Shown here piece after piece: positions 1 through 35,700 of a DNA stretch of 35,700 bases. Position 1 is the first letter of the stretch; the number at the start of each line of letters is the position of its first letter. The notes beneath the pieces were generated by a model. That model saw only the letters and a program-made list of their open reading frames with translations, did not search any database and was not told the origin of the DNA. The stretch is from a virus. A program made the position numbers and the translations under genes. The stretch spans positions 1 through 35,700 of the IMG/VR virus record IMGVR_UViG_3300013117_000252; one strand, 5' to 3'.

Positions 1-1
1 A

Positions 2-82
2 GAAAGCATTGAGCCTATGTCAAAACTAATAAATGAAGTAGGGTGCAAACTTAGCAGGAAACATCCAAATAAAATCATATAA
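2..82 (+). CDS. 3' end of small cassette protein (same ORF as 35341-35550)
   Basis: The frame is open from the window edge and ends at TAA 80-82. Its 26 residues are identical to the C-terminus of the 69-residue protein at 35341-35550, because this is the repeated end of the same gene. The stop codon lies inside the TAAC motif that begins the attC-like site at 79-140. Function is unknown. It is a duplicate view of one gene across the circular join, not a second gene. Confidence 0.8.
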   Translation, partial: ESIEPMSKLINEVGCKLSRKHPNKII

Positions 83-140
83 CCGTGACGTGGTGGGTGC
101 CACAGCTTTATCGTGGTCATCCCCAACGCGCTCGGTTATG
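79..140 (+). repeat. attC-like recombination site (site A, loop version 1)
   Basis: The outer arms ATAACCG and CGGTTATG are complementary and resemble integron R'' and R' boxes. Inside them lie unmatched spacers (TGACG and CGCT), then a second pair, TGGTGGGTG and CCAAC, that resembles L'' and L'. The loop at 100-122 contains its own CCAC/GTGG stem. The upstream ORF stops in the TAAC, and a Shine-Dalgarno-like AAAGGAAAGAG for the next ORF follows GTTATG. These are the layout rules of integron gene cassettes. The same site appears at 35547-35610 with a different loop. Confidence 0.75.
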
Positions 141-166
141 TCTAAACTTAAAGGAAAGAGAATGGT

Positions 167-550
167 GTGGGAGCTAAGAAAACAGGAAGAAAAAAGAAAT
201 CTGAATATCGCAAGTACAAAGACCATCTTGATAAATTAAAGAAGATGGAGACCGCACTTGCAACAATGCGAACAGTTGCATCAACCGCTATGGAGATTGC
301 AAAATTACAATCAATTAGTGTAGCGACTAAAAGATACGCAAGTGGCGGTATTGTTTCTGACAATGCAAGAATAGATATGTTGTGCGGTAGTGGTGAGGTT
401 GTTGTTCCTTTGAGTAGAGAAGATCAAAACAAAATGGAATCTCAAAGAAGAATTGACATCAAGTCAAAAATGACCTATGATGAGAAAAGAGCATTTGATG
501 AACAATTTGCAAGAGACTATGATCAGTGCTTGTTTAGCTGTGATCACTAA
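167..550 (+). CDS. Basic cassette protein with tape-measure-like C-terminal motif
   Basis: The protein has 127 residues with a GTG start; AAGGAAAGAGA just upstream is a plausible ribosome site. An ATG at 162 in another frame gives only 25 codons and is less likely. The N-terminal 30 residues are very basic (KKTGRKKKSEYRKYK) and are followed by a helical stretch. Around residues 58-85 it reads ASGGIV, then CGSGEVVVPLSRED. This resembles the Gly-rich GG...GE-x-V-x-P segment found near the C-terminus of many phage tape-measure proteins, including the one in this window (residues about 785-812, with GG and NPGERVI). It may be a fragment or mimic of such a domain carried as a cassette. No function is assigned. 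Confidence 0.6.
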   Translation: MGAKKTGRKKKSEYRKYKDHLDKLKKMETALATMRTVASTAMEIAKLQSISVATKRYASGGIVSDNARIDMLCGSGEVVVPLSREDQNKMESQRRIDIKSKMTYDEKRAFDEQFARDYDQCLFSCDH

Positions 551-613
551 TAACATTCGCTTCGCGTGTTGCGAGTGGAGCGAGAAATCATCATGAAAGC
601 AGAGGTTAAATGA
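548..613 (+). repeat. Possible degenerate attC-like site with GC-rich hairpin (site B)
   Basis: The preceding ORF ends with TAA followed immediately by TAAC (551-554), and GGTTAAATG occurs at 604-612, so both outer boxes are approximately present. Between them TTCGCT (556-561) can pair with AGCGAG (579-584) and TCGC (562-565) with GCGA (571-574), forming a bulged hairpin. The GGTGGG/CACCAA inner boxes of the other sites are absent. It separates two small ORFs as the other sites do, but the match is weak. An ordinary intergenic hairpin is the alternative. Confidence 0.35.
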
Positions 614-816
614 AACAATGTACAACCGGAAAAGAATGCCATCCAAATAGAGCAGAAGCAACAGTTCACCTAAAAAGATTGAAAGCTGGCTTTAAGAAGT
701 CTGGCAAGATGGCAAGAGTTAAAGAGCAGCCTAATGTGTATAAGTGTTATTTTTGCGGGTGTTGGCATGTTGGGAGATATTTTAAGAGAAGAGAGAAATT
801 TAAGAAATCAAAATAA
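610..816 (+). CDS. Small Zn-finger-like phage protein
   Basis: The protein has 68 residues; ATG follows AGAGG at good spacing. It carries CTTGKEC near residues 4-10 and CYFCGCWHVGR near residues 46-56, so four cysteines plus a His could bind zinc. Small proteins ending in a Cys-x-x-Cys-x-x-W-H motif are common in phages and are usually hypothetical. The basic C-terminus (KRREKFKKSK) suits nucleic-acid binding. It is the last ORF of the array on this side; the promoter-like element at 818 begins directly after its stop. The Zn-binding role is inferred from motif only. Confidence 0.7.
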   Translation: MKQCTTGKECHPNRAEATVHLKRLKAGFKKSGKMARVKEQPNVYKCYFCGCWHVGRYFKRREKFKKSK

Positions 817-817
817 A

Positions 818-858
818 TCGTGCAATTCCAATAAACTTAAAGTATATTGAATTCGTAC
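818..858 (+). promoter_or_regulatory. Conserved promoter-like element, copy 1
   Basis: It consists of TCGTGC, exactly 8 variable bases, TAAACTTAAAGTATATTGA and then ATTCGTAC. The same arrangement occurs at 25193 and 30039, in each case between genes and ahead of a new transcription block. TATATT could be a -10 box, but no TTGACA-like -35 lies at the right distance. That suggests a phage-specific promoter read by a dedicated sigma or activator. It stands 30 bases ahead of the lipoprotein gene at 888. Confidence 0.7.
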
Positions 859-887
859 TAATAATTCTTTAATAAATTGAGGTGAAA

Positions 888-1322
888 ATGAAAAATCTAT
901 TGTTGTTAATCGTTTTGTTGTTTGTTGGATGCACTACTTTGAGTATTGATAATTTCAATGAAGCAGAGTATAGTTTAATTCCGTGTAAGTTTGAGATACC
1001 TGGTGATATGGATACGGCTACTTATACTTATTGTGCTACTTTATGGACTGATGATGATATGCCTATTGTATTTAAGTCTATTAAGCTGGATGATCTAAAG
1101 AGGAATGTTTTTCTTGCTCGTGTCCCTTCTGTAGGGATAGATGTAACTCTTGAGGTTAGAAAAAAGAATAGTCCTTATCCTACTTTTATAAGTGAGAGTG
1201 TTTATGTTGATCTTTGGGCTTATGATTGGGGTGATGGAGTAGAAGAGCATGTTAACTTTTTAAATGATCTGGAAGAGTGGAATTCTAATAATACTTATCG
1301 ATATATGTCGAGGGGGAAGTAG
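888..1322 (+). CDS. Putative phage lipoprotein
   Basis: The protein has 144 residues from ATG 888, chosen over in-frame GTG 882 because TTGAGG at 877-882 is then well spaced. The N-terminus is a classic lipoprotein signal: MKN, a hydrophobic run (LLLLIVLLFVG), then Cys at about residue 15 (lipobox FVGC). The mature part is acidic with no domain I recognise. Phage-encoded lipoproteins often act at the host envelope, for example in superinfection exclusion or as spanin parts. Lying outside the lysis block, exclusion is a possibility but unproved. It is first in the block after promoter-like copy 1 and abuts the next gene. Confidence 0.7.
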   Translation: MKNLLLLIVLLFVGCTTLSIDNFNEAEYSLIPCKFEIPGDMDTATYTYCATLWTDDDMPIVFKSIKLDDLKRNVFLARVPSVGIDVTLEVRKKNSPYPTFISESVYVDLWAYDWGDGVEEHVNFLNDLEEWNSNNTYRYMSRGK

Positions 1323-1693
1323 TGAAACACGAATTCAGAGAAAGAACCTTACCTCTTAGAAAACCTAATCAGTCAAAAATTGCTGCACCTTCTAAAATGT
1401 GGATGGGTACGCACGGTAATTATGAGATCTCTCTTGTTGAGATGGATGGTTTTAAGTGGTATAAAATATCTCTTTGGGCTGGAACTGAAAGAATGTCATG
1501 GGATGAGGTAAATTCTATTAAAAATAGCATCATTGGTAAAGATAAAATTGCTATTGAGATTTATCCTAAATTAGAAGACCTTCAAGATGGTAGTGATGTT
1601 AGACATCTATTTGTTCTTCCTGATGAGGAGAGTGAAAAATTACCGAATTTAAAGAAGATTTATGATCTTATTGAGGCGGATAAGAATGGTTGA
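1322..1693 (+). CDS. DUF7694-like phage protein
   Basis: The protein has 123 residues with GTG start 1322, which overlaps the last base of the lipoprotein stop; AGGGGGAAGTA upstream is the ribosome site. The segment MSWDEVNSIKNSIIGKD followed by IAIEIYPKLEDL and then DVRHLFVLP matches my recollection of the DUF7694 phage family (MSW-x-x-x-x-x-IK, G-x-D-x-x-AIE-x-x-P, HL-x-x-LP). No biochemical role is known for that family to my knowledge. It is translated with the lipoprotein and the following tiny genes, probably from promoter-like copy 1. Confidence 0.65.
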   Translation: MKHEFRERTLPLRKPNQSKIAAPSKMWMGTHGNYEISLVEMDGFKWYKISLWAGTERMSWDEVNSIKNSIIGKDKIAIEIYPKLEDLQDGSDVRHLFVLPDEESEKLPNLKKIYDLIEADKNG

Positions 1694-1850
1694 TGTGAAA
1701 ATGATTGAGCTTGAGGTCTTTAAGATGAAGAGAGAGGCCTTATTAGAAATTAAGAGAATAGAGGGCCAAGTTCCATATCAAAATATGTCTAAAAAGCTTG
1801 AAGCTAAGATTGAGGCTCTTGATGAAGTTTTGAGGTTGTTCGATGAGTAG
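1686..1850 (+). CDS. Small coiled-coil protein
   Basis: The protein has 54 residues. Start ATG 1686 lies 10 bases after GAGG within the end of the previous gene; the frame is open further upstream, but an earlier start has no ribosome site. The sequence is charged and helical with heptad-like leucine/isoleucine spacing (LEVFKMKREALLEIKRIEG, then KLEAKIEALDEVLRLFDE). A short coiled coil is likely. Its role is unknown. It sits in an operon with its neighbours on both sides. Confidence 0.55.
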   Translation: MVDVKMIELEVFKMKREALLEIKRIEGQVPYQNMSKKLEAKIEALDEVLRLFDE

Positions 1851-1859
1851 GGAAGAGTC

Positions 1860-2000
1860 ATGAGAAGGTCTTTGAAAGATCAGCTTAGATTGATAGTAAT
1901 TCGTCGGTATATGAGTGCTGTTTTTAAGTTTCAACTTGCAATTGCTACAGCTAAACCACATAGAGATAAGCATGAAGGTGGAGTTGTTAATGAAAATTGA
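1860..2000 (+). CDS. Very small basic protein
   Basis: The ORF has 46 residues (MRRSLKDQLRLIVIRRYM and onward), with GGAAGAG 3-9 bases before ATG 1860 as ribosome site. The N-terminal half is basic and amphipathic. It follows the 1686 gene by nine bases and precedes the terminator at 2064. No family is recognised. A 10-codon ORF (ATG 1991) overlaps its end and is probably not meaningful. Confidence 0.4.
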   Translation: MRRSLKDQLRLIVIRRYMSAVFKFQLAIATAKPHRDKHEGGVVNEN

Positions 2001-2063
2001 AGAGTTGCTTAATAGAGAGTAAGTATGTATATTGGTAATACCTTTAAGAGTTGTATATCGATT

Positions 2064-2100
2064 AAAGAGAGTTAGTGTTCCCGCACTTCTCTCTTTTTTT
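2064..2100 (+). terminator. Rho-independent terminator ending the 818-2000 block
   Basis: AAAGAGAG-TTA-GTG pairs with CAC-T-TCTCTCTTT around a six-base loop, followed by seven T residues. The T-run reaches the stop codon of the convergent minus-strand gene, so the hairpin separates the two transcription units. Confidence 0.8.
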
Positions 2101-2497
2101 ATATCATACTCTTCAAGACATAATTACTCTCTATGTAGTCCCAATTATTAAAAAACACAATTTGTACCGGATTGTCCCACTTCTTAAGCTCTGTTCTCTT
2201 CATCTTCTTGAAATCGTGATCAAGATACATTTGCATAGTACCTTGGAGACATAAGCATAAGAAGGTTGTAAACTTAGTGCCTTTTTCTGGATTCCATTTT
2301 TCCAGTGCATAAATCACTTTGATGTAATACCACTGAAAGAAATCTTCTCTATCCCTTGCAACAACACCTCTCGCTTTGTTTTTATATTTATTCATATATC
2401 TCTCAGAACAAATATTGATGATTTGGCCTCTTCTTCGATCCTTGGTTTTTGGGTTACGATATTCTAAAGCTAAAGAGTCATAATCGTGTTCACTCAT
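2099..2497 (-). CDS. Sigma-70 region-2-like transcription factor
   Basis: The protein has 132 residues. AAAGGAG precedes the ATG on the minus strand. The middle of the protein (residues about 48-85) reads DREDFFQWYYIKVIYALEKW, then NPEKGTKFTTFLCLCLQG. This is the pattern of sigma region 2.1-2.3 (D-x-x-Q-E-G...AxxKFDPxKGxxFSTFAxxxIxG). No convincing region 4 is visible in the remaining 45 residues, so it is a short or divergent sigma. It is the only convincing minus-strand gene and sits divergently from terS. It is a good candidate for reading the three repeated promoter-like elements at 818, 25193 and 30039; that link is inference. Confidence 0.65.
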   Translation of the reverse strand: MSEHDYDSLALEYRNPKTKDRRRGQIINICSERYMNKYKNKARGVVARDREDFFQWYYIKVIYALEKWNPEKGTKFTTFLCLCLQGTMQMYLDHDFKKMKRTELKKWDNPVQIVFFNNWDYIESNYVLKSMI

Positions 2498-2568
2498 ACA
2501 TTCTCCTTTTTCTATGGTTAATTCAAAATATCTTATAATATTAATTGAATTAAAGAAATGGGTAAAAA

Positions 2569-3114
2569 ATGGCTAGAAAACCTTGGAAGCCTACAAAAAG
2601 CCAGCTTAAGAAGATAGAGGCTCTTGTTTCAGCTGGAGCCACAAAGGGAGCCATATGCAAAGCTATTGGTGTAACATATCCAACTCTATCAAAGTATCTT
2701 GGTGAAGGCCTTCCTGGTTCTAAATTAAAAAAGCAATTAATTGAAGAAAACAACCCCAAAAAAGACAAAATATATTCGAAAAGTTCGAATTCTTTAAAAA
2801 AGGCATGGGAAAACGGTTTAGAAGAGCGTTATAATCGCATAAAAAACAACTGCATTGATTCGATGGATATAAAGACAAAAGTCTATGAATATCAAGAGAC
2901 TAGGACAAAAGAAGGGTACAGTGAAAAGAAGGGTTCTTACGAAGAAACTGTTATTACAAATAAAAGAGTGCTTCCTGACACAACAATGATAATATTTGCA
3001 TTGAAGAATTTGATACCTGAAACATTCCAGCAAAAAGATAAAGTTGTTAAAAAGGAAGAAGAAAATCTATCAATTGAAGTCAACTTTATAAAATCAGAGA
3101 TCAAAGATGATTGA
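2569..3114 (+). CDS. terS: Terminase small subunit
   Basis: The protein has 181 residues. The N-terminal 50 residues form a helix-turn-helix (KKIEALVSAGATKGAICKAI, then GVTYPTLSKYLGEG) as in TerS proteins that recognise packaging DNA. The remainder is charged and the C-terminus (VLPDTTMIIFALKNLIPETF) resembles the segment joining TerS to the motor. It overlaps terL by 8 bases. The gene order TerS-TerL-portal supports the call. A TATAAT at 2534-2539 lies upstream as a possible -10 box, without a good -35. Confidence 0.8.
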   Translation: MARKPWKPTKSQLKKIEALVSAGATKGAICKAIGVTYPTLSKYLGEGLPGSKLKKQLIEENNPKKDKIYSKSSNSLKKAWENGLEERYNRIKNNCIDSMDIKTKVYEYQETRTKEGYSEKKGSYEETVITNKRVLPDTTMIIFALKNLIPETFQQKDKVVKKEEENLSIEVNFIKSEIKDD

Positions 3115-4324
3115 TCTTCCTGAAAAGATGATGCCATTTGCAACTGAAAACATAAGGTTCAAAGCTGCAAAAGGTGGTCGCGGATCTGCAAAAAGCTGGT
3201 CATTTGCAACTATTCTCCTCTTGTTAGGCGCAAGAAAACAAATAAATGTACTATGTGTTAGAGAGATTCAAAAGAGTATTTCTAAATCAGTACACAAGCT
3301 TCTTAAAAAACAAATTAAAAGGATGGGTCTTGATTGGTTTTACACAGTCACTCTTGATGCTATTAGGGGCAATAATGGCACAGAATTTACATTTGAAGGC
3401 CTTAATGGGAACCTTGACAATATTAAATCTATAGAGGGGATTGATTATTGCTGGGTGGAGGAAGCTGAAAAGATATCAAAAGAATCATTAAAAACTTTAA
3501 TTCCAACAATCAGAAGAGAAGACAAAGATGATAATGGTGATGTAATATGGACTTCAGAGATTTGGTTTTCATGGAATCCTAAAGATGATAAAGACCCAAT
3601 CAATAAAATGTTTGATGCTGAAGATTTAGATCCTGAAGAGTTCTTAGTTGTTGAAATGAATTGGCGTGATAATCCTTGGTTTCCAAAGGTTCTTGACAAT
3701 GAAAGAAAGAGATGCAAGCGACTAGATATTGATCTTTATATGCATGTTTGGGAAGGCCAAACAGAGAAAAACTCTCATGCTCAGATATTCAGGGGTAAGA
3801 TATTTGTTGAAGATATTTCTAAACTAAAACCGAAAAACGGCATTTATTATCATGGTCTCGATTTTGGTTTTGGCCCCGATCCTAACACTATTACAAGATG
3901 TTTCGAAGATCAAGAAAAGAATATTCTCTATATTGATAAGGCATCATTTCTTTATCAGGGTGATATTGATGATTTGCCAGAATGGTATCGTGAAGAAGTG
4001 CCAACATCTGATGAGTGGCCACTGTATGCTGACTGCTCTGACACTGGCTCAATTCGTTACCTTAAAAAGTGCGGTTTAGACATAAAATCAAAGGGTAAAG
4101 AAAGAGTAAAAGAGGGGATTAAATACCTACGTGGATACGATAAGATAGTAATACACGAAACTCTTTATAATATGATAGAAGAAGGTAGACTTTATAAATA
4201 TAAGGTCGATAAGGTTACAGAAGAGGTTCTACCATTGATAATAGATCTGTTCAATCATGGTTGGGATGCAATAAGGTATTCGTTAGTTAAAAAGATTAAA
4301 AAAGGTACTGTTCATGGAAAATAA
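3107..4324 (+). CDS. terL: Terminase large subunit (PBSX/Terminase_3-like)
   Basis: The protein has 405 residues, normal for this family. It drives ATP-dependent DNA packaging and cuts concatemers at the portal. Walker A is GGRGSAKS at residues 23-30, Walker B with catalytic acid is IDYCWVEEAE at about 112-121, and the coupling motif FSWNP is near 154. The nuclease domain begins at LDFGFGPDP (D252) and further acidic candidates are D309/D312 and D387 (NHGWDAIRY). It overlaps its neighbours on both sides by 8-11 bases, which indicates translational coupling. Confidence 0.92.
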   Translation: MIDLPEKMMPFATENIRFKAAKGGRGSAKSWSFATILLLLGARKQINVLCVREIQKSISKSVHKLLKKQIKRMGLDWFYTVTLDAIRGNNGTEFTFEGLNGNLDNIKSIEGIDYCWVEEAEKISKESLKTLIPTIRREDKDDNGDVIWTSEIWFSWNPKDDKDPINKMFDAEDLDPEEFLVVEMNWRDNPWFPKVLDNERKRCKRLDIDLYMHVWEGQTEKNSHAQIFRGKIFVEDISKLKPKNGIYYHGLDFGFGPDPNTITRCFEDQEKNILYIDKASFLYQGDIDDLPEWYREEVPTSDEWPLYADCSDTGSIRYLKKCGLDIKSKGKERVKEGIKYLRGYDKIVIHETLYNMIEEGRLYKYKVDKVTEEVLPLIIDLFNHGWDAIRYSLVKKIKKGTVHGK

Positions 4325-4646
4325 AACAAAATTAACCCTAAAGAATGGATGGTTGTTTTGCACTGTTGTTGTTACAACAACAGATGAAGCAGAGTATGAA
4401 AGATTAAACCTAATTGATCCAGTATGCGACATTGTCAAGGAAAACCTTAATTATGATAATATGGATGATAAGATGCATGTACATTACGATGGGTATATCT
4501 TAGCTTCTTCAATTCAAAACGTAAGAAATGACAGTAATGGCTATTCAATGGTTTGTACTCCGTCTAGTGACTACATGGTACGGTCACGGCCTGAAGAAAT
4601 TATAGACATTATTACATGTGCTGAAAGGGCAACCAATGGGAATTAA
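4314..4646 (+). CDS. Uncharacterised protein between terminase and portal
   Basis: The protein has 110 residues and overlaps the 3' end of terL by 11 bases and the start of the portal gene by 11. It has no recognisable domain; it is mildly acidic with beta-rich stretches (WLFCTVVVTTT, MHVHYDGYILASS). Its place inside the packaging cluster suggests a role in packaging or head assembly, but nothing in the sequence proves it. Confidence 0.6.
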   Translation: MENKTKLTLKNGWLFCTVVVTTTDEAEYERLNLIDPVCDIVKENLNYDNMDDKMHVHYDGYILASSIQNVRNDSNGYSMVCTPSSDYMVRSRPEEIIDIITCAERATNGN

Positions 4647-6114
4647 TGGAGAAGATGCACTTACAGGAGAAGACGATATTACTATTGTCCCCCAAAGTTT
4701 TGATATATTCCAGGACTACAGAGAGATTTGTGTTTATAGGTTCCTGAAAGACCTTTATTACGGAGAGGGTGGAGTAAGTGGGCGCACTGGCAACTCTGAA
4801 AACAGTAGTAATATTAGAGTTGACCTATTAGGATTTACCACTCTTGAAAGAGCTTATTCTTACCTTAATTATAATCCTACAGAGAATTTTTATCATACCA
4901 GAATCAGACAATCAGTATTCATAAATTATTATCGTAGATATGTAGATAAGAAATTTGAAGCTGTTTTTAAAATTCCGCCTAAAACCACTGTCGGAGTTGG
5001 CAATATTGAAGATATGCCAGACCACCCTTATCATGATTTCATAAAAAATATTAATGGTGCTGGCATGAATAAAAACCAGTTCTATCAAAATGTTTTAGCT
5101 GCAGTTTATAGAGATCAGGTTGCATTTTTGATCATGGATGTTGGCGAAGAAGGTTTACCCTACGAATACATGCAGGAAGCTGATACAGTATCAGATTATG
5201 ATACAGACAGATTCGGTAATCTCACAATGATTGAGTTTGTCAATAAAATTAAAGAGAAAAAGTATGAAAAATTAAGATGGACTGATACGACTTTAGAGAT
5301 CTTTGTAAGCGATAATTGTAAAGACTGGAAATTAGAAAGCACTGAAACACTATTCGGTGGTATGCCCATTTTGGGCGTATTTGCTTCACCTCGTACAGAT
5401 CCTAGAAACTGGCTACCTACTCCAAAATCTAAAGCTATTGCAGAGCTTAATTTGAGTATATATGAAGCCTGGTCTCGTCTTGATTGGCTGGTAGAAAAAC
5501 AAGGTCATGATCTATTTTACACTACTGGAGACATTGACGGCGTAAGAAACGGACTCACAAACATACTTAAAATTGATGGTATGGATGGTAACGCAACGGC
5601 TGGTATATTGTCGCCTGATGCAAATAAGATTATGTCTACTATTGCCGTTATTGACAAGAAAACAGCTGAATTATTTGAATTATTATCTGATGGTGGTGTC
5701 TTAGTTTCAAGAAATAATAATGCACCTGAAAGCGGTGTAGCTAAGATGTATACCTTCACTCCTGTAAATGATGCTTCTCTACATTCCACTATGATCTGCA
5801 AAGGTATGGATGAATGGAACGAAAAGCAATATAAAGTTTATAATGGTGGTGATTTCACCGCGACAACTCACTATAGAACAAGCTTTCACCCAACAGTAAA
5901 AGCAAGTCTTTTAGAGATGAGTGACCTATTAAGAATCTTTGAAGATAGAGGCCTTGTTGAAAACTCTAAAGACCTCCTTAAAAAGATTGTCAGAACTATT
6001 AACGATAATGAAGATTTAACTATCGGCGAACTCTTAAATGAAATTGAAACCATGAAAGAGATTAAACCTTCTGATGATGGGAACTCAAATAATAGAATTA
6101 ACGATGCTGCATAA
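4636..6114 (+). CDS. Portal protein
   Basis: The protein has 492 residues from ATG 4636, preferred over GTG 4618 because GAAAGGG at 4623-4629 fits ATG 4636. Its length, its position directly after terL and before a gpF-like gene, and its mixed alpha/beta body (DFIKNINGAGMNKNQFYQNV, AYRDQVAFLIMDVGEEGLPYE read approximately, LDWLVEKQGHDLF) fit a DUF4055/SPP1 gp6-type portal ring protein. The C-terminal 50 residues are acidic and helical. It would form the dodecameric DNA gate at one capsid vertex. The specific portal subfamily is uncertain. Confidence 0.8.
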   Translation: MGINGEDALTGEDDITIVPQSFDIFQDYREICVYRFLKDLYYGEGGVSGRTGNSENSSNIRVDLLGFTTLERAYSYLNYNPTENFYHTRIRQSVFINYYRRYVDKKFEAVFKIPPKTTVGVGNIEDMPDHPYHDFIKNINGAGMNKNQFYQNVLAAVYRDQVAFLIMDVGEEGLPYEYMQEADTVSDYDTDRFGNLTMIEFVNKIKEKKYEKLRWTDTTLEIFVSDNCKDWKLESTETLFGGMPILGVFASPRTDPRNWLPTPKSKAIAELNLSIYEAWSRLDWLVEKQGHDLFYTTGDIDGVRNGLTNILKIDGMDGNATAGILSPDANKIMSTIAVIDKKTAELFELLSDGGVLVSRNNNAPESGVAKMYTFTPVNDASLHSTMICKGMDEWNEKQYKVYNGGDFTATTHYRTSFHPTVKASLLEMSDLLRIFEDRGLVENSKDLLKKIVRTINDNEDLTIGELLNEIETMKEIKPSDDGNSNNRINDAA

Positions 6115-7256
6115 TGCCAACAGTTGACCAGAATACACTATTGCAAACCGTATTCGGTAAATTTGTTGGTGAGACTCATCTTCTTTATAGAGATATTGCT
6201 ACAGCTATACAGAAGAATCTTAAAAAAGGTTTAAGTGTCAATGATGCAGTGAACAAAGCTTTTAGAGATATCGGCTATGAAAGTGAAATGATGAGCCTAT
6301 ATGATAAAGGTATGGGCACTGTTTCACCTGGAGCCGTTAAGGGGACTGTAGTATCAATAGCACCTGAAAAAGCATCGAAATACTTCCTCTTTACCGAATT
6401 TGACGGGGCTACTCTTTCGGATCGCGTACACAGTAAAGAGGCTCAACGAATAGTAAAAGATTCCTTAAATACTTTCTTCACTAAAAAATCAAGTGTTGAA
6501 ACTCTCTTTAAATCATTAAAAGAAGGTGGATTTGATAAGGTTTCAGACCCTAAACTACCTAAAAAAATACAAAATGCCATCTTAGAATTTCGTAAAACTG
6601 GAATTGTTGATAAGAAGTTAGAAGATGCTATTAGAAGAGCTCGGATTGATGTTGATAAGTTGTCTGGAATTGAGAAAAGTTCTGATCGATTAAAAAGAAG
6701 CTATGATAATGTATTAAATGCTCTTGAAAAAGGTGATGAACGATTACTAAATAAATCTATAGACATTGCTCTCAATAGCAAAGTTGATTCTTATAATAAA
6801 GCCATTGCCAGAACTGAGTTTGCAAGAGCTTATGAAATGAGTTTCCAGCGTGCAATGCATGAAGATGATGATATTTGGGGCTTTGAGGTTGTTCTCTCTT
6901 CAAGGCACGAAATAGCTGATATTTGCGACTGTTACGCTGAGGCAGATATGTATGGAGCTGGTGAAGGTTTAGCTCCTAAAGATGCAGGGATAAACATTCC
7001 TTTTCACACTAATTGTTTATGCGGTAAGCTCTTTATTCGCTTTGGTGATCCGAGAATTAAAGGGAATGAAAGATTTTCAGGAGCAAGGGTTAACGATTAC
7101 CTTTATAATATAGACGAAGAAAAGAGGAATAGTATTATAGGTAAGAAATACTCTTCCAATAGAGATAAGTATCAAACGGGATTAGAGCGAAGAGGTTTTC
7201 AAATTACTAAAAAACCTGCAATGGTCCCACAGAGTATAATAACCATAGAGGAGTAA
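6114..7256 (+). CDS. Mu gpF-like minor head / head morphogenesis protein
   Basis: The protein has 380 residues and its start overlaps the portal stop by one base. The C-terminal third has the hallmark of the Phage Mu protein F-like family: NKAIARTEFARAYEMS, then ICDCYAEADMYGAGEG and the Cys/His cluster PFHTNCLCGKL near residues 297-307. These proteins help capsid assembly or genome ejection and sit inside the head next to the portal. A conserved leader, AATAACCATAGAGGAGTA, lies at its 3' end and serves the next gene. Confidence 0.85.
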   Translation: MPTVDQNTLLQTVFGKFVGETHLLYRDIATAIQKNLKKGLSVNDAVNKAFRDIGYESEMMSLYDKGMGTVSPGAVKGTVVSIAPEKASKYFLFTEFDGATLSDRVHSKEAQRIVKDSLNTFFTKKSSVETLFKSLKEGGFDKVSDPKLPKKIQNAILEFRKTGIVDKKLEDAIRRARIDVDKLSGIEKSSDRLKRSYDNVLNALEKGDERLLNKSIDIALNSKVDSYNKAIARTEFARAYEMSFQRAMHEDDDIWGFEVVLSSRHEIADICDCYAEADMYGAGEGLAPKDAGINIPFHTNCLCGKLFIRFGDPRIKGNERFSGARVNDYLYNIDEEKRNSIIGKKYSSNRDKYQTGLERRGFQITKKPAMVPQSIITIEE

Positions 7257-7258
7257 GA

Positions 7259-7930
7259 ATGAAACACAGAAAAAAGCTATTTGGTTTTTTCGAAAGTGCA
7301 GAAGGTAAAGCAGTCCTTGAAAAGAATCCTGGCTTATTCGATGGATTAAAACAGGAGTTTAGTGATTTAGATTCTGATTCAGCAGCACTAAGAACTCTCA
7401 AAAAAGATCATGAAACTCTCACTCTTGAGCATAAAAACCTTAAGAATGAGAAGAGTTCTCTTGAAAATAACAGCTCAAAGCAAAAGACAGAGCTGGAGAA
7501 GATGGTTGAAACAATGAGTACTCAAATTAAGACTATCACAGACGAAAGAGACACCGAAAGAGCTGACAATCTAAAGGCAAAAAAGAGAGAAAATAATCAA
7601 AAAGTTAAAGATTTCGTAGTTGGCAAGGTTGGCAATCACATGAAGTCAACTTTGTTAAATTCTCTTCTTGAAAACCATACAAACTCTGGTGAAATGTCTA
7701 TGAGTGATGATGGTAAGCCACAATGGAAAAAAGACGGCATCACTTACACTGGTGATGAAATTACAGAAAAAATGAGAACTGTATATAAAGATGAATGGGA
7801 TTCGAAGCCTGGCACTGACACAAAGCCAGCGGGTAAAAAGGGCATGAAAACTGTTGAGGTTGGTGATAAGTCATCGTCTGAACTATTCGGTCAATTCATT
7901 AGTGAGCAGTTACCAGCAGATACGGAATAA
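7259..7930 (+). CDS. Capsid scaffold-like protein
   Basis: The protein has 223 residues; GAGGAGTA precedes the ATG. Residues about 40-120 form a long charged coiled coil (LKKDHETLTLEHKNLKNEKS and onward), followed by a compact acidic C-terminal region. This composition, and its location directly before the major capsid gene, are typical of phage scaffolding proteins that guide procapsid assembly and leave before packaging. No protease domain is visible. Confidence 0.75.
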   Translation: MKHRKKLFGFFESAEGKAVLEKNPGLFDGLKQEFSDLDSDSAALRTLKKDHETLTLEHKNLKNEKSSLENNSSKQKTELEKMVETMSTQIKTITDERDTERADNLKAKKRENNQKVKDFVVGKVGNHMKSTLLNSLLENHTNSGEMSMSDDGKPQWKKDGITYTGDEITEKMRTVYKDEWDSKPGTDTKPAGKKGMKTVEVGDKSSSELFGQFISEQLPADTE

Positions 7931-7949
7931 CTGGGGAAAGTGTCCTCGC

Positions 7950-8010
7950 TCAACGTTGGATAGAGGCCATAGAGCGAAAACAGTTATAATTATAAATTAT
8001 TTAAAAGGAG
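7950..8010 (+). promoter_or_regulatory. Structured leader of the major capsid gene
   Basis: The 87-base gap between scaffold and capsid genes contains a self-complementary CAACGTTG, a TCGCTC/GAGCGA inverted pair, a TATAAT at 7985-7990 and AAAAGGAG before the capsid ATG. It may hold an extra promoter for the abundant capsid protein. No good -35 box stands 17 bases upstream, so the promoter call is weak. Confidence 0.3.
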
Positions 8011-8017
8011 TTTTATC

Positions 8018-8905
8018 ATGGGAATTACCCAGGTAGAATATAAAAAACAAACACAAGACCCTCTAAGAGCTGGCGTTGTACAGATTTATCTTGATGTATT
8101 CCCAGCTTTGCAGTGGCTGTCTTTCTCAACTATTAAGGGTGGATCTCTTACTTTTAATCAAGAGGGAACTCTACCAAGTGCAGGTTTTAGAGAAGTTGGT
8201 AATAAATTTACTGCAAGCTCTGGAATACTTACACCTGTTACTGAAAATCTTACTATTTCAGGTGGTAAAATTGAGATCGATAGAGCCCTACGCGAAATGT
8301 ATGGAGATGATCGACTAAATACAGATATGAGAATGAAAACTAAGGCTTTGGCTATTGCTCTTAATATTGCATGGTACAAAGGCGATGGTACTGGCGGTTC
8401 TTATACTGGCTTACAGTCCAGAATTGCAGCAAGTGAAACGATTAATAACGGAGTTGCTGGGCTCTCTTTGTCTAAATTAAGAGAGGCAATTGTACGTTGT
8501 CGTGGATCGGTTAAAAAGGTTTTCCTTAGTACTGAAATGAAACTTATTATTGATGCTGCTAAGAATGATGTTACTTTGGGCTCACAAATTCAAATGCTGC
8601 CTGGTTCTTTTGGTGAACCTGCAACTTTCTTCGCCGGGGCTGAACTTGTTCTCGCTGGAGAAGATGCTTCTCAAGCTGAAATTCTTGACTTTTCAGAGGC
8701 CTCTTCAACAACTTCTATTTATGTTGTTGGTTTTGGTCCTGATGGTGTAGAAGGCATTCAATCAGGCCCAATGAGAACATATTTTCCTAAAAAGGAAGCT
8801 GTTGATACTGAGATTGATATTGAGTGGATCATGAGCTATATCATTAATGCTCCAAGGTCTGCTTATCGTGTTGATGGAATTACAAACGCTGCTGCTACTG
8901 CATAA
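8018..8905 (+). CDS. Major capsid protein (HK97-fold candidate)
   Basis: The protein has 295 residues with a strong AAAAGGAG ribosome site. Its place after the scaffold and before the connectors, its size, and segments such as NIAWYKGDGTGGSYTGLQS, AIVRCRG and the C-terminal AYRVDGITNA are typical of HK97-fold major capsid proteins. It would form the icosahedral shell. A terminator directly follows, which would give this gene a separate dose. Confidence 0.8.
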   Translation: MGITQVEYKKQTQDPLRAGVVQIYLDVFPALQWLSFSTIKGGSLTFNQEGTLPSAGFREVGNKFTASSGILTPVTENLTISGGKIEIDRALREMYGDDRLNTDMRMKTKALAIALNIAWYKGDGTGGSYTGLQSRIAASETINNGVAGLSLSKLREAIVRCRGSVKKVFLSTEMKLIIDAAKNDVTLGSQIQMLPGSFGEPATFFAGAELVLAGEDASQAEILDFSEASSTTSIYVVGFGPDGVEGIQSGPMRTYFPKKEAVDTEIDIEWIMSYIINAPRSAYRVDGITNAAATA

Positions 8906-8918
8906 GTGTTAATTAATT

Positions 8919-8942
8919 AGCCTCTCTTTTGAGGGGCTTTTA
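8919..8942 (+). terminator. Terminator after the major capsid gene
   Basis: AGCCTCTC, a TTTT loop and GAGGGGCTTTTT form a short stem (one G-U pair) followed by a T-run. It probably gives partial termination, because the next structural genes have no clear promoter of their own. Confidence 0.75.
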
Positions 8943-8967
8943 AAAACCCATAGAAAAAGAGGAATAA

Positions 8968-9480
8968 ATGTCTAAAGAAAAAAAACAATTAGCTAGGCCA
9001 TTGGAGAGAGTTACTCTTTATAAGGGAACTCAAACCGTTAACCCTTGGCCTATTGATGTAAAAGGATGGCTTAGATTAGGCTGGACAAGACACAAGGCTA
9101 ACCGAACTAAAGCAGAGGCATATGTCAAAGCAAATTCAAAAGTAATTGAGCTTCAGAAAACTTATGAGTCTGATATTGAAAATGCTCAAAAGCTCGATTC
9201 TGGAACTGATAAAAAAGCTCTTGATAAAGCATCAGCAGAATTTGAAGCTGCTGAAAAAGCTTATGACGAAGCCAAAACAGACAAAGAAAAAAAAGATCTC
9301 GGTGTAAAACTTGATAAAGCAAAGAGTGCTCTTGATAAAGAGGCTAAAATAGCGAATGCAAATTGTGCTAAGGTTGAAGATGCCCTTGAAGAAGCCATTA
9401 AAGAGGCTCAAAAGGCAAAGGAAATCTTAGACGAAGCAGACGAAGAAAAAAATGATGATAAAGCAGATGTAGAAGCCTAA
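8968..9480 (+). CDS. Charged coiled-coil structural protein of unknown role
   Basis: The protein has 170 residues; AAGAGGAATAA precedes the ATG. The N-terminal 55 residues look folded (PWPIDVKGWLRLGWTRHKA). The remainder is highly charged Ala/Lys/Glu/Asp helix with repeated patterns such as SAEFEAAEKAYDEAKTDKE. The leader resembles those at 7238 and 11906. Its position between capsid and connector genes suggests a head-associated or head-completion protein. The family is not recognised. Confidence 0.6.
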   Translation: MSKEKKQLARPLERVTLYKGTQTVNPWPIDVKGWLRLGWTRHKANRTKAEAYVKANSKVIELQKTYESDIENAQKLDSGTDKKALDKASAEFEAAEKAYDEAKTDKEKKDLGVKLDKAKSALDKEAKIANANCAKVEDALEEAIKEAQKAKEILDEADEEKNDDKADVEA

Positions 9481-9538
9481 AAACTTCTTCTCTATGGTTG
9501 GTGGGGGGTGAATGCTCCTCGCCTTTTGGGGGTATAAT

Positions 9539-9991
9539 ATGTTTAAAGTAAAAGGCTTTAAAAAGCATCAACAAAAAGCGAAATCAGCCCCTGAATTAAT
9601 CCGTAAAAATGCATCTGCAGCACTTCAGCAGGGTGGTAACAAAATGGCTAAACATGCCAGGGCGAACCACGACTTTACCAGTAGAACAAACAGAGCAGAA
9701 AACGCAATTACTGCAACTGTAGATGTTGGTAGATTAGAAATGTTATTTTATATCAATCCTGATTTAGTGACAACCTCATCCGGTTTCAATTATGCAGCAG
9801 CTCAGCACGATGGAACCCGATCAGGTTGGCAAAAGTCAATATTTTCAGCACCAAGCTTTACCTCTAAAGGTGGGCAAGGTGGGATTCAGCATGATCATTT
9901 TATGGTTGATGCATCTAATGAGTTTAAGAGTTTTACAATACAGGCTTTAAGGGCTGGATATGTGAGGGCTTTAAGTGGCGTTAATAGATAA
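9539..9991 (+). CDS. HK97 gp10-like head-tail protein
   Basis: The protein has 150 residues from ATG 9539 (TTGGGGG upstream); an earlier in-frame start at 9512 lacks a ribosome site. Residues about 35-60 read GGNKMAKHARANHDFTSRT, resembling the conserved region of gp10-like connectors. The C-terminus has a Gly-rich loop (SKGGQGGIQHDHF). Such proteins complete the neck between head and tail tube. The family call rests on this pattern and on gene order. Confidence 0.6.
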   Translation: MFKVKGFKKHQQKAKSAPELIRKNASAALQQGGNKMAKHARANHDFTSRTNRAENAITATVDVGRLEMLFYINPDLVTTSSGFNYAAAQHDGTRSGWQKSIFSAPSFTSKGGQGGIQHDHFMVDASNEFKSFTIQALRAGYVRALSGVNR

Positions 9992-10367
9992 GGATAAAAT
10001 TACAGACATACATGCTAAAAGAGTAATTACAAGAAGCACTGAAAAAACAGACCATGCTCTTGAGCAGACTGATAGAGATATTAGAAGTGTTTGTTTAGAT
10101 CGTGGCGTTACTCCTGATAACATACCTGTAGATGTCAATGATTTTGCAACAAGCGATATCTTAATAAGCTATGGTGAGGCTCGTCTTACTCTTCACTTGT
10201 TAGAAGCAAATCTTGAAGGTGTTGCTATTGAAGATGCACTTAAAGATAAAATTACATATTGGAATGAACAGGCCAAATCAGAAGAGAAAAAAATTACTCT
10301 TAGAACTATTATGGTTAACACTGAAAACAGGCAATCGAAAAGGGTTGCTGCAATACCGATGTGGTGA
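9975..10367 (+). CDS. Probable head-tail connector / adaptor protein
   Basis: The protein has 130 residues with a GTG start that overlaps the preceding gene by 17 bases. It is largely helical (KTDHALEQTDRDIRSVCLDR, then TSDILISYGEARLTLHLLEA) as in small adaptor proteins. Its location between a gp10-like gene and a tail-terminator candidate fits a neck role. The exact family is not recognised. The last codons are followed at once by the next gene (four bases). Confidence 0.55.
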   Translation: MALIDKDKITDIHAKRVITRSTEKTDHALEQTDRDIRSVCLDRGVTPDNIPVDVNDFATSDILISYGEARLTLHLLEANLEGVAIEDALKDKITYWNEQAKSEEKKITLRTIMVNTENRQSKRVAAIPMW

Positions 10368-10371
10368 TAAT

Positions 10372-10866
10372 ATGGGTTGGAAAGAAATAAAAGAGATTTT
10401 CTATCAACAAGCTGACTCAATGTCAACTCCTGATTTTAATTTTAATTGGGAAATTGGCAGAAATGTAAAAGAAAATTATGATGCAAATGCAACTTTTATC
10501 ATAGAATATCCAAAAGGGTCGCCAATTGAAGAAAATAACGATGATGCTGGTGGCATTACTTCACGGCAATACAGAAACGATAGGATAGTTTTATTTGTTG
10601 GCAGGGTTATAAGTGATTTTGATAACTTAACAGATGATACTTCGGAAAATATTGTAGACTCTGCAAATGACGCTCTTGACCGGGCTCTTGAAGATATCAA
10701 AAAAAAGTTTTGCGGCGAGATCGATCCGGCCACATTATGCCCTGAAGGTGTTAAAAAGATTCAATATTTAAATGCAGTCCATAGAGATTTACCTTCAGGC
10801 GGTGCATATTTCCCAACTGAATTAGTAGTAACATATTTAATTAGCTATACAGAAAACAGGTGCTAA
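10372..10866 (+). CDS. Probable tail terminator / tail completion protein
   Basis: The protein has 164 residues from ATG 10372 (MGWKEIKEIFYQQ). The open frame continues upstream to 10213, but that part overlaps the previous gene and has no ribosome site. Its size, alpha/beta composition and position just before the tail tube gene match tail terminator proteins that cap the tube. The C-terminus (FPTELVVTYLISYTENR) is a beta segment common in this class. The assignment depends mainly on gene order. Confidence 0.55.
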   Translation: MGWKEIKEIFYQQADSMSTPDFNFNWEIGRNVKENYDANATFIIEYPKGSPIEENNDDAGGITSRQYRNDRIVLFVGRVISDFDNLTDDTSENIVDSANDALDRALEDIKKKFCGEIDPATLCPEGVKKIQYLNAVHRDLPSGGAYFPTELVVTYLISYTENRC

Positions 10867-10875
10867 GGAGGCATT

Positions 10876-11850
10876 ATGAGCGATAGTTTATTTCCCGATA
10901 AAAAAGGTGCAAACGCCATTGCTGAGGTAGTAAATGGTACTTTTATTGATCCTGTTGGAGTTCCAGTATTTCCAATTAATGATGTTGAGATGGTGGCACC
11001 TGAACTTAATTTAACAGAGTTTGGCCGTCCTGCTGTTGGTAAATCTAAGAGAGGTCGATTCTATCCAACTGGTGTACAAACCGCATCTGTTGCATGGACT
11101 TCTTTCATGATGCAGCCTACTGATTGGACCGTAGCAACTGGTGATATCGAAATTGGGCCTATCTTTGAGGCTGCTGGTTTTCATATCGCTGATGGAGCAA
11201 CAGACAAATACATTTTATTCGATGGCAATATTGATTGTGGTACTCTTTCAATGGCTGTTGGTGTTCCTGGCTGTTATTCGTCTACAGGTGGCGAAACAAC
11301 TGCTGATGCTGATGTTTGGGAGCTAAGAGGGGCTAAGAATGAGATAACGATAGGGGCTGAAGAAGTCGGTTCTCCTATTATGGTAAATATCACAACTCAG
11401 GCAATTATTGAAGCTAAAGACGAATCAGGCACTATTAACATTGTAGATCCTGCATTTTTAAATACTGCTGTTTATGATGTTTTCTTAGGTGCTGCTGTAA
11501 CTCTTGACGGTATCGCGAGAGATGTTCAATCTTTTGTGCATACTACTAACCCGGTTATATCTCCGACTAAAGATGTGTCAAAATCTTCGGGCGGAAAAGT
11601 TCAAGAAATGACCGATATGGATAATAAAATATCTGTTGTCATTCTTGCAGGTGCTACGACTCTCGGTTTATGGGGTGATGCTTCTACAGGTACACCAGTT
11701 GGAGATTTAATTATCCAAGGTCAAGTTTTTGACTATACTTATGAAAATTGTGTCATTAGTGGGTACGAAGAAACTAACGTAGATGGTATAGCAGTTACTA
11801 CTCTCGAATTAACTCCAAGAGGGGATATTAAATTCGAAAAAGCAGCTTAA
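10876..11850 (+). CDS. Major tail tube protein
   Basis: The protein has 324 residues; AAGGAGG precedes the ATG at ideal spacing. It is rich in Thr, Val, Gly and Asp in beta-strand patterns, carries an SVVILAGATTLGLWG stretch, and ends with ELTPRGDIKF. The strong ribosome site and a terminator directly downstream fit a highly expressed tube protein. Together with a tape measure this indicates a siphovirus-type tail, because no sheath gene is visible. Confidence 0.75.
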   Translation: MSDSLFPDKKGANAIAEVVNGTFIDPVGVPVFPINDVEMVAPELNLTEFGRPAVGKSKRGRFYPTGVQTASVAWTSFMMQPTDWTVATGDIEIGPIFEAAGFHIADGATDKYILFDGNIDCGTLSMAVGVPGCYSSTGGETTADADVWELRGAKNEITIGAEEVGSPIMVNITTQAIIEAKDESGTINIVDPAFLNTAVYDVFLGAAVTLDGIARDVQSFVHTTNPVISPTKDVSKSSGGKVQEMTDMDNKISVVILAGATTLGLWGDASTGTPVGDLIIQGQVFDYTYENCVISGYEETNVDGIAVTTLELTPRGDIKFEKAA

Positions 11851-11876
11851 AAAGCTTTTCATTGTCTTTATAATAT

Positions 11877-11905
11877 AAGGGAAGAGTTAACGCTCTTCCT
11901 TTTTT
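11877..11905 (+). terminator. Terminator after the tail tube gene
   Basis: AAGGGAAGAG and CTCTTCCTTTTTT form a 7-8 bp stem around TTAACG, with six terminal T residues. It probably attenuates expression of the chaperone and tape-measure genes relative to the tube. Confidence 0.85.
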
Positions 11906-11923
11906 AATAACCATAGAGGAGTA
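11906..11923 (+). promoter_or_regulatory. Repeated ribosome-binding leader
   Basis: AATAACCATAGAGGAGTA is identical to 7238-7255, ahead of the scaffold gene, and close to the leader at 8948-8967 (CCATAGA, then GAGGAATAA). The GAGGAG core is the ribosome site. The identical flank suggests a duplicated or selected translation leader for structural genes. Confidence 0.6.
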
Positions 11924-11926
11924 GTG

Positions 11927-12523
11927 ATGAGCAAAAAGGCGCCAGCAGAACAGAAAGAAGTGGATGTTAAAGACATCCCTGGACTATCTGAGATTTACGG
12001 GAAAAAGCAAACTAAAATTGACATTTTTGAGCCCAAAGACTTGTTTGATAAGCTTAAAGTTCCTGAAGAGTATAGGTATCGACTTACGTTGAGCTGTCTG
12101 TCAGATGGTGATAAGTCTCTATTGCTCCAACTGGTAAAAAGGGCTCAAATCGATGCAGTTATGTGGTGTAAAAAGAATGGTGTTGACATGAGCCACTCTT
12201 CTGAAGATGCTATTAGCTTAAAAGACAAAACAATAGAAGAAATAAATGAAATAAGTGCTAATAACATTTTGTTGTCTAAAAAGTGTCAAGAGGCTACACC
12301 ACGATTTGAAAATTATTCTATCATACAAAAATATGTTATTGGTTTAGATGGATATAGGGACCCATCAACTCTTAAGCATATTAAATTCTCAAAAGAAAAT
12401 AGAAATGTTAAATATATTAAAAAAGAACTATGGGACACCATACCTTCGAGAGTTAAAGAGGAAGTATATAATAGGCTTTTAAAGATATCAAATGTAACAG
12501 ATTGGGAGACTATAAATTTATAG
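11927..12523 (+). CDS. Tail assembly chaperone (gpG-like)
   Basis: The protein has 198 residues from ATG 11927 (adjacent GTG 11924 is an alternative). It is acidic and helical, and is encoded just ahead of a second overlapping frame and the tape-measure gene. This is the standard position of the G/T chaperone pair, which holds the tape measure during tail assembly. Near its 3' end the slippery heptamer TTTAAAG lies in the correct phase for a -1 shift. No sequence family is recognised outright, so the identity rests on order and frameshift architecture. Confidence 0.75.
   Translation: MSKKAPAEQKEVDVKDIPGLSEIYGKKQTKIDIFEPKDLFDKLKVPEEYRYRLTLSCLSDGDKSLLLQLVKRAQIDAVMWCKKNGVDMSHSSEDAISLKDKTIEEINEISANNILLSKKCQEATPRFENYSIIQKYVIGLDGYRDPSTLKHIKFSKENRNVKYIKKELWDTIPSRVKEEVYNRLLKISNVTDWETINL
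12478..12484 (+). promoter_or_regulatory. Programmed -1 ribosomal frameshift site (TTTAAAG)
   Basis: In the gpG frame the bases read T TTA AAG, the canonical X-XXY-YYZ arrangement. A slip of -1 joins the frame that runs to 12894 with no stop in between. A perfect palindrome, CTATAAATTTATAG, at 12510-12523 overlaps the gpG stop and could help pausing. Such a shift is the known way most long-tailed phages make the gpG-T fusion. Confidence 0.8.
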
Positions 12524-12894
12524 TTTTAGGTAGTTACCATTCGGGGCTTTTGGAGTTAATGCCATCTTTTGACGAAGCCCTGAATGATCCCGTTCAAAGT
12601 GAGTTACGGGGTTGTGAACGTCCTTCACAGAGACTATCTCAGGGCAAAAAGGTAGAATTTCCTTGTTTCGTAGTTTCAGTATTTGGAACTGTATACAGAT
12701 TCTATCGACATCCAGAACTGTATTTGATGCCTTATATGGAGCCTATTGTAAGAGAGATAATTTACAATGAGAATGCAGATATACAAAAGCCTTATAACGA
12801 GGTTGATACAAGATATTTAGACGCAAAGAGTATCTATCTTGAATCTCTTGAATCTGCAAGGAAATTAAAAGAGGCTTTGAACAATGCCAAATAG
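12484..12894 (+). CDS. T domain of the tail assembly chaperone, made by frameshift
   Basis: This frame has only a weak TTG (12502) as an independent start and no good ribosome site. Read through the TTTAAAG slip it yields a fusion of about 322 residues: 186 codons of gpG plus 136 of the T part. Conserved-looking pieces are KKVEFPCFVVSVFGTVYRFY and SIYLESLESARKLKEAL. The fusion would recruit tube and tape-measure proteins during assembly. It overlaps the tape-measure start by 11 bases. Confidence 0.7.
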   Translation, partial: DIKCNRLGDYKFIVLGSYHSGLLELMPSFDEALNDPVQSELRGCERPSQRLSQGKKVEFPCFVVSVFGTVYRFYRHPELYLMPYMEPIVREIIYNENADIQKPYNEVDTRYLDAKSIYLESLESARKLKEALNNAK

Positions 12895-15532
12895 CCAAGA
12901 TACTATTGCAGCAATATACAAGCTCGTTGATGAGTATAGCGGAGAGCTGAGAGAAATCAACGGAACAATGGGAGAGTTTGACAAGTCAGCAAAAAAGCAG
13001 GTCAAATCTTCCAGCCTTGTTGATAAAGGCATGAAAAAACTTGCTGGCACTATAGGGGCTGTTGGACTTGCTTATAAAGGCCTCGCATTTGCAAAAGATT
13101 CTGTTGCACTTTTCAAAGAGCAAGATAAGGCAAATAGGCTCGTAGAAGTATCATTTGGTGCAACTGCTGATCAGATCCATAGATTTGCTAATGAGCTTCA
13201 AGAGTCCGCAAAAATCGGTGACGAAACAACTCTTATGTATGCCGGAATGCTGAAAAATATGGGCCTTGCAAATGACCAAATAGAAGAATTAATTACAGCT
13301 TCTGCCGATCTTGTCGCTGGTTCTGGTGGTCTAATTAATATGGATACTGCCGTAAAGAATCTCTCTAAAACTTATTCGGGAATTACTGGGAGAATTACTG
13401 AGTTTGTACCTGAAATTAAAGGATTGACTAAAGAGCAATTAGAGCAGGGTAAAGCAATATCTATAGTTGCTAATAAATACAAGGGTCTGGCTTCTGAAAT
13501 AGCAAAAACTCCTGTTGGTGAAATTACTGGTCTTACTAATACTATTGGAGATCTTCAAGAAGAGATAGGTGAAAAGCTTCTTCCTGCACAAAAATCATGG
13601 CTGACTGTACAAATGAGTTTAGTTACTGTGTTTAGAGATCTCAGCCCGGTTATATCGTTAGTCGTAAAAGGAATATCTGTATTTGCTGGTGTAGTCCAAT
13701 CTATAATTGAAGGTAATAAAGTAGTACTTGGTATTACTGCAATCAGTGCAGCAATCATCGGTTTAACAATAGGTGTCCAGGCTGGCACTATTTCATGGAC
13801 TGCTTTCAATGCTGCCGTTGCTGCTAATCCTTTGGGCCTTGCTACTATTGCAGCTGTTGGACTAATTGCAGCTATCAATAAACTTACAAATGCATCTCAG
13901 GAAGCACGAGATAAATCGGTTGAATTCGGAAAGTCCAGAGCTGAAGCAGAACAAAAAGTAATAGACAAATTAATTAGAATTACAGAAATAGAGAACCAGC
14001 TTAAAAAGTCTAAGAGTGACAAAACCACACTTAAAACTCTTAAAAAACAGGTTGAAGCTCTTACTGGTGAAACAGTAAAATTCAACAAAGAAACTCAGGA
14101 AGCAGAACTTAGAACAAAACAGTTTTTAGGTGCTGGTGAGCAATTTACAACTACTATAAACAGCATGCAAAGGTCTGTTAGAAACAAGACCAGAGCAGAG
14201 AGAGAGGCTGTTAAAGCATCCGAAGAGGCAGAGCTTAAGCTAAAGGCCGAAACTGAAGCAATTAAGAAAGCAGAAGAAGCAAAAAAGGCCCAAGAAAAAG
14301 CTGAAAAAGAGTTTATCAAAACTAAAAAAGAAGCTGCTAAAATTCTCGGAACTGTTGAATTTGAAAACTTTCTCTTTGGTAAATCCTTAAGAGAGCAAGA
14401 AATTGAACAGGTTAAAAAAACAGCCAGTGAGCGTCAAGATGTAGTTGCAAAAGTCCACGGCAAAAACTCCTCTCAAGTTAAAGCGATTCAGCAAAATCTT
14501 AATAATGAATTAAAAACCATTAATGATAAATTCGATCAACAGAGAACCGATAAGTTAAAGCAGCAGTCAGCAATAAGATTAGGTATTACTAATCAAGTAT
14601 TAGCCGAAAAAGAGAGACTTACTCTCTCAGCTGAACAGGCAGAAATAAGCAGCATTGAGAGAGCTGGTGAACAAAGGACTGAAGAGCTTAAAAAACAAAA
14701 TGCTAATAATCAGTTAATAGTTCAATCTGAAGAAACTACTCAATTACAGATTCAAGAAGTTAGAGATAGATTCCGTTTAGAAGAAGAGAAAAAACGCCAA
14801 GAATCAGATAAAAAAGAGGCTGATGAAGCCAGGGCAAAGAATAATCAAATTGTTGGATTTGTTCAGCAAGGTGCAAATGCCATCTTTGATATTATGTCAG
14901 CTGTTAATAATAAAAGAACCAGAGATTTAGATTTAGCCACATCTAAACAGATTAAAGCTGTTAATGATTCAACAGCTTCTGAAGAAGATAAAGCTAAAAA
15001 GATTGAACAAATTGAGAAAAAATCAGCCGACAAAAGATATAAATTAGAACTGGCAGCATGGAGAAATAATATCTTATCTGCTGGTGGGAATACTGCTCTT
15101 GCTGTTACTAAAACACTTGCCTCAGTTCCTTTTCCTGCCTCAATTCCTCTTGCTGCTGCTGCTGGCGCTGCTGGACTTGTTCAAACTGGAATAATTGCTT
15201 CAAATAAGCCTCAAAGAATGGAGAATGGTGGTACTTTAAGAGGTGGATCAACTGCAACTGATAGCGTAAGTTTCCAGGGTAATCCAGGTGAAAGAGTTAT
15301 TGATAATAGAAGGACTAGGAAATTGAATAAAGCTATCGATGAAGGTTTAGGCGGTGGTTTTACGGTTAAGGTTGAGATGCCTATTACCATAGAAGGGAAT
15401 GCGACTCAATCTGTAGTAGAGAAAATTAAAGAGAGTGCGACTGATATCGTAGATAGAACTGTCAGAGCATTAGAAATAGCGTATGAACAAGGTAAATTGC
15501 AGTCTTCCCGTTTTGGTGGAGCGTTTGCATAA
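12884..15532 (+). CDS. Tail tape measure protein
   Basis: The protein has 882 residues. The N-terminal third is helical with small residues, then a membrane-like section at residues about 225-325 (VFRDLSPVISLVVKGISVFA; AISAAIIGLTIGV). A long charged coiled coil (residues about 340-700) follows, then a Gly-rich C-terminal section (ENGGTLRGGS, then NPGERVIDNRR). This order is typical of tape measures, which set tail length and may form the DNA channel. At about 1.5 angstrom per residue the tail would be near 130 nm, an estimate only. No peptidase domain is evident. Confidence 0.9.
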   Translation: MPNSQDTIAAIYKLVDEYSGELREINGTMGEFDKSAKKQVKSSSLVDKGMKKLAGTIGAVGLAYKGLAFAKDSVALFKEQDKANRLVEVSFGATADQIHRFANELQESAKIGDETTLMYAGMLKNMGLANDQIEELITASADLVAGSGGLINMDTAVKNLSKTYSGITGRITEFVPEIKGLTKEQLEQGKAISIVANKYKGLASEIAKTPVGEITGLTNTIGDLQEEIGEKLLPAQKSWLTVQMSLVTVFRDLSPVISLVVKGISVFAGVVQSIIEGNKVVLGITAISAAIIGLTIGVQAGTISWTAFNAAVAANPLGLATIAAVGLIAAINKLTNASQEARDKSVEFGKSRAEAEQKVIDKLIRITEIENQLKKSKSDKTTLKTLKKQVEALTGETVKFNKETQEAELRTKQFLGAGEQFTTTINSMQRSVRNKTRAEREAVKASEEAELKLKAETEAIKKAEEAKKAQEKAEKEFIKTKKEAAKILGTVEFENFLFGKSLREQEIEQVKKTASERQDVVAKVHGKNSSQVKAIQQNLNNELKTINDKFDQQRTDKLKQQSAIRLGITNQVLAEKERLTLSAEQAEISSIERAGEQRTEELKKQNANNQLIVQSEETTQLQIQEVRDRFRLEEEKKRQESDKKEADEARAKNNQIVGFVQQGANAIFDIMSAVNNKRTRDLDLATSKQIKAVNDSTASEEDKAKKIEQIEKKSADKRYKLELAAWRNNILSAGGNTALAVTKTLASVPFPASIPLAAAAGAAGLVQTGIIASNKPQRMENGGTLRGGSTATDSVSFQGNPGERVIDNRRTRKLNKAIDEGLGGGFTVKVEMPITIEGNATQSVVEKIKESATDIVDRTVRALEIAYEQGKLQSSRFGGAFA

Positions 15533-15546
15533 AGGAGTAAAAAGTT

Positions 15547-17106
15547 ATGTCAAGAATTAAAGTGTTAATGACTAAAGAAGGTGAAGATTCTCAATTAGTT
15601 GATACGGTTGATATTGCTGGTTGGGTGGCTAATGGATATGCTGTTGATGGTGATTCGTGTAAGCCTTATTGTGATGTTTGTACATGGTTTGGCGATTCGC
15701 CTGGGTGTGCACTTAAAGATTCGACACCTGATTTGATTCAGGCGTTCCAGGATAACGAATTGAGAAAGTTCATGATTCTTGATTATGGCAAATATGCAAT
15801 GGAGACAACACAAAGGTTATTACTCACCTTTCCTATCGGTACGACTGTGTACGACACCGATTTTCAACAGTATTTTACTGGTGACGGATTCACTCAGGGT
15901 GGTGTTAATTCTCTTATTAAATATGGTCGCGTTGGTACAAACTCTATTAGCGGGTATATTGAATCTACAAATCAAACAGGCTTTTGGGATAGGACTTATC
16001 AGACAATCATGTCAGTTCCAACACATGTAACTCAAGTAAGAGTTATCTACAGGAATCTATCTCCAAACCCTGTTGTAATTTCCTCAACTGGAATAGCTTC
16101 ACATACTCTTATCGCAACAAAACCTGTCAATCCATTGCTTCCTGTTACCTTTAATGGGCTGCCATCTATCACTTGTGCACCTAGATTAAGACCTGATGTG
16201 GCTTCTTACAACATCTCTGATTGGATGGATTTAGAAACATTAGACAGGGGGGCAGACAACGAACTGGTATATATTAGAAGTTATGTACCAAACCAAGAGG
16301 TTAATGATGAGGTGTCGATGAGAGCAAATACTTCGCATCCCAAGGGTGACTGGGAAACGGGGTTAAACGATGCTAATGGTGTTATTATTGAATGTGGGTC
16401 TGATTCAGGAGACTCAGCAACAAACAATGCTGTTTCATTAACTACTAATGCTTTTGGCACTGTCGCTTTTGACCTTCAATATAGAACATCGGTAGAAGTC
16501 AAAACCCCATGTGCTATAGGCAATTCAATTACAAATGGAGATAATCTTTCAGATACTAAGATGCTGTCCCCTGTTCATTTCGCTTGTACTTCCATTACAA
16601 CAAAAGCCGCTCCATGGCAGGCGTGTAATAGAGGTACTTCGTCTCAGGTAACAAAATCATTTTTAAATAGACTTTCTGAGGCTTTTAAGTTAGATCCTGA
16701 CTGTATTATTTACTCTTCTTTTAGTCCTAATGATTTAGACGGTGGCAATCCCGATCAAGACAATATTGATGCAATAGAAGCAATGAAGCCTTTGGTTGAA
16801 TCAGCAATAATTGAGTGTAGGAAAATAGGGATGCCTCTTATTTTAAGTACTGGACTACCATTTGCTTGGTCTTTGGCTGTAGATGATGCACGAAAAGACT
16901 TCAACACGTGGATTAAAACGTTAACGGGCAGCGGGGTTTATGTAGTTGACTATGATTTATATCTTTCAGACGGAGCCAGTCCAGCAGCTATAAAAGTTGA
17001 GTATGCAGAGCCTGGTGGTCTACACCCAAACGAGGCAGGTTATAGGCTTATGGGTGAGACTCCATTAGTAGACGTGTTAAAAGTTGTTTTTAGTGCAGTG
17101 GTATAA
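15547..17106 (+). CDS. Tail-associated SGNH/GDSL-hydrolase-like protein
   Basis: The protein has 519 residues; AAAGGAGTAAA precedes the ATG. Residues 323-331 (AIGNSITNG) match SGNH block I with Ser327. SPND at 393-396 resembles block III, and GLHPNEAGY with His493 matches block V. These are the usual nucleophile, oxyanion Asn and catalytic His. The N-terminus has four cysteines (38, 42, 45, 54) in a short cluster, and residues 100-310 are beta-rich. Lying among tail-tip genes, it may de-esterify or deacetylate a surface glycan during adsorption. Substrate and activity are inferred. Confidence 0.65.
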   Translation: MSRIKVLMTKEGEDSQLVDTVDIAGWVANGYAVDGDSCKPYCDVCTWFGDSPGCALKDSTPDLIQAFQDNELRKFMILDYGKYAMETTQRLLLTFPIGTTVYDTDFQQYFTGDGFTQGGVNSLIKYGRVGTNSISGYIESTNQTGFWDRTYQTIMSVPTHVTQVRVIYRNLSPNPVVISSTGIASHTLIATKPVNPLLPVTFNGLPSITCAPRLRPDVASYNISDWMDLETLDRGADNELVYIRSYVPNQEVNDEVSMRANTSHPKGDWETGLNDANGVIIECGSDSGDSATNNAVSLTTNAFGTVAFDLQYRTSVEVKTPCAIGNSITNGDNLSDTKMLSPVHFACTSITTKAAPWQACNRGTSSQVTKSFLNRLSEAFKLDPDCIIYSSFSPNDLDGGNPDQDNIDAIEAMKPLVESAIIECRKIGMPLILSTGLPFAWSLAVDDARKDFNTWIKTLTGSGVYVVDYDLYLSDGASPAAIKVEYAEPGGLHPNEAGYRLMGETPLVDVLKVVFSAVV

Positions 17107-17978
17107 TGGCTGAGCACCAAATACAATTCGACAGCAGAACTCCACACAATCCACCAGCAGTAAATAAGCTGGTGGATTGTACTGTGGTTTTCCCGGTTTC
17201 AAATAAAATTAAACTTGGCATGGTAAAGAGCAAATTATCAGGCGGTAAAATATCGTGGCGTGATATGGGTGATAAGTATGATAATTATACTGCTACTTTT
17301 AACATAGAAGTAGATCAGGCAAACTCTGAAGTGCTCCACCAAGAATTAAAATTACCAGATAGGCCTAAATTTACAGAAACTGGCTATGTCGGAGTATTCC
17401 CATTTACACCATTGCTTGACTATGAAGACGAAGGTGAAATTTCTTTTGTGTTAGAAAGTGCTACTGAAAAAACCAAAGCAGATGATTATGGAAATATAAA
17501 TAAATTCCAATTAAAAGCAATTCCAGCATATAAGAACATTTACAGTGTCCTTGCTAGATTACCAGGAAGCGAAACACCTTGCTATTTGGCTCGTACTTCA
17601 TGGAGTCTTGATTCTATGAATTTACCTTTTCCAGAAAATGATTTTGATTTAACTCTTAATGAAGTTCAAAATGGCAATCCTTTAAATGGTAATTATAGTG
17701 CTGTTGATCGTGAGGAGGTTCCATTTTTAGAAGAAAACACTTTTACAGTTAAGACAGATTTAGAAGCTTCAATTAAATTCCTTAATCTCCTTACTACTAA
17801 AAGAGATGGAGTTTATACAATGACAACCCCCTCAATATTTGCTCCTTTTGGGCAGCTATATAAAGATAATTCCGTGTTTGAGGTTATAATATCTGATGAG
17901 GAGATTGATGTTGTTCACGCTCTTTACAATGAGGTGAGAATTACTGTTAAATTGCAATTAGTTGGAGTAATTTCATAA
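17106..17978 (+). CDS. Probable distal tail protein
   Basis: The protein has 290 residues; its start overlaps the previous stop by one base, and its stop overlaps the next start. It is beta-rich with no transmembrane segment. Its position between tape measure and large hub protein and its size fit a distal tail (Dit-like) protein that opens the tail tip. I do not recognise a Dit signature, so the call is by context. Confidence 0.45.
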   Translation: MAEHQIQFDSRTPHNPPAVNKLVDCTVVFPVSNKIKLGMVKSKLSGGKISWRDMGDKYDNYTATFNIEVDQANSEVLHQELKLPDRPKFTETGYVGVFPFTPLLDYEDEGEISFVLESATEKTKADDYGNINKFQLKAIPAYKNIYSVLARLPGSETPCYLARTSWSLDSMNLPFPENDFDLTLNEVQNGNPLNGNYSAVDREEVPFLEENTFTVKTDLEASIKFLNLLTTKRDGVYTMTTPSIFAPFGQLYKDNSVFEVIISDEEIDVVHALYNEVRITVKLQLVGVIS

Positions 17979-20900
17979 TGGCTTATAATGATCGTTTAGT
18001 TATTGGTGTAGAGATAAGTATAAAATCATCTATTGATAACGATCCTTCTATAGGATTATACGATGGAGTTTTACGTTTTACTGAATCATCAAGTACAATA
18101 AACGGTAAGCCAGCTCTTCAAGGTGTACTTTCTAAAAAGTGGGTATCTTCTATTTCTAAGTCTGTAGATATAAGAAGAGTTGGGAACTATGCAACTCTAA
18201 ACAATATCACTTTAAATATCAGTAATAATTTTGGATTAATTGAAGAGTTAAAAACTTTAGACCTCTCTATTTCAAGTGAAAAAGTAACTATAATTTATGA
18301 TTATGATTATTTCGGTGGTTCATTAAGCGGTAAATTTTACACTGGGATAGTAACCAGTGTAGACCCTCAATTTGACCTAATGACCATAAAAACAGAATCA
18401 CTATCAAAAGGCTACGAATCACCAGCTTCTTATTTGATACCTGATACTGATATTTATAAGCCTGTTTTTATTGGTCCTGCAAATAGTGACAATACAGAGT
18501 TTATTGAAAAAGCAAAAGGTGTATATGTTGATAATGGCAGTGAAGATATACTGCACCCAAGTTTTGAAGATTTACTTATATGGAAAGTGAATGAGTCTTT
18601 TTACGATCATTTAAGAGTTTCATGTGTCAATAAAAGTTTAACTGCTTTCCAGATGATAACATATTTGGAATTGTTAGAAAATAGTGAAATACCTGTTTAT
18701 GTAGAAGTGATAAATGGCAGTGGTGAAGGTGAAATATTCCCATTTAATCCGAATGGGAGCAATCAGGTTGATGGCTCTCCATCCTCAATAGTAACTTATT
18801 TAGGATCATTTGTCCAGGGAATACTTGTAGCTGGAACTCAAAATAAAACTGTTGATGGAATTATTGGAGAAGAATACGAAAAATATGACACACTGGTAGA
18901 TTCATCTCTTGATGGTTATGAATACAGTTTAGTAAAATTTATTACTCTTGACAAATTCGTACAAATGGATGGTTTTCCTAATACTCGCTATGGCTATGCT
19001 GGAGAATCTTTTATATATGATGAGGATGCAGGATTTTTAGAGGCTCCTGAGTATGGCGGAGGCTTCACAAACGTAAAAGACAAGATGATTCAGAGCAACG
19101 AAAAGGGTGAGCGCGATATTTCACTAGGAACATTTGATACTGATACTGTGCCTGTCTCTTTAAAGTGGGCCGAACCTGATGATATTGAAGGTTTGGTTGT
19201 TGATGATTTTCCAGCAGAACTTCAACCTTTTTTCGTATTTGAAGACTCTTTACACAAAGGTAATTCTGTATGGTCTGAAGAATCAGGCGGAACTTTTATA
19301 GTTGATACCGATCCTGAAGCGTCACTTTCTCTGATTATTGATAAAGATGTATCTACAAATTACAACGCGAGAAATTACAGTATAGGCAATGACAATATTA
19401 CAAAAAGTTCCTGTTTATTTAAAATCGGTATGCCAGAGTTTTCAAAAAAACCATCATCTCTATACTTCACTTCATCTATTATTTTAGAAGCTACAAATTC
19501 AAGTAGTACACGTGTTGGAGTTGGAAAATACATCGCTCTAATAGTTAACACCTTTCGAGGTTGGGAGGTTGTAGACTATAAATATATTGATGATATGAGT
19601 AATACAGATGGGAATGATCCAAGTGCACCGGGTGGTTCTAATTATTTCGTTAGAAATTTATATCCACCAAATGCAGGTAATCCGATTGACATATCAGATA
19701 TCAGAAAAAATTATGACTACGTAACACCGAATCTCACTGATAAATTAATGAATTCTGATATGCTTACAAGAAAAGATTCTCTAATATTTGATGTTGAGGA
19801 CTATATATTTGACAATCAATCAAGTTTCTTTTTAGCTGTTGGTGCCATTGGTACGGGCTTTGTTACTATGGGCAATATTGACCTAACAATAGAAGAGATT
19901 TCTTTTTCTGGACAATATGAAATTCAAGCTTCAAAAACCTCTTTTGACTATGTCGGCCGTGCTTTTGATGGTGGATTTATCACAAGAGATCAACCTAATG
20001 ATTATGGTAATTTATTTTATGATCATATTTGTAGGCTTCAAAATTTAAGTGTTCACGGAATAAATAAGCCTAATAATGGATGGGGCTCTGAGTATCCAAG
20101 TGTTTTGTCTTGGTCTGACTATGTAGACTCATCTGTAAATTATGGTGGAACTAACAATCCAGAGCTTGCACCAAATGCAAAAATAGAGGGCCAAAAGCTC
20201 ACATATAACGAGATGAATACTAAAGCTATGAAAAAGGAGCTTAGTAAATTAATGTGGGCAATGGGAACTATTAGCGATAACGGAATAGAGAAAATATTTC
20301 CTATGATTCCGGCAATAACTGCAGATGATGGTTTTTTGGTCCAGTATTTCGATATAAAAGATAGTATTAAATTTTCTAAAACTCTCTTTGTAGATATCTT
20401 TTGTCAGGGGACTATACAATACAATTATGATGAAAATTCCAAAACTTATAGAAATAGTATCTCTATTTCAAATGTAGACAACCCTGTATATTCTGAAACT
20501 TTCGTTGCTGGTGTTAGTGATCCTGTTGTTGCTAATGACCTTTGGGCTCTTGGACATAAATTACACGAAACATATAAAATAATAAATACTCTTCCTGATG
20601 AAATAGGGCAAGTAAAATTAATAAAAGATGAGGCTGGAGCACTCAGTTATTTTCAAGATTTATTTGCATGGCAGGGGGTCAGATATGATGAGATACAAGA
20701 AGGATTGGTGGTTGATGAACGATATGATGCTACTTTCAAAATTGGATTAGATGTTTATATAAAAAACAGCCTTGGTCATGGCTCTAAAATAAGAATGGAC
20801 ATACCAACAATTACCACCGGGCCAACAGATTATCATAAAGGCATTATCACAAATCTATCAATAGACATCAGCGATAAACCAACAGTTTCAATTACTGCAG

Positions 20901-21031
20901 CAATGAGAGGCAATATTACACCAGGTGGAGATATAACAATAATAGATACAATTACTGAGGGTGAAGGTTTTGTAGATACAATAACTGAAGATGCGACAAA
21001 TTTAGACACAATAACTGAGGGAGCGGAATAA
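17978..21031 (+). CDS. Large tail-tip / hub protein
   Basis: The protein has 1017 residues. It is beta-rich and acidic, with many Tyr/Asp/Asn residues and segments such as FYTGIVTSVDPQFDLMTIKT that resemble hub domains of tail-tip (Tal-like) proteins. The C-terminus carries three short repeats, DTITEGEGFV, DTITEDATNL and DTITEGAE, possibly a docking or flexible linker to the fibre encoded next. Gene order supports a role at the tail tip. No lysozyme domain was seen. Confidence 0.55.
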   Translation: MAYNDRLVIGVEISIKSSIDNDPSIGLYDGVLRFTESSSTINGKPALQGVLSKKWVSSISKSVDIRRVGNYATLNNITLNISNNFGLIEELKTLDLSISSEKVTIIYDYDYFGGSLSGKFYTGIVTSVDPQFDLMTIKTESLSKGYESPASYLIPDTDIYKPVFIGPANSDNTEFIEKAKGVYVDNGSEDILHPSFEDLLIWKVNESFYDHLRVSCVNKSLTAFQMITYLELLENSEIPVYVEVINGSGEGEIFPFNPNGSNQVDGSPSSIVTYLGSFVQGILVAGTQNKTVDGIIGEEYEKYDTLVDSSLDGYEYSLVKFITLDKFVQMDGFPNTRYGYAGESFIYDEDAGFLEAPEYGGGFTNVKDKMIQSNEKGERDISLGTFDTDTVPVSLKWAEPDDIEGLVVDDFPAELQPFFVFEDSLHKGNSVWSEESGGTFIVDTDPEASLSLIIDKDVSTNYNARNYSIGNDNITKSSCLFKIGMPEFSKKPSSLYFTSSIILEATNSSSTRVGVGKYIALIVNTFRGWEVVDYKYIDDMSNTDGNDPSAPGGSNYFVRNLYPPNAGNPIDISDIRKNYDYVTPNLTDKLMNSDMLTRKDSLIFDVEDYIFDNQSSFFLAVGAIGTGFVTMGNIDLTIEEISFSGQYEIQASKTSFDYVGRAFDGGFITRDQPNDYGNLFYDHICRLQNLSVHGINKPNNGWGSEYPSVLSWSDYVDSSVNYGGTNNPELAPNAKIEGQKLTYNEMNTKAMKKELSKLMWAMGTISDNGIEKIFPMIPAITADDGFLVQYFDIKDSIKFSKTLFVDIFCQGTIQYNYDENSKTYRNSISISNVDNPVYSETFVAGVSDPVVANDLWALGHKLHETYKIINTLPDEIGQVKLIKDEAGALSYFQDLFAWQGVRYDEIQEGLVVDERYDATFKIGLDVYIKNSLGHGSKIRMDIPTITTGPTDYHKGIITNLSIDISDKPTVSITAAMRGNITPGGDITIIDTITEGEGFVDTITEDATNLDTITEGAE

Positions 21032-23875
21032 ATGAAAAAATTATTATTACTAATTTTAGTATTACTGGTATTCAGCGTTGAATCAGCCAATACAAATGCA
21101 AATGTAAAAAGATTAATGGGCAATTGGACAGTTTCCGAGATATTCCCAAAGCTTATTAATAATCAGTGGGGGGCTGCCCTTGCTGATTCAGTTTTAGTGA
21201 TGAGATATAACGATACTGTTTATACTCTTCCATTTTCCGGAACTGATACACTGCCGATAATAAAATTTGCAGATGCTTTTGTGGAGTGTAATTCTGATGG
21301 GACTATAACTATATCTCCAAATGATGCGAATAAAACAACTGTTGTTAGCGGTGTTGAAGTTATAGATGTTGGATTGTTGAGGATTGTTTCTTCAGAAAAC
21401 GAAGGTGAGATAGTATTTGCAAATACAAATAATTTAGACGAATCTTACCTAAACTTAAAAGGGAAAACTGGAGGGTTTGACCTTTGGAGGACGATTACCA
21501 GTAACAACACCATTATTGATTTGTACAAAGGTGCCTATATCACTTACCTCAAAAAAGAGGATAGTTTAGGGATTGAAAGGGGGCGCTTTGGGATAAGTGA
21601 TTTTTCAACAGGCATGCAGTCTGGAACCTCTTTAATTACAGCTGAGCATGACGGTGGTATAATTCTAACACCTACAGTTGAATCAGGTGTAAATCCTGTT
21701 TCTATAGATGGTGTGCCGATGATTAAACCGTCTACACCAGATAATACAATGTTCATTGCTCCTTCTGGCAATCCTTCATCTGGAACGGTTGCTTCTCTTC
21801 AGCAATCAACTATTAATCTGGCAGTAGATAAAGATGGTGATAACTCAAATATTAATATTGTTCCTACTTCGTTCGCTTATGAGGTTGAAGAGCAAATAAT
21901 GATTAGTGCTTCTTCTACCGGATCAGCATATTTAAAATCTCCTAATGGTAGAAATACGATTGATGTTAATAATACTCTTTGCTCTAATACTAACGATACT
22001 GCCACATATAATGCAGATGTCACCAACACAGCAACAGTCAATAAGAATATTCTTGAAAGTAGATTAATCACAGCCCCATTAAGAAAAATTGTAAAAGGAT
22101 ATACAGAACCATATACAATTATTTCCACTTTCGACAATCCAACCAGAACCATTTCAATCACCAGTACTACGGATACAGTTGAGTTTTATTCAGGAGGCAA
22201 TCTTTTTCGTTATCCTAATGGTGATCCGGCTTTGTCGTACCAGGTACCCAACCTAAATCAATGGGTGTGGACGTACCAGGATAGCACAGGTGCTTTCCAA
22301 AGTGAGACTAGCGTATCTATTAATTCCATAAGGAATTATAATTTAGGCCCCTTTATGCGATACGATGTTGCATTAGGTCAATCAATAGCCACTGTAAACA
22401 GAATTGAAGCATCACAGGCTAACGAGATTGAAAACGAGGCCTCATATGAAACGAAGTCGCTTATTGCTAATGAGGCGGTATTGTTCACCGGTTCAGTTGG
22501 CAGTAATTCAATAGGCCATTCTGGAGGAGTGTATTACACTTCACGGGATAAGAGATTTGAGTTTATCGCTGTAGATAGTAGTGCTAAAACATGGGTAAAA
22601 TACTATCAGGACTCTCTTGATGATGCTGGTAAAAACTGGGTAATGGCTTCTCAAACTGGTTCAGGTGTTCCGTATTTTACAGATGTTGAGTTGGGGATTG
22701 GTGCCACCGGGAGACTAGTTTATGACTCTCTGGTTAATGGTTATTTCAAAATTGCAATTGTACCGGTAAATGACTATGTTGCATGTCATTTTTTTGTAGC
22801 CGATGGTGCCACACAAAACGTATTGTCTATAATGGGCCAAGAGGTATATAACTCTGTTCAAGATGCGCGAGACGGTATAGGGGGTGAGAGAACTGGTCTT
22901 ATAATAGATAGCGATGTTTTCCGCGATGCTGCCATAGTTGGATCATGTATTTTCAAAGCTAATGGAACATTGCAGTACATAGACCCAACTCTATTAACAT
23001 TGTTTGATTATCCTGTTGGGGGGATTGCGACAGGAATATCAGCGGGTCCAGGTTCTCAAAATCTCAGCCAAGTTTTACAAACTGGAAATGATGGGGGTGA
23101 TTTAGATATAGTAAATGTGAGCGGAATATCTGTAGGTACATCAATTTTACAAACAACTTCAGTATTTACCCCTGTAGAAATGGAAGGCGGAACCGTTGCG
23201 GGTAGATCAGATATAGCCAGTTTGGATATGTGGAGTAATACGTATTTCGATGGTGCTTATAAACATATAATGGATGGCAGGTCTATAAGAAATGTAATTG
23301 ATCCAGTTTCGGGATTCTTGGTTCAGAATTCAGCATCTGGAACCGCTGATAATTCTTTTTCATGGGCAACAATATATCAATTAGATCACAATGGAATAGC
23401 GACGCTTCCTGCTTCTACAACCACCAACATAACTGCAGCAGGGGCAAAAGCCGTTGCAACTACTGAATGGGTAGATACTGCAATAGTCAACTCTTTACAA
23501 TTATCGCTTACTTTTGGGAGAGAAGGCTTTGCAGGCGGTTATGGTGGCGGGACTGCGTGGATACCATATACCAGATGGACCGAAGATAATGCAACTCTTC
23601 AAGCCGGATCTGGTGTAATAGTTGCCCTAAACAGTAAAATAACTTCAGCAACTTTTCAATTTGATGCAATGGCAGATAATGCGACAGCGTATTATAGGAT
23701 TAACGGGGGTACTCCCGTATCTCTTGGTACTGTAACTTCTGCAACTTTGCACAATACATTTTATCCATTAAGTATCAATGTATCTGCTGGTGATGAAGTG
23801 GAATTTGGCTTTAACGGTGCTTCTGGTAGCACTTATACAGGTTGTACCGTTACCACTTCAGTAAGACAACAATAA
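21032..23875 (+). CDS. Tail fibre / surface adhesin with a signal peptide
   Basis: The protein has 947 residues. Residues 1-20 are KK, a hydrophobic run (LLLLILVLLVFSVESA) and a likely Ala cleavage site, a textbook Sec signal and unusual for a tail fibre. The central part is beta-rich with Gly/Thr/Asn repeats. Near residues 805-822 it reads AAGAKAVATTEWVDTAI, a motif common near the C-terminal ends of phage tail fibres. The last 120 residues look like a beta-sandwich lectin (STYTGCTVTTSVRQQ at the end). Its start is immediately adjacent to the hub stop. A secreted protein is an alternative to a virion fibre. Confidence 0.7.
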   Translation: MKKLLLLILVLLVFSVESANTNANVKRLMGNWTVSEIFPKLINNQWGAALADSVLVMRYNDTVYTLPFSGTDTLPIIKFADAFVECNSDGTITISPNDANKTTVVSGVEVIDVGLLRIVSSENEGEIVFANTNNLDESYLNLKGKTGGFDLWRTITSNNTIIDLYKGAYITYLKKEDSLGIERGRFGISDFSTGMQSGTSLITAEHDGGIILTPTVESGVNPVSIDGVPMIKPSTPDNTMFIAPSGNPSSGTVASLQQSTINLAVDKDGDNSNINIVPTSFAYEVEEQIMISASSTGSAYLKSPNGRNTIDVNNTLCSNTNDTATYNADVTNTATVNKNILESRLITAPLRKIVKGYTEPYTIISTFDNPTRTISITSTTDTVEFYSGGNLFRYPNGDPALSYQVPNLNQWVWTYQDSTGAFQSETSVSINSIRNYNLGPFMRYDVALGQSIATVNRIEASQANEIENEASYETKSLIANEAVLFTGSVGSNSIGHSGGVYYTSRDKRFEFIAVDSSAKTWVKYYQDSLDDAGKNWVMASQTGSGVPYFTDVELGIGATGRLVYDSLVNGYFKIAIVPVNDYVACHFFVADGATQNVLSIMGQEVYNSVQDARDGIGGERTGLIIDSDVFRDAAIVGSCIFKANGTLQYIDPTLLTLFDYPVGGIATGISAGPGSQNLSQVLQTGNDGGDLDIVNVSGISVGTSILQTTSVFTPVEMEGGTVAGRSDIASLDMWSNTYFDGAYKHIMDGRSIRNVIDPVSGFLVQNSASGTADNSFSWATIYQLDHNGIATLPASTTTNITAAGAKAVATTEWVDTAIVNSLQLSLTFGREGFAGGYGGGTAWIPYTRWTEDNATLQAGSGVIVALNSKITSATFQFDAMADNATAYYRINGGTPVSLGTVTSATLHNTFYPLSINVSAGDEVEFGFNGASGSTYTGCTVTTSVRQQ

Positions 23876-23893
23876 TTTAACAAAAGAGGAATC

Positions 23894-24151
23894 ATGAACA
23901 AAAAAAGGACAACATTTTTAGTCACATTGCTCACTGCTGTTATTTTATATGGTATGGGTAAGATAGGAGATCATTTTTTTGATGGTCCTACTATATCCGA
24001 GCAACTTCAAACAATAATAGCGTCTCAAAATGAGACCAAAGTAAGATCTCTTAAAAATGAGTCAGATGTTGCAAGTAATGCAAAAGATATAGGCGAGAAT
24101 AAGATTGAAATCAAATCAAATACTAAATTATTTATGAGGTTGCTGAAATGA
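23894..24151 (+). CDS. Small membrane protein, holin-type candidate
   Basis: The protein has 85 residues; AAAGAGGAATC precedes the ATG. After MNKKR, residues 7-24 form one membrane helix (TTFLVTLLTAVILYGMGK). The remainder is a soluble, charged helix. A one-helix protein at the head of the lysis region may be a holin or an accessory of the XhlA type. Single-helix architecture alone does not prove it. The stop overlaps the next start by four bases. Confidence 0.5.
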   Translation: MNKKRTTFLVTLLTAVILYGMGKIGDHFFDGPTISEQLQTIIASQNETKVRSLKNESDVASNAKDIGENKIEIKSNTKLFMRLLK

Positions 24152-24756
24152 AAATACAATCAATAACGCAAAAGGGGGAGTTTATAAAATTCCCTCTTCA
24201 AAAAGAGAGATATGATGAACAGAGGATATTTTTTAAAGAAAATTATGGTAAAGATCTCCCTTTTCGGCATGAAATACCTTTTTCTTATAAACAAATATTC
24301 TATGTTTTGACTTCACATGTAGAAGTAGAAGTTACTAGCGATTTATATATCGATACATTTTATTTTGAACCTGGTTTTGTTTGGGATATTATGAGCATTC
24401 CTTTGCCAATAAGGGGTAAGCGTCCTTGGTGGCTCTTGTTTCTTGTTAAATTTCCAGACAATGATGATCCAAGAGGATATATCCCTTCAGCTTGTCATGA
24501 TGGTTTAGGAGCTGGTAGACTGCTAGAAGAACAGATATTAGAAGAAGGTTGTTCACGGCCCGCGCCAACAAAATCAGCATGGAAAGAGGGTAATGAATAT
24601 TTTAAAAAGCTCTGTATATTTGAAGGTATTAAGAAGGTGGTGGCCAACTTTCTCAAGCTGGGTGTAAATACTCGCTCTGTTGGTTGGAAAATGTATCGAG
24701 ATGGTAGAGGTTACGAATATTTAGTAAGATGCAAAATGAAAAGAGTGGTTAGATGA
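24148..24756 (+). CDS. DUF1353-like protein in the lysis region
   Basis: The protein has 202 residues. The segment GFVWDIMSIP near residues 75-84, then PSACHDGLG and a downstream GNEYFKKLCIFEGIKK, VGWKMYRDG match the DUF1353 pattern (G-x-x-WDxxSIP, A-x-x-HDxLY, F-x-x-L). This family is common near phage tail and lysis genes and has no established function that I know of. It overlaps both neighbours by four bases. Confidence 0.65.
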   Translation: MKIQSITQKGEFIKFPLQKERYDEQRIFFKENYGKDLPFRHEIPFSYKQIFYVLTSHVEVEVTSDLYIDTFYFEPGFVWDIMSIPLPIRGKRPWWLLFLVKFPDNDDPRGYIPSACHDGLGAGRLLEEQILEEGCSRPAPTKSAWKEGNEYFKKLCIFEGIKKVVANFLKLGVNTRSVGWKMYRDGRGYEYLVRCKMKRVVR

Positions 24757-25079
24757 AAATAGATATTGCAAATTTAGAGTTTATTAATCCTACATTAAGA
24801 ACTATCTGTACTGAAGTTGAAAAAGAGACAGGTGTAGAGCTCACTATTACCAGCTTATTTCGCATTGGAGACGATGGAGTCCACGGACAACTTCCATTAA
24901 GAGGGATTGATTTTAGGACTAAAAATATCGTAGTTGGTAGATTGCTTGAAAGTACAATTAATAAAAAATGGTCATATGACCCCAAAAGACCTAAGATGAA
25001 GTGCGCCCTTTTGCATGATGTAGGTCAAGGCCTGCATTTACATGTTCAAGTTCACCCTAACACTATTAGAGTTGACTAA
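24753..25079 (+). CDS. Small M15-like peptidase, probable endolysin
   Basis: The protein has 108 residues. GVHGQLPLRGIDFR (residues about 42-55) supplies His and Asp, and LHLHVQVHPN (about 93-102) the second His set; this is the Zn ligand layout of M15/DD-carboxypeptidase-like lysins. The family cuts peptides in peptidoglycan, here presumably for host lysis. No signal peptide or cell-wall-binding domain is present, so export would need the holin. It is the last gene before the terminator at 25139. Confidence 0.6.
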   Translation: MKIDIANLEFINPTLRTICTEVEKETGVELTITSLFRIGDDGVHGQLPLRGIDFRTKNIVVGRLLESTINKKWSYDPKRPKMKCALLHDVGQGLHLHVQVHPNTIRVD

Positions 25080-25138
25080 TCTAAAAACATTTTATATATT
25101 GATACTGTTCGTTAGTGGTGGTTAATGTGTGGATACCT

Positions 25139-25173
25139 TAAAGGCTTCATCTGTAAAAAGATGAGGCCTTTTT
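25139..25173 (+). terminator. Strong terminator ending the late region
   Basis: AAAGGCTTCATCT pairs with AGATGAGGCCTTT (one G-U pair) around GTAAAA and is followed by a T-run. It separates late genes from the block starting at the 25193 promoter-like element. Confidence 0.9.
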
Positions 25174-25192
25174 GTGTTTATTTGAAAATAAA

Positions 25193-25225
25193 TCGTGCCT
25201 TTTTATTAAACTTAAAGTATATTGA
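25193..25225 (+). promoter_or_regulatory. Conserved promoter-like element, copy 2
   Basis: TCGTGC, 8 variable bases and TAAACTTAAAGTATATTGA match copies 1 and 3 exactly outside the spacer; the ATTCGTAC tail of those copies is missing here. It lies directly between a terminator and an attC-like site, so it would transcribe the cassette ORF at 25305 and the downstream early/middle genes. Confidence 0.7.
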
Positions 25226-25233
25226 TATAGTAT

Positions 25234-25289
25234 TTAACGCGCCGTGTGGTGGGTGGAGGTACGACATCTTCACCAAACAGCAGGTTATG
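25234..25289 (+). repeat. attC-like site (site C)
   Basis: TTAACGCG at the left and GGTTATG at the right form the outer boxes, with GTGGTGGGTG and CACCAAAC as the inner pair. The loop GGGTGGAGGTACGACATC (25251-25268) is the exact reverse complement of 34306-34323 in site F. The next ORF's ribosome site follows within 12 bases. No ORF stops in its TAAC; the promoter-like element abuts it instead. Confidence 0.65.
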
Positions 25290-25304
25290 AATAAAGAGGT
25301 AATT

Positions 25305-25550
25305 ATGTACGACACACTTCTTAAAATTGAGGAGCTGTTTGAAAAGCATACCGATTATGATCTATCATTTATGGTAATACTTTATCATAAGGAAATAGTT
25401 TTTAGCTACTCAATAACTAAAAACGAGGAAACATTTGTTGACGTAAAGAATAGTTTTGTTACAAACAGAATAGCATCTGCAAACCTTGAAATTAACAGAC
25501 TAAAAGAGCTTTACCAAGAGTATAGAAAAAAGTCAATTGAAACTATATAA
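25305..25550 (+). CDS. Small cassette protein of unknown function
   Basis: The protein has 81 residues from ATG 25305 (AAAGAGG upstream). ATG 25287 is in frame but lies on the attC-like box. It is acidic, with alternating hydrophobic stretches (SFMVILYHKEIVFSYSIT) and a helical C-terminus. Its TAA stop falls inside the TAAC of site D, and site C precedes it, so it has a complete cassette layout. No homologous family is recognised. Confidence 0.65.
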   Translation: MYDTLLKIEELFEKHTDYDLSFMVILYHKEIVFSYSITKNEETFVDVKNSFVTNRIASANLEINRLKELYQEYRKKSIETI

Positions 25551-25602
25551 CGACTCGGTGGTTTGCAGAGGAACAATGACACAACCAACCGAAAGATTAA
25601 AC
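25547..25602 (+). repeat. attC-like site with a damaged right box (site D)
   Basis: ATAACGA, then CGGTGGTTTG, loop, CAACCAACCG fit the left and inner boxes. Where GTTATG is expected the sequence reads GATTAAAC, so the right box appears mutated. The loop (GAGGAACAATGACACAACC) resembles the loop of site H. If real, recombination here is probably impaired and the cassette fixed. Confidence 0.5.
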
Positions 25603-25613
25603 AAGGAGATTAA

Positions 25614-25841
25614 ATGGCAAGACCATTAAAAGACAGAAATTTCTCTAAAAAAGAAAGAGAGAGACTCGATAGACTCAAACGAAAAATAAGAGTAATCGGT
25701 TCTCAGAAAAATGTAGCTAAACTACTCGGTGTTACAGACAGACAAATAGGGCGCTGGGTAAATTGGGGAGTTCCAGTAAAGAAGATTTATCTGGATGCAA
25801 TAGAGAGACTTTACCAAAATGAAATTAGGAGAAAAAAGTAA
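25614..25841 (+). CDS. Small helix-turn-helix DNA-binding protein
   Basis: The protein has 75 residues; AAGGAGATTAA precedes the ATG. Residues about 30-60 (SQKNVAKLLGVTDRQIGRW and onward) form a helix-turn-helix in the Cro/XRE style, flanked by basic residues on both sides (ERERLDRLKRKIR, EIRRKK). It could be the main regulator of this block. The stop overlaps the next ATG by one base. Confidence 0.75.
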   Translation: MARPLKDRNFSKKERERLDRLKRKIRVIGSQKNVAKLLGVTDRQIGRWVNWGVPVKKIYLDAIERLYQNEIRRKK

Positions 25842-26083
25842 TGTCAAAATTAATCGAGCTAACGAACAAAGCTCAAAAACTCGCAAAAGATATGCTTAAA
25901 ATGAGCCATAAAGCTAAATTATGCCCCTGCTATAAAAAGGGGCTGTGTAGTCATGGAGAACACGGGCAATATACAGCAAGAGGGAGAGTTTGTTATTTAA
26001 CCGCTGGAGCTCCTGAGAATGCAAAATTGTGTGTCGATAGATACCCTGATGATTTATTAGAAAATACTCGGGAGGTATCATAA
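25841..26083 (+). CDS. Cys-rich small protein
   Basis: The protein has 80 residues. Cysteines and histidines in CPCYKKGLCSHGEHG, RVCYL and KLCVD suggest a metal-binding knuckle, preceded by a 25-residue helix (NKAQKLAKDMLKMSHKA). It is translation-coupled to both neighbours (TAATG overlaps). No family is recognised. Confidence 0.6.
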   Translation: MSKLIELTNKAQKLAKDMLKMSHKAKLCPCYKKGLCSHGEHGQYTARGRVCYLTAGAPENAKLCVDRYPDDLLENTREVS

Positions 26084-26361
26084 TGAATAACTACAATCAA
26101 ATACTAACAAATCCAATGACATTTGGATTAATCTTTTACGGCATGTTCGTCTTTGTAATAGTTTTCCTCTGCTGGGATTCTTTTAAGAAAAAAGAGGTTG
26201 AAAAAAGTGAATTCTCAGTAAAAAATCCATGTTTTGATAATCATGACTGGGCTTGTATTTATTGCAAACACGAGGAATTGGCAATAAAAAATAAATCCTG
26301 TGAGCGTGGTAAGAGTATGAATTATGATGGATGTGGGGAGGTTGAAAGTGAGACAGATTAA
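26083..26361 (+). CDS. Small membrane-anchored Cys-rich protein
   Basis: The protein has 92 residues. Residues about 10-34 form a membrane helix (TFGLIFYGMFVFVIVFLCW) followed by a charged linker and a Cys-containing tail (CFDNHDWACIYCKHEELA, SCERG, GCGEVE). The tail could bind metal. Its place in an early/middle gene block suggests host interaction, but no function can be assigned. Confidence 0.6.
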   Translation: MNNYNQILTNPMTFGLIFYGMFVFVIVFLCWDSFKKKEVEKSEFSVKNPCFDNHDWACIYCKHEELAIKNKSCERGKSMNYDGCGEVESETD

Positions 26362-26440
26362 ATTATGCTTTGATGGTGAAGACGGGGCTAAGTTGCAGAC
26401 TAATTGTAATCTTTATAAAGAAGGCCCATTAAGCTTTTAA
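26348..26440 (+). CDS. Possible 30-residue ORF
   Basis: A GTG at 26348 follows GGGGAGG by a plausible distance and opens 30 codons ending TAA 26440 (MRQIKLCFDGEDG at the start). It overlaps the end of the previous gene by 14 bases. No domain is visible. It could equally be the 5' part of the untranslated region ahead of the structured element at 26449. Confidence 0.3.
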   Translation: MRQIKLCFDGEDGAKLQTNCNLYKEGPLSF

Positions 26441-26448
26441 CCAACATT

Positions 26449-26602
26449 CTCTCAAAAAATTATATATATTAAAATATCAGTCGGTGGTTCTTCTGGTATT
26501 ATTTGACACAGCACAGAAATTAACAGGCTTTTAAATAAGCGATGAAATGCAGTTGTGCTCTGCATGGGACTAAACCACCCTTTATCATCGTTTTTTTGAG
26601 AG
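26449..26602 (+). ncRNA. Candidate structured RNA with nested and crossing stems
   Basis: CTCTCAAAAAA (26449-26459) pairs perfectly with TTTTTTGAGAG (26592-26602), enclosing GGTGGTT (26483-26489) with AACCACC (26573-26579). Inside is a hairpin ATGCAG-TTGTGCT-CTGCAT (26547-26565). Its loop TGTGCT is complementary to AGCACA (26510-26515), which would make a pseudoknot. CGATGA (26540-26545) also complements TCATCG (26585-26590), an alternative pairing. CC and six T residues follow the closing stem. The gene-free gap is 186 bases. It could be a small RNA, a leader switch or a packaging/replication element. Confidence 0.5.
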
Positions 26603-26626
26603 CCTTTTTTGTTTTAAGGAGTTTTT

Positions 26627-26815
26627 ATGAAGAAGAAGGATAAGAGGATGTGTAATCGTTGCTGTTATCACACTTCTGTACAATGTGGTTCAGGCGGTGC
26701 AAAGTGGTGGGCTTCTGGAATGACTGCAGATCATTGTTCTCATCCCAACCTTAAAGAAGATGAATTTATCCAGAGAATGGATAAATGCCCAGCTGATAGG
26801 TCAATGGAGGATTAA
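26627..26815 (+). CDS. Cys-rich small protein
   Basis: The protein has 62 residues; TAAGGAG precedes the ATG. CNRCCYHTSVQCGSGG, HCSHPN and DKCPAD supply six Cys and several His, so a zinc-binding fold is likely. It follows the structured RNA element and is coupled to the replication gene by a TAATG overlap. No family is recognised. Confidence 0.6.
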   Translation: MKKKDKRMCNRCCYHTSVQCGSGGAKWWASGMTADHCSHPNLKEDEFIQRMDKCPADRSMED

Positions 26816-27648
26816 TGGCACAAAGAAGAATGTTTTCACTTAAAATAATAGATACTGATCTATTTCTTGATATGTCTCCAACTGCTCAAAATCTCTATTT
26901 CCATTTGTCAATGAGAGCCGATGATGATGGTTTTATCTCTAATCCTAATAAGATAATGAGAGTCGTAAGTTGTTCAAAAGATGATATGAGAGTTCTTGAG
27001 GCAAAACAATTTGTTATTCCTTTTGAATCTGGAATCTGTGTAATTAAGCATTGGAAAATACATAATTACATACAAAAAGATCGATATGAAAAAACAATCT
27101 ACATTGAAGAATTTAGAAAGTTGCAAGAGGTTGATAAACAGTACCTTGTGAACATGGATACAAAATGTATACAAAATGGAGACACAGGTAAGGTTAGAGA
27201 TAGGTTAGAGATAGAGTTAGGTGAGAGTAAGGAGAGAGAAGAAATAAACAAAGAAAACTACTCTCTCAAAACTGAAGAGGAAATACTTGGTTTAGCAAAA
27301 CAAGAAGAGCTATCTCTTGTTCCACCTGTCGAAAGTCAAGAATCAGAAATTATTGATTATTGGGAAAAGACAACAAAACAAAATGTAAGGCCTAACCCGG
27401 TTCTTACCCGGGGTATCTGTAAAAAAATAAAAGAGTATGGTTTTACTCATGTTAAATCAACCATAAAATTTTATCAACAAATTCAAGAAAATCCTAAAAC
27501 GTGGAAAGGCTGGAAAAGAGGTTATTCAATATTTGATTTCTTTAATAAATCCTTCGATGAATACGCGAATAATCTCCACAATGAAAACAAATTTTTCTCT
27601 TTTGAGAAAGAATCTAAACCTAATCGAAGAAAGGTTAAGCTCACATGA
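26815..27648 (+). CDS. Phage replisome organizer (DnaD-like replication initiator)
   Basis: The protein has 277 residues. Residues 1-105 carry the N-terminal winged-helix pattern of phage replisome organizers (MFSLKIIDTDLFLDMSPTAQ, then ADDDGFISNPNKIMR, then IKHWKIHNYIQKDRYE). The C-terminal half contains a helical region (IKEYGFTHVKSTIKFYQQI) resembling DnaD-type domains. Such proteins bind the phage origin and load the host helicase. The closest relatives I know are from Bacillota phages. The origin may lie in or near this gene, but no iterons are evident. Confidence 0.8.
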   Translation: MAQRRMFSLKIIDTDLFLDMSPTAQNLYFHLSMRADDDGFISNPNKIMRVVSCSKDDMRVLEAKQFVIPFESGICVIKHWKIHNYIQKDRYEKTIYIEEFRKLQEVDKQYLVNMDTKCIQNGDTGKVRDRLEIELGESKEREEINKENYSLKTEEEILGLAKQEELSLVPPVESQESEIIDYWEKTTKQNVRPNPVLTRGICKKIKEYGFTHVKSTIKFYQQIQENPKTWKGWKRGYSIFDFFNKSFDEYANNLHNENKFFSFEKESKPNRRKVKLT

Positions 27649-28268
27649 CAGAAGAAGAAACATTAGATAACATACAGCACCTAGCCGATTTAAATAACTG
27701 GTTTGATCCATCTTTTCCAAAGATCTATATCCAAATAACAACTAATCTGTTTAATTCTGCTCTTGAATTTGAGGAAGATAGAAAAGCTGTTTGGCTGGAG
27801 ATCCTTAAACACTGGAGAGACAATAAAACACCTAATCATTTTTATTATCAGGATATGATCAATAGAAAATTAAGAGAAAATGCTACGAATCAGAGATTGA
27901 AAGGCGTGTATAAACCATTTACTAGAAAACCTCTAACCAAAGAAGAGAAAGTTGAATCTCAGAAAGCAGCAAAAGAAGCCTATCAAAAAGTATGTAGTTT
28001 GGGTGGATATAGTAAAAGCAGTAATTCAAATGAGAATAGATCTTCTCTGAGAAAGTCAAAGGTCATTCAAAATGTTAAGTTGGGACTAGTTGAGGTAATA
28101 GACTCCTCTATGATGCAACAACGGCTCGAAAATGGGCCTCTATGGATGTCTAAGGAAGAAGCTATTTCTAGAAATTTAATGTTTAAGGATCATCGTGAAT
28201 CTGTTGTTGATGAGATGAGTGGTCTTGGCAGGGTTGGAACTAGTGAATTGGTTGAGGAGTTGAGATGA
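27645..28268 (+). CDS. Uncharacterised replication-block protein
   Basis: The protein has 207 residues, starting four bases inside the replisome-organizer gene. The N-terminal 90 residues are folded and helical (AVWLEILKHWRDNKTPNHFY); the central part is basic and Ser/Asn-rich, which suggests a flexible linker. Its position directly after the initiator suggests a helicase-loader-type partner, but no AAA+ motif is present, so this is a guess by context. Confidence 0.5.
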   Translation: MTEEETLDNIQHLADLNNWFDPSFPKIYIQITTNLFNSALEFEEDRKAVWLEILKHWRDNKTPNHFYYQDMINRKLRENATNQRLKGVYKPFTRKPLTKEEKVESQKAAKEAYQKVCSLGGYSKSSNSNENRSSLRKSKVIQNVKLGLVEVIDSSMMQQRLENGPLWMSKEEAISRNLMFKDHRESVVDEMSGLGRVGTSELVEELR

Positions 28269-28957
28269 AAATTCTAGTTGCCTGTGAAGAGTCTCAAGCC
28301 GTAACTATTGAACTTAGGAAGCTAGGGCATGAAGCTTTTTCTTGTGATATAGAACCGTGTTCGGGGGGGCATCCTGAATGGCATATAAAGAGAAATGTAT
28401 TAGAAGTTTTAAAGCCTAGTTATGATGGGATGTTTTCTGAAAATTCTATTAATTTTTGGACCGAGGCAGGGGAGTTTGTAGAAATGAAAGGAGGTTGGGA
28501 TATGATGATTGCACACCCTCCATGTACAAGGCTAACTAATGCCGGAGTAAGATGGCTTAAAGATCCTCCTAAAAGCAAAACTCTTGTTGAAATATGGAGA
28601 GAATTTTTTGATGGTGTTGAGTTTTATAAAGCCATTAGGAGTGCACCAATAAAATTAAAAGCAATAGAGAACCCAATTATGCACAAATATGCAAAGGAGG
28701 CTATCGGAAATATTAAGAGAAATATTGTGCAGCCGTGGTGGTTTGGAGATAAGGCTTTTAAAGCTACTGGTTGGGAGCTATACGGATTAGAACCATTAGT
28801 TCCAACTAATAAATTAGTTCCTCCAAAGAGTGGAACTGAAGAATATAAAGAATGGTCTTTTATTCATAGAATGCCACCAGGCCAGGAAAGGTCTAAATTG
28901 AGAAGTAAAACTTTTCCAGGAATGGCTAAGGCTATGGCTGAACAATGGACAAAATAA
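28265..28957 (+). CDS. Cytosine-DNA-methyltransferase-like protein
   Basis: The protein has 230 residues. It begins MKILVACEESQAVTIELRK, then AFSCDIEPCSGGHPEWH, the start of a phage methyltransferase-like family. IAHPPCT near residues 83-89 matches the catalytic Pro-Cys motif and AIENP near 134-138 resembles the ENV motif. The protein is shorter than classical C5 methyltransferases and has no clear target-recognition domain. It may modify phage DNA to avoid restriction. It is coupled on both sides. Confidence 0.7.
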   Translation: MKILVACEESQAVTIELRKLGHEAFSCDIEPCSGGHPEWHIKRNVLEVLKPSYDGMFSENSINFWTEAGEFVEMKGGWDMMIAHPPCTRLTNAGVRWLKDPPKSKTLVEIWREFFDGVEFYKAIRSAPIKLKAIENPIMHKYAKEAIGNIKRNIVQPWWFGDKAFKATGWELYGLEPLVPTNKLVPPKSGTEEYKEWSFIHRMPPGQERSKLRSKTFPGMAKAMAEQWTK

Positions 28958-29046
28958 TGCCAATCATAATCCTAATAATATCACTAATGCTCTTCACAAA
29001 ATTTAGAATTAGCCTGATTTTGGAAGAGAGGAAAGAGGAAGAATGA
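28957..29046 (+). CDS. Tiny membrane peptide
   Basis: The ORF has 29 residues. ATG 28957 overlaps the previous stop (TAATG) and its TGA overlaps the next ATG (ATGA), so it is translationally coupled at both ends. The sequence is a single hydrophobic segment (MPIIILIISLMLFTKF) followed by LILEERKEEE. The overlaps are the main argument that it is translated. Confidence 0.5.
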   Translation: MPIIILIISLMLFTKFRISLILEERKEEE

Positions 29047-29309
29047 AAATACTGCACCTCGTTCTTACTTATCAATGGTATGACGAATCTACAATAGGAA
29101 ATAAGACAACTGAATTTAGAGCTATATCAGATAGGTGGAAGAGAATTATATGGGATAAGAGAGATGAGTATACTCATGTAAGATTTGCAAGAGGATACAC
29201 TTCTACAACGACAACATTTAAGATTGAAAATATTGATATTGGCGGTTGCTATATTGATGGTTGGGATGATCAGTATTATAGGATTCACTTTAAGAAAGAG
29301 GAAAAATGA
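29043..29309 (+). CDS. ASCH-domain-like protein
   Basis: The protein has 88 residues; GGAAGA precedes the ATG. It follows the ASCH layout: MKILHLVLTYQWYDES, then GNKTTEFRAIS, then VRFARGYTS and a C-terminal YYRIHF strand. ASCH domains bind RNA or modified nucleotides, and many phages carry one. The precise ligand is unknown. Start and stop overlap both neighbours by four bases. Confidence 0.65.
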   Translation: MKILHLVLTYQWYDESTIGNKTTEFRAISDRWKRIIWDKRDEYTHVRFARGYTSTTTTFKIENIDIGGCYIDGWDDQYYRIHFKKEEK

Positions 29310-29671
29310 GTAAAAGATTCGGAAGAAATCAAAAGAGAAAATTGAAGGCTGAAATTGCAGAGCTTAAAGATGAGATTGAAGACCTTAGAGAGCTAAAAGA
29401 CATAGAAGTAAAAAGTGTGAATGATAGGCTTAAAGGTGTTATTCATGATATTATTGGAGAATGTCCTATTACTGTTGATTTTGGTAAGGATAATTATATC
29501 GTAGATGGTAATGTAGGATTTGAGATAAATGTGAATTTAAGGCCTTTTAGGTTGCAAAGACACTACAATAAATGGAAAAGATATCCGTTTGGGCTTAAAA
29601 ACGAAATAATTAAAACAATAACAGACACTCTTGAACTAGAACTTGACAGAAATTTGGAACCTTTTAGATGA
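29306..29671 (+). CDS. Small basic coiled-coil protein
   Basis: The protein has 121 residues. Residues 5-45 form a charged helix, a likely coiled coil (KLKAEIAELKDEIEDLRELK); the remainder has basic stretches (RPFRLQRHYNKWKRYPF). No domain is recognised. It is part of the coupled run 28265-30032. Confidence 0.55.
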   Translation: MSKRFGRNQKRKLKAEIAELKDEIEDLRELKDIEVKSVNDRLKGVIHDIIGECPITVDFGKDNYIVDGNVGFEINVNLRPFRLQRHYNKWKRYPFGLKNEIIKTITDTLELELDRNLEPFR

Positions 29672-29790
29672 TAAATAAAATAATAAATTTCCTAAAAACA
29701 ATCTTAAAAGACAATGTTTCTTCTTGTCCGAGGTGTGGTTGTTATACGTCTAATGATAGTCATTGTGGAGAATGTGGGGTTTTGAGGTGA
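29668..29790 (+). CDS. 40-residue zinc-ribbon protein
   Basis: ATG 29668 overlaps the preceding stop (ATGA). A hydrophobic, basic N-terminus (MINKIINFLKTILK) is followed by CPRCGC, HCGECG: two Cys-x-x-Cys knuckles as in a minimal zinc ribbon. The stop overlaps the next GTG. It is short, but conserved features and double coupling support translation. Confidence 0.65.
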   Translation: MINKIINFLKTILKDNVSSCPRCGCYTSNDSHCGECGVLR

Positions 29791-30032
29791 AATGGTCAGA
29801 AATAGAATTCATTGAAAAAGAAAAAGCTAAAAAATTTACCGCAAAAGTAATAAAAATTCTAATTGAGAAAGGGTGTTGTATTCTGAAGATTAAGATGTTT
29901 TGCAGTCCGGGCAGTATGTATTATTCTGTTTGGGTTTATAGGTACTACGAAAAATTCACACCTCTAGAATATGCTCATACAATATTAACAAGAGGATTCA
30001 GGCGTTTTCTTACTGCTCCACAAATTAATTAA
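29787..30032 (+). CDS. Small protein of unknown function
   Basis: The protein has 81 residues from GTG 29787 (GGGG 8 bases upstream), overlapping the previous TGA. The upstream extension of the same frame is a shadow of the zinc-ribbon gene. It contains two neighbouring Cys (KGCCILK), an aromatic-rich stretch (YYSVWVYRYYEKF) and a basic C-terminus. It is last in the block; the third promoter-like element follows after six bases. Confidence 0.55.
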   Translation: MKWSEIEFIEKEKAKKFTAKVIKILIEKGCCILKIKMFCSPGSMYYSVWVYRYYEKFTPLEYAHTILTRGFRRFLTAPQIN

Positions 30033-30038
30033 ATAAAA

Positions 30039-30079
30039 TCGTGCAAAACTAATAAACTTAAAGTATATTGAATTCGTAC
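30039..30079 (+). promoter_or_regulatory. Conserved promoter-like element, copy 3
   Basis: TCGTGC, 8 variable bases, TAAACTTAAAGTATATTGA and ATTCGTAC match copy 1 at 818 in every position except within the spacer. It begins six bases after a stop codon and 26 bases before the start of the recombination module. It probably drives that module. Confidence 0.72.
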
Positions 30080-30104
30080 ATTAATTTTTAACGAAGGAAT
30101 GAAT

Positions 30105-32078
30105 ATGTATTTATCAGGAATGGAGCTTAAAAACTTCAAGTGTTTTCCCCATTTAGTTGTCGAGTTTGGCAAAAAAACCAAAGTCACAGGAGACAACGAA
30201 AAGGGAAAGAGTACTCTTTTAGAAGGTTTTACTTGGCTCTTTTTTAGTCGTTGTGGGAATAGTTCAAAAATTGAATATCCTAAGCCTATTGTTGACGGGA
30301 AACTCCAAAGAAAAACAGACATCTTTGCAAGTGCTGTTGTTGATGGTGTTTCTTTTTCTCGTACTGTAAAAGAGAATTGGAATACTGTAAAAGGTAGGTC
30401 TCAAGAAGAATTTAAGGGGCATAGCTCTACTTATGAGATTGATGGTCTTCCGGTTTCTCAAAAAGAGTTTACTAGAAGAGTTAATGGAATGTTTGGAGAT
30501 ATAGAATTATTTAAAATTCTCTCTAAGGTTGACGCTTTTATTAATCTTGATTGGAAAAAGAGAAGAGCTTTCTTGATGGAGAATGAGGGCGACCAATTAA
30601 AAGAGAAATCTGAAGAGATAGCCAAGGTTAAAAGTAGAATGTCTCTTCTTAAAAAGAGTTCTCAGGAATATGGGCCAAGAATTGATGAATTAAATAATTC
30701 AATTGAAAAGGTGGAGTTTGATTCTAAAGAATTAGCTAGCTATAAAATTAAATTGCAAAATTCTCAAAATGAAAAAGCTGCTATTGAGAATGGTGGTGAA
30801 TTCTCAGTAATTAAAGATAGTATTTCCAATAAACAAATTGAGAAAAATGATATTAATAATCAGATTGGTATTGATAACCAAGCTCAATTAAATATTTATA
30901 ATTCTGAATCTATTGAGCTTAGCAATAAATTAATTAATCTTCAGCAAGAGGCTCAAGACAACAAAGATCTTGAGAGTTCTGAAAAGAATAAAGGAAGACA
31001 AGAAGCTCTTCGATTAAAAGATAGAATTCAAACTAACATTAACAATGAAAAGAGAAATCTTGGAGTTGCAAGGTCAGAGCTCAATGATCATCTTGAATTG
31101 AGATCAAATTTGCGTAGGCTTTGGGATCAAGAGAAAGCTTCTGAGTACAATGGTGAGACATCTTGCCCAACTTGTAAAAGAGAGCTTCCTGCTGAAAAGG
31201 TAGAAGCTGCAAAGGCCTCGTTTAATCTTAATAGGTCTACCGAGCTGGAGAATATTACTTCAAGGGGCATAGCTCTTACTGCAAAAATAATAGCTTCTGA
31301 AGACTTAATTTCAGCAATTGGATTAGGAATAGCTACTCTTGAGTCAGAGCTTGAATCAGTTGTTATTCCTGAATTAATAACTCTTGAAAATACTCCAGAA
31401 AGTGAAGAAATAAAGGATTTGAAAAATAAGATCAAAAATCCTCCCGCTTTCACTCCAGTTGTCAATCCAGAGCGACAAGAAAGAGTTAATGTACTAACTA
31501 AAGAGATTGAAGAATTGCAAACACAGCTAGATAACAAACACAGTGCTTACTCTTCTAAAATAGAAAAGATAGATGAAGATATTCAGTGTTTTGAAGAGGC
31601 TATAGAGTCACTGGTTGAGCTCCAAGAAAAGCAGAGGCAAAATGATACTACAACCTCAAGAATTTCTGAACTTCACGAAGAACAACTGCAAAACGGGCAG
31701 AATATCGCTGATTGTGAAAATGATCTCTTCAGACTGGAAGATGAAATCAAAGGTATTATTGAAAAGACAGAATCATCTTTAAATAGCAGGTTCTCTTTTA
31801 CTAATTGGAAATTGTTTGAAACTCAGGTTAATGGAGGTATTGCTCCTTGTTGTATTCCTGTTGTTGATGGTATCGAATATGAAAAACTTAACACTGCTAT
31901 GAAAATGAATTGTGGCATTGATATAATAAACACTATCTCAAGAGAAAAAGGTGTTAATTTTCCTCTGTTTATTGATAATGCTGAATGCAACACTAATATA
32001 GAGAGTACTGATTCGCAAACTATAAAATTGTATGTGGTTGAAGGTGCTGAACTTGAAACTGAAATAGTAGAGGCTTAG
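30105..32078 (+). CDS. SbcC/Rad50-like ATPase
   Basis: The protein has 657 residues from ATG 30105 (GAAGGA 6 bases upstream; ATG 30099 is too close). Walker A GDNEKGKST is at residues 29-37. Long charged coiled coils flank a zinc-hook motif CPTC at about 354-357. A Walker B-like FPLFIDNAE is near the C-terminus. These are hallmarks of SMC/Rad50-family ATPases that work with a nuclease on DNA ends. No Mre11/SbcD gene is present; the nuclease partner may be the metallo-beta-lactamase-fold protein encoded two genes downstream. Confidence 0.85.
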   Translation: MYLSGMELKNFKCFPHLVVEFGKKTKVTGDNEKGKSTLLEGFTWLFFSRCGNSSKIEYPKPIVDGKLQRKTDIFASAVVDGVSFSRTVKENWNTVKGRSQEEFKGHSSTYEIDGLPVSQKEFTRRVNGMFGDIELFKILSKVDAFINLDWKKRRAFLMENEGDQLKEKSEEIAKVKSRMSLLKKSSQEYGPRIDELNNSIEKVEFDSKELASYKIKLQNSQNEKAAIENGGEFSVIKDSISNKQIEKNDINNQIGIDNQAQLNIYNSESIELSNKLINLQQEAQDNKDLESSEKNKGRQEALRLKDRIQTNINNEKRNLGVARSELNDHLELRSNLRRLWDQEKASEYNGETSCPTCKRELPAEKVEAAKASFNLNRSTELENITSRGIALTAKIIASEDLISAIGLGIATLESELESVVIPELITLENTPESEEIKDLKNKIKNPPAFTPVVNPERQERVNVLTKEIEELQTQLDNKHSAYSSKIEKIDEDIQCFEEAIESLVELQEKQRQNDTTTSRISELHEEQLQNGQNIADCENDLFRLEDEIKGIIEKTESSLNSRFSFTNWKLFETQVNGGIAPCCIPVVDGIEYEKLNTAMKMNCGIDIINTISREKGVNFPLFIDNAECNTNIESTDSQTIKLYVVEGAELETEIVEA

Positions 32079-32080
32079 GC

Positions 32081-32878
32081 ATGACACATAATAATCAAGG
32101 CAATTTACCTGCAATTAAGGCAATTTCTCAGAGTCCGGCTATGATAAAGAGGCTCAATGATTTAAGTGTTGACTCTGCTTCTTTTATGGCTTCTGTATTG
32201 AGTATTTGCACTGACAACAAACAGCTTGTTAATTGTGATGCAAATAGTATTTGGGCTGCAGCGATTAAAGCAGCTGTTTTAAACCTCCCTATTGACAAAG
32301 AGCTTGGTTGTGCCTATCTGGTTCCGTACAAGGGTCAAGCTCAATTTCAATTAGGATGGAGAGGTTTTGTTCAGCTTGCTCTTAGGTCAAAAGAGTATAA
32401 AAGCATAAGAGCAACACCTGTTTACACCGATGAAATAGATTCATACAATCCGGTTTCAGGGGAATTCACTTTCGTAAAGGGGTTTAAATCTACATCTGAA
32501 AGATTTACAGGTGGTCAACCATTCGGGTATTATGCAAAAATCACTCTAATATCAGGATATGAAGCAACCGGATTTATGACATATGACCAGGTGGAGAACC
32601 ACGCAAAAAAATATTCTCAGGCCTATAAATATGATTTAAGTAAGAGGTATAAATCTTCCCCTTGGTCGACAGGTCGTGATGCTATGGGTAATAAAACTGT
32701 GCTAAAAATGCTATTAAAAAATTATGGCCCACTCTCAATAGAAATGCAAAAAGCCCTTGTTTCTGACAATGAAGATGAGGTGTTACCAGAAATAGAAGAT
32801 ATACCGGAAGCAAAAGTAGAAGTTCCAAAAACTCAAGAAGTTAAACAGCCTATAGAAGATGAAGAAAGGGGCTTTTAA
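32081..32878 (+). CDS. recT: RecT-family single-strand annealing protein
   Basis: The protein has 265 residues. Residues about 55-110 carry the RecT core (WAAAIKAAVLNLPIDKELGC, then YLVPYKGQAQFQLGWRGF). The C-terminus is acidic and flexible, where such proteins often contact an SSB. It anneals complementary strands during phage recombination and genome circularisation. It follows the ATPase gene by two bases and overlaps the nuclease gene by one. Confidence 0.92.
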   Translation: MTHNNQGNLPAIKAISQSPAMIKRLNDLSVDSASFMASVLSICTDNKQLVNCDANSIWAAAIKAAVLNLPIDKELGCAYLVPYKGQAQFQLGWRGFVQLALRSKEYKSIRATPVYTDEIDSYNPVSGEFTFVKGFKSTSERFTGGQPFGYYAKITLISGYEATGFMTYDQVENHAKKYSQAYKYDLSKRYKSSPWSTGRDAMGNKTVLKMLLKNYGPLSIEMQKALVSDNEDEVLPEIEDIPEAKVEVPKTQEVKQPIEDEERGF

Positions 32879-33513
32879 TGGCTACTATAACCACTTTAGG
32901 CAGTGGTTCAAGTGGCAACGCTTATATAGTTGAAATGAGTGAAGTTAGATTCTTAATAGAATGTGGCTTAAGATGGACGCAAATCTTAAAAGGGTTGAAT
33001 TTTAAACTCCCTGATTTTTGTCTCATATCTCATGAACATGGAGATCATTGTCAAAGTGTGAGAAATGTATATCAGAGTGGAATACCTATATTTTGCTCTG
33101 GTGGCACTGCCGATGCTTTAGATATTATTGAGACTCCACTGTCAGACCATATTAAATTAATAGACCTGGTTCATGATGGGAAAGAGCCAACTGGGTTTAT
33201 TGTTGATATCGATACAGAGAGATTGGTTTATATAACTGATACGAGAGATGTTAATTACAATATTCCAGGTGTTACTCATTTGATGATTGAGGCTAATTGG
33301 TCTATTCCTACTATGGATCCTAATTGTAGACATAAAGAAAGGACTATGCAGACTCATTTGTCTCTTGAAAAGTGTTGCAAGTGGGTAAAAGAGATGAATA
33401 AATCAAAGTTGGTGGAAGTTCATCTCATTCATTTGTCAGATGGAAATTCGAGTGAATCTTATTTTAAAGAGGAAGTGCAGAAGGTTTGCGGTGTTCCTGT
33501 TTATGTTAGTTAG
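32878..33513 (+). CDS. Metallo-beta-lactamase-fold nuclease (YycJ/WalJ-like)
   Basis: The protein has 211 residues. The N-terminal GSGSSGNAYIVE is the signature of the YycJ/WalJ group, and HEHGDH at residues 52-57 is the metal-binding motif. A later HLSDGNSS resembles the group's HLS-x-x-N ending. Relatives act as 5'-to-3' exonucleases, so this may make the single strands that RecT uses. The ATPase-RecT-nuclease order is known in phages. Confidence 0.8.
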   Translation: MATITTLGSGSSGNAYIVEMSEVRFLIECGLRWTQILKGLNFKLPDFCLISHEHGDHCQSVRNVYQSGIPIFCSGGTADALDIIETPLSDHIKLIDLVHDGKEPTGFIVDIDTERLVYITDTRDVNYNIPGVTHLMIEANWSIPTMDPNCRHKERTMQTHLSLEKCCKWVKEMNKSKLVEVHLIHLSDGNSSESYFKEEVQKVCGVPVYVS

Positions 33514-33521
33514 GAGATTTA

Positions 33522-33719
33522 ATGAGTAAGGTTGATGTAACAATAGTTCAAACCCCAATCAAAGTAAGCTTTGAGTGCCCTCATTGTGAAGAGGATATTA
33601 ATGTAGACTACATCGAGATTATTGCTCTTTTGGGAGAGCCTATTGATTGGATGCATGAGTGGATTGAATGCCCTGAGTGTAATCTGATGTGTAAAATTGA
33701 TGATGTTGATTGGGATTAA
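33522..33719 (+). CDS. Zinc-ribbon small protein
   Basis: The protein has 65 residues; TTAGGAG precedes the ATG. Two knuckles, CPHCEED and CPECNLMC, form a zinc ribbon, with an acidic remainder. It follows the recombination genes by eight bases. Possibly a nucleic-acid-binding accessory. Confidence 0.7.
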   Translation: MSKVDVTIVQTPIKVSFECPHCEEDINVDYIEIIALLGEPIDWMHEWIECPECNLMCKIDDVDWD

Positions 33720-33819
33720 ATTTAAAAAAACTCCCTCTCCACTTTTTAGAACCGAATACTCATAGATGTATTTGTAGCTTAAAATTACAGGGCGGAGGGG
33801 GATTTTTAAAGGGGGAAAA
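33720..33819 (+). promoter_or_regulatory. Inverted-repeat region ahead of the 33820 gene
   Basis: AAAAACTCCCTCTCC (about 33725-33740) and GGCGGAGGGGGATTTTT (about 33791-33807) can form a long imperfect stem around some 50 bases. A ribosome site GGGGG follows. It may be a terminator with a long loop, or an RNA element that controls the next ORF. No attC boxes are visible. Confidence 0.35.
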
Positions 33820-33972
33820 TTGAACGAAATTAACCAACAAAGCGAACCTCTTGCATTTGCAAAGAATGGTTGCGTTATCACTAAAGAAGACGGGAAGCCA
33901 GACTGTTTTTCTGAAATTGAATGTTTGAATTATTCGTGTGCATGGCAAAAAGAGTGCTTAGAGGCATTTTAA
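33820..33972 (+). CDS. 50-residue Cys-rich protein with TTG start
   Basis: TTG 33820 follows GGGGGAAAA; no ATG or GTG is available in frame. The protein has five cysteines (NGCVIT, PDCFSE, IECLNYSCAWQKEC) in a short, acidic sequence, which suggests a compact metal-binding or disulphide knot. The length, good ribosome site and Cys pattern support it despite the rare start codon. Its family is not recognised. Confidence 0.5.
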   Translation: MNEINQQSEPLAFAKNGCVITKEDGKPDCFSEIECLNYSCAWQKECLEAF

Positions 33973-34029
33973 AATAGATGAATTCCTTGAGAAAGTGAGG
34001 CTGTTGCAATCCAAGCGATGATACACGAG

Positions 34030-34092
34030 GGTGTTTCAAATCGAATTTCCAGCGAGGAACGAGAGAAGACAAACGAAACGAAAGGTTATATC
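34030..34092 (+). repeat. Possible attC-like half site (site E)
   Basis: GAGGAACGA, then GACA, AAC and GGTTATATC resemble the right half of site H (GAGGAACGAA, GGACA, AAC, GGTTATGTC). No TAAC left box is found at the expected distance. The next ORF's start follows at once, as in the other cassettes. This is a weak call. Confidence 0.3.
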
Positions 34093-34290
34093 ATGGCAAG
34101 TGCTCACGAAGAAAACAAAGTAATAATAACAATGTCTCCTAAAGAACTTAGAGACTTGGCAGACAAAATGGAAAGAGAGTTTCCTAAAAAGAAACTCGGA
34201 GAATCTTGTTTTATTGGTATACTTGGGCATACAAAAACAAGTATGGTTGTATTACACGCAGACCAAGAGTGGTTTCATAAAAACAAATAA
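34093..34290 (+). CDS. Small cassette protein
   Basis: The protein has 65 residues from ATG 34093 (AAAGG 8 bases upstream); the same frame is open from 34018, but that part lacks a ribosome site and has the features of site E. The N-terminal half has a helical, charged segment (SPKELRDLADKMEREFPKKK), the rest short beta stretches. Its TAA stop is in the TAAC of site F. No family is recognised. Confidence 0.65.
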   Translation: MASAHEENKVIITMSPKELRDLADKMEREFPKKKLGESCFIGILGHTKTSMVVLHADQEWFHKNK

Positions 34291-34340
34291 CGACCTGTTG
34301 GTGTTGATGTCGTACCTCCACCCACCAACAGGTCGTTATG
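34287..34340 (+). repeat. attC-like site with a perfect 17-bp stem (site F)
   Basis: ATAACGACCTGTTGGTG (34287-34303) is perfectly complementary to 34323-34339. The outer arms match the other sites, but the central 27 bases (34300-34326) are in opposite orientation to site C: they match it in reverse complement with two mismatches. Normal sites have mismatched spacers; this one does not. The stop of the upstream ORF lies in its TAAC, and AAAGGAAG for the next ORF follows GTTATG. Confidence 0.75.
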
Positions 34341-34353
34341 AAAGGAAGTAATA

Positions 34354-34554
34354 GTGAATATAGAAGATGTTTCAAGCAATATCAGTTTTGAAGAAACAGA
34401 AAAAGGGGTGATAATGTTTATTGACTTTACGCACCCAGATAAGACGACAGGCATAGAAGGTGTTGATGGCAAGTTTCCGCTGACTGCTCAAATGTTTTTT
34501 GAGTTTGACAAAGAAAGCACTTATTACAAATCAATTGAGAGTTTTTTTAGATAA
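34354..34554 (+). CDS. Acidic cassette protein
   Basis: The protein has 66 residues with a GTG start; AAGGAAG is 5 bases upstream. It is acidic, with SNISFEETEKGVIMFIDFTH and FPLTAQMFFEFDKE, suggesting a small beta fold. It is bounded by sites F and G, with TAA inside the next TAAC, a complete cassette arrangement. Function unknown. Confidence 0.65.
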   Translation: MNIEDVSSNISFEETEKGVIMFIDFTHPDKTTGIEGVDGKFPLTAQMFFEFDKESTYYKSIESFFR

Positions 34555-34602
34555 CGCAAAGTTGGTGGGCGGGAACCGTCATCACCAAACGCCTTGTTAT
34601 GG
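34551..34602 (+). repeat. attC-like site (site G)
   Basis: ATAACGC and TTGTTATGG form the outer boxes; GTTGGTGGGCGGG and CATCACCAAAC the inner pair. The loop is short. Site H-type and site C-type loops differ, but the ATCACCAA right inner box recurs in the site at 35277. It separates two cassette ORFs. Confidence 0.7.
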
Positions 34603-34640
34603 CCGATTCTAAAATAAAAGTATAATAATTAATCTTTTTT

Positions 34641-34669
34641 TTGCATTAAGTATAATTATTATATATATT
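34641..34669 (+). promoter_or_regulatory. Vegetative promoter inside the cassette array
   Basis: TTGCAT, 17 bases and TATATT make a good sigma-70-type promoter. The transcript would begin near 34676 and then meet an AGTGTT/AACACT hairpin (34673-34692). It would serve the 34714 gene and those after it. A promoter within a cassette is unusual, because cassettes usually depend on an upstream one. Confidence 0.6.
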
Positions 34670-34713
34670 ATTAGTGTTGAGAGTGAAACACTAACCAAAA
34701 CAAGGAAATGAAA

Positions 34714-34914
34714 ATGAAAAAGTTCGAAGCAGGAAAAACTTACAACGAGTATTCAACAAATGGAAACCCTTACTCAATCGAATGTATTAAGGTAACAGCG
34801 AAAATGGCAACATTTAAAACTGTATACGGTGAGAAGAGAATGAGAATCGACAGAAGTATACAATCTGAAAGGGAAACGGTAAACACACCATACGGAACAA
34901 CAATCGAAGCATAA
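34714..34914 (+). CDS. Small basic phage protein
   Basis: The protein has 66 residues from ATG 34714; in-frame ATG 34708 lies too close to AAGGAA. It reads MKKFEAGKTYNEYSTNGNPY, then IKVTAKMATFKTVYGEKRM and ends in GTTIEA. This outline (F-x-x-GK-x-Y, then T-x-K-x-x-T, then R-x-x-I) resembles a family of small phage and gut-bacterial proteins of unknown function. It has its own promoter. The family link is from memory of a pattern and is uncertain. Confidence 0.65.
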   Translation: MKKFEAGKTYNEYSTNGNPYSIECIKVTAKMATFKTVYGEKRMRIDRSIQSERETVNTPYGTTIEA

Positions 34915-34920
34915 CACAAA

Positions 34921-34938
34921 GGGAGCCGAAAGGCTCCC
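34921..34938 (+). terminator. GNRA-capped hairpin after the 34714 gene
   Basis: GGGAGCC-GAAA-GGCTCCC is a perfect 7-bp stem with a stable tetraloop. No T-run follows (AGGTCTTGG), so it may stabilise or process the transcript more than end it. The next gene starts 17 bases later. Confidence 0.5.
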
Positions 34939-34954
34939 AGGTCTTGGAGAAAAT

Positions 34955-35119
34955 ATGATAAAGCTACCAGTAAGAAGATACGCAATATTTAACGATGTAA
35001 ACCGTGGCAATTATGCGGTTGTTGTTAGGGGTGAGAAAGACATAGAGACGGCTCCAAAATGGGGTGGGTTTATCTCTTGGCTCGGTGGAGTAAAAGAAGC
35101 CACAACGAGGGGGGAATAA
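34955..35119 (+). CDS. 54-residue protein, coupled to the next gene
   Basis: ATG 34955 follows TTGGAGAAA. The protein is basic at the start (MIKLPVRRYAIFNDVNRGNY) with a Trp/Gly-rich centre (APKWGGFISWLGGV). Its TAA overlaps the next ATG by one base (TAATG), which supports translation. No domain is recognised. Confidence 0.55.
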   Translation: MIKLPVRRYAIFNDVNRGNYAVVVRGEKDIETAPKWGGFISWLGGVKEATTRGE

Positions 35120-35280
35120 TGACTCTCGGTTGGTTTTGCAAAGAAAACGGGATTACACTCAAAGAAGTTGTTGAAATCTCAGAGATTCAAAAAGGGACTT
35201 TAGAGAGTCGCTGGAAGCGTGGAAAGAAGAAAGAGATGCTTTGTATCATTGAAGGGTGCAAGGCTCTCAAATCAATTTAA
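35119..35280 (+). CDS. Small helix-turn-helix-like regulator
   Basis: The protein has 53 residues from ATG 35119; GAGGGGGGAA is the ribosome site. An upstream start at 35059 in the same frame is inside the previous gene and has no ribosome site. TLGWFCKENGITLKEVVEIS, then GTLESRWKRGKKKEML resembles a minimal Cro-like helix-turn-helix. TAA falls in the TAAC of the next attC-like site. It may regulate the array's own promoter at 34641; that is inference. Confidence 0.6.
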   Translation: MTLGWFCKENGITLKEVVEISEIQKGTLESRWKRGKKKEMLCIIEGCKALKSI

Positions 35281-35327
35281 CCGTGACGTGGTGGGTGCGT
35301 AGCATCATCACCAACGGTTTTGTTATG
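35277..35327 (+). repeat. attC-like site (site at 35277)
   Basis: TTAACCG and TGTTATG form the outer boxes with one mismatch; GTGGTGGGTG and CATCACCAAC the inner pair. Its left 20 bases, TAACCGTGACGTGGTGGGTG, are identical to those of the next site at 35547, after which the loops diverge. AAAGGA for the next ORF follows GTTATG. Confidence 0.72.
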
Positions 35328-35340
35328 AAAGGATATAAAA

Positions 35341-35550
35341 ATGAAAGTTGATACAAAGTACGTTCACGCCCAAAGGGTTCTGAATAATTTTACAGAATTT
35401 GAACAACAATATTTTGAACTAGAAACTTTACGGCTTATACAAAGGATGGCTCTTAGTAAATCTGACGAAGAAAGCATTGAGCCTATGTCAAAACTAATAA
35501 ATGAAGTAGGGTGCAAACTTAGCAGGAAACATCCAAATAAAATCATATAA
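35341..35550 (+). CDS. Small helical cassette protein
   Basis: The protein has 69 residues; AAAGGATATAAAA precedes the ATG. It is helical and charged (RVLNNFTEFEQQYFELETLR, ending in SRKHPNKII). TAA is in the TAAC of the next site. The last 27 codons reappear at 2-82 across the terminal repeat. Function unknown. Confidence 0.7.
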   Translation: MKVDTKYVHAQRVLNNFTEFEQQYFELETLRLIQRMALSKSDEESIEPMSKLINEVGCKLSRKHPNKII

Positions 35551-35610
35551 CCGTGACGTGGTGGGTGAATGAGGAACGAACGTAGGACATAACCAACGTG
35601 TTCGGTTATG
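35547..35610 (+). repeat. attC-like site (site H, loop version 2 of site A)
   Basis: Outer boxes ATAACCG/CGGTTATG and inner TGGTGGGTG/ACCAAC are as in site A; the loop is AATGAGGAACGAACGTAGG and onward instead of the CCAC/GTGG hairpin. The loop resembles those of sites D and E. Position 1 of the window continues from here in the circular molecule, so this and site A are one locus in two versions. Confidence 0.75.
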
Positions 35611-35636
35611 TCTAAACTTAAAGGAAAGAGAATGGT

Positions 35637-35700
35637 GTGGGAGCTAAGAAAACAGGAAGAAAAAAGAAATCTGAATATCGCAAGTACAAAGACCATCTTG
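35637..35700 (+). CDS. 5' end of the 167-550 gene, cut by the window edge
   Basis: GTG 35637 and the following 64 bases are identical to 167-230. It is the terminal-repeat copy of the same gene and not an extra one. Confidence 0.8.
   Translation, partial: MGAKKTGRKKKSEYRKYKDHL

Follow-up and report, generated by a model that had tools for sequence, protein, structure and literature searches.

When a phage genome carries a run of small genes set between attC-like sites, and no integron integrase is encoded alongside, it may be asked whether the array is integron-type DNA and, if so, which strand of its sites would recombine and which gene would move with each site. This question is raised by a 35,700-base stretch of DNA (the window), which constitutes one whole IMG/VR virus record (IMGVR_UViG_3300013117_000252) of siphophage type. 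The window encodes the phage structural genes for terminase, portal, major head, and tape-measure proteins, and DnaD-like, SbcC-like, and RecT-like genes are also present. A recombination module at 30099-33513, comprised of SbcC-like, RecT-like, and metal-dependent hydrolase genes, lies just upstream of the array. A sequence-only reading of the window had proposed a CALIN-like cluster of cassettes mobilized by a host IntI, an interpretation that is partly supported by the present work.

Using a site pattern written for the window (TAAC..TGGYG..CCAA..GTTAKR), six matches were found on the plus strand and none on the minus strand, relative to a chance expectation with a mean of 0.005 and a maximum of 1 in 200 dinucleotide-preserving shuffles of the window (Table 1). 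The single direction claimed earlier was thereby borne out, as was the count of at least six sites, with two amendments: the element listed at 25547-25602 is decayed and lacks GTTATG, and those listed separately at 80-140 and 35548-35610 are alleles of one locus. The tally for the window is six well-formed attC-like sites plus one decayed site, all in a single direction. Site 2 provides the window's best match to a canonical attC model, on the minus strand, and the interior of site 1 is inverted relative to that of the site at 25235. As had been claimed, four small ORFs (34018-34290, 34354-34554, 35059-35280, and 35341-35550) have their stop codon within the TAAC of the site that follows; no site was found upstream of the first. 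In other phage records, an apparent homologue of ORF 34708-34914 follows the same site in G001 (alignment judged by eye), and ORF 35059-35280 has a relative in a G005 cassette behind the same site. A promoter-like intergenic repeat (..ATCGTGC..TAAACTTAAAGTATATTGA..) occurs in three copies in the window (811-872, 25186-25234, and 30031-30091), and the copy ending at 25234 is immediately 5′ of an attC-like site.

Table 1. Sites and ORFs of the cassette array in the 35,700-base window
Feature	Position	Strand	Remarks
ORF, 127 aa	167..550	+	first gene past site 4 in the circular genome
attC-like site 4, allele A	80..140	+	left contig end; same locus as 35548-35610
attC-like site, second small cassette locus	25235..25289	+	regex match
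Cassette ORF	25287..25550	+	follows site 25235; stop within TAAC of the decayed site
Decayed attC-like site	25548..25602	+	TAAC and inner stem kept; GTTATG lost
Small ORF, 90 aa	34018..34290	+	stop in TAAC of site 1
attC-like site 1, main array	34288..34340	+	regex match; perfect 17-bp palindrome without a bulged base
Cassette ORF, 66 aa	34354..34554	+	GTG start 14 nt past GTTATG; stop within TAAC of site 2
attC-like site 2	34552..34601	+	core common to G001 and G005
Cassette ORF, 68 aa	34708..34914	+	opens a multi-gene cassette
Cassette ORF, 73 aa	35059..35280	+	stop in TAAC of site 3
attC-like site 3	35278..35327	+	regex match; covariance model R1
Cassette ORF, 69 aa	35341..35550	+	stop in TAAC of site 4
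attC-like site 4, allele B	35548..35610	+	right contig end

The two ends of the contig (window positions 1-230 and 35469-35700) represent the same locus and differ only in the interior of site 4, with identity extending exactly 99 nt on either side of the site. The pair probably reflects a bubble in the assembly graph (k=99) of a circular genome, and site 4 would then be present as two alleles in one phage population. Both alleles have a 5′ half in common with the neighboring site at 35278, and the 3′ half of allele A resembles a site of G001 (91% over 46 nt). Moreover, L'' and L' are imperfectly matched in both alleles, as would be expected of a recent exchange in mid-site. The location of the array at the contig ends might also suggest an assembly artefact in which host integron sequence was fused to a phage contig, but the two contig ends join across the array by way of the identical 99-nt flanks, and the same arrays occur inside independent phage contigs of several datasets; such a fusion is considered exceedingly improbable.

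The wider distribution of the sites was examined by scanning viral contigs with degenerate site patterns and with a covariance model, R1, built on 31 sites. Arrays were detected in another 12 viral records (G001-G012), none with more than ~12 sites, for a total of ~90 sites in 13 records and a single direction within each array; an additional contig (L269) carries three sites. The carriers have different portal and terminase families, and the arrays are therefore not limited to one phage clade. G001, G003, and G004 are mutually related, and G010 has some genes in common with the window phage. Records G013-G016, which were matched by chance-prone patterns, possess no array and were excluded. 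A stricter pattern fitted to the window sites gave no match, and neither did Rfam. G008, a 152,686-bp viral contig (L116-L117) that was read over its first 40 kb, possesses an array of the same site type.

The sites follow a common plan in which R''/R' boxes of ATAAC/GTTAT enclose a covarying L''/L' stem, an unpaired spacer, and a variable terminal part, with terminal loops differing in both length and sequence. Compensatory changes in the L''/L' stem were evident in a MAFFT alignment of 31 sites that was not fitted to the model. In a larger alignment of 81 sites, which was fitted to the model and hence leans towards it, 97.8% of the cells pair, with 55 double changes; this covariation was matched by none of 500 shuffles, and slid registers came nowhere near it. 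The TAA/TTA core pairs of R''/R' were kept in all 81 aligned sites. An imperfect inverted repeat with AAC (R'') and GTT (R') ends, a second covarying stem, an unpaired spacer, and a variable terminal part are all features of attC sites, and the same two-box palindrome, box ends, covarying L stem, spacer, variable terminal structure, and gene cassettes are found with the attC sites of sedentary chromosomal and class 1 integrons. One attC feature, the presence of extrahelical bases on the L'' side (characteristic of a bottom-strand substrate), does not describe the phage sites.

The organization of the cassettes is likewise integron-like. In 64 of 67 inter-site cassettes, the longest ORF has the direction of the array; ORF starts cluster ~28-29 nt past GTTATG, and stops fall exactly at TAAC in 29 of 65 instances. 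With 12 further records, ~90 sites, stem covariation, and a consistent ORF layout, the integron-like arrangement recognized earlier in the window was upheld. Cassette products in the relatives include an N6/N4 DNA methylase, Lar-type restriction alleviation proteins, an ASCH protein, and an HTH regulator. A non-cassette gene of the window (28265-28957) is matched by a phage DNA-methyltransferase family, and a relative with 43% identity is located within a G010 cassette (L119 3240-3869).

As in a CALIN, at least two adjacent sites are accompanied by cassette ORFs in one direction, and intI is not nearby. The integron integrase profile TIGR02249 had no match above cut-off in the window or G001-G010, and PF00589 had none in the window, in agreement with the earlier claim that an integron integrase or other tyrosine recombinase is absent there. 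A complete integron would also possess an intI gene together with attI; intI was not found by profile search. Among the array records, PF00589 was matched in G003-G005 only, where an ordinary phage integrase is found beside or inside the array.

A point that goes beyond the sequence-only reading is the polarity of the sites relative to the genes, which is opposite to that of canonical attC. In the literature consulted, integron attC sites recombine via the bottom strand, and mutational work has demonstrated that the orientation of the extrahelical bases (EHBs) sets the strand (PMC2727003); in bottom-strand attC folds, both extrahelical bases lie on one side (PMC3053210). Strands were compared here by bulge position and covariance models because thermodynamic folding alone failed to separate them, and the strand-asymmetric fold suggested earlier was not obtained by that means. 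The canonical yardstick consisted of Gammaproteobacteria, class 1 integrons, and one phage, with loci drawn from regions beside intI in 57 IntI-bearing Gammaproteobacteria genomes and from class 1 cassettes of plasmids. In canonical sites, the extrahelical base occupies the 5′ (L'') arm in 44 of 49 cases and the 3′ arm in none, whereas in the phage sites it occupies the 3′ (L') arm in 77 of 91 and the 5′ arm in four. Shuffled interiors showed no strong arm preference (29 vs 37).

The first search patterns were derived from the window sites, and sites with other bulge positions would consequently be under-sampled, a bias that does not apply to covariance model R2, which was built on 24 known canonical attC sites. 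In integron loci, R2 gave 36 matches, nearly all outside its training set; it also recognized three sites in phage TJE1, sense to the genes, and the sites of class 1 integrons were likewise sense. On the phage arrays, all 18 full-length matches were antisense to the genes, and three sense matches of 23 nt, with E ~8, were compressed partial hairpins. Scoring with an attC model, as recommended by the earlier reading and carried out with our own R2, yielded E values of 0.0004-0.05 for a few phage sites, in antisense, and weak scores for most. In comparison with the bacterial integrons examined here, the phage sites have an inverted structural polarity with respect to the genes.

It is conceivable that the arrays are nonetheless ordinary CALINs with bottom-strand sites and a crossover at G|TTATG, in which case the opposite bulge would be a peculiarity tolerated in the lineage of a host integron that has yet to be sampled. 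Such a reading would suit the ORF layout relative to TAAC and GTTATG, which is exactly canonical, the homology among G003, G004, and G012, which starts in the leader, past the site, and the existence of phage CALINs with working attC sites (PMC9892861). The inverted bulge arm in the great majority of sites and the antisense-only matches of the canonical model speak against it, as does the 2.8x10^5-fold drop in bottom-strand recombination of VCR when its EHBs were inverted (PMC2727003), and this explanation is regarded as unlikely. When the EHBs were inverted in the same study, alone or together with the UCS, recombination moved to R'' on the top strand, and inversion of the EHBs along with the central spacer supported top-strand/R'' recombination at the wild-type level (PMC2727003).

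Taken together with the L'-arm bulge of the phage sites, these rules predict recombination of the coding strand. The reading favored here, and held with moderate confidence, is that of an integrase-less, integron-type (CALIN-like) array, one of a family across unrelated tailed phages, with polarity-inverted sites whose coding strand would be recombined by a host IntI. In this mechanism, the top (coding) strand would be folded by an integron integrase of the host and cut at the 5′ edge of every site (ATATAA|C). Given a cut at that position, the mobile unit would be the site plus its downstream gene (site + leader + ORF + TAA) rather than an ORF plus the site that follows it, and the interiors of sites may be swapped or inverted while the genes stay as they are, perhaps via microhomology exchange.

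Comparisons among the arrays bear on both parts of this proposal. Similarity among sites is correlated with that of the downstream leaders (Mantel r 0.07, p 0.023), with no such correlation for the upstream ends (p 0.76), and a block common to G000, G001, and G005 begins at TAAC and extends downstream. These patterns hint at a weak linkage between a gene and the site upstream of it. In G003, G004, and G012, ORFs of 87-89% identity are found with differing sites on both sides, which runs counter to such linkage and indicates that site interiors change on their own; the alleles of site 4 and the flipped interior of site 1 likewise illustrate independent change. The arrays are put forward as candidates for functional integron DNA.

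Changes of this sort could also arise if the conserved intergenic hairpins were not integron sites at all, but linkers for recombination (or terminators), with small genes being reshuffled across them by phage single-strand annealing functions. Interiors that vary under constant flanks, and ORFs that are kept under varying sites, are what short-homology exchange would be expected to produce, and suitable proteins are encoded by the carriers, including the RecT-like and SbcC-like proteins of the window, a Sak4-like annealing protein in G007, and a RecE-like exonuclease in G010. A linker or terminator would have no need, however, for invariant ATAAC/GTTAT ends, a constant bulge, and a covarying stem, and it would not account for those sites recognized by the canonical attC model at E values of 0.0004-0.005; linkers of this kind are deemed a doubtful explanation.

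Phage CALINs as such are already known, in virulent as well as temperate phages (Qi et al. 2023, PMC9892861), and the inverted polarity is the new element here. Tetrasphaera phage TJE1, for example, resembles the window phage in its integrase-less attC array and one-direction small ORFs, and its sites were among those picked for testing with IntI1, where five of six phage sites proved active (PMC9892861). TJE1 differs in that its sites are gene-sense by the canonical model, whereas the window family is antisense only and has its own stem type; moreover, R1 has no match in TJE1. Sedentary chromosomal and class 1 integrons differ in the arm carrying the extrahelical base and in their intI, which was not found in the phage records. 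The same structural change was engineered in VCR by inverting both the EHBs and the UCS (Bouvier et al. 2009, PMC2727003), but those mutants are laboratory constructs, as opposed to whole natural arrays in phages. No report of arrays with such polarity was met in searches of open-access literature, which is not proof of absence. Natural inverted arrays would demonstrate that site polarity is not rigidly tied to gene direction, and the phage arrays would supply a ready set of sites for testing the strand-choice rule. They also indicate that several lineages of tailed phage shuffle small genes by means of integron-like sites, the cassette functions including DNA methylation and restriction alleviation.

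With regard to the source of an integrase, the core site pattern had no match in 84,980 GTDB species genomes, and R1 had none in 143 Gammaproteobacteria genomes (57 with IntI), in 11 genomes with related terminases, or in the Bacillota integron-integrase loci retrieved. Terminase relatives of G001, at no more than 50% identity, point loosely to Bacillota phages, and integron integrases were found in two of 398 sampled Bacillota. Of the CALIN-like cluster with a host IntI that had been proposed earlier, the integrase-less array stands; the host IntI is possible, and neither the species genomes nor the Gammaproteobacterial integrons gave a match to the phage type of site. Either the host integron is unsampled or the sites are phage-only, and under the favored host-IntI reading the arrays would indicate a lineage of host integrons that genome collections lack.

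The occurrence of the pattern in several phage lineages, yet in none of the species genomes, could alternatively reflect a cassette system confined to phages and mobilized by an as yet unrecognized recombinase of some phage or satellite rather than by bacterial IntI. No recombinase is common to the array records, which lack IntI and have PF00589 in three of their number, and the hosts may simply be unsampled; such a system is considered quite improbable. A phage-specific version with inverted polarity, in which tailed phages would pool site-plus-gene cassettes through coding-strand recombination at the site's 5′ edge by a recombinase other than the known bacterial IntI, and would rebuild the sites by exchanging hairpin interiors, is judged distinctly unlikely.

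Unusual orientation has also been described for other integrons (PMC3607928), in which the element that is turned is the intI gene. G479, of the Bacillota, possesses two integron integrases, and its attC-like sites (L275 9212-9303 and 10372-10463) are located on the 3′ side of intI and on the same strand, which corresponds to an inverted-integrase layout.
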